Assembly: GCA_903915535.1 (NCBI GenBank)
Contig: CAIWTJ010000003.1
Location: 1-52,100, forward strand
Origin: Enhydrobacter aerosaccus
Lineage (GTDB): Bacteria > Pseudomonadota > Alphaproteobacteria > Reyranellales > Reyranellaceae
DNA: 52,100 nucleotides
Direction of reading: 5' to 3'
Position 1 is the first letter of the stretch; each line of letters opens with the position of its first letter. A model generated the notes under the pieces. That model did no database searches and was not told where the DNA came from. It was given only the letters and a program-made list of their open reading frames with translations. The translations under genes were made by a program, and so were the position numbers. Positions 1 through 52,100 of this stretch are shown one piece after another.

Positions 1-101
1 GATGGCCCGCCGCTGCATGGCTGACCAGCGTTGCGCTCGGCATCGTGGCGGCAGCCGGCACCTTCCTGCACTGGCGCGAAAGGCGTAAAGTCGCGCCATG
101 A
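1..101 (+). CDS. C-terminal end of a membrane protein (partial)
   Basis: The frame beginning at base 3 is open from the window edge to a TGA at 99-101 and encodes about 32 residues. They include one hydrophobic stretch (LTSVALGIVAAAGTFLHW) followed by a basic tail (RERRK). This looks like the last transmembrane helix and cytoplasmic tail of an integral membrane protein, possibly a transporter, but the family cannot be named from so little. Its stop codon overlaps the ATG of the next gene (ATGA), which suggests translational coupling with the DsbA-family gene. Inference rests on the overlap and the hydrophobic pattern only. Confidence 0.5.
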   Translation, partial: WPAAAWLTSVALGIVAAAGTFLHWRERRKVAP

Positions 102-757
102 TTTATGTCGATATCGTTTCCGACACGATCTGCCCGTGGTGTTACATCGGCAAGCGCCGGTTCGAGCGTGCCCTCGCCATGAGCGGCCGCAACGATGTGG
201 CGCTCTCCTGGCGCCCCTTCCAGCTCAATCCCGACATGCCGCCCGAAGGCATGACGCGCGACGACTACGTGCGTGCCAAGTTCGGCGGTGGCGACCGGCC
301 GCGCCAGATCTACCAGGCGATCGCCGAGAGCGGCCGCGAAGCCGGCATCGATTTCCAGTTCTCGCGCATCAAGCGCACGCCCAACACCATCCTCTCTCAC
401 CGCCTGGTTCATTGGGCGGCGAAGCAGGAACGCCAGGAAGAAATCGTGGCCATGCTCTTCAAGGCCTACTTCGAAGAAGGCCTCGACACCGGCGACATGA
501 GCGTGCTGATCGACTGCGCCGTCCGTGCCGGCATCGACGGCATCCGCGCCCAGCGTTTTCTCGCAAGCGACGAGGGCCGCCAGGAAGTCGTGGCATCCGA
601 CGTCTACGCCCGCCGTCTCGGCATCAACGGCGTGCCCTGCTTCATCGTGAACCGGAAATACGCCGTCTCGGGCGCCCAGCCGCCGTCGGCTTTCGTCGAG
701 GTCTTCAACCTCGCCGAGCGCGATGCGGCAACCAGCGGCGCCCAGTCGATCGCCTAG
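98..757 (+). CDS. DsbA family oxidoreductase (FrnE-like)
   Basis: A 219-residue protein with the thioredoxin-fold active site CPWC at residues 12-15 (DTICPWCYIG) directly after the first beta strand. This is typical of the cytoplasmic FrnE/2-hydroxychromene-2-carboxylate isomerase branch of the DsbA superfamily. The cis-proline region is visible near the C-terminus (NGVPCFIV). There is no signal peptide, so it should act in the cytosol as a dithiol oxidoreductase or isomerase. Length fits the family. The start ATG overlaps the upstream stop by ATGA. The stop codon overlaps the mfd stop on the other strand (CTAG), so the two genes converge with no room for a terminator between them. Confidence 0.9.
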   Translation: MIYVDIVSDTICPWCYIGKRRFERALAMSGRNDVALSWRPFQLNPDMPPEGMTRDDYVRAKFGGGDRPRQIYQAIAESGREAGIDFQFSRIKRTPNTILSHRLVHWAAKQERQEEIVAMLFKAYFEEGLDTGDMSVLIDCAVRAGIDGIRAQRFLASDEGRQEVVASDVYARRLGINGVPCFIVNRKYAVSGAQPPSAFVEVFNLAERDAATSGAQSIA

Positions 758-3700
758 GCCGCCAGCTTCGCCATGGCGGAGACGATGCCGGTCACGCCGG
801 AGAGCCGCTGGCGTTCGTCCTTCCAGACCCGCTGCACCATCACGCGCTGATCGGGCCTCACCTTCACGAGCGGCGCGTTCTTCTGGATCCAGCCGATCAG
901 CCGGTCGGGCCGCGCGAACTTGTTGTCGTGGAAGCTCAGGACCACGGCCTTCTCGCCCGCATCGATCTTCTCGACACCGGCCTGCCGGCAGAGCAGCTTC
1001 AACGCCACGGTCTTGAGCAGGAACTCGGCCTCTGGCGGCGTGGTCCCGAATCGGTCGATCAGTTCGGCGGCGAAGGCATCGATCTCGGCCTGGTTGGCGA
1101 GCGCGCCGAGGCGGCGATAGAGGCCCATGCGCACCGAGAGATCGGCGACATACTCTTCCGGGATCAGCACGGGGATGCCGAGATTGATGGTCGGCGACCA
1201 GTCCGCCTGCGAGACCTCGCGTGAGCGGCCGCGGGCCGACTCGACGGCTTCCTCGAGGAGCTGCTGGTAGAGCTCGATGCCGACCTCGCGGATATGGCCC
1301 GACTGTTCCTCGCCCAGGAGATTGCCGGCACCTCGGATGTCGAGGTCGTGGCTTGCGAGCTGGAAGCCGGCGCCCAGGGTGTCGAGCGTCTGCATGACCT
1401 CGAGGCGCTTGGCGGCCGCCTCGTTCAGTGCCTTGCCAGGCGGTACGGTGAGATAGGCATAGGCGCGCGTCTTGCCTCGCCCGATTCGGCCGCGCAGCTG
1501 GTAGAGCTGCGCCAGGCCGAACATGTCGGCGCGATGAATGATCATCGTATTGGCGTTCTGGATATCGAGGCCGCTCTCGACGATGTTCGTCGAAAGCAGG
1601 AGGTCGAACTTGCCATCGACGAAATCCTGCATCGTGTTCTCGATCGTCGTGGGCGCGAGCCGTCCATGCGCCATGGCCATGCGTATCTCGGGCACCAGCT
1701 CACGGATCTGCTCGGCCACGGTCGCGAGATCTTCGACCCTCGGGCAGACATAGAAGCTGCGACCGCCGCGATATTGTTCGCGCAGAAGCGCCTCGCGCAC
1801 CGTGACGCCATCGAAGGGTGTCACGAAGGTGCGCACGGCCAGGCGATCGACCGGCGGCGTGGCGATCAGGCTCATGTCGCGCACGCCCGTCAACGCGAGC
1901 TGCAACGTGCGCGGGATCGGCGTTGCCGTCAGCGTCAACACGTGCACGTCGGCGCGCAATTCCTTCAGCCGTTCCTTGTGGCTCACGCCAAAGTGCTGCT
2001 CCTCGTCCACGATCAGAAGACCGAGATCCTTGAACTCGATGCCCTTGGCCAACAGCGCATGCGTGCCGATGACGATGTTGACCTCGCCTTCCTTGATCGC
2101 GGCCTTCGTCTCCTTGGCTTCCTTGGCCGTGACGAGGCGCGACAGCCGGCCCACCTTCACCGGGAAGCCCTGGAAGCGTTCGACGAAGTTGCGGTGATGC
2201 TGGCGGGCCAGCAAGGTCGTCGGGCCGATCACGGCCACCTGCTTGCCCGACATGGCGGCAACGAAGGCTGCGCGCATCGCCACCTCGGTCTTGCCGAAGC
2301 CTACGTCGCCGCAGACCAGACGATCCATCGGCTTGCCCGAAGCCATGTCTTCGAGCACGTCGCCGATCGCCTGCAACTGATCGTCCGTCTCGGCATAGGG
2401 GAAGCGCGCGCAGAATTCGTCGTAGGCCCCTTCCGGGGGGCTCATCGCCTCGCCGCGCTGGATCGCGCGCTCGGCCGCGATCTTGATCAGCCGGTCGGCC
2501 ATGTCGGCGATGCGTTGCTTCAGCTTGGCCTTGCGCGACTGCCAGGCGACGCCACCCAGGCGATCGAGGGCCGCGTCCTCTTCGCCCGCGCCATAGCGGC
2601 TCAGCACGTCGATGTTCTCGACCGGCACGAAGAGCTTGTCGCCGCCCTCGTAGGTCAGCCGCAGGCAATCGTGGCGCGCATATTGGATCTCGAGCGTGAC
2701 CAGCCCTTCGTAGCGGCCGACGCCATGCTCGCGATGCACCACCAGGTCGCCCTCGCTGAGCGCCGCGGCCTCGGCGATGAAGCGTTCGGACGGACGGCGC
2801 TTCTTCTGCGGCCGCGACAGCCGATCGCCGAGAATGTCTTCCTCGCCGATGATCTCGAGCCCATCGAGAACGAAGCCGTGGTCCAGCGGCCACACCGCGA
2901 TTCCGAGAGCGCCTGCCGGCAGATTGCGGGCCGTCGCAAAGTCCGGCACCGGCACCGGCGTCGTGGCGCCGTGTTCCTGCAGGAGATGCTGGAGACGCGA
3001 GGCCGAGCCTTCGGTGAAGCCCGCGATCACGACCTTGCGCCCCGCGTCGTTCGCGGCCTTGAGATGCTCGGCAACCTTGTCGAACAGGTTCACGCCCTGC
3101 GCAGTGCGGGCCTGGGCGAAGCCTTCGTGACGCCGGCCGCCGAGATCTATCGTGTCGGGCGTGCCGGGTGCGGCGTCGAAGCTCGTGAACTGGCCGACGC
3201 TGCGGCCATCGAGCAGGTGCTCCCACTGCGACGGCTTCAGGTACATCTGGTCGGGCGGCACGGGCTTGTAGTCGGCGCCGCCGCTCATGCCGCCCTTGGC
3301 CCCGGTCTTCAGGCGGGCGTCATAGTAGTCGGCAATCAGCTCGTAGCGCGACTGGAACGCTTCGTTGGCCTGATGGTCAGCCGTGACGATCGCGTCGGGG
3401 CAGTAATCGAGCAAGGTCTCGAGATGGTCGTGGAACAGCGGTAGCCAGTGTTCCATGCCGACGTGCCGCTGGCCGGCCGACACGGCTTCGTAGAGCAGAT
3501 CCTCGCCCGCTACATTGCCGAACAGCGCGCGATAACCACTTCTGAATCGCTCGATGCTCTGCGGCGTCAGCAGCACTTCGCTGACCGGCAGCAGCACGAT
3601 CTCGTCGCGGTCGCCGGTCGACAGCTGCGTCATGGGATCGAACGACCGGATCGATTCGAGCGTGTCGCCGAACCAGTCGAGCCGGAACGGCTCCGTCGTG

Positions 3701-4260
3701 CCGGGCGGATAAAGATCGACCAGCCCGCCGCGGATCGCGAACTCGCCCGGCTCCATCACGGTGTCGGCCCGGCCGTAGCCGTTGGAGCCGAGATATGCCG
3801 TGAGCTCGGTCACCTCGAGGGTCTGGCCCTTGCGCAGGATCGTGGCGGCGTCGGCGTAGAGGCTGCGCGGCGGCACCTTCTGCAGCGCCGCGCCCACGGA
3901 CGCGAGGATGATGCGGCCGGGCGCACCGGGCTTCTTCGGCGTCGCCAGCCGCGCCAGGGTCTGCAGCCGTTCGGCCACGATGTCGGGGTGCGGCGACAGC
4001 CGGTCGTACGGCAGGCAGTCCCAAGCCGGAAAGACCAGTACCTGACGCTCCGGCGCGAAGAAGCGCAGGCCGTCCTGCAGTCGTTCCAGCCGCTGGCCGT
4101 CGCGCGCCACGTGCAGAATGTCCTGCCCGCCGGTCGTCGTCGCGATCTCGGCAAGCGCCAGCGCGTCGGCGCCTTCGGGAAGGCCCGCGATGGTCCAGCG
4201 TCCGGCTCTGCGGTGCAGTACGGACAGGCGTTCGGCCAGAGTCGGCGCTTGGCTCGCCAT
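754..4260 (-). CDS. mfd: Transcription-repair coupling factor Mfd
   Basis: At 1168 residues this is full length for Mfd, the ATP-dependent translocase that removes RNA polymerase stalled at DNA lesions and recruits UvrA. The N-terminal half carries the UvrB-like region. A CarD-like RNA-polymerase-interacting domain follows near residues 500-570 (GDLVVHREHGVGRYEGL). The RecG-like helicase core has Walker A GDVGFGKT at about 645-652 and Walker B DEEQHFG at about 752, plus TATPIPRTL and QLRGRIGRG. The C-terminal D7 regulatory domain is present. The start codon overlaps the sdhE stop by one base (TGATG), so translation is probably coupled. The sdhE-mfd pair next to divergent recG is a common alphaproteobacterial arrangement. 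Confidence 0.98.
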   Translation of the reverse strand: MASQAPTLAERLSVLHRRAGRWTIAGLPEGADALALAEIATTTGGQDILHVARDGQRLERLQDGLRFFAPERQVLVFPAWDCLPYDRLSPHPDIVAERLQTLARLATPKKPGAPGRIILASVGAALQKVPPRSLYADAATILRKGQTLEVTELTAYLGSNGYGRADTVMEPGEFAIRGGLVDLYPPGTTEPFRLDWFGDTLESIRSFDPMTQLSTGDRDEIVLLPVSEVLLTPQSIERFRSGYRALFGNVAGEDLLYEAVSAGQRHVGMEHWLPLFHDHLETLLDYCPDAIVTADHQANEAFQSRYELIADYYDARLKTGAKGGMSGGADYKPVPPDQMYLKPSQWEHLLDGRSVGQFTSFDAAPGTPDTIDLGGRRHEGFAQARTAQGVNLFDKVAEHLKAANDAGRKVVIAGFTEGSASRLQHLLQEHGATTPVPVPDFATARNLPAGALGIAVWPLDHGFVLDGLEIIGEEDILGDRLSRPQKKRRPSERFIAEAAALSEGDLVVHREHGVGRYEGLVTLEIQYARHDCLRLTYEGGDKLFVPVENIDVLSRYGAGEEDAALDRLGGVAWQSRKAKLKQRIADMADRLIKIAAERAIQRGEAMSPPEGAYDEFCARFPYAETDDQLQAIGDVLEDMASGKPMDRLVCGDVGFGKTEVAMRAAFVAAMSGKQVAVIGPTTLLARQHHRNFVERFQGFPVKVGRLSRLVTAKEAKETKAAIKEGEVNIVIGTHALLAKGIEFKDLGLLIVDEEQHFGVSHKERLKELRADVHVLTLTATPIPRTLQLALTGVRDMSLIATPPVDRLAVRTFVTPFDGVTVREALLREQYRGGRSFYVCPRVEDLATVAEQIRELVPEIRMAMAHGRLAPTTIENTMQDFVDGKFDLLLSTNIVESGLDIQNANTMIIHRADMFGLAQLYQLRGRIGRGKTRAYAYLTVPPGKALNEAAAKRLEVMQTLDTLGAGFQLASHDLDIRGAGNLLGEEQSGHIREVGIELYQQLLEEAVESARGRSREVSQADWSPTINLGIPVLIPEEYVADLSVRMGLYRRLGALANQAEIDAFAAELIDRFGTTPPEAEFLLKTVALKLLCRQAGVEKIDAGEKAVVLSFHDNKFARPDRLIGWIQKNAPLVKVRPDQRVMVQRVWKDERQRLSGVTGIVSAMAKLAA

Positions 4261-4529
4261 CAGAACGTGACCCGGAAGGCCATGAGCAGGCGCAGCACCG
4301 GCGTATCGGCTTCGGGCGGCGGCGTGGCCTTACCCGCCACCCAGTCGTAGATGTCGTTGTCGCCCACCTGCAGTAGCCGTTCGTACTGGTCGAGCTCCGC
4401 GGCGCCAAACTCCCCAATGTGCGCACGCGCGAATTGGCCAAGGAGAATGTCGTTCTCCTTGTTGCCGCGGTATACGCTGCGATACAGCAACCGCTTCCGC
4501 CGCGTCTCCAGTTCGGAGTCTGCGCTCAA
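4260..4529 (-). CDS. sdhE: Succinate dehydrogenase assembly factor SdhE (DUF339)
   Basis: An 89-residue protein of the SdhE/YgfY/Sdh5 family, which promotes covalent FAD attachment to the succinate dehydrogenase flavoprotein. The family signature RGxxE is present as RGNKEND at residues 21-27, followed by the conserved helices ending in YDWVAGK. The start appears to be TTG at 4529, preceded by a purine-rich GGGGAAAAGAG. No ATG or GTG is available upstream of the RGxxE helix in frame. It is the first gene of the sdhE-mfd pair and diverges from recG across about 70 bases, where both promoters must lie. Confidence 0.92.
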   Translation of the reverse strand: MSADSELETRRKRLLYRSVYRGNKENDILLGQFARAHIGEFGAAELDQYERLLQVGDNDIYDWVAGKATPPPEADTPVLRLLMAFRVTF

Positions 4530-4600
4530 CTCTTTTCCCCAGGTGGGTCGAAAAAGGGGGTGTCATATAGGCGGCGACGGTGGCGAAGTCACGTCCAGCC

Positions 4601-6682
4601 ATGCGCCCCCAGAGCCTCACCCCGCTTTTCGCCCAAGTCACGTCCCTGCCCGGAATCGGGCCGCGCCTGGGCAAGCTCGTCGAACGCCTGGCGGGACCGC
4701 TCGTGGTGGACCTGCTGTGGCACCTGCCCTCGGCGATCATCGACCGGCGCAACGCTCCCGAAGTGGCCCAGGCCAGGGCCGGTGAAGTGGCGACCCTCAC
4801 CGTCACGATCGACGAGCACCATGTGCCGCACAGCCCGCGCCAGCCCTACCGGGTCTGGTGCAGCGACGAGACCGGAAAGCTCTGCGTTACCTATTTCAAC
4901 GGCCGCGAGGACTACCTCAAGAAGCTGCTGCCGCCCGGCGAGATCCGCGTGATCAGCGGCAAGATCGAGCTCTACCAGGGCGAAGTGCAGATGACGCATC
5001 CCGACCACGTGGTGCCGCTCGAGGAGCGCGACTCGATTCTGCGGGTGGAGCCGGTCTACGGCCTCACCGCTGGCCTCACTCAGAGGCCGCTGCAGAAGGC
5101 CATCACGGCCGCCGTCGCGCTATCGCCGGAGCTGCCCGAATGGCAGGACCCGGCCTATCTGAAGAAGCAGAAGTGGGAAGCCTGGAAGGCGTCGCTCACC
5201 CAGGCCCACGCACCCGCCGAGGTGACGGACCTCTCGCCGCTCACGCCAGCCCGCGCGCGGCTGGCCTTCGACGAACTGCTGGCGAGCCAGCTCGCCATCG
5301 CCCTCGTGCGTCACCACAATCGCACCCTCGCCGGCCGCGCGGTGAAGGGCGACGGCAGCCTGCAAAAGCGCGCGCTCGCGGCACTGCCCTTCCAGCTCAC
5401 CGCGAGCCAGCTCCTGGCCAACGCCGAGATTGCGGCCGACATGGCCAAGCCCGAGCGCATGGTGCGGCTGCTGCAGGGCGATGTCGGCAGCGGCAAGACC
5501 CTCGTGGCTTTCCTTGCAATGCTCACCGCCGTCGAGGCCGGTGCGCAGGCGGCAATGATGGCGCCCACCGAACTGCTGGCCCGGCAGCACTACGCCACGA
5601 TCGCGCCGCTTGCAGAGGCTGCGGGCGTGACGATCGCGTTGCTGACCGGGCGGGACAGCCAGAACCAGAAGAAGGCCACGCTGCGCGGGCTTGCCGAGGG
5701 CCACATCGAGATCGTGGTCGGAACGCACGCCCTGGTGCAGGACGACGTGGAATTCGCCGACCTGGCGCTGGCCGTCGTGGACGAGCAGCATCGCTTCGGT
5801 GTCCACCAGCGCATGGCGCTGTCGTCGAAGGCCGCGGCCGTCGACCTGCTGGTCATGACCGCGACGCCGATCCCGCGCACGCTCATGCTGGCGGCCTACG
5901 GCGACCTCGACGTTTCCAAGCTGACGGAGAAGCCCGCGGGCCGGCAGCCCATCGACACCCGCACCCTGCCGATCGAGCGCATCGGCGAGGTGGTGCAGGC
6001 CGTGGGGCGCATGATCTCGACCGGCGCGCGCGTCTACTGGGTCTGCCCTCTGATCGAGGAGTCCGAGGACGTCGATCTCGCCAATGCCGAGGAACGCTTC
6101 CGCACCCTGGACGCGCGCTATCCGGGCAAGGTCGGCCTGCTGCATGGGCGGCTGAAGGGGCCGGAGCGCGAGGCGACCATGAACGCTTTCGCCACCGGCA
6201 CCCTGTCGATCCTGGTGGCCACGACCGTGATCGAGGTCGGCGTCGACGTGCCGGCAGCGACCGTCATGGTCATCGAGCATGCCGAACGCTTCGGCCTCGC
6301 CCAACTTCACCAGCTGCGGGGCCGAGTCGGCCGAGGCGTCGACAAGTCGACCTGCCTCCTGCTCTACGCGCAGCCGCTCGGCGAGACGGCGAAGTCTCGC
6401 CTCGCCATCATGCGCGAGACCGAGGACGGCTTCCGCATCGCCGAGGAGGACCTGAAACTGCGCGGCGGCGGTGAGTTGCTGGGCACGCGCCAAAGCGGCC
6501 TGCCCGACATGCGCCTGGCCGATCTCGGCGCCCATGCCGAGTTGCTGGAAGCCGCCCGCGACGATGCCCGGCTGATCGTCGACCGCGATCCGGACCTCGA
6601 GAGCGAGAGGGGCAAGGCGCTGAGGGCCCTTCTCTACCTCTTCCGGCGCGACGATGCGGTCCGCACCCTGCGCGCCGGGTAG
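4601..6682 (+). CDS. recG: ATP-dependent DNA helicase RecG
   Basis: RecG remodels stalled replication forks and Holliday junctions. The 693-residue product has the N-terminal wedge/OB domain (including VTSLPGIGPRLGKLVERL near the start), Walker A GDVGSGKT at about 293-300, the DEQH box (DEQHRFG) near 393, TATPIPRTL, and QLRGRVGRG in helicase lobe 2. I place the start at the ATG at 4601 because family members begin close to this point. An in-frame GTG at 4580 would add seven residues. It is transcribed away from sdhE-mfd, so three genome-maintenance or assembly genes share one short control region. Confidence 0.97.
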   Translation: MRPQSLTPLFAQVTSLPGIGPRLGKLVERLAGPLVVDLLWHLPSAIIDRRNAPEVAQARAGEVATLTVTIDEHHVPHSPRQPYRVWCSDETGKLCVTYFNGREDYLKKLLPPGEIRVISGKIELYQGEVQMTHPDHVVPLEERDSILRVEPVYGLTAGLTQRPLQKAITAAVALSPELPEWQDPAYLKKQKWEAWKASLTQAHAPAEVTDLSPLTPARARLAFDELLASQLAIALVRHHNRTLAGRAVKGDGSLQKRALAALPFQLTASQLLANAEIAADMAKPERMVRLLQGDVGSGKTLVAFLAMLTAVEAGAQAAMMAPTELLARQHYATIAPLAEAAGVTIALLTGRDSQNQKKATLRGLAEGHIEIVVGTHALVQDDVEFADLALAVVDEQHRFGVHQRMALSSKAAAVDLLVMTATPIPRTLMLAAYGDLDVSKLTEKPAGRQPIDTRTLPIERIGEVVQAVGRMISTGARVYWVCPLIEESEDVDLANAEERFRTLDARYPGKVGLLHGRLKGPEREATMNAFATGTLSILVATTVIEVGVDVPAATVMVIEHAERFGLAQLHQLRGRVGRGVDKSTCLLLYAQPLGETAKSRLAIMRETEDGFRIAEEDLKLRGGGELLGTRQSGLPDMRLADLGAHAELLEAARDDARLIVDRDPDLESERGKALRALLYLFRRDDAVRTLRAG

Positions 6683-6691
6683 TCCCCAAAT

Positions 6692-6755
6692 TGTCCCGAC
6701 TTCCTGGGACAGCTTTGATAGCGATGGCACAAGCCTTTAAGGCGATTTGTCCCAG
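6692..6755. repeat. Short inverted repeats after recG
   Basis: TGTCCC at 6692-6697 and GGGACA at 6706-6711 can form a 6-bp stem. CTGGGACA at 6704-6711 is also complementary to TGTCCCAG at 6748-6755. The region lies between the convergent 3' ends of recG and the DUF4139 gene, where a two-way terminator would be useful. There is no good T-run, so a terminator role is only a guess. Confidence 0.35.
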
Positions 6756-6819
6756 CTTTCGCCACCCCCGTCGCAGGCCGTCGCGCGCAATAAAATAATA
6801 ACGGTGAAAACGGCGGCGA

Positions 6820-8829
6820 CTATCCCAGTTGGGCGATGTAACTGCGCAACGCCTCGCGGGCGCCGTCGACGGCCTTCTGGGCGTCGGCCCTCTTTTTCGA
6901 CAGGGTGTCGAGGTCGTTCTCCTGCTTCTCGAGCGTCGCAAGATAGCGCTTCTGCAGGTCGCTCCCCGCCGGCACCTTGCCGATGTTCTCGCGGATGCGG
7001 GCCTGCTCCTCGACGATCTGGTTGCGCTCGGCATCGACCTGCCCCAGCGCGCGCTGCGCCTCGGCAACGCCCTGCTGAAGCTGCAGCACCTTGGTCAACA
7101 CGTCGCGCGTCTTGGCATCGAACTCGTTCGCTCGGGCATAGACGCCCAGCTGCTCCGCCGAGCCGTCGAGCAGGCGAAGCTCCTGTTGCCGGGTCTGTTC
7201 CTGCACGACCTCGAACGCCTGAGTGTCGTTGCCGGCCACGAGCTGGAACGGGATGCGATAGTTGCCTTCGCTGATCTCGATGCCCTTCGCGTCCGGCTTC
7301 ACGAGAGTCCAGCCCGCGAGGCGATTCTGGACGACGATCAGCTTGCGCGGCTCCTTGAGCGTTCCCTTCACGCGATAGGTCATGTTCTGCCGCACGATCA
7401 GTGAAGAGCGCAACGCTCCGTTCGCGATCGTGCCGTTCGCCACGCGCTGCGACTGCGCCGGATCGCGTTCGATCGTGATCTTCTCGTCGAGCGCGTAAGG
7501 CAGCAGCCGCGTCTCTCCCGTCGGGAAGGCAGAAAGCCGCGCGTCGCCGACATAGGAGACGTTGCCGGTCTTGTCGCGCTCGTACAGCGTCAGGATGCCC
7601 GGCGGCAGGCCGGTGTCGCCGTCGTTGGTGAGCCGGATCGCTGCCAGCGGGTTACGCGCCGCAGTATCGGCTTGAAAGAGCGCGAGCCGCTCCGCCGGCA
7701 CCTGGCGATCGAGAATCGGGATCGACAGCGTGCGACCGTTGGTGACGTCCACGGGCCGCGGGAACTTGAACGTGACCTGGGTGGCGGCATCCGTCGCCTC
7801 GAACTGTTCCGCCGACTGTGCGACGGGAGGCGCTGCCGCGAAAGCCGGTGCCGCCATGTCGCGCTGCCGGCCGATCGACGCGGGAGCTGCCGGCGCAGGG
7901 GCCGGCGGCGGCATTGCTTTGGCAGCGACCCCTCCGCGATCGACGTTCGGTATCAGCCGGCCCGCCACTTCGACGGGAATCTCGGGTCGCGTGACGTAGT
8001 AGGCTTCGTAAAGGGCCTGATGGAAGGCGACCGGCCGGCCCGACGCGAGCGTGAGTTCAACGCCCTTCCAGTCCTGGCCGCTCATGTTCTCAATGGTGGC
8101 CCAACCCTGCAGGGCGGCCTTCGGCGAAGCCGCGTCGCCCGGCAGGGTCATGCGATAGGACGCCTTCCATACCGGCACGGACACGATGTAGGCCACGCGA
8201 ACGGCCCGCTTGCCCTGCCCCTTGGTCGTGAGCTCCAGGGTGCGCGCATCTGTGGCCCGATTGGCTTCGATGGCGGCCAGCGCCTTGGCGATCTTGGCGC
8301 GAATGGCGGGATCGTCGAACTGCAGGCTCTCCATGTCCTCGATGACGAATTGCTGCAGGCCGCTGTCGGTCATCAACGTCACGCGATTGCGAACGCCGAG
8401 CGTCGTACCGTCCTTGGATGTGCTGGCCTCGGGCTGCAAGGAGACGATGCGTCCGGAGAGCGCCCGGCTGCCGCTCACGGTCACCCGCGCCCCTTTGAGG
8501 GCCGTCAGAAGCCCTTCGGTCGAGATCAACGCATTTTCATCGAACGGCAGGTCCTTGAACGCCTGCTTGAGCGGCTCCTTGCCGGGAAGGCTGAGGCCGC
8601 CAACGCCGCCCTTTTCGTCGTAGACAACGAGGCTCTTCAGCACGTCGTCTACCTGGTCGAGCGGCACCGTGAGCTTGAGCGTGGCGTCGTTCTCGACCGT
8701 GGCCTCGTATTCGAAGTAACCGAGGCCGGCGGAGGACAGCATCACGCGCTTCAGCGCGAGGTCCTGCGCGGCGGCAAGGGACGGAATGCTGCAAAGGCCC
8801 AGCAAAGCCACGATCAAAAGGCGCCGCAT
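6820..8829 (-). CDS. DUF4139 domain-containing secreted protein
   Basis: A 669-residue exported protein from the ATG at 8829, preceded by GGGGAAAC. An upstream ATG at 8871 would add 14 residues in front of the signal peptide and is unlikely. Residues 1-22 (RRLLIVALLGLCSIPSLAAA) form a signal peptide. The body matches the DUF4139 (mucoidy-inhibitor-A-like) family: beta-rich N-terminal region, an Ala/Pro-rich linker near residue 305, a second beta-rich region, and a C-terminal charged coiled coil (about 560-660). The molecular role of the family is poorly known; periplasmic or envelope location is inferred. It follows sufU on the same strand after 74 bases that hold a hairpin and a palindrome. 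Confidence 0.85.
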   Translation of the reverse strand: MRRLLIVALLGLCSIPSLAAAQDLALKRVMLSSAGLGYFEYEATVENDATLKLTVPLDQVDDVLKSLVVYDEKGGVGGLSLPGKEPLKQAFKDLPFDENALISTEGLLTALKGARVTVSGSRALSGRIVSLQPEASTSKDGTTLGVRNRVTLMTDSGLQQFVIEDMESLQFDDPAIRAKIAKALAAIEANRATDARTLELTTKGQGKRAVRVAYIVSVPVWKASYRMTLPGDAASPKAALQGWATIENMSGQDWKGVELTLASGRPVAFHQALYEAYYVTRPEIPVEVAGRLIPNVDRGGVAAKAMPPPAPAPAAPASIGRQRDMAAPAFAAAPPVAQSAEQFEATDAATQVTFKFPRPVDVTNGRTLSIPILDRQVPAERLALFQADTAARNPLAAIRLTNDGDTGLPPGILTLYERDKTGNVSYVGDARLSAFPTGETRLLPYALDEKITIERDPAQSQRVANGTIANGALRSSLIVRQNMTYRVKGTLKEPRKLIVVQNRLAGWTLVKPDAKGIEISEGNYRIPFQLVAGNDTQAFEVVQEQTRQQELRLLDGSAEQLGVYARANEFDAKTRDVLTKVLQLQQGVAEAQRALGQVDAERNQIVEEQARIRENIGKVPAGSDLQKRYLATLEKQENDLDTLSKKRADAQKAVDGAREALRSYIAQLG

Positions 8830-8860
8830 GTCGTTTCCCCGCTCAATTCTTACGAGAGCC

Positions 8861-8880
8861 TGTGTGTACACTGTGACACA
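8861..8880. promoter_or_regulatory. Operator-like palindrome upstream of the DUF4139 gene
   Basis: The 20 bases TGTGTGTACACTGTGACACA have TGTGT and ACACA at their ends and a perfect inner GTGTACAC. They begin 31 bases upstream of the chosen ATG of the DUF4139 gene. The position and symmetry fit a dimeric regulator site, but no regulator can be named. Confidence 0.3.
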
Positions 8881-8899
8881 ACCACGGCAATGCCGCGGT
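8876..8899 (-). terminator. Possible weak terminator after sufU
   Basis: On the minus strand, five bases after the sufU stop codon, ACCGCGGC and GCCGTGGT (8899-8892 and 8888-8881) can form an 8-bp stem, including one G-U pair, with a 3-base loop. The tail is TTGTGT rather than a clean T-run, so termination would be weak at best. Confidence 0.4.
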
Positions 8900-8903
8900 G
8901 AAT

Positions 8904-9311
8904 CTAAGAGAGCGCGTCTTTCAGCGCTTCGAGCGGCAGCAACACGCAGTCCTGGCGGGACTTGTGAGCCGCCACGGGGGCAAAGGCCGCATAAGGTTCG
9001 TGTGGCGCGCCTTGCTCCCGGCCCAACGCACGCTCGGCATCGTGGCGGATTTCGGCGACGCCGCCTGCGTCCTTGCCGATCGCCAGCGACGACAGCGCCG
9101 AGGCCGACGCCTGACAGAGCAGGCAGCCACGCACCTGGTGGGCGATCTCTGTGATCTTGCCCTGCCCGTCGAGAGTCACTTCAATGATCACCCGGTCCCC
9201 GCACAGCGGATTGTCGCGCCGCGCCGTCCTGGTCGGGGTCGCGAGCTTGCCGGCGCCGGTCTTGGCCTTGGCCAGGGCGACGATCTTCTCCTGGTAGAGT
9301 TCGTCGCTCAT
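8904..9311 (-). CDS. sufU: SufU-type iron-sulfur assembly protein (zinc-dependent sulfur acceptor)
   Basis: A 135-residue NifU-N/SufU family protein. The ligand set known from Bacillus SufU is present: Cys37 and Asp39 (NPLCGDRV), Cys63 (RGCLLC) and Cys122 (QDCVLLPL), followed by the conserved QASAS. SufU takes persulfide sulfur from the cysteine desulfurase SufS, so the enzyme pair is complete here. The start ATG overlaps the sufS stop (ATGA), a coupled sufS-sufU pair. No sufBCD genes are in the window. An extra cysteine (Cys66) sits three residues after Cys63. Whether it acts as a scaffold or a sulfur acceptor is inferred from the residues only. Confidence 0.9.
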   Translation of the reverse strand: MSDELYQEKIVALAKAKTGAGKLATPTRTARRDNPLCGDRVIIEVTLDGQGKITEIAHQVRGCLLCQASASALSSLAIGKDAGGVAEIRHDAERALGREQGAPHEPYAAFAPVAAHKSRQDCVLLPLEALKDALS

Positions 9312-10528
9312 CGCAGGGTCTTCGCCGCATGACGCACGCCGGTCAGCAGCGCGTCGATGTCCGTGTTGTCGTTGTAAGGTGCGATCGAGACGCGCGTCGT
9401 GCCATCGAGATCGAAGCGGTCCATCAGCGGCTGTGCGCAGTGATGCCCCGCCCGGACCGCGACACCGAACGAATCGAGCGTTTGCGCCACGTCGTGCGGG
9501 TGTACGCCCTCCAGCATGAACGAGACGACGGGATAGCGGTTCTGGAGACTGGCGGGCCCCAGGATCTGCGTGCCGTCGATCTTCTGCAGCCCGTCCATCA
9601 GCCGCTGCACCAGGCCCATCTCGTGATCGTGTGCTGCCGTCCAATCCAAGCCGCGCATCCAATTGCAGGCCGCGCCGAGGCCGATCGCCGGACCGATCGG
9701 TGGCGTGCCCGCCTCGAAGCGCCGCGGCGCCGGCGCCCAGGTCGTCTCGGCGAAGGTCACGCGGCCGATCATCGAACCGCCGCCCATGAACGGCGGCATG
9801 GCGTTGAGCAGTTCGGGCTTCGCCCACAGGACGCCGACGCCGTTGGGGCCATAGGCCTTGTGCCCCGCGAAGACGTAGAAATCGACGCCAAGCGCCGGGA
9901 GGTCGAGAGGACCGTGCGGCGCGCGCTGCGCTCCGTCCAGCATGACCTTCGCGCCGCCCGCCTTTGCCGCTTCGACGACGGCCTTAACGTCGACCAACGC
10001 GCCCGTGACGTTCGAAATATGGGCAAGCGAGATCAGTTTGGTCTTCGGCGTGACGAGCTTGGGCAGCAGCGAAAGATCGATGCGGCCGTCGAGCGTCACG
10101 GGGATCATGTCGATCTCGATGCCGCTCCTCTGCCGCAACATCTGCCAGGGCACGATGTTGGAGTGGTGCTCGAGTTCCGACAGCAGGATGCGGTCGCCTG
10201 CCTTCATCAACTGGCCATAGGAGTACGCCACGAGATTGATCGCCGCCGTGCAGCCCCCGGTGAACACGATCTCCATCGGCTTGACGCCCAGGAACGTCGC
10301 GACATCGGCGCGGGCATTCTCGTAAGCCTCGGTCGCGCGCTCGGCGAGACGGTGTACGCCGCGCAGGACGTTGGCGCGGCCGGTTGTCTCGTATTTGCGC
10401 ACGGCATCGATCACGGCCACCGGCACCTGGGCCGACGCGCCGTTGTCGAGATAGTGGACCGGCCTTCCGTCGATGATCTCGGACAGGATCGGGAATTGCC
10501 GGCGGGTGCCGGCGACGTCGAAGGTCAT
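9308..10528 (-). CDS. sufS: Cysteine desulfurase SufS
   Basis: A 406-residue group II cysteine desulfurase. It is PLP-dependent and releases sulfur from cysteine as an enzyme persulfide. The PLP lysine is in FAGHKAYGP at about residue 222, and the persulfide cysteine is in RAGHHCAQP at about residue 363. The protein starts in the family manner (a short N-terminal region then FPILSE). It overlaps sufU by ATGA. Its ATG lies only five bases after the arm of a REP-like inverted repeat, which supplies the only visible Shine-Dalgarno-like AGGA. It lies directly after the molybdenum cofactor maturation genes on the same strand. Confidence 0.95.
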   Translation of the reverse strand: MTFDVAGTRRQFPILSEIIDGRPVHYLDNGASAQVPVAVIDAVRKYETTGRANVLRGVHRLAERATEAYENARADVATFLGVKPMEIVFTGGCTAAINLVAYSYGQLMKAGDRILLSELEHHSNIVPWQMLRQRSGIEIDMIPVTLDGRIDLSLLPKLVTPKTKLISLAHISNVTGALVDVKAVVEAAKAGGAKVMLDGAQRAPHGPLDLPALGVDFYVFAGHKAYGPNGVGVLWAKPELLNAMPPFMGGGSMIGRVTFAETTWAPAPRRFEAGTPPIGPAIGLGAACNWMRGLDWTAAHDHEMGLVQRLMDGLQKIDGTQILGPASLQNRYPVVSFMLEGVHPHDVAQTLDSFGVAVRAGHHCAQPLMDRFDLDGTTRVSIAPYNDNTDIDALLTGVRHAAKTLR

Positions 10529-10533
10529 TTTCT

Positions 10534-10624
10534 TGTCATCCTGAGCGCAGCGAAGGATCTCGCGCCCGCTCCCGAGACGTCCTGTGAATATTGCGCAAGG
10601 TCCTTCGCTGCGCTCAGGACGACA
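10534..10624. repeat. REP-like inverted repeat between mocA fusion gene and sufS
   Basis: Two 27-base arms at 10534-10560 and 10598-10624 are inverted copies with 25 of 27 bases matching. Each contains the core TCCTGAGCGCAGCGAAGGA, and they are separated by 37 bases. This arrangement, two inverted copies of a palindromic unit, resembles intergenic REP/BIME elements. The arm nearer sufS ends five bases before its ATG and contains AGGA about 10 bases upstream of it. Confidence 0.8.
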
Positions 10625-10643
10625 AAAAGTGCGATCGATACCG

Positions 10644-12302
10644 TCACGTCTTGGCTCTCCACGCCGCCAGCGCCTCGGGCGTGTCGATGTCCGTGATTGC
10701 CGCCTCGCCCGTCATCTCGACTTCGCAAACCAGGTCGGCATGCTCGCCGATCAGATGCCTGGCGCCGGTGTCGCCTGCGATCTTCGCGATCTCGGCAAAG
10801 AAGCGGCGCGCCCACAAAACCGGATTGCCACGCTTGCCGTTCACCGTCGGCACGCAGATCGCGCGGCCTTCGACCGGGCTGAAGGCCGCCATGAGGCGAT
10901 CGAGCAGGCCCGAGGTGACGCCCGGCATGTCGCCGAGCTGGACGACGGCGGCATCGATGCCCGCACCGAGGGCCGCGATGCCGGTGCGCACCGACGTGCT
11001 GAGACCTTCTGCGAAATCGGGGTTTGTGACGAAGCGCAGCCGCGCGTTCGCGGGCACTGCCTTCTCGATCGCTGCCCGCACCTGATCGGCCATGTGGCCC
11101 AGGACCACCACGATCTCGACCGCCTGCGAGGCCAGCGCCGCCTTCACGGCATACACCACCAGCGGCTGGCCATTGGCCTCGGCCAGCATCTTGTTCGGAC
11201 CGCCCATGCGCGTCGAGCGGCCGGCGGCGAGCAGGACGACGGCGACCTTGGGCGCATGCTGCAGCCCCTCGCCTTCCCCTTGCCCCTCGTCGTCGCTGTC
11301 ATCGCGCGGCTGCGGCCGCGTCGGGATCTCCGCCAGCAGGCCGCCCGCACCCATGCGCACGATCTCGGCACGGCCGACCGGCAGTCCGGCAGCCAAACGC
11401 TCCAGCACCATGTCAAAGCCGTTGTACTTGGGCGACTTGGCGCAGCCCGGCAGCCCCAGCACCGGCTTGCCGTCGAGCTCGCCGGTCAACAACAGGTTGC
11501 CCGGGTCGACCGGCATGCCGAAGTGCGTGACCTTGCCGCCCGCCTGTTCGATGCCTGCCGGAACGACGTCGTGACGATCGACGATCGCGGAGGCACCGGC
11601 GATCAGCAGGAGATCGCAACCTTCGCCCTTCAGTTCGCGCAGTGCTGCAGCGATCGCGGTCGCGTCATGCGCGCAGCGACGTTCGCCTGCGACGGAGCCG
11701 CCCAGCGAGGTGAGGCGCTTGCTTGTCGTACTAAGCGCCTTGTCGAGAACCTTGTCGCGCGTGCCGGGCAGCGTGGTCTGAACCAGGCCGGCGCGCATCG
11801 GTTTGAAAGGAGCGACCGAGATCAATGGCTGGTTTGCCGACTTCGCGACATCGAGCGCGCGATGGACGGCCGCGCGCGGTGCCGCATACGGAATGATCTT
11901 CACCGTCGCCACCATCTGGCGCGGCGAGACGCGCGCATAGGGCGCCAGCGTGGCGACCGTCACCGACTCGTCGAGTTCGTTCAGCGCGTCGATGCGCTCG
12001 TGGTCGATCACGGCGAGGCCCGCTTCGCTTGCGAAGTGATTGCACCGGCCCGTGAACGGCGCCGTCGCTTCTATGCCCTTGCCGGCGAGTGCCCTGGCGA
12101 CGGTCGCTGCCGCCTCGTCCTCGTGGATGTCATCGGCTTCGAGACGGGCTGCCACGACACTGTCTGCGCCGGCAGCCTTCAGCCGGGCGACATCGTCGCC
12201 CGACAGGCGCCGACCCTTGGAGAAGTTGATCCCCTTCGCACGCCAGCTGTGCGCGAGAATCGCGCCGGCCGCCTCGTCGATCGGAGTCGCGCCGAATTTC
12301 AC
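10644..12302 (-). CDS. Molybdopterin-binding / MocA-type cytidylyltransferase fusion
   Basis: A 552-residue two-domain protein. Residues 1 to about 340 resemble the MoeA/MogA-type molybdopterin-binding fold (LLLIAGASAIVDRHDVVPAG). After an acidic linker, residues from about 350 form a nucleotidyltransferase like MocA/MobA (LLAAGRSTRMGGPNKML), expected to attach CMP or a related nucleotide to the molybdenum cofactor. Such fusions are known in Mo-hydroxylase clusters. The start is a GTG at 12302 overlapping the stop of the upstream XdhC gene (GTGA). The place after coxD, coxE and the XdhC genes supports a role in maturing a xanthine oxidase/CO dehydrogenase-type enzyme whose structural genes are not in this window. 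Confidence 0.9.
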   Translation of the reverse strand: MKFGATPIDEAAGAILAHSWRAKGINFSKGRRLSGDDVARLKAAGADSVVAARLEADDIHEDEAAATVARALAGKGIEATAPFTGRCNHFASEAGLAVIDHERIDALNELDESVTVATLAPYARVSPRQMVATVKIIPYAAPRAAVHRALDVAKSANQPLISVAPFKPMRAGLVQTTLPGTRDKVLDKALSTTSKRLTSLGGSVAGERRCAHDATAIAAALRELKGEGCDLLLIAGASAIVDRHDVVPAGIEQAGGKVTHFGMPVDPGNLLLTGELDGKPVLGLPGCAKSPKYNGFDMVLERLAAGLPVGRAEIVRMGAGGLLAEIPTRPQPRDDSDDEGQGEGEGLQHAPKVAVVLLAAGRSTRMGGPNKMLAEANGQPLVVYAVKAALASQAVEIVVVLGHMADQVRAAIEKAVPANARLRFVTNPDFAEGLSTSVRTGIAALGAGIDAAVVQLGDMPGVTSGLLDRLMAAFSPVEGRAICVPTVNGKRGNPVLWARRFFAEIAKIAGDTGARHLIGEHADLVCEVEMTGEAAITDIDTPEALAAWRAKT

Positions 12303-13027
12303 GCAGCAACGACCTTGGGCACGGCGAGCGCTTCGAGACGGCGCGCCCGTACCTCGATGATCTGGCCCAGGATCGACACCGCGATCTCCGCGGGCGACTT
12401 GGCGCCGATGTTGAGGCCGACCGGCCCGTGCACGCGCGCGAACATCTCGTCGGTGATGCCGACCTGAGACAGTCGTTCCTTGCGCTTGGCGTGGGTCTTC
12501 CGGCTGCCCAGCGCGCCGATGTAGAAGGCGTCCGACTTCAACGCGGACTCGAGCGCGGGGTCGTCGAGCTTGGGATCGTGCGTCAGGGTGACGACCGCCG
12601 TCGACACGTCGAGGCCCATCTCCTGGAAGGCTTCGTCGGCCCATTCCTTGATGATCTTCACGCCGGGAAAGCGCTGGCTGGTCGCCCAGGCGCCGCGCGG
12701 ATCGACGACGGTGACGTCGAACTCGAGCATCGTCGCCATCGGCGCCAGGGTCTGCGCGATATGTACCGCGCCCACGATGATCAGCCGGGGCGGCGGCACA
12801 TAGACGTTCAGGAAAATTTTCTCGCTGCCGACATCGATCGTCTCGCTCTTGCCCGTGCCGAGCGCGCGGCGGGCGGCGGCCACGAGCGTGGCGTCCCCCG
12901 CCTGGGCGCCTTCGACGCGATCCGGATAGATCAGTGTCTCGGCGGCGTCGCTGAGACGCGTCGCGAGAACGATGGCCTTGCGCGCGCTGCGCGCCTGCTG
13001 GAGGGCGGCGAGGGTCTTGGCTTGCAT
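12299..13027 (-). CDS. XdhC family protein, C-terminal Rossmann half
   Basis: A 242-residue protein. The segment LIIVGAVHIAQTL (about 81-93) starts the Rossmann-like XdhC_C domain, which continues with VVDPRGAWATSQRFPG, VVTLTHDPKLDDPAL and the conserved GALGSRKTHAKRKERL. XdhC proteins hold and protect the sulfurated molybdenum cofactor before insertion into xanthine dehydrogenase-type enzymes. The short N-terminal XdhC/CoxI domain is encoded separately by the gene just upstream, with a 3-base gap, so one usual polypeptide is split in two. It overlaps the start of the MocA fusion gene by four bases. Confidence 0.9.
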   Translation of the reverse strand: MQAKTLAALQQARSARKAIVLATRLSDAAETLIYPDRVEGAQAGDATLVAAARRALGTGKSETIDVGSEKIFLNVYVPPPRLIIVGAVHIAQTLAPMATMLEFDVTVVDPRGAWATSQRFPGVKIIKEWADEAFQEMGLDVSTAVVTLTHDPKLDDPALESALKSDAFYIGALGSRKTHAKRKERLSQVGITDEMFARVHGPVGLNIGAKSPAEIAVSILGQIIEVRARRLEALAVPKVVAA

Positions 13028-13030
13028 CGC

Positions 13031-13351
13031 TCAGTTCACCTTCTCGACGAAGACCTGGACCTTGCCGCCGCAGGCGAGGCCGACATCCCAGGCCTGCTCG
13101 TCGCTGACGCCGAAATCGAGCAGGCGCGGCTTGCCGTCCTTGATGGCGTCGAGGGCCTCCTTAACTACGGCGCCCTCGATGCAGCCGCCGGAGACGGAAC
13201 CGACCATGGCGCCGGTCTCGTCGACCCCGAGCTGGCTGCCGACCGGCCGGGGCGAAGAGCCCCAGGTCACGATCACGGTGGCAACGGCCACGCCCTTGCC
13301 CGCTTCCTTCCACTTGCCGACCTGATCCAGAACTTCCAGCGCGTCGCTCAT
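13031..13351 (-). CDS. XdhC/CoxI family protein, N-terminal half only
   Basis: A 106-residue protein equal to the XdhC_CoxI domain. It contains TVIVTWGSSPRPVGSQL (about 26-42), the GSVSGGCIEG motif at 51-60 with a conserved cysteine, and CGGKVQVFVE at 94-103. In full-length XdhC this domain precedes the Rossmann domain, which here is the next gene. The two products probably work as a pair in loading or sulfurating the molybdenum cofactor. It begins 12 bases after the coxE stop. I infer the pairing from adjacency and domain complementarity. Confidence 0.9.
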   Translation of the reverse strand: MSDALEVLDQVGKWKEAGKGVAVATVIVTWGSSPRPVGSQLGVDETGAMVGSVSGGCIEGAVVKEALDAIKDGKPRLLDFGVSDEQAWDVGLACGGKVQVFVEKVN

Positions 13352-13363
13352 GGTCTACTCCGC

Positions 13364-14620
13364 TTAATTATGGGTAGCTCGCAATTCGGTCTGCCAACCC
13401 GCCAGCCGGCGGTCGCCGCCGTGCGAGGTTGTGTGCAACGCCGCGATCAGCCCGGCCAGGCTCTCGAGATTGTGGACCGGACGGAATTCATCGACGTACG
13501 GCAGCATCGCCTTGTTGCCTTGTGATTTGGGTTCGTAGGCTCCGTATCTCAAGAGCGGGTTCAGCCAGATCAGCCGCTTGCACGACTTCTTCAGCCGTTC
13601 CATCTCCTCCGCCAGCCCCGAGGCGCCTTCGCGGTCGAGCCCGTCGGTGATCAACAGGACCACGGCCCCCTGCCCCAGGACGCGGCGCGACCACTTGTTG
13701 TTGAACTCGTGGAGCGTCTGGCCGATGCGGGTGCCGCCGGACCAATCTTCCACCTGGGAAGAGGCTTTGGCCAGCGCTATATCCACGTCCCTATAACGCA
13801 GCGCTCTTGTCACGTTGTTGAGGCGCGTGCCGAAGGTGAAGCAATAGACCCTGTCGCGATCGTTGGTAATCGCGTGCATGAAATGCAGGAACATCCGCGT
13901 ATAGCGAGCCATCGACCCCGATATGTCGCACAGGATGACCAGCGGCGGCGGCCGGCGGCGGGGCTCGCGGCGGCGCAGTTCGGTCAGGCCCTCTGGCCGC
14001 AGCGCCCGGCGGAGAGTGGCACGGAAGTCGATCCGCGGTCCGCGATGTGCCGCCTGGAAGCGCCGCGTCTTGCGCTCCGGAACGGGCAGGCGCAGCCGCG
14101 AGATCGCGCGCAGGGCCTCGTCGATCTCGGCCTGGCTCATCTGCTCGAAGTCCTTCTGCTGCAGGACCTCGCGATCCGACACGGTGAAGGTCGCCTCGAT
14201 CTCGACTTCCGGCGGCTCGTCGGCGTCCTTTGGCGCCTCGCCCTGCCCCGGCTGCAGCGCGTCCTGCAGGCGGCGGCTGAGCTGCTTGCCCTTATCCTGC
14301 TCCGCCGGGACATCGATCTGCGGCAGCAGCATCTCCATCATCTTCTCGAGGAGACGGGGGTTGCGCCAATAGACGTGGAAGGCCTGGTCGAAGATCTCGC
14401 GCTGGTCCTGGCGGTTCACGAAGACGGCGTGCAGCGTCCAGTAGAAGTCGTCGCGTCGCTGGAGACCCGCCGCTTCGACCGCCTCGATGGCGCGCAGGAT
14501 CTGTCCCGGCCCGACGCGCAGACCCGCTGTGCGCAAGGTGCGCGCGAAGTGAACGATATTCGTCGCGAGTTTGCCGCCTCGCTCCGGCGTCGGCGTCTGC
14601 TCGGGCAGCGCGTCCATCAT
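13364..14620 (-). CDS. coxE: CoxE-like VWA domain protein
   Basis: A 418-residue protein of the CoxE/VWA family that accompanies MoxR ATPases. The C-terminal half holds a von Willebrand A domain with the MIDAS motif DISGS at about 230-234 and the later TDGLDRE. The N-terminal part (IVHFARTLRTAGLRVGPGQ) is typical of CoxE. Together with CoxD it is thought to act as a metalloenzyme chaperone, as in carbon monoxide dehydrogenase maturation, where the partner pair helps complete the Mo-Cu centre. Two adjacent ATGs (14620, 14617) could start it. A repeat pair separates it from coxD. Confidence 0.9.
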   Translation of the reverse strand: MMDALPEQTPTPERGGKLATNIVHFARTLRTAGLRVGPGQILRAIEAVEAAGLQRRDDFYWTLHAVFVNRQDQREIFDQAFHVYWRNPRLLEKMMEMLLPQIDVPAEQDKGKQLSRRLQDALQPGQGEAPKDADEPPEVEIEATFTVSDREVLQQKDFEQMSQAEIDEALRAISRLRLPVPERKTRRFQAAHRGPRIDFRATLRRALRPEGLTELRRREPRRRPPPLVILCDISGSMARYTRMFLHFMHAITNDRDRVYCFTFGTRLNNVTRALRYRDVDIALAKASSQVEDWSGGTRIGQTLHEFNNKWSRRVLGQGAVVLLITDGLDREGASGLAEEMERLKKSCKRLIWLNPLLRYGAYEPKSQGNKAMLPYVDEFRPVHNLESLAGLIAALHTTSHGGDRRLAGWQTELRATHN

Positions 14621-14638
14621 GGAATTTGCCCCTCATTT

Positions 14639-14793
14639 CCCTCCCCCGTCTTACGGGGGAGGTGCCCGAAGGGCGAAGGGGGAAAGCACCAAAGGCGATC
14701 TTCGAAAATTTCAGATCGGAAAGCCGCAGACACCTGCACTGAGGCTCTCCCCCTCCGGCCCTGCGGGCCACCTCCCCCGTAAGACGGGGGAGG
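14639..14793. repeat. Pair of inverted palindromic repeats (BIME-like) between coxD and coxE
   Basis: Copy 1 (14639-14683) and copy 2 (14748-14793) are inverted versions of one unit of about 45 bases. Each contains the long palindrome CCTCCCCCGT...ACGGGGGAGG with a 3-base centre, followed by a smaller GCCC/GGGC hairpin and a G-run. They differ at only a few positions and flank about 64 bases of unrelated sequence. The pair fills most of the 199-base gap between coxD and coxE, which otherwise shows no gene. Confidence 0.85.
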
Positions 14794-14819
14794 AATGTGA
14801 AGTGTGGGGCGAGGCACCG

Positions 14820-15743
14820 CTAACCCAGCGGCTGGGCGGCGATGTCGGCCTTCACCTTGCGCAGGATGTCGGCCGCCTCGGAGCCTTGCAGGCGCTGGAT
14901 GTCGTCCTGGTATTTCAACAGCACGCCCAGCGTGTCGTTGATGCTCTTGGGATCGAGGTCGAGCGTGTTGAGCTCCGACAGCGCCGTCGCCCAGTCGATC
15001 GATTCTGCGACGCCCGGTGCCTTGAACAGGTCGAGCTTGCGCAGTTCCTGCACGAAGCCCACGACCTGCCGCGACAGGCGCTCGCTCGAACCCGGCGCCT
15101 TCACCTTCAGGATCTCGAGCTCGCGCTTCAGGTCCGGATAATCCACCCAGTGATAGAAGCAGCGGCGCTTCAACGCGTCGTGGATCTCGCGCGTGCGGTT
15201 GGACGTGATGATGACGATCGGCGTTTCCGCCGCCTTCACCGTGCCCAGCTCCGGGATGGTGATCTGGAAGTCCGAAAGGACTTCGAGCAGGTAGGCCTCG
15301 AACGGCTCGTCGGTGCGGTCCAGTTCGTCGATCAGCAGGATCGGCGCGCCGCCAACATGCGGCTGCAGGGCCTCGAGCAACGGCCGGCGGATCAGGAAGC
15401 GCTCGTTGAAGATGTCGGCCGCGAGCTCGCCGCGGTCCTGCACGCCCTGCGCCTCGGCGAGTCGAATCTCGATCATCTGGCGGGCGTAGTTCCATTCGTA
15501 GACGGCCGACGACACGTCGAGGCCCTCGTAGCACTGCAGGCGGATCAGCGGACGCTTCAGCGTCTGCGCCAGCACCTTGGCGATCTCGGTCTTGCCTACG
15601 CCGGCCTCGCCTTCGCAGAACAGCGGGCGGCCGAGCTTGAGCGCGAGATAGAGGACGGTCGCGAGGCTGCGGTCGGCAATGTAGTCGCCGCTCTTCAGCA
15701 GCTCGGCGGTGGCGTCGATGGACGCCGGCGTGGACGAGGACAT
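14820..15743 (-). CDS. coxD: CoxD-like MoxR family AAA+ ATPase
   Basis: A 307-residue MoxR-type ATPase with Walker A GEAGVGKT at 45-52, Walker B LLIDELD near 136-142 and the sensor-1 stretch IVIITSNRTREI. The start ATG at 15743 gives the usual MoxR N-terminus; the open frame extends upstream but the added residues look unlike a protein. MoxR ATPases work with VWA proteins as chaperones for metal centres, and the partner coxE follows. It is the first gene of the minus-strand Mo-hydroxylase maturation series and diverges from the SDR gene across 97 bases, where the promoter should be. Confidence 0.92.
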   Translation of the reverse strand: MSSSTPASIDATAELLKSGDYIADRSLATVLYLALKLGRPLFCEGEAGVGKTEIAKVLAQTLKRPLIRLQCYEGLDVSSAVYEWNYARQMIEIRLAEAQGVQDRGELAADIFNERFLIRRPLLEALQPHVGGAPILLIDELDRTDEPFEAYLLEVLSDFQITIPELGTVKAAETPIVIITSNRTREIHDALKRRCFYHWVDYPDLKRELEILKVKAPGSSERLSRQVVGFVQELRKLDLFKAPGVAESIDWATALSELNTLDLDPKSINDTLGVLLKYQDDIQRLQGSEAADILRKVKADIAAQPLG

Positions 15744-15840
15744 GAAACTCCTGGAACGCGTGAAGACTGAGTGTAGCGGAGGAAAGGACGGGCCGGTATG
15801 GTGCGAATCGCCAGATAATTCAAGGATTTGGGAGGGAACC

Positions 15841-16584
15841 ATGGCTGACGGTCTGTTCAAGGGCCGCACCGCGATCGTGACCGGCGGGGCCCGCGGCATT
15901 GGCCTGGCTTGTGCTGCGAAAATCGCCGCCGGCGGCGGCCGCCTCGCGCTCTGGGATCGCGACATGGACCGCGCCCGCCAATCGGCGGCAGCGCTGGGCG
16001 ATGCGATCGCCGTCGAGGTCGACGTTACGAACGAAGGCTCGATCAATGCGGCACTCGCCAAGACGGAGAAGGATCTCGCCGCACCCGACATTCTCGTGGC
16101 CAGCGCGGGCATCACCGGCCCGAACGCGACGGTTGCGAACTATCCCGTCGATGCCTGGAAGCAGGTGATCGAGATCAACCTCACCGGCGTCTTCCTGTGC
16201 AATCGCGCCATATCACCCGGCATGGCCAAGCGGGGCTGGGGCCGCATCGTCAACATCGCCTCGGTCGCGGGCAAGGAAGGCAACCCGAATGCCTCGGCCT
16301 ATTCGGCCTCGAAGGCCGGCGTCATCGGCCTGACCAAATCGCTTGGCAAGGAACTAGCGACCACGGGCGTGCTGGTGAACTGCGTGGCACCAGCCGTGGT
16401 GAAGACGGAGTTGTTCAGCCAGATGACCGAGCAGCACATCCAGTACATGCTTTCGAAAATCCCGATGAACCGCTTCGGTGAAGTCGAGGAAGTGGCCGAG
16501 ATGGTGGCGTGGCTCGCCTCCCCGCTCTGCACTTTCGCGACGGGCGCGGCATTCGATCTCTCTGGCGGAAGGGCGACCTACTGA
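15841..16584 (+). CDS. SDR family NAD(P)-dependent oxidoreductase
   Basis: A 247-residue classical short-chain dehydrogenase/reductase of the FabG-like branch. It has the dinucleotide motif TGGARGIG at 14-21, NAG-type strand VASAGITG near 86-93, catalytic Ser141 and the YxxxK pair Tyr154/Lys158 (AYSASKAG). The ATG at 15841 is preceded by GGGAGGGAACC, a strong ribosome-binding site, which rules out the longer upstream frame. Its stop overlaps the amidase start (TGATG), so it is the first gene of a coupled SDR-amidase-GST operon. Substrate unknown; the operon suggests oxidation or reduction of an alcohol/ketone in the same pathway as the amidase. Confidence 0.93.
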   Translation: MADGLFKGRTAIVTGGARGIGLACAAKIAAGGGRLALWDRDMDRARQSAAALGDAIAVEVDVTNEGSINAALAKTEKDLAAPDILVASAGITGPNATVANYPVDAWKQVIEINLTGVFLCNRAISPGMAKRGWGRIVNIASVAGKEGNPNASAYSASKAGVIGLTKSLGKELATTGVLVNCVAPAVVKTELFSQMTEQHIQYMLSKIPMNRFGEVEEVAEMVAWLASPLCTFATGAAFDLSGGRATY

Positions 16585-17993
16585 TGGCCAAGCTGCATGA
16601 CATGACCCTCACGGAGCTGGGCGCAGGCCTCTCCGCCAAGAAGTTCTCCTCGCGAGAGATCGTCGACGCCCTCCTCGCCCGCATCGAGAAGGCCGACGGC
16701 AAGCTGCACGCCTTCACCGAAGTCTATGCCAAGGAGGCGAAGGCCCTTGCGGATGCGGCCGATACGGCGCGCGCCTCGGGCTTTCCGCTCGGGTCGTTGC
16801 ACGGCCTGCCGATGGCCTACAAGGATCTCTGCGACATCAAGGGCCGCATCGGCACCGGCGGCTCGAAGATGTGGGAGAAGAGGATCGCCACCGAGACCTC
16901 GAACACCGTGGAGCGGCTGACCGCGGCCGGCATGGTGCCGCTCGGCAAGCTGCACATGGTCGAGTTCGCTTTCGGCGGCTGGGGCACCAACCCGCTGATG
17001 GGCGCGCCGTGGAATCCCTGGGACCTCAAGACTCATCGCACCCCGGGCGGCTCATCGAGCGGCACGGGTGTCGCTGTGGCGGCCCGCCTCGCGCCCGCCG
17101 GCATCGGCAGCGACACCGGCGGCTCGGTGCGAATCCCGTGTGCCTTCAACGGACTCGTCGGCCTCAAGGTCACCTTCGGCCGCATCAGCCTGCACGGCAC
17201 GATGCTGCTCGCCTGGTCGCTCGACTCGATCGGGCCGATGGCGCGCTCGGTCGAGGACTGCGCCCTGCTCCTCAATGCGCTCGCCGGCCCCGATCCGCGC
17301 GATCCCACGACGCTCGACCAGCCGCTCGAGGATTTCACCCAGGCGGCCAAGGGTGGCTCGATCGAAGGCATGCGCATTGCGCTCCCTGACACCAAGCAGC
17401 TGCCCGACTTCGTCGAACCGGACGTGGCCCAGGCCTGGCAGGCCGCGGCGCGCACGCTGGAAAGCCTGGGTGCGACCATCGAGGCCGTCCGTCTGCCCAA
17501 GTGGTACTTCGACATGCAGGTGGCGGCGGGCACGATCTCGACCTCCGAGATGTTCTCGCTCCATCGCAACTGGATCGAGGACAAGACCAAGGCGATCGGC
17601 GACGGCGTGCGCGGCCGCGCGCTCCTCGGAAAGACCTTCCCGCCCGGCGCCTATGCCGAGGAAATCCGGCGCATGAAACTGCGCCGGGCCGAGTTCTCCG
17701 AATGGATGCGGCCCTACGATGTGTTGCTGATGCCGACCGTCGGCGTGCCCGCGATCCCGCTCTCGGAGGTCGACGAGACCTCGCCGGTGTCCGGTTACAT
17801 GACCCGGCCCGGCAACTATCTCGGGCTCTGCGGGCTCTCGATGCCGAGCGGTTTTTCGCGCGGCTTGCCCGTCGGCATCCAGATCCTGGGCAAGCCCTAT
17901 GCCGAGCGCGATGTGCTCAAGGTCGGCAAGGCGTTCCAGGATGCGACCGACTTCCACAAGCGTACGCCGGACCTCAAGGAGCTCGGGCTGTGA
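16584..17993 (+). CDS. Amidase (amidase signature family)
   Basis: A 469-residue amidase-signature hydrolase. The Ser-cisSer-Lys triad is complete: Lys in MAYKDL (about 80), the cis-Ser in GGSSSG (about 155-160) and the nucleophile Ser in DTGGS (about 177-181), followed by RIPCAFNGLVGLK. Family members hydrolyse amides, carbamates or act in GatA-like transamidation; with no GatB/C here it is most likely a catabolic amidase. The start overlaps the SDR stop by one base and its stop overlaps the GTG of the GST gene (GTGA), so the three genes should be translated together. The substrate cannot be read from sequence. Confidence 0.93.
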   Translation: MAKLHDMTLTELGAGLSAKKFSSREIVDALLARIEKADGKLHAFTEVYAKEAKALADAADTARASGFPLGSLHGLPMAYKDLCDIKGRIGTGGSKMWEKRIATETSNTVERLTAAGMVPLGKLHMVEFAFGGWGTNPLMGAPWNPWDLKTHRTPGGSSSGTGVAVAARLAPAGIGSDTGGSVRIPCAFNGLVGLKVTFGRISLHGTMLLAWSLDSIGPMARSVEDCALLLNALAGPDPRDPTTLDQPLEDFTQAAKGGSIEGMRIALPDTKQLPDFVEPDVAQAWQAAARTLESLGATIEAVRLPKWYFDMQVAAGTISTSEMFSLHRNWIEDKTKAIGDGVRGRALLGKTFPPGAYAEEIRRMKLRRAEFSEWMRPYDVLLMPTVGVPAIPLSEVDETSPVSGYMTRPGNYLGLCGLSMPSGFSRGLPVGIQILGKPYAERDVLKVGKAFQDATDFHKRTPDLKELGL

Positions 17994-18604
17994 AGCTTTA
18001 CTATTCCGACGTGCTGGCGCCGCGGAAGGTCTGCGCGCTGATCAAGTATCTCAAGCTGCCTCTCGAGTTCGCCTACCTGCAGTTGGATAAGGGCGAGCAT
18101 AAGAAGCCGGACTATCTGGCGCTCAATCCCAACGGCAAGGTGCCGACCCTCGTCGATGGCGACAAGGTGCTGTGGGAAGCGGACGCGATACTCTGCTACC
18201 TCGCCAAACACGGCGGATCGGACCTCTGGCCCGGCGACGACCGCCAGGCCGATATCGTGAGCTGGTTCAGCTGGAACTCGCAGCACTTCATCCAGTCGGG
18301 CGGCGCGCTCTATTTCGAGTTCGTCATCAAGTCGCGGTTCAACATCGGACCGCCCGACACGGCCGCCGTCGAGAAAGCCAAGAAGTCCTTCCGCAGCCAG
18401 GCCAAGATTCTCAACAATCATCTCAAGAACCGGAAGTGGCTCGTGGGCGAGCAGCTGAGCGTCGCGGACTTCTCGGTCGCAGTCACCCTGCCCTATGCCG
18501 CAAAGGCTGAAATGCCGCTGAACGAATTCCCCGAGGTGCGCCGCTGGCATGACCAGCTCTCGGCCCTCGAAAGCTGGCTGGATCCCTTTCCTCAGCGTGC
18601 CTAG
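17990..18604 (+). CDS. Glutathione S-transferase family protein
   Basis: A 204-residue cytosolic GST. The N-terminal thioredoxin-like domain starts LYYSDVLAPRKVCALIKYL and carries the glutathione-contacting NPNGKVPTL and the following LWEADAIL. The all-helical C-terminal domain includes NRKWLVGEQLSVADFSVA, the conserved N-capping box region. The start is a GTG at 17990 overlapping the amidase stop. Position as third gene in the SDR-amidase-GST operon suggests conjugation or detoxification of a pathway intermediate, but this is inference. It converges on the lyase-family gene with adjacent stop codons. Confidence 0.92.
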   Translation: MKLYYSDVLAPRKVCALIKYLKLPLEFAYLQLDKGEHKKPDYLALNPNGKVPTLVDGDKVLWEADAILCYLAKHGGSDLWPGDDRQADIVSWFSWNSQHFIQSGGALYFEFVIKSRFNIGPPDTAAVEKAKKSFRSQAKILNNHLKNRKWLVGEQLSVADFSVAVTLPYAAKAEMPLNEFPEVRRWHDQLSALESWLDPFPQRA

Positions 18605-19525
18605 CTACCTTTGCGGCATGCCCTGCGGGATCACCGTCTTCACGATGGACGAGTCGAGCGCCTCGTAATCGTGATAGCCGATGGTCTTGTAGAGCTCGGC
18701 GCGGGTCTGCATCTGGTCGACCATCTTCTGCGTGCCGCCGTCGCGCCTGATCGCGGCGTACAGATTCTCCTGCGCCTTGTTGGCGACACGGAACGCCGAG
18801 ACCGGCCAGATCACCATGCTGTAGCCCATGGCCTCGAATTCCGAGGCGGAGAAGAACGGCGTGCGCCCGAACTCGGTCATATTTGCCAGCAACTTCACGC
18901 CCGGCATCGCCTTGGCGAAGGCGCGGAACATGTCGGCGTTCACCAGTGCCTCTGGGAAGATCGCGTCGGCGCCGGCCTCGAGGAACTTCTTGGCTCGCGC
19001 GACGGCACCGTCGATCCCCTCGCTCGCCGCCGCGTCGGTGCGCGCGATGATGTAGAGATGCTTGCGCGCCCGCGACGCCGCGTGAACCTTGGCGGCCATG
19101 TCCTCGACCGTGGCGAGCTTCTTGTCGTTGAGGTGCCCGCACTTCTTGGGCAGCAGCTGGTCCTCGATGTGGACGGCGGCGGCGCCCGCCTCCTCGAAGC
19201 ATCGCACCATGTGCATGACGTTCAGCGCTTCGCCATAGCCCGTGTCGCCGTCGACCAGCACCGGCAGGCCGGAGGCGCGCGCGACCTGGCGAATGAAGAA
19301 GCAGACTTCGTCCACTGTGATCACGCCGAGATCGGGCAGTCCCATCGACGCCGACATGCCGGCGCCCGACAGGTAGGCCGCCTCGAAGCCCGCGGCACGG
19401 ACCTGCAGGGAGGCCAGGCCGTTGTGCGCGCCCGGCATCTGCAGAATGCCGCCCTTCTCCAGCAGCGCGCGGAAGCGCAGGCCGGCCGGCTCCTTCGGCA
19501 GATCGTCGGCGACGAGATACGGCAT
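18605..19525 (-). CDS. Isocitrate lyase/PEP mutase family enzyme (methylisocitrate lyase-like)
   Basis: A 306-residue member of the isocitrate lyase/phosphoenolpyruvate mutase superfamily. The Mg-binding DGDTGYG is at 92-98, EDQ at 121-123, and the catalytic loop KKCGHL at 127-132, which is the signature shared by isocitrate and 2-methylisocitrate lyases. Length fits 2-methylisocitrate lyase (PrpB), which splits methylisocitrate to pyruvate and succinate, but no prpC/prpD genes are near. Other carboxyvinyl or oxaloacetate-acting relatives cannot be excluded. The ATG at 19525 follows GGGAGGAAATC, a clear ribosome-binding site. The gene follows a DMT transporter on the same strand after 11 bases. 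Confidence 0.88.
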   Translation of the reverse strand: MPYLVADDLPKEPAGLRFRALLEKGGILQMPGAHNGLASLQVRAAGFEAAYLSGAGMSASMGLPDLGVITVDEVCFFIRQVARASGLPVLVDGDTGYGEALNVMHMVRCFEEAGAAAVHIEDQLLPKKCGHLNDKKLATVEDMAAKVHAASRARKHLYIIARTDAAASEGIDGAVARAKKFLEAGADAIFPEALVNADMFRAFAKAMPGVKLLANMTEFGRTPFFSASEFEAMGYSMVIWPVSAFRVANKAQENLYAAIRRDGGTQKMVDQMQTRAELYKTIGYHDYEALDSSIVKTVIPQGMPQR

Positions 19526-19536
19526 GATTTCCTCCC

Positions 19537-20427
19537 TCAGGCTTTCCGTTGCCGGCCCTGCCATCCCACGAGCAGGCCGGCGGCGATGATCACCGCACTG
19601 CCGACCCAGGTATAGAAATCCGGAACCTCGGCGAACATCAGGTAGCCCACGACGACCGAGCCGATCATCTGCGTGTAGTTGAGCGGCGCGATCAGGTTGG
19701 CCGGGGCATAGCTGAACGCACGGGCGACGCAGTAGTGACCGAAGCCGCCAAAGAAACCGAGCGAGCACATCATAGCGATGTCCTGCCAGTTGTCCGGCGT
19801 CTTCCAGTTGAACGGCACGAATACCGACGTCACGAGCGTGCAGCCGAGCGCACTGTAGAACGCGGTGGTGGCGGGCGAATCGACCGTCGACACGCGCCGC
19901 ACGATGATCTGGTAGACGGCATAGGACACCGCACTCGCCACGATCATCAGCGACGCCCACTGGAAGACCGAGCTGCCGGGACGGATCACGATCAGCACGC
20001 CCGCGAAGCCGATCACGACGGACGCGAGGCGGATCAGGGTGATGCGCTCGCCCAGCATCGGCCAGGCGAGGAACGTCACGGCGAGCGGCGAAACGAACGA
20101 AATGGCGATCGCCTCCGTGACGCCGACATATTTCGCCGAGCTGAAGAAGAAGACCGTGGCGCCCAGCAGGCCGAGCGAGCAGATCACCTGCTGCATCGGC
20201 GCACGCGTCCGCAGGAGCGCCAGGCCGCGGCGCGGCAGGAAAACCATGCTCATCAGCACGAGATGCGCGAGGAGCCGCACCCACACCACTTCCTGGTAGG
20301 GATAGATCGCGGTCAGCATCTTCACCATGCTGTTCATGATCGGGAACAGCGCGCAGGCCACGCACATGAAGAAGATGCCCAGCCACGGCCGATAAACGCG
20401 ATCCGGTGTCTTTACGGGAGCTTGCAC
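19537..20427 (-). CDS. DMT superfamily transporter (EamA)
   Basis: A 296-residue integral membrane protein with about ten hydrophobic segments in two EamA repeats, for example IFFMCVACALFPIMNSMVK at the start and TWVGSAVIIAAGLLVGW at the end. EamA proteins export amino acids or other small metabolites; the substrate is unknown. The likely start is the GTG at 20427, preceded by AGGG, which overlaps the 3' end of the DUF1007 gene by 16 bases. No ATG is available in frame before the first membrane segment. It sits in a minus-strand series thioesterase, DUF1007, EamA, lyase. Confidence 0.88.
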   Translation of the reverse strand: MQAPVKTPDRVYRPWLGIFFMCVACALFPIMNSMVKMLTAIYPYQEVVWVRLLAHLVLMSMVFLPRRGLALLRTRAPMQQVICSLGLLGATVFFFSSAKYVGVTEAIAISFVSPLAVTFLAWPMLGERITLIRLASVVIGFAGVLIVIRPGSSVFQWASLMIVASAVSYAVYQIIVRRVSTVDSPATTAFYSALGCTLVTSVFVPFNWKTPDNWQDIAMMCSLGFFGGFGHYCVARAFSYAPANLIAPLNYTQMIGSVVVGYLMFAEVPDFYTWVGSAVIIAAGLLVGWQGRQRKA

Positions 20428-21074
20428 GTCACCCTGTCGGCGAAAACCGGCTTGCCCGGCACGAACTCGGACTTGTAGGTCGGATGCTTGTCGAGCGTGC
20501 AGTCGGCGGACAGCGAAGCCTTGTCGACCTCGAAGCGGATGAAGTCCTCGGGATCGAAGGTGACGATGCTCAGGTTCTGGACCGGCTGCACGAGCGGGAA
20601 GCGCATCACATAGACCAGGTTGCGGGGCACTTCCGCCTTCGGTGGCGGCGCGACGCGCTTGTTCTCCGGCATCGGCAGGCCGCCGTCGTCCTTGTCGCCA
20701 TCGTCGTGATCCCAGTCGGGCGGCGTGAAGGTTGCTGGCCGGTCGATCCGGGCATTCAGCGTCGGCGGCGCCGCGGGATGGAAATCTGCCGCGCCGGTGT
20801 TGAGCCAGGTCTGGTAACCGACCTTGCCCAGTTCCGGCAGCATGTCGTCGGCCAGCGCCTTGATCTCGCGCAGGGAGAACACGCCGTCCCCATCCTCGTC
20901 GATCGGCGGAATTTCTCCTTCGCTCGACATCGGGTCGAAGTGCCATTCGATCTCGAAGGCGACGTAGCGCCCGTTCTCGGAAATCACGCGCACGTGCTGC
21001 GAAATCCAGATATGCGGATGCGCCGCCGCGACGGCGGGCATCAGCAGGACGACGAGGGCCAGGAGCCACTTCAT
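20412..21074 (-). CDS. DUF1007 family secreted protein with EF-hand-like loop
   Basis: A 220-residue exported protein. Residues 1-18 form a signal peptide ending VAAA, followed at once by the family hallmark HPHIWI. A perfect EF-hand-type loop DEDGDGVFSLRE is at 59-70, and an acidic insert rich in Asp and His (DWDHDDGDKDD) lies near 120-130. Two cysteines near the C-terminus may pair. DUF1007 proteins are periplasmic and are often linked with nickel/cobalt exporters, but no such gene is here. Start overlaps the thioesterase stop (ATGA). Metal or calcium binding is inferred from the residues. Confidence 0.85.
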   Translation of the reverse strand: MKWLLALVVLLMPAVAAAHPHIWISQHVRVISENGRYVAFEIEWHFDPMSSEGEIPPIDEDGDGVFSLREIKALADDMLPELGKVGYQTWLNTGAADFHPAAPPTLNARIDRPATFTPPDWDHDDGDKDDGGLPMPENKRVAPPPKAEVPRNLVYVMRFPLVQPVQNLSIVTFDPEDFIRFEVDKASLSADCTLDKHPTYKSEFVPGKPVFADRVTCKLP

Positions 21075-21457
21075 GCGTGAGGTACTGCCCGTGGCTTGCC
21101 ATCCTCGTCGATGGCCACGAACACGAAGGTGCCATGCGTTACCTGGATGGGTGTCGGGTCCAGTCGCCGCTCGACCACGGTCTCGAGCGCGATGGTGATC
21201 GACGTCCGGCCGATCTTTGTGACGCTGCCGTAGATCGACACCAGGTCGCCGACCTTGATCGGCTGCACAAACGTCATCGCCGTGATGGCCACAGTCGCGA
21301 CACGGCCTTTCGCGGCCCTTGCCGCCAGAGTGCCCCCCGCCATATCCATCTGCGACAGCACCCAGCCACCGAAAATATCGCCGTTGCCGTTCATGTCCGC
21401 AGGCTGCGGGATCGTGCGAACGATGGGGTCGCGCGGGCTGTCGGGCATCTCATCCAC
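21071..21457 (-). CDS. Acyl-CoA thioesterase (YciA-like hotdog fold)
   Basis: A 128-residue single hotdog-domain protein of the YciA/BACH type. The motif NGNGDIFGGWVLSQMDMAGG at about 21-40 carries the conserved Asn and Asp of the active site. The later strands include RTSITIALETVVE and HGTFVFVAIDEDGKP. These enzymes hydrolyse acyl-CoA thioesters in the cytosol. It is the first gene of the minus-strand series with DUF1007 and EamA, and it diverges from parE across 98 bases. The start ATG at 21457 gives the usual length. Confidence 0.9.
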   Translation of the reverse strand: MDEMPDSPRDPIVRTIPQPADMNGNGDIFGGWVLSQMDMAGGTLAARAAKGRVATVAITAMTFVQPIKVGDLVSIYGSVTKIGRTSITIALETVVERRLDPTPIQVTHGTFVFVAIDEDGKPRAVPHA

Positions 21458-21468
21458 ACCGGATATTG

Positions 21469-21497
21469 TTGATTTTCCGCGATTTTCCTACCATACG
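21469..21497 (+). promoter_or_regulatory. Possible parE promoter
   Basis: TTGATT (21469-21474) and CATACG (21492-21497) are separated by 17 bases in the AT-richer gap between the divergent thioesterase gene and parE, 58 bases before the parE ATG. The spacing is right for a housekeeping sigma factor, but the -10 match is poor. Confidence 0.3.
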
Positions 21498-21555
21498 GAT
21501 GGCCAAGCGGCCATTACGCGATCCCCTCGCGCGGCCACAGAAAGAAACAAGAATC

Positions 21556-23586
21556 ATGGCCAAAAGCGGCGATCTGTTCGGGTCGGGTGGCGGTGGGAAG
21601 AAGCAATCCGCGCCCAAGGACAATTCCTACACGGCACGCGACATCGAGGTGCTGGAGGGGCTGGAGCCCGTCCGCAAACGCCCTGGCATGTACATCGGCG
21701 GCACCGACGAGCGCGCCATGCACCATCTCGTGGCCGAGATCCTCGACAACGCCATGGACGAGGCCGTCGCGGGCCACGCCGACACGATCCATCTCGAGAT
21801 GCTGGCCGGCAACAGCATCCTCGTGCGCGACAACGGCCGCGGCATGCCGGTCGACCCGCATCCGAAATTCAAGAACAAGTCGGCGCTTGAAGTGATCCTC
21901 ACCACGCTCCATTCCGGCGGCAAGTTCAACGGCAAGGTCTATGCGACGTCAGGCGGCCTGCACGGCGTCGGCGCGTCGGTCGTCAACGCCCTATCGGACG
22001 AGCTCGAAGTTGAGGTCGCGCGCGACCGCAAGTCGTGGTCGCAGAAGTTCTCGCGCGGCAAGCCCAAGGGCAAGCTGGTGTCGAACGGCCCGGCCATCAA
22101 TCGCCGCGGCACGACGGTCACCTTCCATCCCGATCCCGAGATCTTCGGCAAGATCCTGTTCTCGCCCGAGCGCCTCTACCGCATGGCGCGCTCGAAATCG
22201 TACCTGTTCCGCGGCGTCGAGATCCGCTGGAAATGCGACAAGAGCATCCTTCCAAAGGACGGCTCGGTTCCCGAAGAGGAATCGTTCCACTTCGCCGGCG
22301 GCCTGAAAGACTACCTCGTCTCCGAGATCGGCACGCGCCCGACCGTCGTGCCCACGCCGTTTGCCGGCGAGGCCAAGAGCGACAGCAACGGCTCGGCCGG
22401 CGGCAAGGTCGAGTGGGCCGTGTGGTGGCCGAATGACGAAGAAGGCTTCGTCCGTTCCTACTGCAACACCGTGCCCACGATCGAGGGCGGCACGCACGAG
22501 TCCGGCTTCCGCAGCGCGCTGCTGCGCGGCCTCAAGCGCTACGCCGACCTCACGGGCAATCGCAAGGGTTCGATCATCACCTCAGACGACGTGATGGAAG
22601 GCTCCGCCGGCCTGGTCTCGATCTTCATCGAGCAGCCGCAGTTCCAGGGGCAGACCAAGGAAAAGCTGGTCAGCGTCGAGGCGACCAAGCTGGTCGAGAC
22701 GATCGTCGGCGACAATTTCGAGCACTGGCTGACCGGCGACAAGGAAGCCGGCAACGTGCTGCTCGAGCACGTGATCGCCAAGGCCGAGGAACGTGTCCGC
22801 CGCAAGCAGGACCGCGAGCAGCAGCGCAAGACCGCGACGCGCAAGCTGCGCCTGCCGGGCAAGCTCTCGGATTGCAGCAACACGGCCGCCGAAGGGACCG
22901 AGATCTTCCTGGTCGAGGGCGATTCGGCCGGTGGCTCGGCCAAGGCCGCGCGCAACCGCGAGACCCAGGCGATCCTGCCCCTGCGCGGCAAGATCCTGAA
23001 CGTCGCCAGCGCCACCACCGAAAAGATGCGCGAGAACCAGGAGATCCAGGACCTGATCCAGGCGCTGGGCTGCGGTGCGGGCGCGCAGTACTCGGACGAC
23101 CGCCTGCGCTACGAGCGGGTCATCATCATGACCGATGCCGACGTCGACGGTGCGCACATCGCGTCGCTGCTGATGACGTTCTTCTATCGCGAGATGCCGA
23201 AGCTGATCGAGAACGGCCACCTCTTCCTTGCACAGCCTCCGTTGTTCCGCATCAGCAAGGGCGGCAAGACGGAATATGCCCAGGACGACGCGCAGAGAGA
23301 CGAGCTCCTTCGCACCCAGTTCGGCGGCAAGGCCGACATCACGCGCTTCAAGGGTCTGGGCGAGATGCAGTCGGTTCACTTGCGCGAGACCACGATGGAT
23401 CCGAGCAAGCGCGTACTGCTTAAGGTCGACGTGCCCACGGTCGCCAATGCGGTGGAAGGCACCGACGGCCGCCGCGAGGAAATGCGCACGCGCACGCTGG
23501 TCGAGGACCTGATGGGGCGCAAGCCCGAAAAGCGTTACGCCTTCATCCAGGAAAACGCCAAGTTCGCGCGCGACCTCGACGTCTGA
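21556..23586 (+). CDS. parE: DNA topoisomerase IV subunit B
   Basis: A 676-residue type IIA topoisomerase B subunit. The GHKL ATPase domain shows LEPVRKRPGMYIGG, EILDNAMDEAVAG and GGLHGVGASVVNALS. The Toprim domain has EGDSAGGSA near 454, the following LPLRGKILNV, and DADVDGAHI near 526. Alphaproteobacterial ParE commonly has this compact arrangement, without the insert found in gamma-proteobacterial GyrB. A Gly/Lys-rich N-terminal extension of about 25 residues precedes the ATPase fold. The start ATG at 21556 is chosen because the open frame upstream does not look like protein. With ParC it separates daughter chromosomes. pyrD follows after two bases. Confidence 0.95.
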   Translation: MAKSGDLFGSGGGGKKQSAPKDNSYTARDIEVLEGLEPVRKRPGMYIGGTDERAMHHLVAEILDNAMDEAVAGHADTIHLEMLAGNSILVRDNGRGMPVDPHPKFKNKSALEVILTTLHSGGKFNGKVYATSGGLHGVGASVVNALSDELEVEVARDRKSWSQKFSRGKPKGKLVSNGPAINRRGTTVTFHPDPEIFGKILFSPERLYRMARSKSYLFRGVEIRWKCDKSILPKDGSVPEEESFHFAGGLKDYLVSEIGTRPTVVPTPFAGEAKSDSNGSAGGKVEWAVWWPNDEEGFVRSYCNTVPTIEGGTHESGFRSALLRGLKRYADLTGNRKGSIITSDDVMEGSAGLVSIFIEQPQFQGQTKEKLVSVEATKLVETIVGDNFEHWLTGDKEAGNVLLEHVIAKAEERVRRKQDREQQRKTATRKLRLPGKLSDCSNTAAEGTEIFLVEGDSAGGSAKAARNRETQAILPLRGKILNVASATTEKMRENQEIQDLIQALGCGAGAQYSDDRLRYERVIIMTDADVDGAHIASLLMTFFYREMPKLIENGHLFLAQPPLFRISKGGKTEYAQDDAQRDELLRTQFGGKADITRFKGLGEMQSVHLRETTMDPSKRVLLKVDVPTVANAVEGTDGRREEMRTRTLVEDLMGRKPEKRYAFIQENAKFARDLDV

Positions 23587-23588
23587 GC

Positions 23589-24632
23589 ATGGCTCTCTGG
23601 TACGCGCTCGCCGACAAGGTCCTGCAACGCTTCGATGCCGAGGCCGCGCACGGGCTGGCAATTCGCGTCCTGAAGACCGGCCTTGTTCCGAAAGATCGCA
23701 AAGTCGACGATCATCGCCTCGGGGTCGAACTATGGGGCCGTCGGCTCTCCAATCCGATCGGCCTCGCCGCAGGCTTCGACAAGAATGCCGAAGTGCCGGA
23801 TGCGATGCTCTCCGTCGGCTTCGGACTGGTCGAGATCGGCAGTGTCACGCCACGCCCGCAACCCGGCAATCCAAGGCCGCGGCTGTTCCGCCTCCCGGAG
23901 GATCGCGGCGTCATTAATCGCATGGGTTTCAACGGAGAGGGGCTCGACGCGGCCCGCAGCCGGCTCGCCATGCGGGCCCGTCGCGGCTTCGTGGGCGTCA
24001 ACATCGGCGCCAATAAGGACAGCGAAGACCGAACCGCCGACTATGTAACGTGCGCGCGCGCGCTGGCGGCCCACGCCGACTATCTCGTCTGCAACGTCTC
24101 CTCCCCCAATACGCCCGGACTACGCAACCTGCAGGGCCGCGAACAATTGCGCGATCTTCTCAATCGCGTACAGGACGCGATTGCGGGCAAGCCGGTGCCA
24201 CTGGTCGTCAAGATCGCTCCCGATGCGACCGACGACGATCTCGACGACATTGTTGCCGTATGCCGCGACCTCAGGATGGACGGCATCATCATCGGCAACA
24301 CGACGCTCTCACGCCCCGCTTCGCTGCGTTCGGCACACAAGGGGGAAACCGGCGGTCTGTCGGGCGCGCCGCTCACGACCCTCGCGACCGAGGTCCTGCG
24401 CAAGACCGCGCAACGGGTCGAGCGGCAGTTCCCGCTGATCGGCACGGGCGGCGTCGGCTCGGGAGCCGATGCCTACGCCAAGATCCGTGCGGGCGCGACC
24501 CTGGTGCAGCTCTATTCGGCGATGGTGTTCGAGGGACCGCCGCTCATCCGGCGGATCAAGGACGAACTCGGGGCCCTGCTTGCGCGCGATGGCTTCGCTT
24601 CGGTGAATGCCGCCGTCGGAGCCGACCTCTAG
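23589..24632 (+). CDS. pyrD: Dihydroorotate dehydrogenase (quinone), class 2
   Basis: A 347-residue class 2 dihydroorotate dehydrogenase, which oxidises dihydroorotate to orotate in pyrimidine synthesis and passes electrons to membrane quinone. The N-terminal amphipathic helices (LADKVLQRFDAEAAHGLAIRVL) serve membrane/quinone contact. The FMN barrel follows with GLAAGFDKNAE, NRMGFNGEG and NVSSPNTPGLR (about 169-179), which contains the catalytic serine of class 2. Later VKIAPD and GTGGVGSGADAY contact FMN. The start lies two bases after the parE stop, so the genes are likely co-transcribed. Confidence 0.96.
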   Translation: MALWYALADKVLQRFDAEAAHGLAIRVLKTGLVPKDRKVDDHRLGVELWGRRLSNPIGLAAGFDKNAEVPDAMLSVGFGLVEIGSVTPRPQPGNPRPRLFRLPEDRGVINRMGFNGEGLDAARSRLAMRARRGFVGVNIGANKDSEDRTADYVTCARALAAHADYLVCNVSSPNTPGLRNLQGREQLRDLLNRVQDAIAGKPVPLVVKIAPDATDDDLDDIVAVCRDLRMDGIIIGNTTLSRPASLRSAHKGETGGLSGAPLTTLATEVLRKTAQRVERQFPLIGTGGVGSGADAYAKIRAGATLVQLYSAMVFEGPPLIRRIKDELGALLARDGFASVNAAVGADL

Positions 24633-24651
24633 GCCTGCAGCGCGGAAATCT

Positions 24652-24679
24652 GCCGGCGAGACGGCGCCCTCGCGCCGGC
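24652..24679 (+). other. GC-rich hairpin between pyrD and the DMT gene
   Basis: GCCGGCGAG and CTCGCGCCGGC form a stem with a small bulge in the 73-base gap after pyrD. No T-run follows. It may slow transcription or stabilise the pyrD transcript end; its role is unproven. Confidence 0.35.
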
Positions 24680-24705
24680 ATACACTCCCGCCAAAGGGGG
24701 AAAAC

Positions 24706-25611
24706 GTGCCGCTCTGGATACCGATAACCATCGCTGCCGCGCTGTTTCAGAACATCCGCACGACGATGCAGCAGAAGATTCGCCACGTGCTGAGCGTCGA
24801 TGGCGCCAACTTCATTCGCTATCTCTACGGTGCGCCCTTGGCGCTTGCCATGCTGGCCGTCCTCGTCTGGGGCACCGGCCGGCACGTGCCGTCCCTGCCC
24901 TTTGCGTTCCTCTGGAAAGTGACAATCGCCGGCCTTGGCCAGATCATCGCCACGTCGCTGATGATCCACGCCTTCTCGCTGCGCAACTACGCGGTCGGCA
25001 CCGTCTACTCCAAGACCGAGACGCTGTTCGTGGCCCTGTTCGCGACCTTCATCGCTTCCGAGCCGCTGACCCTGGGATCGTGGATTGGCATCGTCGTCTG
25101 CCTGTGCGGTGTCGCCACCCTGAGTGTCCGCGGCTCGTTCACGAATATCCGTGGCGTGCTGGCGGACCTGACGCACAAGGGCGCGCTGTTCGGAATCCTG
25201 TCCGGCATCTTCTTCGCCCTCGCCGCGGGCATGATCCGCGAGGCCTCCAAAGACCTGACCAGCGGCGATTTCATGATCCGCGGGATCACCACGCTCGCGA
25301 CAATGAACACGATCCAGATCGTGCTGATGTTCGCCTATCTCGCCTACAGCGACCGCTCGCAGTTCGGCAAGATCGGCGTCAACTGGCGCTCCTCGATCTG
25401 GGTCGGCGTCTTCAGCGTGCTCGGTTCGGCGGGATGGGCGCTCGCGATGACGCTCGAGAACGCCGCCCTTGTGCGCGCCGTCGGCCAGATCGAACTGGTC
25501 TTCACCTTCATCGCCTCGCACATCGTCCTGAAAGAGCGTCCGTCTGCCGGCGAATGGCTGGGCAGTCTCCTCGTCATTGGCGGTGTCGTCCTCATCCTGA
25601 TCGAACGGTGA
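24706..25611 (+). CDS. DMT family transporter (EamA-like)
   Basis: A 301-residue membrane protein with about ten hydrophobic segments, including IPITIAAALFQNIRTTMQ at the start, WIGIVVCLCGVATLSV in the middle and WLGSLLVIGGVVLIL at the end. It belongs to the drug/metabolite transporter superfamily; substrate unknown. The start is a GTG at 24706 preceded by AAGGGGGAAAAC, a good ribosome-binding site. The CoA-transferase gene follows after eight bases and is probably in the same transcript. It is distinct from the other DMT protein at 19537-20427 and shows no close repeat with it. Confidence 0.88.
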   Translation: MPLWIPITIAAALFQNIRTTMQQKIRHVLSVDGANFIRYLYGAPLALAMLAVLVWGTGRHVPSLPFAFLWKVTIAGLGQIIATSLMIHAFSLRNYAVGTVYSKTETLFVALFATFIASEPLTLGSWIGIVVCLCGVATLSVRGSFTNIRGVLADLTHKGALFGILSGIFFALAAGMIREASKDLTSGDFMIRGITTLATMNTIQIVLMFAYLAYSDRSQFGKIGVNWRSSIWVGVFSVLGSAGWALAMTLENAALVRAVGQIELVFTFIASHIVLKERPSAGEWLGSLLVIGGVVLILIER

Positions 25612-25619
25612 TCCCCCAA

Positions 25620-26768
25620 ATGACCGCCATGACTGATCTGCCGCGTCCGCTTACCGGTCTCAAAGTCCTCGACTTCTCGACGACCATCGCCGGACCTCAT
25701 TGCTCCCGCCTGCTGGCCGACATGGGCGCCGACGTCATCAAGGTCGAATCGCCCGAAGGCGACCTGATGCGCTCGCGGCCCGTCATGCGCGGCGGCGCAT
25801 CGTCGATGTTCGGCCAGCTCAACGCCGGCAAGCGTTCCATCGTCCTCGATCTCAAGCAGCCCGCCGCGATCGCAACGGTGAAGAAGCTGGTCGCCACGGT
25901 GGACATTTTGCTGGAGAATTACCGGCCCGGCGTGATGAAGCGGCTCGGCCTCGACTACCCGGAACTTGCCAAGATCAACCCCAAGCTCGTCTACTGTGCC
26001 ATCTCGGGCTACGGCCAGACGGGCCCGGGCGCCGGCCGGCCCGCCTACGCGCCGGTCGTCCACGCCTCGACCGGCTACGACATGGCCCATCTTTCCCAGC
26101 AGAACGGGCGCGAGCGACCCGACAATTGCGCCATCTTCGTCGCCGACTATGCGTCGGGCGCGTACGCGCTGGGAGGAATCCTGGCGGCGATCCACCAGCG
26201 CCATGTGACCGGCCGGGGCCAGATGGTCGATGTCTCGATGTTCGAGACCCTGATCGGCATGTTGCCGACCGAGATCAACCGCTCGCAGTTCGACTTCGAG
26301 ATGCCGGCGCGTCCGATGTATGGGCCGATCGAGGCGGCCGACGGCTACGTGATGCTCGCCACCGCAAGCGAGCGCACTTTTCAGGACATGGCTGCCGCCG
26401 CAGGTCACAAGGAGTGGCTGACGGACCCCCGATTCGAGAAATACGCCGACCGGCGCATGAACTGGGGACCGATGGTCGACGAACTTGAGAAATGGTCGAA
26501 GAAGCTCTCGGTCAAGGAGGTCGTGGCCGCGCTCGAGAAGCACGGCGTGCCTTGCTCGCCCTATATGACGCTCACCGAGGCGCTCAAGGATCCGCAAGTC
26601 GCCCATCGTGGGTCGATGTGCCTCATCGAGGACAGCGGTGGGACCTATAATTCGCCGGCGCCTCCGTTCCGTTTCTCCGGGTCTCCGCTCAAGAGCGGTC
26701 CCCACGTGCCGGAGCTCGGCGAAAACACCGATCAGGTGCTGGCCGAAGCCGGGATACCCCCCAAATGA
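25620..26768 (+). CDS. CaiB/BaiF family (type III) CoA-transferase
   Basis: A 382-residue family III CoA-transferase. The N-terminal region LTGLKVLDFSTTIAGPHCSRLLADMGADVIKVE is the classic opening of the family, followed by SIVLDLKQPAA, ENYRPGVMKRLGLDY and AISGYGQTGP. Family members move CoA between organic acids without a covalent acyl-phosphate. The start could be ATG 25620 or 25629; neither has a strong Shine-Dalgarno sequence. Its stop overlaps the next start (ATGA), so it is coupled to the thiolase-like gene. The pair and the following dioxygenase-like gene suggest a pathway on an acyl-CoA or carboxylic acid substrate that cannot be named. Confidence 0.92.
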   Translation: MTAMTDLPRPLTGLKVLDFSTTIAGPHCSRLLADMGADVIKVESPEGDLMRSRPVMRGGASSMFGQLNAGKRSIVLDLKQPAAIATVKKLVATVDILLENYRPGVMKRLGLDYPELAKINPKLVYCAISGYGQTGPGAGRPAYAPVVHASTGYDMAHLSQQNGRERPDNCAIFVADYASGAYALGGILAAIHQRHVTGRGQMVDVSMFETLIGMLPTEINRSQFDFEMPARPMYGPIEAADGYVMLATASERTFQDMAAAAGHKEWLTDPRFEKYADRRMNWGPMVDELEKWSKKLSVKEVVAALEKHGVPCSPYMTLTEALKDPQVAHRGSMCLIEDSGGTYNSPAPPFRFSGSPLKSGPHVPELGENTDQVLAEAGIPPK

Positions 26769-28309
26769 TCGATCCAGGCACCCCCATCCTCGTCGGCTGC
26801 GGGCAGATCACCGACTTGACGGGCGAGCCGTCGAGCAAGCGCTCGCGGGTTGCCTTCGCCGCCGAAGCAGCCGCGAAGGCGCTCAATGACACCGGCGCGA
26901 AGATCGGCGGCCACATGCTGGGCCATCACGTCGACGCGCTGGCGGTCATGGAGTTCTTCAGCGACAGCAGCCCGCGCTTCACCTCGCCCTTCGGGCGCTC
27001 GACAAACCCGCCCAAGAGCGTCGCGCGCCGGCTGCACGCCTCGCCGCGCACGATGCTCTACAGCCACGTCGGCGGGAACATGCCGCAGTACCTCGTGAAC
27101 CGCTTCGCCGAGGAGATCGCGAGCGGCAGGACAAAGCTCGCGCTGATCTGCGGCGCCGAGCTGCTGCGCAGCACCCAGAACGCGCGCAAGGCCGGGCTCG
27201 CGATCGACTGGAACGAGGATTACGGCGGCCTGCCGGAGCGCGTCGGCGACGACCGTGACGGCTTCTCGCAGGAAGAAGCCCGTCACGGCCTCAAGGCCGC
27301 CATCCACTTTTACCCGCTGCTGGAGAATGCGATCCGCGGCGGCCTGAAGCGCGATGTCGCCAGTCACATGGAGGCGATGGGCCAGCTCTTCCATCGGCTT
27401 GCGCTCGTGGCCAAGAACAATCCGCTTGCCACGCGCCGCAAGGGCTACAGCGCGAAGGAGCTGTCGACGATCTCAGACGACAATCGCTGGATCTGCTTCC
27501 CCTATCCGCGCCTGATGAACGCCAATGCCATGATCGACCAGGCCGCCGCCGTGGTCATGACCTCGGTCGAGAAGGCGCAGGAATGGGGCATCCCGCAGGA
27601 GAAATGGGTGTTCCTGCACGGCTGCGCCGACGGCGCCGACACCTGGGTCGTGTCCGAGCGTGATAGGCTCGACGCCTCGCCGGCCATCCGCGGCTGTACC
27701 CGACTCGCGCTCGACATGGCAGGCAAGAAGCTCTCCGACGTCGCCGCCTTCGATCTCTATAGCTGCTTCCCTTCCGCCGTCGAAGTGGCAATGAAGGAGA
27801 TCGGTATCGCCGAGGACGATCCACGTCCGATCAGCGTCACCGGCGGCCTCCCCTATTTCGGCGGCCCCGGCAACAACTACGTCACCCATTCAATCGCCGA
27901 GATGATGAACGTCGTGCGCGGGAAGCCGGGGTCCTTCGGCATGGTCACCGCCAATGGCAGCTACCTGACAAAGCATTCCGCCGGGCTCTATTCCACGGAG
28001 CCGACCAAAGGGCCGTGGCGCCGCGAAGATCCGAAGAAGTTCCAGGCAGAGCTCGATGCTCGGCCCAAGCGGCACGTCAACACGGCGCCTGCCGGGACCG
28101 GGACGATCGAGACCTACTGCGTGGCCTACGGCAAGGACGCGCCGGACAAGGGCTATGTCATCGGCCGTCTCGACGGATCGGGCGAACGGTTCGTGGCCCA
28201 GGCGCCGGACGACGCTGCCCTGCTCGGCGACATGCTGACGGAAGAGCAGCTTGGGCGTAAAGTGACTGTCAACGAACAGGGCGGACGCAACGTTTTCCGC
28301 CCGATCTAG
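26765..28309 (+). CDS. Thiolase-like protein (type 1, probably not a true thiolase)
   Basis: A 514-residue member of the thiolase superfamily. The N-terminal ILVGCGQITD and the strand LALICGAELL align with the fold, and DLYSCFPSAVEVA matches the SCP2-type region. By eye alignment, however, the classical residues are replaced. The nucleophilic Cys position falls in SHVGGNMPQ, the His of GHP becomes GGPGNN, and the second catalytic Cys falls in GMVTANGSY. The C-terminal 80 or so residues (TIETYCVAYGKDAPDKGYVIGRL) resemble the extra domain of mycobacterial thiolase-like protein type 1, which is not an active thiolase. Start overlaps the CoA-transferase stop (ATGA). Databases would likely call it acetyl-CoA acetyltransferase, which I doubt. 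Confidence 0.85.
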   Translation: MIDPGTPILVGCGQITDLTGEPSSKRSRVAFAAEAAAKALNDTGAKIGGHMLGHHVDALAVMEFFSDSSPRFTSPFGRSTNPPKSVARRLHASPRTMLYSHVGGNMPQYLVNRFAEEIASGRTKLALICGAELLRSTQNARKAGLAIDWNEDYGGLPERVGDDRDGFSQEEARHGLKAAIHFYPLLENAIRGGLKRDVASHMEAMGQLFHRLALVAKNNPLATRRKGYSAKELSTISDDNRWICFPYPRLMNANAMIDQAAAVVMTSVEKAQEWGIPQEKWVFLHGCADGADTWVVSERDRLDASPAIRGCTRLALDMAGKKLSDVAAFDLYSCFPSAVEVAMKEIGIAEDDPRPISVTGGLPYFGGPGNNYVTHSIAEMMNVVRGKPGSFGMVTANGSYLTKHSAGLYSTEPTKGPWRREDPKKFQAELDARPKRHVNTAPAGTGTIETYCVAYGKDAPDKGYVIGRLDGSGERFVAQAPDDAALLGDMLTEEQLGRKVTVNEQGGRNVFRPI

Positions 28310-28320
28310 GGACGGACACC

Positions 28321-29154
28321 ATGCCAAACGTGCTGAATGCCGCACAGGCGGCCGAATTCAACGACAAGGGCTTCACCTACGCCCGCGGCCTGTTCGCCGC
28401 CGACGAGGTGAAGCTGCTCACCGAGGCGATGGAAAAGGATCCTGCCGTATGCGGCTCGATCCTCGACCGCCGCGACGGCGAAGGAAAGTCGACGCGCATC
28501 GCCCTCTGGAATCGTGCCGGTGACTCGGTATACGGACTCGCTGCGCGCTGCGAGCGCATGGTCGCCACATCGGCTGCACTGCTGGGCGGCGATGTCTATC
28601 ACTACCAATCGAAGCTCACGGCCAAGGAGCCCGAAGTCGGCGGCGCCTGGGAATGGCACCAGGATTACGGGTACTGGTATTACAACGGCTGCATCCGGCC
28701 CGACCTGCTCTCGGTGATGATCGCGCTCGACAAGGCGGACAGGAACAACGGCTGTCTGCAGATCGCCGCGGGCTCGCACAAGCTCGGCCGTATCGACCAC
28801 ACGCCGCTCTCGCCGACGCAGAATGAAGTCGACCCCACACGCATGCCGCACATCCTGCAGCAGTGCCCAATCGAGTATTGCGAGCTGGCGGCCGGCGACG
28901 CCCTGATCTTCCACTGCAACGCGATCCACCGCTCGGATGCCAATCGCTCCGCCAACCGGCGCTGGACGTTGTTGATCTGCTACAACCGAGTCGACAATGA
29001 CACGATCATCAAGACCGACGACCGTTACTTCTTGCCGTTGGAGAAGGTCGACGACGGCGCCATCCGCCGCGCGGGTCTGAAGTTCGCCGCCGGCGACAAT
29101 GCCGAGCACTTCACGTCGCGGCCGTACGTGCCCGACCTGCGCAAGGCGTCCTAG
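28321..29154 (+). CDS. Phytanoyl-CoA dioxygenase (PhyH) family protein
   Basis: A 277-residue Fe(II)/2-oxoglutarate-type oxygenase. The metal triad is visible: His112 and Asp114 in WHQDYGYW, and His203 in CNAIHRSDAN, with an Arg shortly after (ANRRW) placed to bind 2-oxoglutarate. The family hydroxylates phytanoyl-CoA in animals but many other substrates in bacteria. It follows the thiolase-like gene by 11 bases with GGGACGGACACC before the ATG, so it is probably the last gene of the CoA-transferase operon. Its last 44 bases overlap the end of the Crp/Fnr gene on the other strand. Confidence 0.9.
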   Translation: MPNVLNAAQAAEFNDKGFTYARGLFAADEVKLLTEAMEKDPAVCGSILDRRDGEGKSTRIALWNRAGDSVYGLAARCERMVATSAALLGGDVYHYQSKLTAKEPEVGGAWEWHQDYGYWYYNGCIRPDLLSVMIALDKADRNNGCLQIAAGSHKLGRIDHTPLSPTQNEVDPTRMPHILQQCPIEYCELAAGDALIFHCNAIHRSDANRSANRRWTLLICYNRVDNDTIIKTDDRYFLPLEKVDDGAIRRAGLKFAAGDNAEHFTSRPYVPDLRKAS

Positions 29155-29878
29155 ACGAGGGCGACGGGGTGCCGAACAGCCGTTCGTATTCCGCTTCCGG
29201 CAGCCCGTAGAGCGTACCCGCGCGCTTCTGGATGATCTTTCGATCGAGGATGTCGATCTCGCCTCTCCTCGCCCGGATGGCCCGCTTCCCTTCAAGCGCA
29301 TGAAGCGCTTCCGTTACGCCCGCCCGCCTGACGCCGAGCATCACAGAGAGGAACTCGTGCGTCATCGGCACCTTGCTCTCGCCCAGCCTGTCCTGCGTCA
29401 TGAGGAGCCAGCGCGCGAGCCGGCCTTCCAGGGTCAGGCGCGCATTGGCCACGGCTGTCTGAGCCGTCTGAATGACGAATACCTGGGCATACTTCAGAAG
29501 AAGCCGCCGCAGCGATTCGCTCTTCTCGAGTGCGACGCGCAGCGCGTCCGCGTCGATGGCAAGGGCGGTGCCTTCAGCCTGTATGAAAGTCGCATTGGGT
29601 GACTGATGATTGCCCAGCAACACCATCAAGCCGGTCATTCCCTCCGGTCCGATCAGACCGGTCTCGACCCTATCCTTGCCAATGCCCGCCGAGACGACCG
29701 AAGCAATGCCACGCTCGATAAAGTAGACGCGACGGATCGGGCGGCCGGGTTGCTCCAGTTCCTGCCGGAGCTTCAGCGTGACTGCGCGCAGATGCGGGGT
29801 AAGCAATGCGGCGTCGGATGGCGACAGCGCACACAGCAATCGATTACGGAATACGAATTTGGATTTGTCGTTCGCCAT
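29111..29878 (-). CDS. Crp/Fnr family transcriptional regulator
   Basis: A 255-residue regulator with an N-terminal cyclic-nucleotide-binding-like beta-barrel (about 20-130, including RRVYFIERGIASVV and TGLIGPEGMTGLMVLLG). A long dimer helix follows, then a C-terminal winged helix-turn-helix (HEFLSVMLGVRRAGVTEALHAL). The FNR-type cysteine cluster is absent, so an iron-sulfur oxygen sensor is unlikely; the effector is unknown. The ATG at 29878 has GGAGAGGCGAGAG upstream. The last 15 or so residues (Ser/Arg/Ala-rich) are encoded opposite the end of the PhyH gene and look unlike family proteins, suggesting a 3' extension. The 245-base gap to valS shows no gene or clear terminator. Confidence 0.9.
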   Translation of the reverse strand: MANDKSKFVFRNRLLCALSPSDAALLTPHLRAVTLKLRQELEQPGRPIRRVYFIERGIASVVSAGIGKDRVETGLIGPEGMTGLMVLLGNHQSPNATFIQAEGTALAIDADALRVALEKSESLRRLLLKYAQVFVIQTAQTAVANARLTLEGRLARWLLMTQDRLGESKVPMTHEFLSVMLGVRRAGVTEALHALEGKRAIRARRGEIDILDRKIIQKRAGTLYGLPEAEYERLFGTPSPSSRTPCAGRARTAAT

Positions 29879-30123
29879 GCTCTCGCCTCTCCAGGGGCAA
29901 GAGCGCGGAAGCGTCTCTCAGCCGTTCGCGCCCTAAGACGTGACGAACGATGCAATCGATATAGGCACTCGGACCGCCGAAACCTAACACCAAATAGCAA
30001 CGGCGCCCCCCTGAAGCGCCGCCGCCATGCCTATCCCACGAAACGAACCCGAAGTGACGATGAGTACGTATGCGTACGAACGCTCACAACGCACGTCGCT
30101 TGTGGGAACGCAGCGACTGGCGC

Positions 30124-32805
30124 TCAGCCCTTTAGCCGTTCGAGGGCTGTAGCCAGGCGTGCGCGCGTCTGCTCGGCCTGGGTGCGGCGCTCGCGTTGCT
30201 CCTCGACGACCTCTTCCGGTGCGCGCGAGACGAAATTCGCGTTGCCGAGCTTGGCGTCGATCTTGACGATTTCCTCGCCCAGCTTCTGGATTTCCTTTTC
30301 GAGGCGCGCGATCTCCGCCGCGAGGTCGATTACCTCGCCGACCGGCATCGCGTAGGTGGCTTCCCCCACCACGATCTGCAGCGATGCCTTGGGTGCCGCA
30401 GTCGCCGCGGCATCGATACCTTCGATTCGCGCCAGCCGCTCGATGGCAGCAGAATGCGTGGCGAGGCGCTGCTTCGTCGTCGCATCGCCCCCGATGACCA
30501 GCAACGCGAGCTTGGCGCTGGGCGGCACATTCAGTTCGGCGCGTGCCGAGCGGATGTCGGAGATCAGTTTCACCAGCCAGCCGATCTCGGCGTGCGCCGC
30601 CGCGTCGATTGCCGGCGGTGAGGGCCAGGCCTGGCCGATCAGCGCGCCATGCTCGGCGCGATGTCCGCTCTTGTCCCATATCTCCTCGGTGATGAACGGC
30701 ATGACCGGATGCAGGAGCTTCGCCGTTTCGCGCAGCACGAAGGCCGTGACCGCGCGCGTTTCGTCCTTCTCGGGGCCGTTGGCACCCTGCAGGACCGGCT
30801 TGGAAAGCTCGACGTACCAGTCGCAGACGATCCCCCAGATGAACTCGTAGAGCGCTGTTGCCGCATCGTTAAGGCGGTATTGCGTCAACGCATTGTCGAC
30901 GGCGTCATTGGCGCGTGCCAGTTCGCCCAGCACCCACTTGTTGACCGTGAGGCTGGCGCTCGCCGGATCGAACCCCGTGGGCAGAACCGCGCCATTCATT
31001 TCGGCGAAGCGGGTCGCGTTCCAGAACTTGGTCGCGAAGTTGCGCGATCCCTCGACCCGGGACGCCGCCAGGCGCAGCCGGCCGGCGGAGGACGCCGCCA
31101 TCGATGTCACGGTGAAGCGCAGCGCGTCGGCGCCGTATTTATCGATCAATTCCAGCGGGTCGATGATGTTGCCCTTCGACTTGGACATCTTCTGGCCCTT
31201 CTCGTCCGTCACCAGCCCGTGGAGATAGACCGTGCGGAAGGGCACCTCGGTCATGAAATGCATGCTCATCATCATCATGCGGGCGACCCAGAAGAACAGG
31301 ATGTCCCAGCCGGTGACGAGCGTGTCGGTAGGATAGTATTTCTTGAGCTCCGGGGTCTCCTCGGGCCAGCCGAGGGTCGAGAACGGCCACAAAGCCGAGC
31401 TGAACCAGGTGTCGAGCACGTCGGGGTCGCGCACCAGCTCGACGTCGCTACCGTAGTGCTTGCGCGCTTCCAGCCGTGCTTCGTCTTCCGACAGCGCCAC
31501 GAAGACCTTCTTGTCCGGCCCGTACCAGGCGGGGATCTGATGGCCCCACCACAGCTGGCGCGACACGCACCATGGCTGGATGTTCTCCATCCAGCGGAAG
31601 AACTCGTCCCGCCCGCGCTCCGGCACGAACTTCACCCGGCCATCTCGCGCCGCCGCGATCGGCGCCTCGGCGAGCTTCTTCGCATCGGCATACCACTGCT
31701 CGGTCAGGAACGGCTCGACCGGCACGCCGCCACGATCGCCATAGGGCACGGCGTGGGTATGCGGCTCGATCTTCTCGACGAGGCCCATCTCCTCGAGTTC
31801 GGCCACGATCTTCTTGCGCGCGTCGAAGCGATCGAGGCCGCGATATTTCTCCGGTGCGTTCTCGTTGATCCGGGCGAACTTGTCGAAGATCTGTATCATC
31901 TCGAGCTTGTGCCGGCGACCGACCTCGAAGTCGTTGAAGTCGTGCGCCGGCGTGATCTTCACCGCGCCCGAGCCCTTCTCCGGATCTGAATATTCATCGG
32001 CCACGATCGGGATCTTGCGGCCGACCAGCGGCAGGACCGCATGCTTGCCGATCAGGTGCTTCCACTTGGGGTCGTCCGGGTGCACCGCGATGGCCGTGTC
32101 GCCCAGCATGGTCTCGGGCCGGGTCGTCGCCACGACGATGAACTCATCGGCGCTGCCGTCGATCGGATACTTCAGGTACCAGAGATGCCCCCTCACCTCG
32201 CGCGACTCGACCTCGAGGTCGGAAATCGCAGTCAGCATCTTGGGATCCCAGTTCACAAGACGGTTGTCCTTGTAGATGAGGCCCGCGTTATAGAGCTCGA
32301 CGAAGACCTTGAGGACCGCCTTCGACAGGCCCTCGTCCATGGTAAAGCGCTCGCGGCTCCAGTCGCACGAGGCGCCAAGCCTGCGGAGCTGGCCGGTGAT
32401 CGTGCCGCCCGAGAAGGCCTTCCATTCCCAGACCTTCTCCAGGAACTGCTCGCGGTTCAGGAGCGTGCGATTGCCCTCGACCTTTGCCCCCTCGACGGCA
32501 AGGCCAATGTTCTCCTGTTCGAGATTGCGCACCACGACCATCTGCGTGGCGATGCCCGCATGGTCGGTGCCCGGCTGCCACAGGACGTCGTCGCCCTTCA
32601 TGCGGCGCCAGCGGATCAGCACGTCCTGCAACGTGTTGTCGAGCGCGTGGCCCATGTGCAGGCTGCCCGTCACGTTGGGCGGCGGAATGACAATGCAGTA
32701 CGGCGGCCGCTGCGATTCGGGGTGCGCCTTGAACGCGCCGGAGTTCTCCCATTCCGGATATCGGCGGGCTTCGATCTCTTTCGGATCGTAGGTCTTGTCG
32801 AGCAT
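30124..32805 (-). CDS. valS: Valyl-tRNA synthetase
   Basis: An 893-residue class I aminoacyl-tRNA synthetase that charges tRNA-Val. The HIGH-type motif is HMGH in NVTGSLHMGHALDN near residue 50, and KMSKS occurs in GQKMSKSKGN near residue 537. The inserted editing (CP1) domain lies between, including VATTRPETMLGDTAIAVHPDD. The C-terminal coiled-coil arm (AAEIARLEKEIQKLGEEI onward), typical of ValRS, is present. The start ATG has AGAGGCAAC upstream. A strong terminator ends only about 14 bases before this ATG, so transcription must pass or begin within it. Gene order with popZ, a TolC-type gene and a PCMT-like gene is common in alphaproteobacteria. Confidence 0.97.
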   Translation of the reverse strand: MLDKTYDPKEIEARRYPEWENSGAFKAHPESQRPPYCIVIPPPNVTGSLHMGHALDNTLQDVLIRWRRMKGDDVLWQPGTDHAGIATQMVVVRNLEQENIGLAVEGAKVEGNRTLLNREQFLEKVWEWKAFSGGTITGQLRRLGASCDWSRERFTMDEGLSKAVLKVFVELYNAGLIYKDNRLVNWDPKMLTAISDLEVESREVRGHLWYLKYPIDGSADEFIVVATTRPETMLGDTAIAVHPDDPKWKHLIGKHAVLPLVGRKIPIVADEYSDPEKGSGAVKITPAHDFNDFEVGRRHKLEMIQIFDKFARINENAPEKYRGLDRFDARKKIVAELEEMGLVEKIEPHTHAVPYGDRGGVPVEPFLTEQWYADAKKLAEAPIAAARDGRVKFVPERGRDEFFRWMENIQPWCVSRQLWWGHQIPAWYGPDKKVFVALSEDEARLEARKHYGSDVELVRDPDVLDTWFSSALWPFSTLGWPEETPELKKYYPTDTLVTGWDILFFWVARMMMMSMHFMTEVPFRTVYLHGLVTDEKGQKMSKSKGNIIDPLELIDKYGADALRFTVTSMAASSAGRLRLAASRVEGSRNFATKFWNATRFAEMNGAVLPTGFDPASASLTVNKWVLGELARANDAVDNALTQYRLNDAATALYEFIWGIVCDWYVELSKPVLQGANGPEKDETRAVTAFVLRETAKLLHPVMPFITEEIWDKSGHRAEHGALIGQAWPSPPAIDAAAHAEIGWLVKLISDIRSARAELNVPPSAKLALLVIGGDATTKQRLATHSAAIERLARIEGIDAAATAAPKASLQIVVGEATYAMPVGEVIDLAAEIARLEKEIQKLGEEIVKIDAKLGNANFVSRAPEEVVEEQRERRTQAEQTRARLATALERLKG

Positions 32806-32818
32806 TTGTTGCCTCTAA

Positions 32819-32851
32819 CGAAAAACGCCACGGTTGCGGCACCGTGGCGTT
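32819..32851 (-). terminator. Rho-independent terminator between popZ and valS
   Basis: On the minus strand AACGCCACGG (32851-32842) and CCGTGGCGTT (32833-32824) form a perfect 10-bp stem with an 8-base loop, followed by a T-tract (five T counting the stem end). It starts 22 bases after the popZ stop codon and ends about 14 bases before the valS ATG. Confidence 0.88.
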
Positions 32852-32867
32852 CTATTTGGACGGTGCC
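32838..32867 (-). promoter_or_regulatory. Possible antiterminator pairing (attenuator-like) in the valS leader
   Basis: GGCACCGT (minus strand 32867-32860), beginning six bases after the popZ stop codon, is perfectly complementary to ACGGTGCC (32845-32838). The second segment spans the last four bases of the terminator's 5' arm and half of its loop, so this 8-bp stem and the full terminator exclude each other. This is the layout of a transcription attenuator. It is inferred from base pairing only. Confidence 0.45.
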
Positions 32868-32873
32868 TGGGGG

Positions 32874-33515
32874 TCAGCGGCGGGTCAGCCGCGCGATCTC
32901 GCGTTCAACGAGCTGCTCGACCATCGGCGGCAGGCTGCGGTCGATCCATTCCTTCAACATCGGGCGCAGCATTTCCTTCACCAGGTCCTCGATCGTCTTG
33001 CCGCCATCACCGATGGCCATGGCCGGCATCGCGGTGGGCGCCGCCGCGGCGGGAGTCGCCCTGCGCTCCTCGACCACCTGGTTGAGGCGATCGAAGGCGG
33101 AGGTGGCGGCACCGGCTGCGCTCGACGCGGCGAGCGGCTGGTCGAAGGACGGAGCCGGCGGGGTTGGGCTCGGTGCCGGACGGGGAGAAGGCGCCGTCTC
33201 GAACGGCGGCTGCGGCATCTCGCTTGCGCTCACGGGATCAATCCTCTGCATTGGAATTGGTGTCGGCGCCACGGGCTCCGGCTGAGTCGCAGACAGCGTA
33301 GGCTCCTCGATGAGATCGGTGAGCAGCAGCACATCCTCGCGGCTGCCGTTTCCGGCGGTACGCGGCCCGGCCGAACGCAGATCGATCGGAGCGTTCGCCG
33401 GCTGCACGGGCGGCGGGGCATTTCCGCTCACCTGCGCGCGGGCTTCGTCGTCGGAGATGATCTTACGAATAGACGCCAGGATGTCGTCCATCGACGGGTC
33501 GTTATCGGCACTCAT
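32874..33515 (-). CDS. popZ: Polar organizing protein PopZ (DUF2497)
   Basis: A 213-residue protein with the PopZ layout. A short conserved N-terminal helix (PSMDDILASIRKIISDDEA, about 8-25) recruits client proteins. A long Pro/Ala/Thr-rich disordered linker spans roughly 30-150. The C-terminal helices for self-assembly (IEDLVKEMLRPMLKEWIDRSL, then VEQLVEREIARLTRR) end the protein. PopZ forms a condensate at the cell pole that anchors the chromosome origin region through ParB in Caulobacter and relatives. The start overlaps the TolC-type gene stop (ATGA). The popZ-valS order is typical of alphaproteobacteria and supports the assignment. Confidence 0.92.
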   Translation of the reverse strand: MSADNDPSMDDILASIRKIISDDEARAQVSGNAPPPVQPANAPIDLRSAGPRTAGNGSREDVLLLTDLIEEPTLSATQPEPVAPTPIPMQRIDPVSASEMPQPPFETAPSPRPAPSPTPPAPSFDQPLAASSAAGAATSAFDRLNQVVEERRATPAAAAPTAMPAMAIGDGGKTIEDLVKEMLRPMLKEWIDRSLPPMVEQLVEREIARLTRR

Positions 33516-34909
33516 GGCTTGCTCCCGGAGCTCTCGTTCCAGAGCCCAATCCAGCGAGAACCTACTTCCTTATAGTACTTCTCTTCATCGTAGAATTCGA
33601 CAGGCAATCCGAGGGTCCTCGCGGTCAACCGGCCGATGCCCGCCAGCACCGTATAGAAGGCGACCTGCACGTCATGCCGGGCCACGATCAGGCTGACCTG
33701 CGAATTGAGCAGTTCCTGCTCCGCGTTCAGCACGTCCAGCGTGGTGCGCGAGCCGACCAGCGCTTCCTGGCGCACGCCGTTCAGCGCGACATCGTTGGCT
33801 TTGACCTGCGCGGTGAAAGAGTTCACGCGCGAGCGCGCCGAGTCGAGGTTGCGCCAGCCGCGGATCACGTTCTCCGCCGCCGTGCGCCGCGCGCTGTCGA
33901 GTTCGTTGCGACGCTGACCGACCAATTCCTTGGCCTGGCGGATTTGCGACCACTCGCTGCCGTTCTGATAGATCGGCACGGTTGCCTGCAGGCGCACACC
34001 ATACTGATTGAAGTTGTCGTTTGGTGTCGCGAGCTCGAACTGTTGCTGGATGTGGCCCACGAGGTTGACCTGAGGCAGCAGCACCGACGCCGCGCTGTTC
34101 ACGCCGTACTGCGCCGCCGAAATGCGATACTGTGCGCTGACGGTGAGCGGGCCCCCGTTCATCGCCAGCGACACCGCCTCTTCCTCGCTCGCCGGCAACG
34201 CGCCGAACAGGGGCAGTTCACCCATCTTCCCCGGCCTCTGGCCAACGACATGCACGTAGACTGCCTCGTCGATGCGGATCTGCGCTTCGGCGAGGACGAG
34301 ATCGGCCTTCGACTGCTCGAGACGCGCCTCGGCTTGCGAGACGTCCGTGATCGTGAGCTCGCCCACGCGGAAGCGTTCGCGCGTTGCCTCCAGCTGCTGA
34401 ACGAGCACGCGCACGTTGTTGCGGCGCACGTCGACGATGCCGAGATCCTGCACGAGGTTCGCGTAGGCGGTTACCGCCTGCAGCAGCACAGTCTGCTCGG
34501 TGCTGGCGAGCGACGCACGCTGGGCCTGGATGTTGGCTTGCGCAGCCTTGGTGTCGGCGACGGTCTTGCCGCCACGGAAGATAGGCTGGGTGACCGTCAG
34601 CAGCGTCGTCTTGCCATTCAGGATGTAAAAAGTGTTCGCCCTGCTGACCGGAAATGAGTCGGTCTCGATCTTGTTGAATTCCGCCGACAGCGAGACCTTG
34701 GGGCGCCAATTCGACAGCGCCTGCTGCAAGGTTTCATCGGTCTGGCGCAGCAGCGCGCGACCGGCCAGCAGGTCGGGATTGCTGTTGTAGGTCGAAGCCA
34801 TGGCTTCGACGAGGCTTTGCGACCAGACCGCCGACGATCCGCCCATTGCGACCAGCAGCGCACTCGCCAACGCCGCTCCGGTTTGCCTCAACACGGGCCG
34901 GATACGCAT
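33512..34909 (-). CDS. TolC family outer membrane efflux protein
   Basis: A 465-residue outer-membrane channel protein of the TolC/type I secretion family. A signal peptide covers about residues 1-31 (ALASALLVAMGGSSAVWS). The two repeated long helical hairpins are apparent, for example LRQTDETLQQALSNWRPKVSL, VLVQQLEATRERFRVGELTITDVSQAEARL in the first half, and ALVGSRTTLDVLNAEQELLNSQ in the second. It forms the trimeric exit duct for export pumps; no pump or adaptor gene is adjacent. The place between the PCMT-like gene and popZ is a conserved alphaproteobacterial order, and it overlaps popZ by ATGA. Confidence 0.93.
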   Translation of the reverse strand: MRIRPVLRQTGAALASALLVAMGGSSAVWSQSLVEAMASTYNSNPDLLAGRALLRQTDETLQQALSNWRPKVSLSAEFNKIETDSFPVSRANTFYILNGKTTLLTVTQPIFRGGKTVADTKAAQANIQAQRASLASTEQTVLLQAVTAYANLVQDLGIVDVRRNNVRVLVQQLEATRERFRVGELTITDVSQAEARLEQSKADLVLAEAQIRIDEAVYVHVVGQRPGKMGELPLFGALPASEEEAVSLAMNGGPLTVSAQYRISAAQYGVNSAASVLLPQVNLVGHIQQQFELATPNDNFNQYGVRLQATVPIYQNGSEWSQIRQAKELVGQRRNELDSARRTAAENVIRGWRNLDSARSRVNSFTAQVKANDVALNGVRQEALVGSRTTLDVLNAEQELLNSQVSLIVARHDVQVAFYTVLAGIGRLTARTLGLPVEFYDEEKYYKEVGSRWIGLWNESSGSKP

Positions 34910-34954
34910 GTAATCATTACCCTCATTGCTGGCGGGAACAGTATCAGCGCCGCT

Positions 34955-35614
34955 TCAGAAGGTGAAGCGAGCCGGTGGCGCGAACCCGGGCAATACCGGC
35001 GTGCCTGCATCGAAGAGTGCTCGCCCGGAGGTCACACCGCCCTCTTTCACGACAAGTTGTGCCACACCCATGGCGCCCGGCCCTCCGGCCAGAACGGTGA
35101 CCAACCGGCCACCCTCGGCAAGCTGGTCGAGGATCGCGGGCGGGATCTGCCGCACCGACCCTTCGATCAAGATGACATCGTAGGGGCCGGAAGCCGCCAT
35201 GCCGGCCTCGGCCTGGGCCGTGACCAGGGTGACGTTCCGAAGGCCCAAAGCCTTGATGGTCTGGTCGGCGGAACCAGCCATCCCGGCGTCGCTTTCCACC
35301 GCCACGACCGACTGCACCAGGCTGGCAAGCAAGGCCGCGCCATAGCCCCGTCCGGAGGCCACAACCAACGCCTTGTCCCCGGGGCCCGCCTGCAGGGTCT
35401 GGATCAGACGGGCCAGAACCATGGGTTCCATCAGGAAGCGGCCATTGCCCAGCGGTACATCCTCGTCGGAATAAGCCACCGATTTCAGGCCGTCGGGCAG
35501 GAATAGCTCGCGCGGCAGTTCGCCCACCACGGCCAGAAGCTGGGCGTTGTTGACGCGGTTGGGTCTGAGCTGGCCGACGACCATGTTGCGACGTGCGAGC
35601 GCGAAATCCGTCAT
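34955..35614 (-). CDS. PCMT-like (protein-L-isoaspartate O-methyltransferase family) protein
   Basis: A 219-residue protein of the PCMT fold. The N-terminal part follows the family (LPRELFLPDGLKSVAYSDEDVPLGNG), but the motif usually read as GQTISQP is GRFLMEP at 58-64, lacking the conserved Thr/Ser of the active site. The SAM-binding loop, usually EIGTGSGYQ, is ASGRGYG at 86-92 with the glycines partly kept. It may bind SAM yet be unable to repair isoaspartate. It precedes the TolC-type gene by 45 bases on the same strand, as in many alphaproteobacteria, which hints at an envelope-related rather than repair role. The divergence is seen; the functional consequence is inferred. Confidence 0.85.
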   Translation of the reverse strand: MTDFALARRNMVVGQLRPNRVNNAQLLAVVGELPRELFLPDGLKSVAYSDEDVPLGNGRFLMEPMVLARLIQTLQAGPGDKALVVASGRGYGAALLASLVQSVVAVESDAGMAGSADQTIKALGLRNVTLVTAQAEAGMAASGPYDVILIEGSVRQIPPAILDQLAEGGRLVTVLAGGPGAMGVAQLVVKEGGVTSGRALFDAGTPVLPGFAPPARFTF

Positions 35615-35760
35615 TGGCTAACCCCAAATTGTTGCGCCTTTTATAGGGTGCCCGCGGCAAGAGCGTCAAAGGACCCCGCGTCGCGGGCGTCCAGCCCTTC
35701 CAGAGCATGGCTTGACCCATGTTGGACCCCATGGGTATAGCAGCCGCCGTTCCTGCGGCC

Positions 35761-35834
35761 GGCCTGGTGGCAGAGTGGTTATGTAGCGGACTGCAAATCC
35801 GTCAATGCCGGTTCGATTCCGGCCCAGGCCTCCA
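35761..35834 (+). tRNA. trnC: tRNA-Cys (GCA)
   Basis: A 74-base cloverleaf. The acceptor arms GGCCTGG (35761-35767) and CCAGGCC (35824-35830) pair perfectly, the discriminator is T as expected for cysteine tRNA, and CCA (35832-35834) is encoded. The anticodon GCA is at 35793-35795 in loop CTGCAAA. The T-arm GGTTCGATTCC is standard. In the 101 bases before the next tRNA there is only a weak 6-bp stem (CGACCG/CGGTCG) followed later by ATTTTATT. Confidence 0.97.
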
Positions 35835-35935
35835 CGGACCTCGCTGTGGAATTACGGCGCTTGCCTCCAGTAGCTTGCTCTGCCAAAACTCCGCGCCCTC
35901 GCCGACCGAATACCGCCGGTCGCGACCGATTTTAT

Positions 35936-36010
35936 TCCGAAGTAGCTCAGCGGTAGAGCAGGCGACTGTTAATCGCCGGGTCGCAGGTTCGATCCCTGCC
36001 TTCGGAGCCA
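35936..36010 (+). tRNA. trnN: tRNA-Asn (GTT)
   Basis: A 75-base cloverleaf with acceptor arms TCCGAAG (35936-35942) and CTTCGGA (36000-36006), discriminator G as usual for asparagine, and encoded CCA at 36008-36010. The anticodon GTT is at 35968-35970 in loop CTGTTAA. The D-arm AGCTCAGCGGTAGAGC and T-arm AGGTTCGATCCCT are canonical. A strong terminator begins seven bases downstream. Confidence 0.98.
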
Positions 36011-36016
36011 TCTTCG

Positions 36017-36053
36017 CGACGGCGCGTCCCCCGGGGACGCGCCGTCGTTTTTT
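36017..36053 (+). terminator. Rho-independent terminator after tRNA-Asn
   Basis: CGACGGCGCGTCCC (from 36017) pairs with GGGACGCGCCGTCG (ending 36047) in a near-perfect stem of about 14 bp with a tiny loop, followed by six T (36048-36053). It separates the tRNA transcript from the NUDIX gene, whose ATG is 17 bases further on. Confidence 0.93.
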
Positions 36054-36069
36054 CGAGAAGGGTCGGCCG

Positions 36070-36675
36070 ATGAGCGATGCCAGGGAAAGCGTCGAACTGC
36101 TCCGCAAGGAGACTGCGTTCCAGGGCTACTTCAAGGTCGTGCGCTACTTCTTCCGCCACAGCCTTCACAAGGGCGGCACGAGCGACATCATCAGCCGCGA
36201 GGTCTTCGAGCGCGGCCAGGCGGGTGCCGTCCTGCTCTACGATCCCGGCCGTGACGAGGTCGTGCTGATCCGCCAGTTCCGCGCCGGCGCCTATGTGGCC
36301 GGGCACCATCCCTTCACCTGGGAACTCGTTGCGGGAATCATCGAGGAAGGCGAGACCGCCGAAGACATGGTCCGCCGCGAGGTCGGCGAAGAAGCCGGCC
36401 TGACCGTGGGCGACGTGCTGCCGATCCAGAACGTCATGCTGACGCCCGGAGCCTGCTCCGAAGCCTGCCAGGTGTTCGTCGGCCGGATCGACGCCGCCAA
36501 CGCGGGCGGCGTATTCGGCCTCGCTTCCGAAGGCGAGGACATATTGGTGAAGGTCCTTTCCTTCGCCGACGCCTACGCCATGGTCGAGCGCAACGAAGTG
36601 GACAATGCGGTGGGCGTCATCGGCCTGCAGTGGCTCGCCCTTCATCGCGAGGAGTTGCGCAAGCGCTGGCGTTGA
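36070..36675 (+). CDS. NUDIX hydrolase (ADP-ribose pyrophosphatase-like)
   Basis: A 201-residue NUDIX protein. The box Gx5Ex7REUxEExGU is complete at 89-111 (it starts GIIEEGETAEDM and ends REVGEEAGL). The N-terminal extension (VVRYFFRHSLHKGG) and the later proline-free loop TPGACSEACQVFVGRID are typical of the ADP-sugar pyrophosphatase group, which splits ADP-ribose to AMP and ribose phosphate. The start ATG at 36070 lies just after the tRNA-Asn terminator, so the promoter may overlap the terminator or lie upstream with read-through. cysK follows after 62 bases. Confidence 0.93.
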   Translation: MSDARESVELLRKETAFQGYFKVVRYFFRHSLHKGGTSDIISREVFERGQAGAVLLYDPGRDEVVLIRQFRAGAYVAGHHPFTWELVAGIIEEGETAEDMVRREVGEEAGLTVGDVLPIQNVMLTPGACSEACQVFVGRIDAANAGGVFGLASEGEDILVKVLSFADAYAMVERNEVDNAVGVIGLQWLALHREELRKRWR

Positions 36676-36737
36676 ACGGATGCATTGACTACGTTTCGTC
36701 CGGGGAAGCGCGCAGGGTCGAAGAAGGCGAAACGTCC

Positions 36738-37739
36738 ATGAACGTCCGGTCCGGTTTCATCGAAAGCATCGGCAACACGCCGCTGATCAAGCTTCGTGCG
36801 GCATCGGCCGCGACGGGTTGCGATATCTATGGCAAGGCAGAGTTCCTCAACCCCGGCGGCTCGGTGAAAGATCGCGCCGCACTGGCCATGATCCGGGACG
36901 CCGAGAAGCGCGGCACGCTGCGCAAGGGCGGTGTGGTCGTCGAGGGCACCGCCGGCAACACCGGCATCGGCATCGCGCTTGTCGCCAATGCGCTGGGCTA
37001 CCACTCGGTCATCGTGATGCCCGAGACGCAGAGCCAGGAGAAGAAGGACATGCTGCGCCTCTGTGGCGCCGACCTGCGCCTGGTGCCCGCCCTTCCCTAC
37101 GCCAACCCCGGCAATTACGTGCGCTACTCCGAAGCGCTGGCCAAGGAGATCGCGGCTACGGAGCCGAACGGCGCGATCTGGGCCAACCAGTTCGACAATG
37201 TCGCCAATCGCGACGGCCACTATCGCACCACCGGCCCAGAGATCTTCGACCAGACCGACGGCAAGGTCGCGGGCTTCACCTGCTCTGCCGGCAGTGGCGG
37301 GACGCTGGCCGGCGTGGCGATGGCGCTGAAGGAGCGCAACAAGGATATCCGCATCGCGCTCAGCGATCCGATGGGCTCGGCGCTGTACAGTTGGAAGATG
37401 AAGGGCGAACTCAAGTCCGAAGGCAACTCCGTGACGGAGGGCATCGGCCAGGGCCGGGTCACCAAGAACCTCGAAGGCGCGCCGATCGACACCGCTTACC
37501 AGATCACCGACCAGGAAGCGCTGCCGGTGCTGTTCGACCTGATCGAACACGAAGGCCTCGTGCTGGGTGGCTCGACCGCGATCAACATCGTGGGCGCCAT
37601 GCGGCTTGCCCGGGAACTGGGACCGGGCAAGACCGTCGTCACGATCCTTTGCGACGGCGGCAGCCGTTATCAGTCGAAACTCTTCAATCCTGCCTTCCTG
37701 CGCGAGAAGAACCTGCCGATACCGCCCTGGATGAAATAG
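36738..37739 (+). CDS. cysK: Cysteine synthase A family protein (PLP-dependent)
   Basis: A 333-residue O-acetylserine sulfhydrylase-type enzyme. The PLP lysine is Lys44 in GGSVKDRAA, the substrate loop TAGNTG is at 71-76, and the phosphate-binding loop is in CSAGSGGTLAG. It should join sulfide (or another sulfur donor) to O-acetylserine to make cysteine. At 333 residues it is slightly longer than Escherichia coli CysK, owing to a C-terminal tail (SKLFNPAFLREKNLP). The ATG at 36738 is chosen because the upstream residues do not fit the family. It starts a same-strand run with rbsK, alaX, sseA and metC. Confidence 0.92.
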   Translation: MNVRSGFIESIGNTPLIKLRAASAATGCDIYGKAEFLNPGGSVKDRAALAMIRDAEKRGTLRKGGVVVEGTAGNTGIGIALVANALGYHSVIVMPETQSQEKKDMLRLCGADLRLVPALPYANPGNYVRYSEALAKEIAATEPNGAIWANQFDNVANRDGHYRTTGPEIFDQTDGKVAGFTCSAGSGGTLAGVAMALKERNKDIRIALSDPMGSALYSWKMKGELKSEGNSVTEGIGQGRVTKNLEGAPIDTAYQITDQEALPVLFDLIEHEGLVLGGSTAINIVGAMRLARELGPGKTVVTILCDGGSRYQSKLFNPAFLREKNLPIPPWMK

Positions 37740-37748
37740 GCGCTTCCG

Positions 37749-38654
37749 ATGAGCCGTGTCGTGGTCTGCGGCAGCATCAACATGGATGTCGTCGTGCAAA
37801 GCCAGCGCCAGCCCGCCCTGGGGGAGACCATCCTCGGTGCGACAGTCGCCCTTCTGCCCGGAGGCAAGGGATCCAACCAGGCAATCGCTGCAGCACGGGC
37901 GGAGGCGGCAGCGGAAATGCTGGGCGCCGTCGGCGACGACGCTTTCGGTCACGAGTTGCGCGCCTTCCTTCGCCGACAACGGGTGGAGACCAAGGGCGTA
38001 AAGGTGCTGTCCAACCGCGCGACCGGCGTCGCCCTGATCCAGGTGACCCACGGCGATAACGCGATCACCGTGGCTTCGGGTGCCAATGCAGCCTTCACGC
38101 AGAAGATGGTGCGTCGCGCGCCGCGTCGCGGAGAGACCTGGGTCTTTCAGTTCGAGATACCGGTTACCACGACCGAAGCGCTGATACGCCAGGCGCGCGC
38201 AGCAGGCGCGCGCACGATCCTCAATCTCGCGCCCATGGTCCGCCATCCCGCGCGGCTGCTGAAGCTCGTGGACATCGCGGTGCTGAACGAGATCGAACTG
38301 GCACAGGTCACCGGCGCCAGGATCACAGCGAAGAGTGCCCGGCGCGATGTCGTCGCCGCCTGCCGGAAGATTGGATCGGCCGTCACCATCGCCACGATGG
38401 GTGCCCGCGGTGCGATCGTCGTCACGTCACAGGAGGCAACCGCCCTTCCCGGCTTCAAGGCCAAGGTTGTCGACACCACTGGCGCAGGCGACTGCTTCGT
38501 CGGCGCCCTCGCGGCACGCCTGTCGTCGGGCGCCAGTCTCCTCGAGGCCGCGCGTTACGCCAATGCGGCGGCCTCCTGTTCCGTCGAGCGGCTGGGAGCC
38601 ACGCCCTCGATGCCCTCGCCGAGAGAAGTTGCGGCGCGGCTGGCGAGAGCCTAA
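37749..38654 (+). CDS. rbsK: Ribokinase (PfkB family)
   Basis: A 301-residue sugar kinase of the PfkB family. The N-terminal signature GSINMDVVV and GGKGSNQAIAAARA are characteristic of ribokinase, and the C-terminal anion hole/catalytic motif DTTGAGDCFVGALA is near 241-254. It phosphorylates ribose at O5. Ribose from ADP-ribose turnover could be a source, since a NUDIX ADP-ribose-type hydrolase lies two genes upstream, but this is inference. No rbsABC transport genes are near. It starts nine bases after cysK. Confidence 0.9.
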   Translation: MSRVVVCGSINMDVVVQSQRQPALGETILGATVALLPGGKGSNQAIAAARAEAAAEMLGAVGDDAFGHELRAFLRRQRVETKGVKVLSNRATGVALIQVTHGDNAITVASGANAAFTQKMVRRAPRRGETWVFQFEIPVTTTEALIRQARAAGARTILNLAPMVRHPARLLKLVDIAVLNEIELAQVTGARITAKSARRDVVAACRKIGSAVTIATMGARGAIVVTSQEATALPGFKAKVVDTTGAGDCFVGALAARLSSGASLLEAARYANAAASCSVERLGATPSMPSPREVAARLARA

Positions 38655-38663
38655 ATCCCCTCC

Positions 38664-39365
38664 ATGGTCGAAGAACTCTTCCGGCAGGACGCCTACCTCA
38701 AGGAGGCCGACGCCATCGTGACCGCGCAGGACGAGCGCGGCGTGCGGCTGGACCGCACGATCTTCTATCCGACCGGCGGCGGGCAGCCCGGCGATACCGG
38801 CCTGCTGCGCTGGGACGGCGGTGAGGCGAAGATCGTCGACTCCCTGAAAGCCGACGGCGGCGACGTACTGCACGTGCTGGCGCCTGACGCGCCCAAGCCC
38901 GCGGTCGGCACGAAGGTGCACGCGTCTCTCGACTGGGAGCGGCGCTACAAGCACATGCGCATGCACACCGCGATGCACGTCATGTCCTCGATCATCAAGG
39001 GCAGCGTGACAGGTGGCCAGGTCGGCGCCGACAAGAGCCGCCTCGACTTCAATCTCGAGGGCGATGTGCCGACCAAGGAATGGGTGACAGAGGAGATGAA
39101 CCGCATCCTCGCCACCGATCATCCCGTCGTTGCGCAATGGATCACCGACGAGGAAATGAACGCCCGCCCAGAACTGGTGAAGACCATGAGCGTGAGGCCG
39201 CCAATGGGTGCGGGCCGCGTGCGTTTGCTTGCGATCGACGGCGTCGATCTCCAAGCCTGCGGCGGCACGCATGTCGCGAAGACCGCCGAAATCGGCCGGG
39301 TCGAGTGCACCAAGGTCGAGAACAAGGGAAAAATGAACCGGCGCTTCATCATCGCGCTGGCCTGA
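38664..39365 (+). CDS. Alanyl-tRNA editing protein (AlaX family)
   Basis: A 233-residue free-standing editing factor homologous to the AlaRS editing domain, which removes serine or glycine wrongly attached to tRNA-Ala. The zinc-binding set is present: His101 and His105 in MRMHTAMHV, and Cys199 and His203 in QACGGTHV. The N-terminal segment (DRTIFYPTGGGQPGDTG) matches the AlaX beta-barrel, so it is the medium-length type. It begins nine bases after rbsK and is followed by sseA after 11 bases, all probably in one transcript. Confidence 0.92.
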   Translation: MVEELFRQDAYLKEADAIVTAQDERGVRLDRTIFYPTGGGQPGDTGLLRWDGGEAKIVDSLKADGGDVLHVLAPDAPKPAVGTKVHASLDWERRYKHMRMHTAMHVMSSIIKGSVTGGQVGADKSRLDFNLEGDVPTKEWVTEEMNRILATDHPVVAQWITDEEMNARPELVKTMSVRPPMGAGRVRLLAIDGVDLQACGGTHVAKTAEIGRVECTKVENKGKMNRRFIIALA

Positions 39366-39376
39366 AGGAAATCACC

Positions 39377-40234
39377 ATGACCTACGCAAGACCCGATGCC
39401 CTCGTCAGCACAGAGTGGCTGGCCAGCCACCTCGACGCGCCCGACGTGCGTATCGTCGACGCCTCGTTCTATCTGCCGGCGCAGAAGCGCGATCCGAAGG
39501 CCGAGTTCGCCAAGCAGCACATTCCAGGCGCGATGTACTTCGACATCGACGAGATCGCCGACAAGACGAACCCGTTGCCGCACATGCTGCCGACGCCCGA
39601 ACAATTCGCGTTACAGGTGAGCGCGCTCGGAATCGGCAACGGCAACAAGATCGTCGTCTACGACACCACGCCGATGACCGGCGCATGCCGCGTGTGGTGG
39701 ATGTTCCGCGTCATGGGTTACAAGGACGTGGCGATCCTCGACGGTGGCCTGCCGAAATGGATGGCCGAGGGCCGCGCCGTCACCGATGCAGCCACCACGC
39801 CGCGCGCAAAGGCTTTCACCCCCCACTTCGACAAGGCGCTGGTGCGCTCGATCGACGACGTTAAGTCGCTGCTCTCCAGCAAAGTCGAGCAAGTGGTCGA
39901 CGCCCGCGCCGCGAACCGCTTTCGCGGCGAAGTGCCGGAAGCGCGCGCCGGCCTGCGCATAGGCCATATGCCCGGCGCATTCAACCTGCCCTACAACGAA
40001 CTGATCGACCCCAAGACTGGCACCATGCGGCCGGCGGCCGAGATCAAGGCGGCCATCGCGGCATCGGGCATCGATTCCGCCAAGAAAGTCACGGCCAGTT
40101 GCGGCTCGGGTGTCACGGCTTGCGTCGTGGCGCTCGGTCTCTATCTCACGGGCGCGCCGGATGCCGCGATCTACGATGGCTCGTGGACGGAATGGGGCGG
40201 ACGTGCCGATACGCCCATCGTCACCGGAGCCTGA
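39377..40234 (+). CDS. sseA: 3-mercaptopyruvate sulfurtransferase (rhodanese family)
   Basis: A 285-residue two-domain rhodanese. The N-terminal domain (LVSTEWLASHLDAPDVRIVDASFYLP) is inactive. The C-terminal domain has the active loop CGSGVTA with Cys242, the loop sequence typical of mercaptopyruvate sulfurtransferase rather than thiosulfate rhodanese (CRxGxT). It moves sulfur from 3-mercaptopyruvate, a cysteine catabolite, to thiols or other acceptors. ATG 39377 has AAGGAAATC upstream, a good ribosome-binding site. Its place between cysK and metC fits sulfur amino acid metabolism. A GNAT gene begins inside or at its end. Confidence 0.94.
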   Translation: MTYARPDALVSTEWLASHLDAPDVRIVDASFYLPAQKRDPKAEFAKQHIPGAMYFDIDEIADKTNPLPHMLPTPEQFALQVSALGIGNGNKIVVYDTTPMTGACRVWWMFRVMGYKDVAILDGGLPKWMAEGRAVTDAATTPRAKAFTPHFDKALVRSIDDVKSLLSSKVEQVVDARAANRFRGEVPEARAGLRIGHMPGAFNLPYNELIDPKTGTMRPAAEIKAAIAASGIDSAKKVTASCGSGVTACVVALGLYLTGAPDAAIYDGSWTEWGGRADTPIVTGA

Positions 40235-40802
40235 TCTTTTCTCGCACCACCCGCCGCCTCGGGACGACGGCCGGCTCGCGATCACGATCACCTACCTCGA
40301 GATAGCACCGCGTGACTGGACGCGACGCGGCATCGCGCCTGACGCCGAGATCGAGGTCACTCCGGTGATTGCGCCGACCGTCGCCTTCTATCGCGATCTC
40401 TACGACCGCGTCGGCCGACCGTGGCTCTGGTACGAGCGCCGCGTGCTCACCGACCGGGCGCTGGCCACCATCCTTGCGACCCCGACTCATGAGCTCCATG
40501 TCGCCCGCCATGACGGCGCGCTCGTCGGTTACTTCGAATTGCTTGCCGGCGAGATCGTCTTCTTCGGCCTGACACTCGACTATATCGCCCGGCGGATCGG
40601 TCCCTGGCTGCTCGACCGCGCGATCGAGCGCGGATTTGCGCTGGGGCATCCCCGGTTGATCCTCAACACCAACACCCTCGACCACCCGCGTGCCCTCGAC
40701 ATCTATCGCAAGGCGGGATTTCGCATCCTTCGGCGCGAAACGAAGGATGTTCCCGACCCTCGGAGCCTGTGGCCCGACGTCTATCGCTGGCCGCCGGCGT
40801 AA
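40203..40802 (+). CDS. GNAT family acetyltransferase (start uncertain)
   Basis: A protein of about 199 residues with a GNAT C-terminal half: HELHVARHDGALVGYFEL, the strand EIVFFGLTL, and LDIYRKAGFRILRRE, the usual end of the fold. The N-terminal segment AITITYLEIAPRDWTRRG begins the conserved part. The start is uncertain. GTG 40203, with GGGGCGGAC just upstream, overlaps sseA by 32 bases; ATG 40176 is possible; and no start codon is present between the sseA stop and the conserved region. The substrate is unknown. metC follows after 22 bases. Confidence 0.8.
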   Translation: MPIRPSSPEPDLFSHHPPPRDDGRLAITITYLEIAPRDWTRRGIAPDAEIEVTPVIAPTVAFYRDLYDRVGRPWLWYERRVLTDRALATILATPTHELHVARHDGALVGYFELLAGEIVFFGLTLDYIARRIGPWLLDRAIERGFALGHPRLILNTNTLDHPRALDIYRKAGFRILRRETKDVPDPRSLWPDVYRWPPA

Positions 40803-40824
40803 TTGCCGTGCCATAGTCGGGACC

Positions 40825-42018
40825 ATGACCTCGAAGAAAACTTATACCAAACCCGACACCATCTTGGCCGTTGCCGGCCGCGATCCCGACAACAACTTCG
40901 GCATCGTCAATCCACCCGTCTATCACGCGTCCACGATCCTCTCGCCGACCATGGCGAAGTTCGAGAACCGCATCCCGTTCGAGGGCTTCGGCTACGGACG
41001 CAATGGCACACCGACGCAGAAAGCGCTGGAAGATGCCGTCGCCGCGATCGAAGGCGCGCATCGTTCGATCGCCGTGCAGTCGGGACTTGCCGCCGTCACC
41101 GGCGCAATCGTTGGGTTCCTGAAGACCGGCGATCACCTGCTGATCACCGACAATGCCTACGGCCCCGCGCGCCGCTTCGCCAACACGACGCTGAAGGGCT
41201 TCGGCGTCGAGACGACGTTCTTCGACCCGATGATCGGCGCCGGCATCGAGAAGCTGATCCAGCCCAACACCAAGGTCGTCTATCTCGAGGCCCCGGGCTC
41301 GCAGACCTTCGAGGTCCAGGACGTCGACGCGATCTCCAAGGTTGCCAAGAAGCATGGCGCTGCCGTGCTGATCGACAACACGTGGGCCACGCCGCTCTAC
41401 TTCCGGCCGTTCGACCATGGCTGCGACCTGTCGATCCACGCCGGCACGAAGTACATCGTCGGTCACTCCGACGCGATGATGGGACTCATCTCCTGCGTCG
41501 ACCGGCCGATGTTCGAAATCGCCAAGACCGCGTGCCAGAGCTTCGGCTTCCATGCCGCGCCCGACGACTGCTACCTCGCGCTGCGCGGCCTGCGCACCAT
41601 GGGCGTGCGCCTGCGCCACCACGAAAAGAGCGGCATCCACATTGCCAACTGGCTGAAGACCCGCCCCGAGGTCGACAAGGTGCTGCACCCCGCCCTGCCC
41701 GACTGCCCCGGCCACGAGAACTGGAAGAAGCAGTTCAAGGGTGCGTCCGGCCTGTTCTCCTTCACGCTGAAGGACGGCTACAGCAAGAACGCGCTCGCCG
41801 CGATGCTGGATGGCATGGACATCTTCGGCATGGGCGCCTCCTGGGGCGGCTACGAGAGCCTGATGATCCCGGCTCATCCCGATGCCTATCGCACTGCCGT
41901 GCCGTGGCCCAAGGACAAGCAGATCCTGCGCGTCCACATCGGCCTCGAGGATGTCGAGGACCTGAAGACCGACCTCGCCGAAGGCTTCGAGCGCCTCAAC
42001 CGGGCGCACAATGCCTAG
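40825..42018 (+). CDS. metC: Cystathionine beta-lyase (Cys/Met metabolism PLP enzyme)
   Basis: A 397-residue enzyme of the Cys/Met metabolism family. The PLP lysine is Lys209 in SIHAGTKYIVGHSD. Other family features are FGYGRNGTPTQKALEDAVA, the tyrosine-containing phosphate region NAYGPAR, and DNTWATPLYFRP. The bulk fits MetC, which cleaves cystathionine to homocysteine, pyruvate and ammonia in methionine synthesis. Related C-S lyases have the same motifs, so the exact reaction is likely but not certain. It overlaps the next gene by eight bases and ends the sulfur amino-acid run. Confidence 0.9.
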   Translation: MTSKKTYTKPDTILAVAGRDPDNNFGIVNPPVYHASTILSPTMAKFENRIPFEGFGYGRNGTPTQKALEDAVAAIEGAHRSIAVQSGLAAVTGAIVGFLKTGDHLLITDNAYGPARRFANTTLKGFGVETTFFDPMIGAGIEKLIQPNTKVVYLEAPGSQTFEVQDVDAISKVAKKHGAAVLIDNTWATPLYFRPFDHGCDLSIHAGTKYIVGHSDAMMGLISCVDRPMFEIAKTACQSFGFHAAPDDCYLALRGLRTMGVRLRHHEKSGIHIANWLKTRPEVDKVLHPALPDCPGHENWKKQFKGASGLFSFTLKDGYSKNALAAMLDGMDIFGMGASWGGYESLMIPAHPDAYRTAVPWPKDKQILRVHIGLEDVEDLKTDLAEGFERLNRAHNA

Positions 42019-42583
42019 GAGCGGCGACCGTTGGCTCTGGCCGTTCGTTCTAGCGCTTTGTTGCCTTGGTCCTGTCGCGAATGCGCAGAGCCCTTACAGC
42101 TACGACCTTGTTTGGGACAAGGGCGGCGGCAAATTCGAGTACGCGTTTTCGATCGCGTTTACCGCCGACGCCGCACTCGTCAAGGGCAGCGTCATGGAGA
42201 GCCGGAGAATTTTCAATGGGTGCGGTAACGAGAGGCTTGTAATCCCGAAGAATGGCCGCGAATTGTTGTGGCGCGCCCCCGACGACACAGCTTCGGTCAA
42301 CGCCACATATCGCGCCACCGGCGACGACCACGCCATCCGCATCGTTACGGGGACAAGGCTCTTGCGTACCGGTGGGCGATGGACGGAAGTGTGGGAGATA
42401 AATCTGCGGACGTCCGCCAACAACTGCCGCCTCACCTCATTCGCGGGTGGCATTCGCGACGACGTGAAAGAGCCCGGCACGAAGATAGAGATGACCGCAG
42501 AAGGCCCCTATCAATGCAGGCAACTTCCGTTCGCCGCATTCGAGGCCAAAAAGCCCGCCAACGAAACGGGTTCCTGCAAGTAG
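42011..42583 (+). CDS. Secreted protein of unknown function
   Basis: A 190-residue protein with an N-terminal signal peptide (LWPFVLALCCLGPVANA, cleavage about residue 25). The mature part begins QSPYSYDLVWDKGGGKFEYAF and contains four cysteines spaced so that two disulfides are possible (NGCGN, NNCRL, YQCRQ, GSCK). I do not recognise the family. Base composition appears somewhat less GC-rich than the neighbours. It overlaps metC by eight bases, so it is likely translated with it, but a shared function is not evident. It converges on the FkbM gene across 22 bases with a weak 5-bp hairpin. Confidence 0.75.
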   Translation: MPRSGDRWLWPFVLALCCLGPVANAQSPYSYDLVWDKGGGKFEYAFSIAFTADAALVKGSVMESRRIFNGCGNERLVIPKNGRELLWRAPDDTASVNATYRATGDDHAIRIVTGTRLLRTGGRWTEVWEINLRTSANNCRLTSFAGGIRDDVKEPGTKIEMTAEGPYQCRQLPFAAFEAKKPANETGSCK

Positions 42584-42605
42584 TTCCCCTCGGCTGAAAC
42601 GAGGA

Positions 42606-43343
42606 TCAGTTCCGGAGCCAGCTTTTTCCGGGGAAGTATCCCTTGTCGCGGCGCAGGGGATCGTCCCTGCGCACGAAGATCATGTCGGCCTGCCACAGCG
42701 CATTGTCGAGCGGACGGCGGGTCATGCCGCAGATGTCGTAGGCGACGAAGCCGCGCTCGCCCAGCCAGCCAACCAGTTCGTGCAGCAGCGGCACGTTCTC
42801 GTGCAGGTCGAGCAGGCTGAGTTCGGTCAGGATCGCCCGCACTCCGCCCAACGACGCTTCGCAGCCTTTGAGAACTTCCAGTTCGAAGCCCTGAACGTCG
42901 AGCTTCAGAAGGTCGGGCGCCCGCCCCGCGTAGGAATTGCGGATGGTCTTGTCGAGAGTGGTCTGCGGGAAGACCTGGATCGGGAACGTTTCATTGTGCG
43001 CGTCACGCAGCAGAGAGGACGAAGTCTGCGCGACATGCATTTCCACCTCGGCCTTCTCGACCGAGCCGACCAGCGTCTCGTGCAGGTCGATGGAAGGAAG
43101 GCGCTTGCGCAATTCCTTGATTTGCTCCCGTCCGTACGGCAGTGGCTCGAAGCAGGCCACGCGCGCCGACGGCCAGATCGCGAGCGCCATCTGCGCGAAG
43201 TCGCCCCGGAAGGCGCCGACGTCGAAGACCAGGCCCGGTTTGAATCCGTTCTGCGCGAGGCGCTCAAGTGCCGGGGCGATGTCCGGCACGCCGAGGCGCC
43301 TGGCGAGCGCATCGCGGACGCGCGCGCGAATTTTCGAGATCAT
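42606..43343 (-). CDS. FkbM family methyltransferase
   Basis: A 245-residue SAM-dependent methyltransferase of the FkbM family. The SAM-binding motif VFDVGAFRGDFAQMAL is at about 40-55, followed by the acidic strand VACFEPLP and the later LLKLDVQGFELEVLKGCE, which is the family's strongest signature. FkbM proteins O-methylate sugars, lipids or natural products; here no glycan or natural-product cluster is adjacent, so the substrate is unknown. It follows the zur gene on the same strand after 13 bases and may be co-transcribed with it. Confidence 0.92.
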   Translation of the reverse strand: MISKIRARVRDALARRLGVPDIAPALERLAQNGFKPGLVFDVGAFRGDFAQMALAIWPSARVACFEPLPYGREQIKELRKRLPSIDLHETLVGSVEKAEVEMHVAQTSSSLLRDAHNETFPIQVFPQTTLDKTIRNSYAGRAPDLLKLDVQGFELEVLKGCEASLGGVRAILTELSLLDLHENVPLLHELVGWLGERGFVAYDICGMTRRPLDNALWQADMIFVRRDDPLRRDKGYFPGKSWLRN

Positions 43344-43356
43344 GCTCTTGAGTTGC

Positions 43357-43854
43357 CTATGCTCTCTGGCAATCCGCGCAGGTGCCGGTGACTTCCAGGG
43401 TCATGTCGCGTGCGACGAAGCCGTGGCGGCCGGCCGAGGCGGTGATGGAGTTTGCCACTCCTTCGCTCTCGAGCTCCTCGGCATTGCCGCACTCGCCGCA
43501 GATCAGGAAAAAACCGCGATGCTGCTCGCCGGGATGGCTGCAGCCGATGAAGGCATTCATGCGCTCGATGCGATGGATCAGTCCGTTCTCGATCAGGAAG
43601 TCGAGTGCGCGATACACCGTCGGCGGCGCGGAACCGAGATCCTCTTTGCGCAAGAGGTCGAGGAGCGCGTAGGCACCGACCGGCTTGTGGTTCGACCATA
43701 CCAGTTCCAGCACGCGGCGGCGCAGCGGCGTGAAGCGCAGGCCCTTGGACTCGCACAGCTTCTCCGCCGCGGCCACCGCGTCCTCGACGCAGTGCTCGTG
43801 GTCATGCCCAGTCCCAGATAGATGCGCGCTCGCGGCTTTGGCCGGCTTCTTCAC
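43357..43854 (-). CDS. zur: Fur family regulator, Zur-like
   Basis: A 165-residue Fur-family repressor. A winged helix region (KGLRFTPLRRRVLELV, then SAPPTVYRALDFLIENGLIHRI) is followed by the metal-binding dimerisation domain, with CGECG in the middle and CADC at the C-terminus forming the structural zinc site. The His-rich N-terminus (GHDHEHC) and AFIGCSHPGEQH are typical of the zinc-responsive Zur group rather than iron-responsive Fur. The start is probably GTG at 43854, because no ATG precedes the DNA-binding region. It diverges from hisI across 66 bases. No zinc transporter gene is adjacent. Confidence 0.85.
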   Translation of the reverse strand: MKKPAKAASAHLSGTGHDHEHCVEDAVAAAEKLCESKGLRFTPLRRRVLELVWSNHKPVGAYALLDLLRKEDLGSAPPTVYRALDFLIENGLIHRIERMNAFIGCSHPGEQHRGFFLICGECGNAEELESEGVANSITASAGRHGFVARDMTLEVTGTCADCQRA

Positions 43855-43920
43855 GGAAATTCCCGATTTGCCAAGCAGTTACAGGCCGATTATACGCCGC
43901 GTTCCGCAATGAGGCCAAGC

Positions 43921-44343
43921 ATGCCAGACAGGGCTGCCACCACTTATCCCCCCGCCGCGATCGAGGCCTTGCTGGCCGAGGTCCGCTTCGATCCACAGGG
44001 ACTCGTCCCCGCCATCGCCCAGCAGCACGACACCGGCGAAGTGCTGATGATGGCCTGGATGGACCGCGATGCCGTGGTCGAGACGATGCAAACCGGCCGC
44101 GCCTGCTATTGGTCGCGCTCGCGCAAGGCGCCGTGGCGCAAGGGCGATACGTCCGGCCACATCCAGACCGTGGTCGACTTCCGTGTCGATTGCGACGGCG
44201 ACACTGTGCTCATGCTGGTCGATCAGACGGGCGTCGCCTGCCACACCGGACGGCACAATTGCTTCTTCCGCGCGATCCGCGACGGCAAACTGCAGGAGAT
44301 CGCACCCGTGCAAATCGACATGAACCACATCGGGAAGGACTGA
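43921..44343 (+). CDS. hisI: Phosphoribosyl-AMP cyclohydrolase
   Basis: A 140-residue HisI enzyme, which opens the adenine ring of phosphoribosyl-AMP in the third step of histidine synthesis. The metal-binding acidic cluster DCDGD is at 90-94, and the conserved cysteines are Cys107 and Cys114 in VACHTGRHNCFF. It is monofunctional, with no HisE domain, as in most alphaproteobacteria. I chose ATG 43921, which has GAGG upstream; an in-frame ATG at 43909 is possible. No other his genes are near. The Tat-signal lipoprotein-like gene begins three bases after it. Confidence 0.95.
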   Translation: MPDRAATTYPPAAIEALLAEVRFDPQGLVPAIAQQHDTGEVLMMAWMDRDAVVETMQTGRACYWSRSRKAPWRKGDTSGHIQTVVDFRVDCDGDTVLMLVDQTGVACHTGRHNCFFRAIRDGKLQEIAPVQIDMNHIGKD

Positions 44344-44346
44344 GTA

Positions 44347-44859
44347 TTGACCCAGCGTAGTCTTGATCGTCGTTCGTTGTTGCGCGTCGCTTCCGTCGTC
44401 CCCCTCGCCCTCTCGGCCGGTGCCTGTGGCAAGTTCGACATGTCCGATCTGTTCGGCGGCTCGAGGAAAAAATACACGCTGACGCCGCGCGGCGACCGGC
44501 TGGTGCGCTGGCTGCAGAACGAAGGCCGCGACGGGATGATGGATCCGGAGCCCTTCGCGGTGATGGGCCTCGTGAACGGCGGCCGCGACATTCCCGTGAA
44601 GCAGATGGCGATGAACGGCAAGGACGGCCGCTACGTCATCAGCCTGGTCGGTTTCCGCAGCGTCCACGAGTTCGTGCTGCACCGGACCGTCAACGACTCG
44701 CTCATCGTCTTCCACCACTGCGACACCAAGTTCACGCGCTTCTCGAGCGTGCGCTACCAGCGCAACGGCAAGCCACAATTCATCACCGACACTGCGTTCG
44801 CCGAGGCCGACTTCCAGCAGCAGCTCGCTTTCTGGTTCGACCAGATGCCAGGCCGTTAG
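44347..44859 (+). CDS. Twin-arginine signal protein of unknown function
   Basis: A 170-residue protein starting at a TTG at 44347. The N-terminus has a twin-arginine motif (DRRSLLRVA) and a hydrophobic stretch ending in SAGAC, a weak lipobox, so it may be a Tat-exported lipoprotein. The mature part (SLVGFRSVHEFVLHRTVNDSLIVFHHCDTKFTRFSS) has no motif I can name; a HHCD stretch might bind metal. The product is short and mostly beta-like. It follows hisI by three bases and is probably co-transcribed. I do not recognise the family. Confidence 0.72.
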   Translation: MTQRSLDRRSLLRVASVVPLALSAGACGKFDMSDLFGGSRKKYTLTPRGDRLVRWLQNEGRDGMMDPEPFAVMGLVNGGRDIPVKQMAMNGKDGRYVISLVGFRSVHEFVLHRTVNDSLIVFHHCDTKFTRFSSVRYQRNGKPQFITDTAFAEADFQQQLAFWFDQMPGR

Positions 44860-44875
44860 GGCTCGATGTCGGCGC

Positions 44876-46408
44876 TCAGACCGGCCTTCCATTCCAAACC
44901 GGTCCCATCGGGCTGAGCTTGATGCCCTTGCGGAGATGCTTGTAGGGCATCTCGACCGGATCGGTGATGTGTGCGCCGGGCGACTGCACCACAAGAATCG
45001 TCTCGGCGATCGGCTGGAAGTCGGCGCGGAAATGCACCGTCGACTTGAGGCCCAGGATCGGCACCTCGATCGGCTCGACGCCGACGTGGCGGAACATCTC
45101 CTGATCGGCTGCCTGGACACGGCGGCAGGCGAGCACAGCAGAGACGCCACTCGCTTCGTCGGTAACCAGCGCCATCGGGCCGATCTGGAACTTCGCGCCG
45201 CCGTAGAACGGGCCGGTGCCGGTGAAGATGCCGTCGCCCAGTTTGACCACGCGCCAGTCCGCTTCGAGCGGCTTCTCGCCGGCATAGCCCACCACCGCGC
45301 CGATGCCACGGCGCATGATGTTGCCCTCGCCCGTCTCGGCGGCGGCTTTCGCCGAGGTCTCGTCGACTATCATGCCGATCACCGCGCCCCTGGCCTTGTG
45401 CCGCATCATCGCCGCCAGCAGGCCGATGGTGTCGGAGGTGCCGCCGGCGCCGGGGTTGTCCTGCACGTCGGCCAGCACGATCGGCTTCTTCGCCGTCTTC
45501 GCCATCTCGAGCGCGCGCAACACGGCGGCATCCGGATCGAGCAGCTCGCCATTGAACGACTTCTCCTGCGCCTTCACCGCCGCGGCGAGCTTGTCCGCGG
45601 CGGCCTCGACGGCGTCCTTGTCGTGCCCGTAGACCACGAGGGCGGGGCCGCACTGCGCGATGTCCGCCGGCGGAAATCCCGGCGTGTGCGTCACGCTCAC
45701 GATGCCCTGGTTGTGGCTCTTCTCGCCCGCTTCCAGTTCTCCCACCAGATCGAAGATGCTCTTGGCGGGCTCGATGAAGGTGCACTGCCAGACCAGCGGA
45801 ATGAGGAAGTCGAGCTGGCGGTAGGCGCGGTACACCGGCCGCTTCTCCTTCAGCAGCCTGTCGAGCAATTCCACCGCGCGCTTGCCGGTCACGGCCATGT
45901 CGATGTGCGGATAGGTGCGGTAGCCGACCATCGCGGTCGCGAGCCTTGCCATGTCGGGCGTCAGATTCGCGTGATAGTCGAGGCTCACCACGATCGGCAG
46001 ATCGGGCCCGACGATGCCGCGGATGCGGCGCAACAGCTCGCCTTCGCCGTCCTCGGTGTTCTCAGCCACCATCGCCCCGTGCAGGTCGAGATAAATTGCA
46101 TCGAACGGCCCTTCTGAGCGCAAGTCCGCGTCGAACAGCTTCCACATGCGCTCGTAGGCGTCCTCGGTGACATAGGATGCAGGCGGCGCCGAGGCCCAGG
46201 CCATCGGCACGATCTCGTGACCGAGCTCGCCCAGCCGCTTCACCGCCCCTGCGATCGGGACGTTGAAGCCTTCGACAGCCTCGATCAGCTCGGGCCCGTG
46301 CAATAATCCGGGCCACGCGTCGGCGCGCACGAAGTCGTCCCAGGTCGCCTGCTGCGGCGCAAAAGTGTTCGTCTCGTGCTGAAAGCCGCCAACTGCGATA
46401 CGCGCCAT
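44876..46408 (-). CDS. M81 family metallopeptidase (MlrC-like)
   Basis: A 510-residue protein of the MlrC family, named for the last enzyme of microcystin breakdown. The zinc ligands can be traced: Asp and His in SLDYHANLTPDM near 142-144 and His in YRTYPHIDMA near 166. The N-terminus GGFQHETNTFAP is the family start. The second half (DVQDNPGAGGTSDTIGLLAAM) is the C-terminal domain. Many bacteria that do not degrade microcystin carry such proteins, so a general peptidase or amidohydrolase role is more likely. It stands alone, converging with the Tat-signal gene and diverging from the lipoprotein gene. Confidence 0.92.
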   Translation of the reverse strand: MARIAVGGFQHETNTFAPQQATWDDFVRADAWPGLLHGPELIEAVEGFNVPIAGAVKRLGELGHEIVPMAWASAPPASYVTEDAYERMWKLFDADLRSEGPFDAIYLDLHGAMVAENTEDGEGELLRRIRGIVGPDLPIVVSLDYHANLTPDMARLATAMVGYRTYPHIDMAVTGKRAVELLDRLLKEKRPVYRAYRQLDFLIPLVWQCTFIEPAKSIFDLVGELEAGEKSHNQGIVSVTHTPGFPPADIAQCGPALVVYGHDKDAVEAAADKLAAAVKAQEKSFNGELLDPDAAVLRALEMAKTAKKPIVLADVQDNPGAGGTSDTIGLLAAMMRHKARGAVIGMIVDETSAKAAAETGEGNIMRRGIGAVVGYAGEKPLEADWRVVKLGDGIFTGTGPFYGGAKFQIGPMALVTDEASGVSAVLACRRVQAADQEMFRHVGVEPIEVPILGLKSTVHFRADFQPIAETILVVQSPGAHITDPVEMPYKHLRKGIKLSPMGPVWNGRPV

Positions 46409-46456
46409 CTCTCATCCCCGCTTCCAAAACGCTGCCAGCGGGACCATACCATCCCC

Positions 46457-46786
46457 ATGCGGAGAATCCTGCCCTTACTGCTGCTTGCGACGGTTGCGGC
46501 CTGTTCGTTCCCCCAGACACGCTGGGAGAAGGAGGGCGCCGACAATGTCCTGGCCGCGAACGACCTCGGCTACTGCCGCAAGGCCGCGCGCGACGAGGCG
46601 TTTGTCGCCTACCCGTACGCTTCCGGCTCGCTGTTCTACGGCTTCTACCGGCCGGCGGCATGGGAGGAGAGCCGTTATGTCTCCGAAATCCGGCTCACTC
46701 AGTTCTGCATGCGCGCCAAGGGCTACCAGCGCGCAACCGTCGCTCCGGCACAGGCGACAGCGCAGGTTGTGCCCGCGACCGACTAG
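46457..46786 (+). CDS. Small lipoprotein of unknown function
   Basis: A 109-residue protein beginning at ATG 46457 with a clear lipoprotein signal: basic MRR, hydrophobic LPLLLLATVAA and lipobox Cys at residue 17. The mature part carries two further cysteines (GYCRKA, FCMRAKGY) that may form a disulfide, followed by an Ala/Thr-rich tail. The pattern of a small envelope lipoprotein with a CMxxKGY-type ending occurs widely in proteobacteria, without known function. Its stop overlaps the end of the oxidoreductase gene by four bases on the opposite strand. Confidence 0.8.
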   Translation: MRRILPLLLLATVAACSFPQTRWEKEGADNVLAANDLGYCRKAARDEAFVAYPYASGSLFYGFYRPAAWEESRYVSEIRLTQFCMRAKGYQRATVAPAQATAQVVPATD

Positions 46787-47670
46787 CCTTTCTTAGTCCC
46801 GTCCTCGATCGCCCGCAGCAGCACCGGCCAGTACTCCGCCCCGTGGCCGAGTTGGACGGCGCGCTCCATGATCTCGCGCGCCACGTCGGCGCCGAGCGCG
46901 GGCACACCCTTCTCTTCCGCCATCTGGATCGCGTAGCCGAGGTCCTTCAACGCGTACTCAGTCGAGAAGGCGCGTTCGGGAAAGACGCCCGGCAGCATGG
47001 CCTTCATGCCGTGGTTGCGCAGCGCGAAGGAATCTGCCGAGCCCTTGGTCAGCGTCTCGTACAGCACCTTGCCGTCGACGCCGTGCGCGCGCGCGATGCT
47101 AAGGCCCTCGGCCAGCGCGACGCCGGTCTGGAACAGGATCATGTTGTTCAGGATCTTGACCGCCTGGCCCGCGCCCGCCTCGCCGCAGTGCGTGACTTCG
47201 CTCGCCATGGTGCGCAGGAGCGCCTCGATGCGCCGGAAGGTGGGCTCCGTGGCGCCGACCATGATCGAGAGCGTGCCGTCGATCGCCGCCTGCCGCGTGC
47301 GCGCGACCGGCGCATCGGCAAAGGCCGTCGCCCGGCCCTCGAACTCCGCATAGAGCTTGCGCGCAAGCGACACCGGCGCGGTGCTGCAGTCAATCACGGT
47401 CCAGCCAAGCCTGGCCCTGGACGAAAGACCGCCCTCGCCCAGACAGACCTGCTCCACTTCCTTGCCGCCCGGCAGCGACAGGAAGATCGTCGTGCAGTTA
47501 GCGGCGATCTCGTCGAGTGAGGCCTTCTTCACGCCGTCCGCCGCAAGGCGCTGCAGCGGCGCGTCGTCGCGATCCGCGGCAAGCACGGTGAGGCCGCTCT
47601 TCTTCGCGAGGTTGCGGCACATGGGCTCGCCCATGGTGCCGACGCCGATAAATCCGATCTTGTCCATCAT
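46783..47670 (-). CDS. 3-hydroxyisobutyrate dehydrogenase-like oxidoreductase
   Basis: A 295-residue beta-hydroxyacid dehydrogenase. The NAD(P) motif GFIGVGTMG is at 6-14, and the catalytic lysine is in GQAVKILNNM near 170. The loop that usually reads DAPVSGG and touches the substrate carboxylate is DAPVARTRQAA here, so the substrate is likely different from 3-hydroxyisobutyrate or tartronate semialdehyde. The start is one of two adjacent ATGs (47670, 47667), overlapping the SulP stop by ATGA. Coupling to an anion transporter suggests the transporter may bring in its organic acid, which is inference. Confidence 0.9.
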   Translation of the reverse strand: MMDKIGFIGVGTMGEPMCRNLAKKSGLTVLAADRDDAPLQRLAADGVKKASLDEIAANCTTIFLSLPGGKEVEQVCLGEGGLSSRARLGWTVIDCSTAPVSLARKLYAEFEGRATAFADAPVARTRQAAIDGTLSIMVGATEPTFRRIEALLRTMASEVTHCGEAGAGQAVKILNNMILFQTGVALAEGLSIARAHGVDGKVLYETLTKGSADSFALRNHGMKAMLPGVFPERAFSTEYALKDLGYAIQMAEEKGVPALGADVAREIMERAVQLGHGAEYWPVLLRAIEDGTKKG

Positions 47671-49292
47671 TTCCGCCCGTTTCCTGTTGTTTGCCTGAGT
47701 GTAGCAGCCACCACCGCGTCGTCGACGCTGAAGCTGATGCGCGTCAGCAGGTCGGTGGCGCCCGCGCGCTTGATGAGGTCGCGCACGCTGTCGCGCACGC
47801 GCGCAAGCTGGACCCCGATCCCGAGCGTCCTCATGCGGGTGTCGAATTCGAGAAGCGCGTCGAGCGCAGTGGTGTCGAGCTCGAATGTCTCCTCGAGGCT
47901 GACCACCGCGATGCGGATCGCCGGTTCGCCCGCCAGCTTGCCCGAGATCAGCGTCAGGATTTGCTCGGCGTTGGCGAAGAACAGCGGCTCGGCCGGACGC
48001 CACACGGCCACCGCGTCGGGAGGTGTTGCCTCGGGATGGCGTGCGATATCGACATAGTCGTGACTGTCGCCCAGTCGGCCCAGCCGGACGAGGCGCGGCG
48101 TGGCCATGCGATGCAGCAGCGCCACGAGCGAGAGCACGATGGCCAGCACCATGCCGTCGAGCACGCCGAACACCAGCACGCCCGTCGCCGCGCCGGTCGC
48201 GACATAGCTGTCGCGTTGGAGCTTCCACAGGCGCAGCAGCGGCGCGGGATCGAGTGCGTGCGTGAGTGCCGCGACCACGACGGCCGCCAGCACCGGCTCC
48301 GGCAACTGCGCCACCAGCGGCGCCCCCACGATCACCAGCAGCGCCAGCCCGATCGCGCCCAGGACGCCGGTCCAGCGCGTGGCCGCGCCCGCGGTCTCGC
48401 TCGCCGAGCCGGCAGAGAAGCCCGCGCCGACCGGCATGCCCTGCACGACCGCCGCGCCGAGATTGGCGAGACCGAAAGCCGCCAGTTCGCGGTTGGGCTC
48501 GACCCTGTCGCCGTTGCGCAGCGCCAGCGTGCGCACGGTGCCCCAGCTTTCGGCGAACAGCACCAGCACGAGCGGCAGCACGAGGCCGGCTAGATGCGAG
48601 AGCTCGTCCCAGCCCAGCTTCGCAGGCAGGGTCGGCATCGCCAGCAGATCGATGCGGCCGACCACGGCCACGCCGCGCGCCGGCAGATCGAGTGCCATCG
48701 AGGCCGCGATCCCCGTCGCCAATACCAGGAACGCTCCGGGCACGGCCGGCAGCCGCCGCAGCGCGAGCAATGCCACGAGGGCCACGAGACCGGTGGCCAC
48801 GCTCGCGGGATGCCAGCGCGGGACACTGGTCACGATCAGCCAGGCCAGATGGAAGATATTGTCGGCATGGAGAGGAATGCCGGCCATCTGCGGCACCTGG
48901 CGCAGGATGATGGTGATCGCGAGCCCGAACGCGAAGCCGCGCAGCACCGGCCGCGAGACAAAGGCCGCCAGCGTGCCGAGGCGCAAGGCGGCGGCCACGA
49001 GAAAGCACAGGCTGACCGTGCCGACCGCGATGGTGGCGAAGGCCAGCCTGATCGTCGTGTCGCCCGGCAGGACGGCGAGGACCGCGCCCAGGATCGCCGC
49101 GGACGACGAGGTCGGCGACACGATCGCGAAGCGGCTGCGCCCGGCCAGCGCATAGATCAGAGAGCCCGCGATGGCCGCCAGCACCGCGCGCTGCGGCGGC
49201 AGGCCGGCGATGCCCGCGTAGGCCACGGCCTCGGGCAGCATCAGCCCCGCGACGCAGACGCCGGCGATCAGGTCCGCCCTCTTGAGCGTCAT
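47667..49292 (-). CDS. SulP family inorganic anion transporter with STAS domain
   Basis: A 541-residue SulP/SLC26-type membrane protein with about 12-14 hydrophobic segments (for example LIAGVCVAGLMLPEAVAYAGIAGLPP at the start, the family's typical TM1 region) and a cytoplasmic STAS domain from about residue 430. SulP proteins carry sulfate, bicarbonate, nitrate or carboxylates such as fumarate. The sequence does not reveal the substrate. Its stop overlaps the start of the 3-hydroxyisobutyrate-dehydrogenase-like gene, so the two are co-translated. The first gene of the pair begins 27 bases after the cupin gene stop on the same strand. Confidence 0.93.
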   Translation of the reverse strand: MTLKRADLIAGVCVAGLMLPEAVAYAGIAGLPPQRAVLAAIAGSLIYALAGRSRFAIVSPTSSSAAILGAVLAVLPGDTTIRLAFATIAVGTVSLCFLVAAALRLGTLAAFVSRPVLRGFAFGLAITIILRQVPQMAGIPLHADNIFHLAWLIVTSVPRWHPASVATGLVALVALLALRRLPAVPGAFLVLATGIAASMALDLPARGVAVVGRIDLLAMPTLPAKLGWDELSHLAGLVLPLVLVLFAESWGTVRTLALRNGDRVEPNRELAAFGLANLGAAVVQGMPVGAGFSAGSASETAGAATRWTGVLGAIGLALLVIVGAPLVAQLPEPVLAAVVVAALTHALDPAPLLRLWKLQRDSYVATGAATGVLVFGVLDGMVLAIVLSLVALLHRMATPRLVRLGRLGDSHDYVDIARHPEATPPDAVAVWRPAEPLFFANAEQILTLISGKLAGEPAIRIAVVSLEETFELDTTALDALLEFDTRMRTLGIGVQLARVRDSVRDLIKRAGATDLLTRISFSVDDAVVAATLRQTTGNGRK

Positions 49293-49319
49293 CGCCGTGG
49301 CTTCTCCATCCGTGGGAGC

Positions 49320-49649
49320 CTAATCGACGATGAAGAGTTTGGCGCCGTCCTTGGTCTTCGACCGATGCGCGAGATCGCCGTCGGCCACCTGGTAGCTCTG
49401 GCCGGGCTTCAACACGACGGTGCGGCCGTCGGCCAGCTCGGTTTGCAGCTCACCCTCCAGCACCAGCAGCACATGGCCCTTCTGGCACCAGTGGTCGGCG
49501 AGGTAGCCCGGCGTGTACTCGACCATGCGCACGCGGATGTTGTTGAAGTTGCGCGTGCGCCAATAGGCCTTGCCGCTCTCGCCGGCATGCTCGGTGCGCT
49601 CCACGCCGGACCAGTCGGTCGTGCCGAACGGAATGTCGAACATCAACAT
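49320..49649 (-). CDS. DHCW-motif cupin protein
   Basis: A 109-residue single cupin domain. The metal-binding motif lies at 52-59 (DHWCQKGH), and the second cupin motif includes GQSYQVADGDLAH. This matches a small group annotated as DHCW-motif cupin fold proteins; the chemical role is unknown. The Cys next to the His is unusual for cupins and could serve as a metal ligand. A start at 49649 or 49643 is possible. It follows the HAD hydrolase gene by 19 bases on the same strand. Confidence 0.85.
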   Translation of the reverse strand: MLMFDIPFGTTDWSGVERTEHAGESGKAYWRTRNFNNIRVRMVEYTPGYLADHWCQKGHVLLVLEGELQTELADGRTVVLKPGQSYQVADGDLAHRSKTKDGAKLFIVD

Positions 49650-49668
49650 GATCTACTCCTACCTCTGC

Positions 49669-50286
49669 TCATTTCCAGTCGACGAGGGCCCGCGCCAGGC
49701 TCTCCGGACCACGGTAGAGCATCGCTCGCCAGCCGCACATCCGCGCACCGTCGACATTCTCGGCCTTGTCGTCGACGAACAGGATCGCCTGCGCCACCGA
49801 CACGCCCATGCGCGCCTGGGCGTTGGTGTAGAACACCCGCTCCGGCTTGCAAACGCCCAGCGCCGCCGAATAGACGATCTCGTCGAAATGAGCGCCGAGG
49901 CCGGCCTGGTCGCGCAGATAGACCACGCGGTGATGTTCCTGGTTGGCGGCGGCGAACACCCGTCCGCCCGTGCGGGCGCGCCAGGCATCGGCCGCGGCCA
50001 GCACCCCGCGATCGATGACGGCATCCTTCTCGAACCAGTAACTAACGAAGCCCTCGATGCGATCGTCCATCCCCTTGGGCCCGAAATAGTTCTGCAGGGC
50101 CACGAAAAGGTCGAGCCGGCCGCGCAGCACTTCCATGAACTCGCCCCTGAAGAATTCGCGCTCGATCTCTTCGTAGTCGAGGCCGAGATCCTGCTTCAGC
50201 GTTGCGTGCCACGGCGCTGCCGACCCTGGCTGGGCGAGCGAGACGACGCCGTCGATATCGAGGACAAGGACAGGGCTGGAACTCAT
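49669..50286 (-). CDS. HAD family hydrolase
   Basis: A 205-residue haloacid dehalogenase-type hydrolase. Motif I is DIDGV with Asp10 and Asp12 (VLVLDIDGVVS), and the motif IV acidic pair is in FVDDKAENVDGA near 166-177. The cap is the small helical type between them. Likely a phosphatase acting on a small metabolite, though substrate cannot be inferred. It diverges from a GNAT gene across only 24 bases, so the two promoters must overlap their neighbours' coding sequence. Confidence 0.9.
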   Translation of the reverse strand: MSSSPVLVLDIDGVVSLAQPGSAAPWHATLKQDLGLDYEEIEREFFRGEFMEVLRGRLDLFVALQNYFGPKGMDDRIEGFVSYWFEKDAVIDRGVLAAADAWRARTGGRVFAAANQEHHRVVYLRDQAGLGAHFDEIVYSAALGVCKPERVFYTNAQARMGVSVAQAILFVDDKAENVDGARMCGWRAMLYRGPESLARALVDWK

Positions 50287-50310
50287 GCGGGCCTATGCTA
50301 CAGCAAAAAC

Positions 50311-50865
50311 ATGGACTTGGTCGTTCCCGCCCTGCCCTATCTCACCTCATACACCGACGCGCTGAAGCGCGGCTGGTCGCCGGACAACGTCCGTCTGGCG
50401 GAGGCTGCGCGCGAGCAGCTGGCCGAGATCGCGGCCGACGCCGAAGGCTTCCTGGCATCGCTCGACGACCGCGACCCCAAGGGCGCCCTCGTCACCTTCC
50501 CCGATGGATCGCAGAAGCCGAAGCTGCCCGGCTACCGGCGCTGGATGTGGGACGGGGAGTTCTGCGGCTCGATCGGCTTTCGCTGGCAGCCGGGAACATC
50601 GTCCCTGCCGCCTTACGTGCTGGGTCACATCGGCTACGCCGTCGTGCCGTGGAAGCGCCGGCTGGGCCATGCGAGCCGTGCGCTGGCGCTGATCCTCGAC
50701 GAGGCCAGGCAGGAGGGCCTCACCTATGTCGAGCTCACGACAGATCCCGCCAACGAAGTCTCGCAGAAGGTGATCAGGAGCAACGGCGGCGCGTTCATCG
50801 AGCGCTTCCGCGCGGATGCTGCCTATGGGGACAAGGAAGAACTGCGCTTCCGCATCATGCTCTAG
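50311..50865 (+). CDS. GNAT family N-acetyltransferase
   Basis: A 184-residue acetyltransferase. The acetyl-CoA-binding region is HIGYAVVPWKRRLGHASRALALIL (about 109-132), and the following LTYVELTTDPANEVSQKVIRSNGGAF is the usual end of the fold. The N-terminal part (LVVPALPYLTSYTDALKRGWSPDN) is the type seen in predicted acetyltransferases of unknown substrate. The ATG at 50311 is the only start that keeps the conserved opening. Its stop codon overlaps that of the VOC-family gene on the other strand (CTAG). Confidence 0.88.
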   Translation: MDLVVPALPYLTSYTDALKRGWSPDNVRLAEAAREQLAEIAADAEGFLASLDDRDPKGALVTFPDGSQKPKLPGYRRWMWDGEFCGSIGFRWQPGTSSLPPYVLGHIGYAVVPWKRRLGHASRALALILDEARQEGLTYVELTTDPANEVSQKVIRSNGGAFIERFRADAAYGDKEELRFRIML

Positions 50866-51344
50866 GCGCCGCGCACCGCGGCCTCGATCGCGGCGACGTC
50901 GATCTTGCGCATCGTCATCATCGCCTCGAAGGCGCGGCGTGCGTCGCCGCCGCCTTTGGCTATCGCGTCCGTCAGCACCCGCGGCGTGATCTGCCAGGAG
51001 AGGCCCCATTTGTCCTTGCACCAGCCACACTCACTCTCCTGCCCGCCGTTGCCGACGATGGCGTTCCAGTAGCGGTCGGTCTCTTCCTGGGTGTCGGTGG
51101 CGATCTGGAACGAGAAGGCCTCGCTCTGCTTGAACATGGGGCCGCCATTCAGCCCGAGGCACGGCACGCCGCACACCGTGAACTCGACGGTCAGCACATC
51201 GCCCTTCTTGCCGGACGGGAAGTCGCCCGGCGCTTTATGGACGGCGCCGACAGTGCTGTCGGGAAAGGTCTTGGCGTAGAAGCGCGCCGCTTCCTCTGCG
51301 TCCTTGTCGTACCAGAGGCAGATCGTGTTCTTATGCTTCGGCAT
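50862..51344 (-). CDS. VOC family protein (PhnB-like)
   Basis: A 160-residue protein of the PhnB/3-demethylubiquinone-methyltransferase-like VOC group. The opening NTICLWYDKDAEEAARFYAKTFPDS and the middle FTVCGVPCLGLNGGPMF and GWCKDKWGLSWQITP are the family hallmarks. The function of the group is unknown despite its database name. The ATG at 51344 is preceded by GGTGAGGAT. The 180 bases upstream form a divergent control region with the LTXXQ-type gene; I see no clear operator there. Confidence 0.9.
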   Translation of the reverse strand: MPKHKNTICLWYDKDAEEAARFYAKTFPDSTVGAVHKAPGDFPSGKKGDVLTVEFTVCGVPCLGLNGGPMFKQSEAFSFQIATDTQEETDRYWNAIVGNGGQESECGWCKDKWGLSWQITPRVLTDAIAKGGGDARRAFEAMMTMRKIDVAAIEAAVRGA

Positions 51345-51524
51345 ATCCTCACCTTCCTGGGCTCGTGTGCAGGGTCGCTCAGGGACCAATGCGCAAGCAA
51401 CGGCAGAGTTGCCTTTAAATCCCGAGCGCCCGGGCAACCCGCCACCCCGCAGGGCGTTGGAAAGATGGCCCACCTGCCTGCCAATTGGCGGCGAGGAAGA
51501 AGTGGCCCTGAAAACGGAAATCCC

Positions 51525-51992
51525 ATGAATCGACCAGTCATCTCGCAAATCGTGCGCTCGCTCGCCGTCGCGACCCTGGCGGGCACGACGCTGTTCGCAG
51601 GAGCGCTTGCTCCGGCGTCGGCTCAAGCCCCCAAGGCGCCGGCGGCCGCCGCCGCCACCAGCAGCCAGCCGGAGACCGTCGAGGAGCGCATCACGACCCT
51701 GAAGACCGCGCTCAAGATCACGCCCGCCCAGGAGAGCAACTGGACCGGCGTTGCCACGGCGATGCGCGAAAACGCAACCGCCATGGAGACGCTCGTGAAG
51801 ACCAAGCGCGCCACGTCGGTGGAGATGAACGCCATGGACGACCTCCTCACCTACCAGGAGTTCAGCCAGGCCCGTCTCGACGGATTGAAGAACCTGACCT
51901 CGGCCTTCCGGACGCTCTATGACGCCATGCCGTCCGACCAGAAGAAGGTCGCCGACGGCGTGTTCCAGAGCTACGGACCGGCGAAGAGCTGA
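51525..51992 (+). CDS. Spy/LTXXQ-like periplasmic protein
   Basis: A 155-residue exported helical protein. A signal peptide covers about residues 1-34 (ending APASA). The mature part has an Ala-rich stretch, then the helix LKTALKITPAQESNWTGVATAMRENA, which holds the LTxxQ-like element, and a second long helix. This is the pattern of the Spy/CpxP-type periplasmic chaperone or stress proteins, and the family is often duplicated. The ATG at 51525 follows AAACGGAAATCCC. Another signal-peptide gene with a strong ribosome-binding site begins 22 bases later. Confidence 0.8.
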   Translation: MNRPVISQIVRSLAVATLAGTTLFAGALAPASAQAPKAPAAAAATSSQPETVEERITTLKTALKITPAQESNWTGVATAMRENATAMETLVKTKRATSVEMNAMDDLLTYQEFSQARLDGLKNLTSAFRTLYDAMPSDQKKVADGVFQSYGPAKS

Positions 51993-52013
51993 GCACAGGT
52001 ACAGGAGGTTCAC

Positions 52014-52100
52014 ATGACCGACAGAAAGCGCACTTCGCTCGCCGTCAGCCTCGTGCTGGGAGCGATCGCCCTCGCCGCCGTGGCCAGCCCCGCCAGCGCC
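52014..52100 (+). CDS. Start of an exported protein (partial)
   Basis: The ATG at 52014 is preceded by AGGAGG at ideal spacing. The 29 residues before the window edge form a signal peptide: basic TDRKR, a hydrophobic core SLVLGAIALAAVA and a cleavage-like SPASA. The rest of the gene lies outside the window. It may be a second member of an envelope-stress pair with the Spy-like gene, which is inference from distance only. Confidence 0.65.
   Translation, partial: MTDRKRTSLAVSLVLGAIALAAVASPASA

Follow-up and report, generated by a model that had tools for sequence, protein, structure and literature searches.

A possible transcription attenuator with an unusually frozen terminator between popZ and valS in an alphaproteobacterial family

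Gene Order and Features of the popZ-valS Gap

The stretch of DNA analyzed here (the window) comprises 52,100 nucleotides of contig CAIWTJ010000003.1 from Enhydrobacter aerosaccus, an alphaproteobacterium of the Reyranellaceae. On its minus strand, a pcm-like gene, a tolC-like gene, popZ, and valS follow one another in a presumed operon, all four with Pfam support, and 68 nt lie between the popZ stop codon and the valS ATG. The position of valS downstream of popZ is also described for Agrobacterium and Caulobacter in the consulted part of a published account (PMC5686542). The link between valS and polarity to which the initial annotation drew attention is only a consequence of this gene order. 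The genes and the elements of the gap are as follows:

34955-35614, minus strand: pcm-like gene, first in the presumed operon (Pfam PF01135, E 3.6e-31)
33512-34909, minus strand: tolC-like gene, its 3′ end overlapped by the popZ start (PF02321, E 5.7e-56)
32877-33515, minus strand: popZ (DUF2497) coding region, stop excluded (PF10691, E 2.9e-22)
32878-32891, minus strand: small hairpin CGGC-TGACCC-GCCG at the popZ end, a possible extra part
32874-32876, minus strand: popZ stop codon TGA, the proposed ribosome position
32860-32867, minus strand: upstream arm A, GGCACCGT, with conserved core GGCACC at 32867-32862
32841-32851, minus strand: 5′ arm of the putative terminator, AACGCCACGGT
32838-32845, minus strand: segment B, ACGGTGCC, complementary to arm A, with conserved core GGTGCC at 32843-32838
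32835-32840, minus strand: loop of the putative terminator, GCCGCA
32824-32834, minus strand: 3′ arm of the putative terminator, ACCGTGGCGTT, continuing into TTTTTCGTT
32817-32825, minus strand: U-tract, TTTTTCGTT
32812-32815, minus strand: valS Shine-Dalgarno sequence, GAGG
30124-32805, minus strand: valS, valyl-tRNA synthetase (PF00133, E 4.6e-140; PF10458, E 1.2e-18)

The popZ frame encodes a full product of 213 amino acids, and its TGA is separated from arm A by the 6 nt CCCCCA. As had been annotated initially, the arm is perfectly complementary to segment B, which consists of the last five bases of the terminator 5′ arm and the first three bases of the loop. The hairpin has an 11-bp stem, spans 32851-32824 on the minus strand, and begins 22 nt downstream of the popZ stop codon. 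Its end, placed by the annotation about 14 bases before the valS ATG, indeed falls 11-15 nt before it, with the run of five T ending 15 nt and the last TT 11 nt upstream of the ATG. All pairs of the 4-bp hairpin CGGC/GCCG at the end of popZ are Watson-Crick in 53 of the family's 57 distinct sequences, and one further sequence has a G-U pair among them. The Arg codon at position -5 of popZ is CGG in 53 of 56 sequences, as against 17% of Arg codons in 67 valS sequences.

Distribution of the Element

Within the window's genus, probably Reyranella, 65 genomes were searched and valS was found in 60, of which 58 carry popZ upstream of valS with the hairpin in the gap; in the two exceptions, G004 and G014, popZ and valS lie apart. 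The arrangement is also present in genome G094 (L076) of the neighboring genus g28, and no popZ match upstream of valS was found in nine genomes of genera g26, g27, and g29. All popZ-valS gaps of the family, 61 in number and 57 of them distinct, contain the hairpin; among the 61, the window appears twice (L001, L003), G036, which is near-identical to it, once (L002), and the contaminated genome G013 twice (L011, L038).

A covariance model of the element was built from 54 of the 57 distinct sequences. In eight same-genus genomes it gave seven strong matches (E below 1e-11), located at popZ-valS or, in G014, behind popZ, and none in G004. The match in G094 has an E of 6.6e-9, and the remaining matches in the 15 genomes searched have E values of at least 8e-4. 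A search under stricter filters covered 289 genomes of the class and gave 20 that match the model at E ≤ 0.01: three same-genus matches below 1e-11 and 17 others from 1.2e-5 to 0.0075. The 17 loci fetched for the weaker matches contain no valS or popZ match, and 16 of these stretches look by eye like ordinary terminators, the other (L245) being shown off-centre. A dispersed repeat or a regulon was set aside, since the strong matches are confined to the family among the genomes searched.

In G014, the element has remained complete behind popZ at the broken junction, down to the Shine-Dalgarno stretch, and valS is located on another contig without the hairpin. The sequence ATAAGGCAGAGA at both ends (L169 / L087) resembles a target-site duplication. 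In G004, popZ and valS are about 1.95 kb apart, with other DNA in between, and the hairpin is gone. These separations are neither proof nor refutation of regulation. A further rearrangement is seen in the gap of L075 (G072), where an insertion of about 126 nt, containing two inverted repeats, separates the popZ stop codon from the arm; the arm-hairpin unit is intact despite this insertion. In L057 (G092), valS clusters with one clade and the leader is like that of another, which suggests an exchange with a break near the popZ-valS junction. L011 has a similar mismatch between valS and leader, but its source genome, G013, is contaminated. Outside the family, an unrelated alphaproteobacterium (L110, WGNI01000016.1) has a strong terminator-like hairpin that ends about 15 nt before the valS ATG and stands, by eye, behind a TATA-like box; this is possibly an independent case.

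A Plausible Terminator with a Frozen Stem

The gap holds what characterizes an intrinsic terminator, namely a stable G+C-rich hairpin followed by a U-tract, and the hairpin is a plausible one. The half-sites GCCACGG (5′ arm) and CCGTGG (3′ arm) are identical in all 57 distinct sequences, and RNAalifold on this set found no terminator-stem pair with changes on both sides. Compensatory changes, which the initial annotation had proposed looking for in both stems, are present in the arm pairing described below, but the terminator stem is frozen. The spacing between the half-sites is 6 nt in 21 sequences, 7 in 5, 8 in 30, and 9 in 1 (n = 57), a variation for which a DNA operator with two half-sites was set aside. 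The U-tract is TTTTTCGTT in 45 of the 57, and four T are invariant throughout. By eye, a second copy of the tail (e.g., GAGGGGGCGTTTTCGTT) follows the terminator in L009, L014, L019, L030, L059, L062, and L072.

The terminator after an hsp20 gene served as a control, with 28 usable hairpins from 30 same-genus genomes at this one locus. The 28 include 13 stem combinations, several of them compensatory, or 12 if one hairpin that is evidently a different one is left out, and their U-tracts are varied. Because the hsp20 control terminators vary and the popZ-valS half-sites never do, the popZ-valS stem appears to be constrained in its very sequence, to the extent that a single control locus can show.

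Complementarity and Covariation of Arm A

The duplexes of each arm with its own segment B have a mean of -12.2 kcal/mol, as compared with -11.45 kcal/mol when partners were permuted among sequences (none of 20,000 permutations as good) and -8.2 ± 0.3 kcal/mol for shuffled arms. For the window's own arm/loop duplex, z is -2.6 against shuffled arms. Complementarity upstream of the hairpin has a z of -1.93 at popZ-valS and of 0.03 at the hsp20 control terminators, with the upstream segment of L075 shortened in this comparison.

A run of at least six arm/B pairs is found in 44 of the 57 sequences, four of which (L023, L038, L053, L060) use a stretch starting at the stop codon itself. The other 13 fall short of it, with only three pairs in L014, L036, and L062. 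The complementarity over eight bases that had been annotated holds in the window and in the near-identical G036, which alone has the exact 8-mer in common with it; in the next relatives, L004 and L052, it is reduced to the 6-bp core GGCACC/GGTGCC. A different 7-bp pairing, CCGCGCC/GGCGCGG, is present in L076 of genus g28. From the popZ stop codon to the start of the arm, the distance is 5-7 nt in 53 of 57 sequences, 17 nt in L014, and 132 nt in L075, the arm positions of L014, L075, and L076 having been set by hand in this count.

The most variable pair is G-C in 25 sequences, G-U in 11, A-U in 5, C-G in 4, U-G in 1, and unpaired in 11 (n = 57). Overall, 89.2% of cells are paired, as against 31-59% when slid. 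The covariation score is 0.201 vs. 0.144 ± 0.014 in shuffles that ignore the relatedness of the sequences, with none of 500 as high. Pairs changed on both sides (2 vs. 2.1; 374/500) and further pair types (8 vs. 7.0; 148/500) do not rise above the shuffles, in an alignment (A1) that misplaces the arm of L055 and L066, lowering the pair counts, and takes L075 from inside its insertion. A test of phylogenetically independent swaps covered 24 pairs, using 60 rows, a shortened upstream segment for L075, and a rapidly built tree that leaves 20 of its 64 inner branches open. Contiguous pairing was better in 9 and worse in 1 (p = 0.02), and the energy version gave 10 better and 4 worse, which is not significant (p = 0.18), all sign counts being rounded means of 300 random pair choices. 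The arm/loop covariation is thus present but moderate, with some tests not significant. The arm and the hairpin envisaged in the initial annotation are conserved together at popZ-valS, and the complementarity of the arm is specific.

Alternative Pairings and the Proposed Attenuation

In folding of the sequences other than L075, the A:B pairing has a mean probability of 0.83 (above 0.5 in 52 of 56) when the 3′ arm is left out, and the terminator has a mean probability of 0.96 (above 0.9 in 52 of 56) when it is included. Exceptions are L014 and L056, with an A:B probability under 0.3 in the fold without the 3′ arm, and L023, with a terminator probability of 0.14 in the full fold. For the window, the 29-nt hairpin core has a folding energy of -19.2 kcal/mol, which none of 200 shuffles matched; the 47-nt piece lacking the 3′ arm adopts the 8-bp arm pairing at -13.5, and here 12 of 200 shuffles did as well. 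The means are -16.0 for the hairpin and -12.5 when the 3′ arm is left out of the folded stretch. Since the hairpin is the stronger, antitermination must be kinetic, and since A:B is favored without the 3′ arm and the terminator with it, the outcome would hang on time and on a free arm.

The competition between the two pairings proposed initially is borne out over the loop and the loop-side stem, where 2-3 bp of the conserved core, or 5 bp of the window's 8-mer, would be contested; strict mutual exclusion is unsupported. With the competition confined to the loop side of the stem, the arm pairing and the lower stem could coexist as a pseudoknot, the last loop of which would often be short. A conserved alternative pairing that would compete with the terminator, the mark of an attenuator, is accordingly present over the loop-side stem only, with exceptions and with measures that are not significant.

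The source of valS mRNA bears on how such an element could act. A crude consensus scan of 31500-33500, in which only 0.2 hits were expected by chance, found no sigma-70-like promoter, and the earlier statement that the hairpin leaves no room for a promoter after it stands. With no such room, valS is probably fed by readthrough, the simplest source of its mRNA, and a fully efficient terminator would then be hard to reconcile with valS being an essential gene.

It is proposed, with slightly less than even confidence, that valS is subject to transcription attenuation of the intercistronic type, exerted in the popZ-valS gap through an unusually frozen terminator. Polymerase arriving from pcm-tolC-popZ would make arm A, then segment B, then the 3′ arm and the U-tract. 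A free arm A would pair with B first and slow hairpin formation, so that transcription would enter valS. If arm A were occupied, for which the likeliest agent is a ribosome that finishes popZ just behind polymerase, or if B were released in time, the frozen hairpin would form and transcription would stop ahead of the valS ribosome-binding site. A lag of translation behind transcription would then raise valS expression, and tight coupling would lower it. The parts and their conservation, the complementarity of the arm with its modest covariation, and the predicted folding order are seen in the sequences; that the hairpin terminates, that the arm antiterminates, that a ribosome serves as sensor, and in which direction control runs are what we infer from them. 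A terminating ribosome at the popZ stop codon would, from its footprint, at least partly cover arm A, and the sensor step fits the spacing of the arm but is weakened by L075, with its arm 132 nt from the stop codon, and L014, at 17 nt, also speaks against it. Against the attenuator count the 13 of 57 sequences lacking the six-pair run, the separations in G014 and G004, and the possible coexistence of the pairings as a pseudoknot. The frozen sequence of the stem is not demanded by the attenuator model.

Alternative Explanations

A plain leaky terminator of pcm-tolC-popZ could set valS at a fixed fraction of popZ, with no regulatory role for arm A. The tail GGCGTTTTTCGTT recurs at other terminator-like hairpins of the genus (e.g., L198, L201), terminator-like hairpins stand between popZ and valS, by eye, in some other alphaproteobacteria (e.g., L049, L091), and the element stayed with popZ in G014, all of which would suit a plain terminator. 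However, at the one hsp20 control locus, 13 stem combinations in 28 stand against a single sequence in 57 at popZ-valS, and upstream complementarity is close to zero. This explanation is considered unlikely.

The frozen hairpin may instead be a site for a trans-acting protein, such as ValRS or a Nus-type factor, that decides termination with the assistance of arm A. The invariance of the half-sites, unlike the hsp20 control, is what such a site would produce, and their spacing of 6-9 nt suits RNA more than a two-site DNA operator. The candidate protein is hypothetical, however, and strong model matches occur only in this family among the genomes searched. The variable loop also argues against an anticodon-like mimic of the kind that E. 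coli thrS reportedly contains. For the rimP-leader, the same argument, from a conserved stem to a trans-acting protein, is printed in the consulted part of its description (PMC2965389). On balance, recognition by a protein is judged distinctly unlikely. Similarly doubtful is a combined, family-specific scheme in which a factor, possibly ValRS, would read the frozen terminator and arm A would sense a ribosome close behind polymerase; if true, arm A and the factor-read terminator would together sense coupling and increase valS whenever translation falls behind.

A promoter of valS itself, with a -10 box TATAAG overlapping the U-tract region, a leaderless or nearly leaderless mRNA, and a hairpin that merely insulates, is very unlikely. 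TATAAGG is common in the genus, and in genus g29 (L077-L080), where valS lacks popZ upstream, TATA-like boxes seen by eye (e.g., TGTGCTATAGGGCC) are perhaps valS's own promoter. However, TTAGAGG stands at this place in the window and TTTAAGG in a large clade; the TATA portion is variable, an AAGG or GAGG is retained 5-7 nt ahead of the valS start codon in 47 of 57 sequences, and the consensus scan found no -35-like site. TATAAG is therefore better read within the Shine-Dalgarno sequence TAAGG, and it was set aside as a -10 box. Equally improbable is a stem-loop with a U/A-rich cleavage site for mRNA processing or for protection of the popZ 3′ end, with valS on the same transcript, since its position between two genes of one presumed operon and the single-stranded U-rich stretch directly after the stem would fit, but the arm/loop complementarity and the terminator-like tail would be left unexplained.

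Significance and Comparison with Known Systems

Control of aminoacyl-tRNA synthetase genes in alphaproteobacteria is little described, and the open-access literature matches listed on valS/popZ and on synthetase attenuation contain no account of the popZ-valS element. With a frozen terminator and a conserved arm placed behind a full-length gene, synthetase supply could be coupled to the state of translation in a compact way. The element is a small, clear test object, and its comparison with the varying hsp20 terminator offers a simple comparative test of regulatory vs. ordinary terminators.

In Firmicutes, the T-box riboswitch controls aminoacyl-tRNA synthetase genes through a terminator. The popZ-valS gap is alike in having a terminator before a synthetase gene and differs in lacking a T-box match: at the Rfam gathering score the window has two tRNAs only, in agreement with the initial expectation that there would be no T-box, and a permissive Rfam scan of 32700-33000 gave four weak matches, none of them a T-box. 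With these two scans, the T-box and other Rfam families were set aside; to our knowledge, alphaproteobacteria are without T-boxes.

Attenuators of the trp and his type have ordered alternative pairings and an arm just after a stop codon. Both traits are shared by popZ-valS, whose upstream frame differs in being a full gene rather than a short leader peptide. No Val-rich leader peptide is found there: within the last 15 codons of popZ, Val predominates at just three positions, -15 (55 of 56), -11 (56 of 56), and -6 (30 of 56).

In Sinorhizobium meliloti, attenuation of DUF1127 genes depends on translation of a uORF, according to the part of the report consulted (PMC12218461). This alphaproteobacterial case is like the popZ-valS model in relying on translation of an upstream frame, and, as far as that part goes, differs in being presumably Rho-dependent and in having a small uORF. 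In the text consulted, the rimP-leader has the motif GGGc...gCCC, is found in many bacteria at rimP-nusA-infB, and mostly shows no evident antiterminator (PMC2965389). It is likewise a short terminator with a highly conserved stem sequence directly before a gene. At popZ-valS, the stem is also frozen but reads GCCACGG...CCGTGGC rather than GGGc...gCCC upstream of rimP, is found in one family, and is accompanied by an arm.

In E. coli rph-pyrE, as in the popZ-valS gap, a terminator lies between two cistrons. A ribosome near the rph-pyrE terminator relieves termination. The popZ-valS gap differs in having an antiterminator-like arm, and a ribosome at the popZ stop codon would favor termination; with 22 nt between this codon and the hairpin, the hairpin would probably lie beyond the reach of a terminating ribosome. 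For rph-pyrE, the consulted part of its description (PMC2784333) links attenuation of the downstream gene to translation of the whole upstream one. A complete upstream cistron and a terminator are likewise present at popZ-valS, where the absence of a promoter is suggested only by the consensus scan and the pattern of conservation. The popZ-valS element thus resembles both rph-pyrE and the rimP-leader, short of established membership in either.
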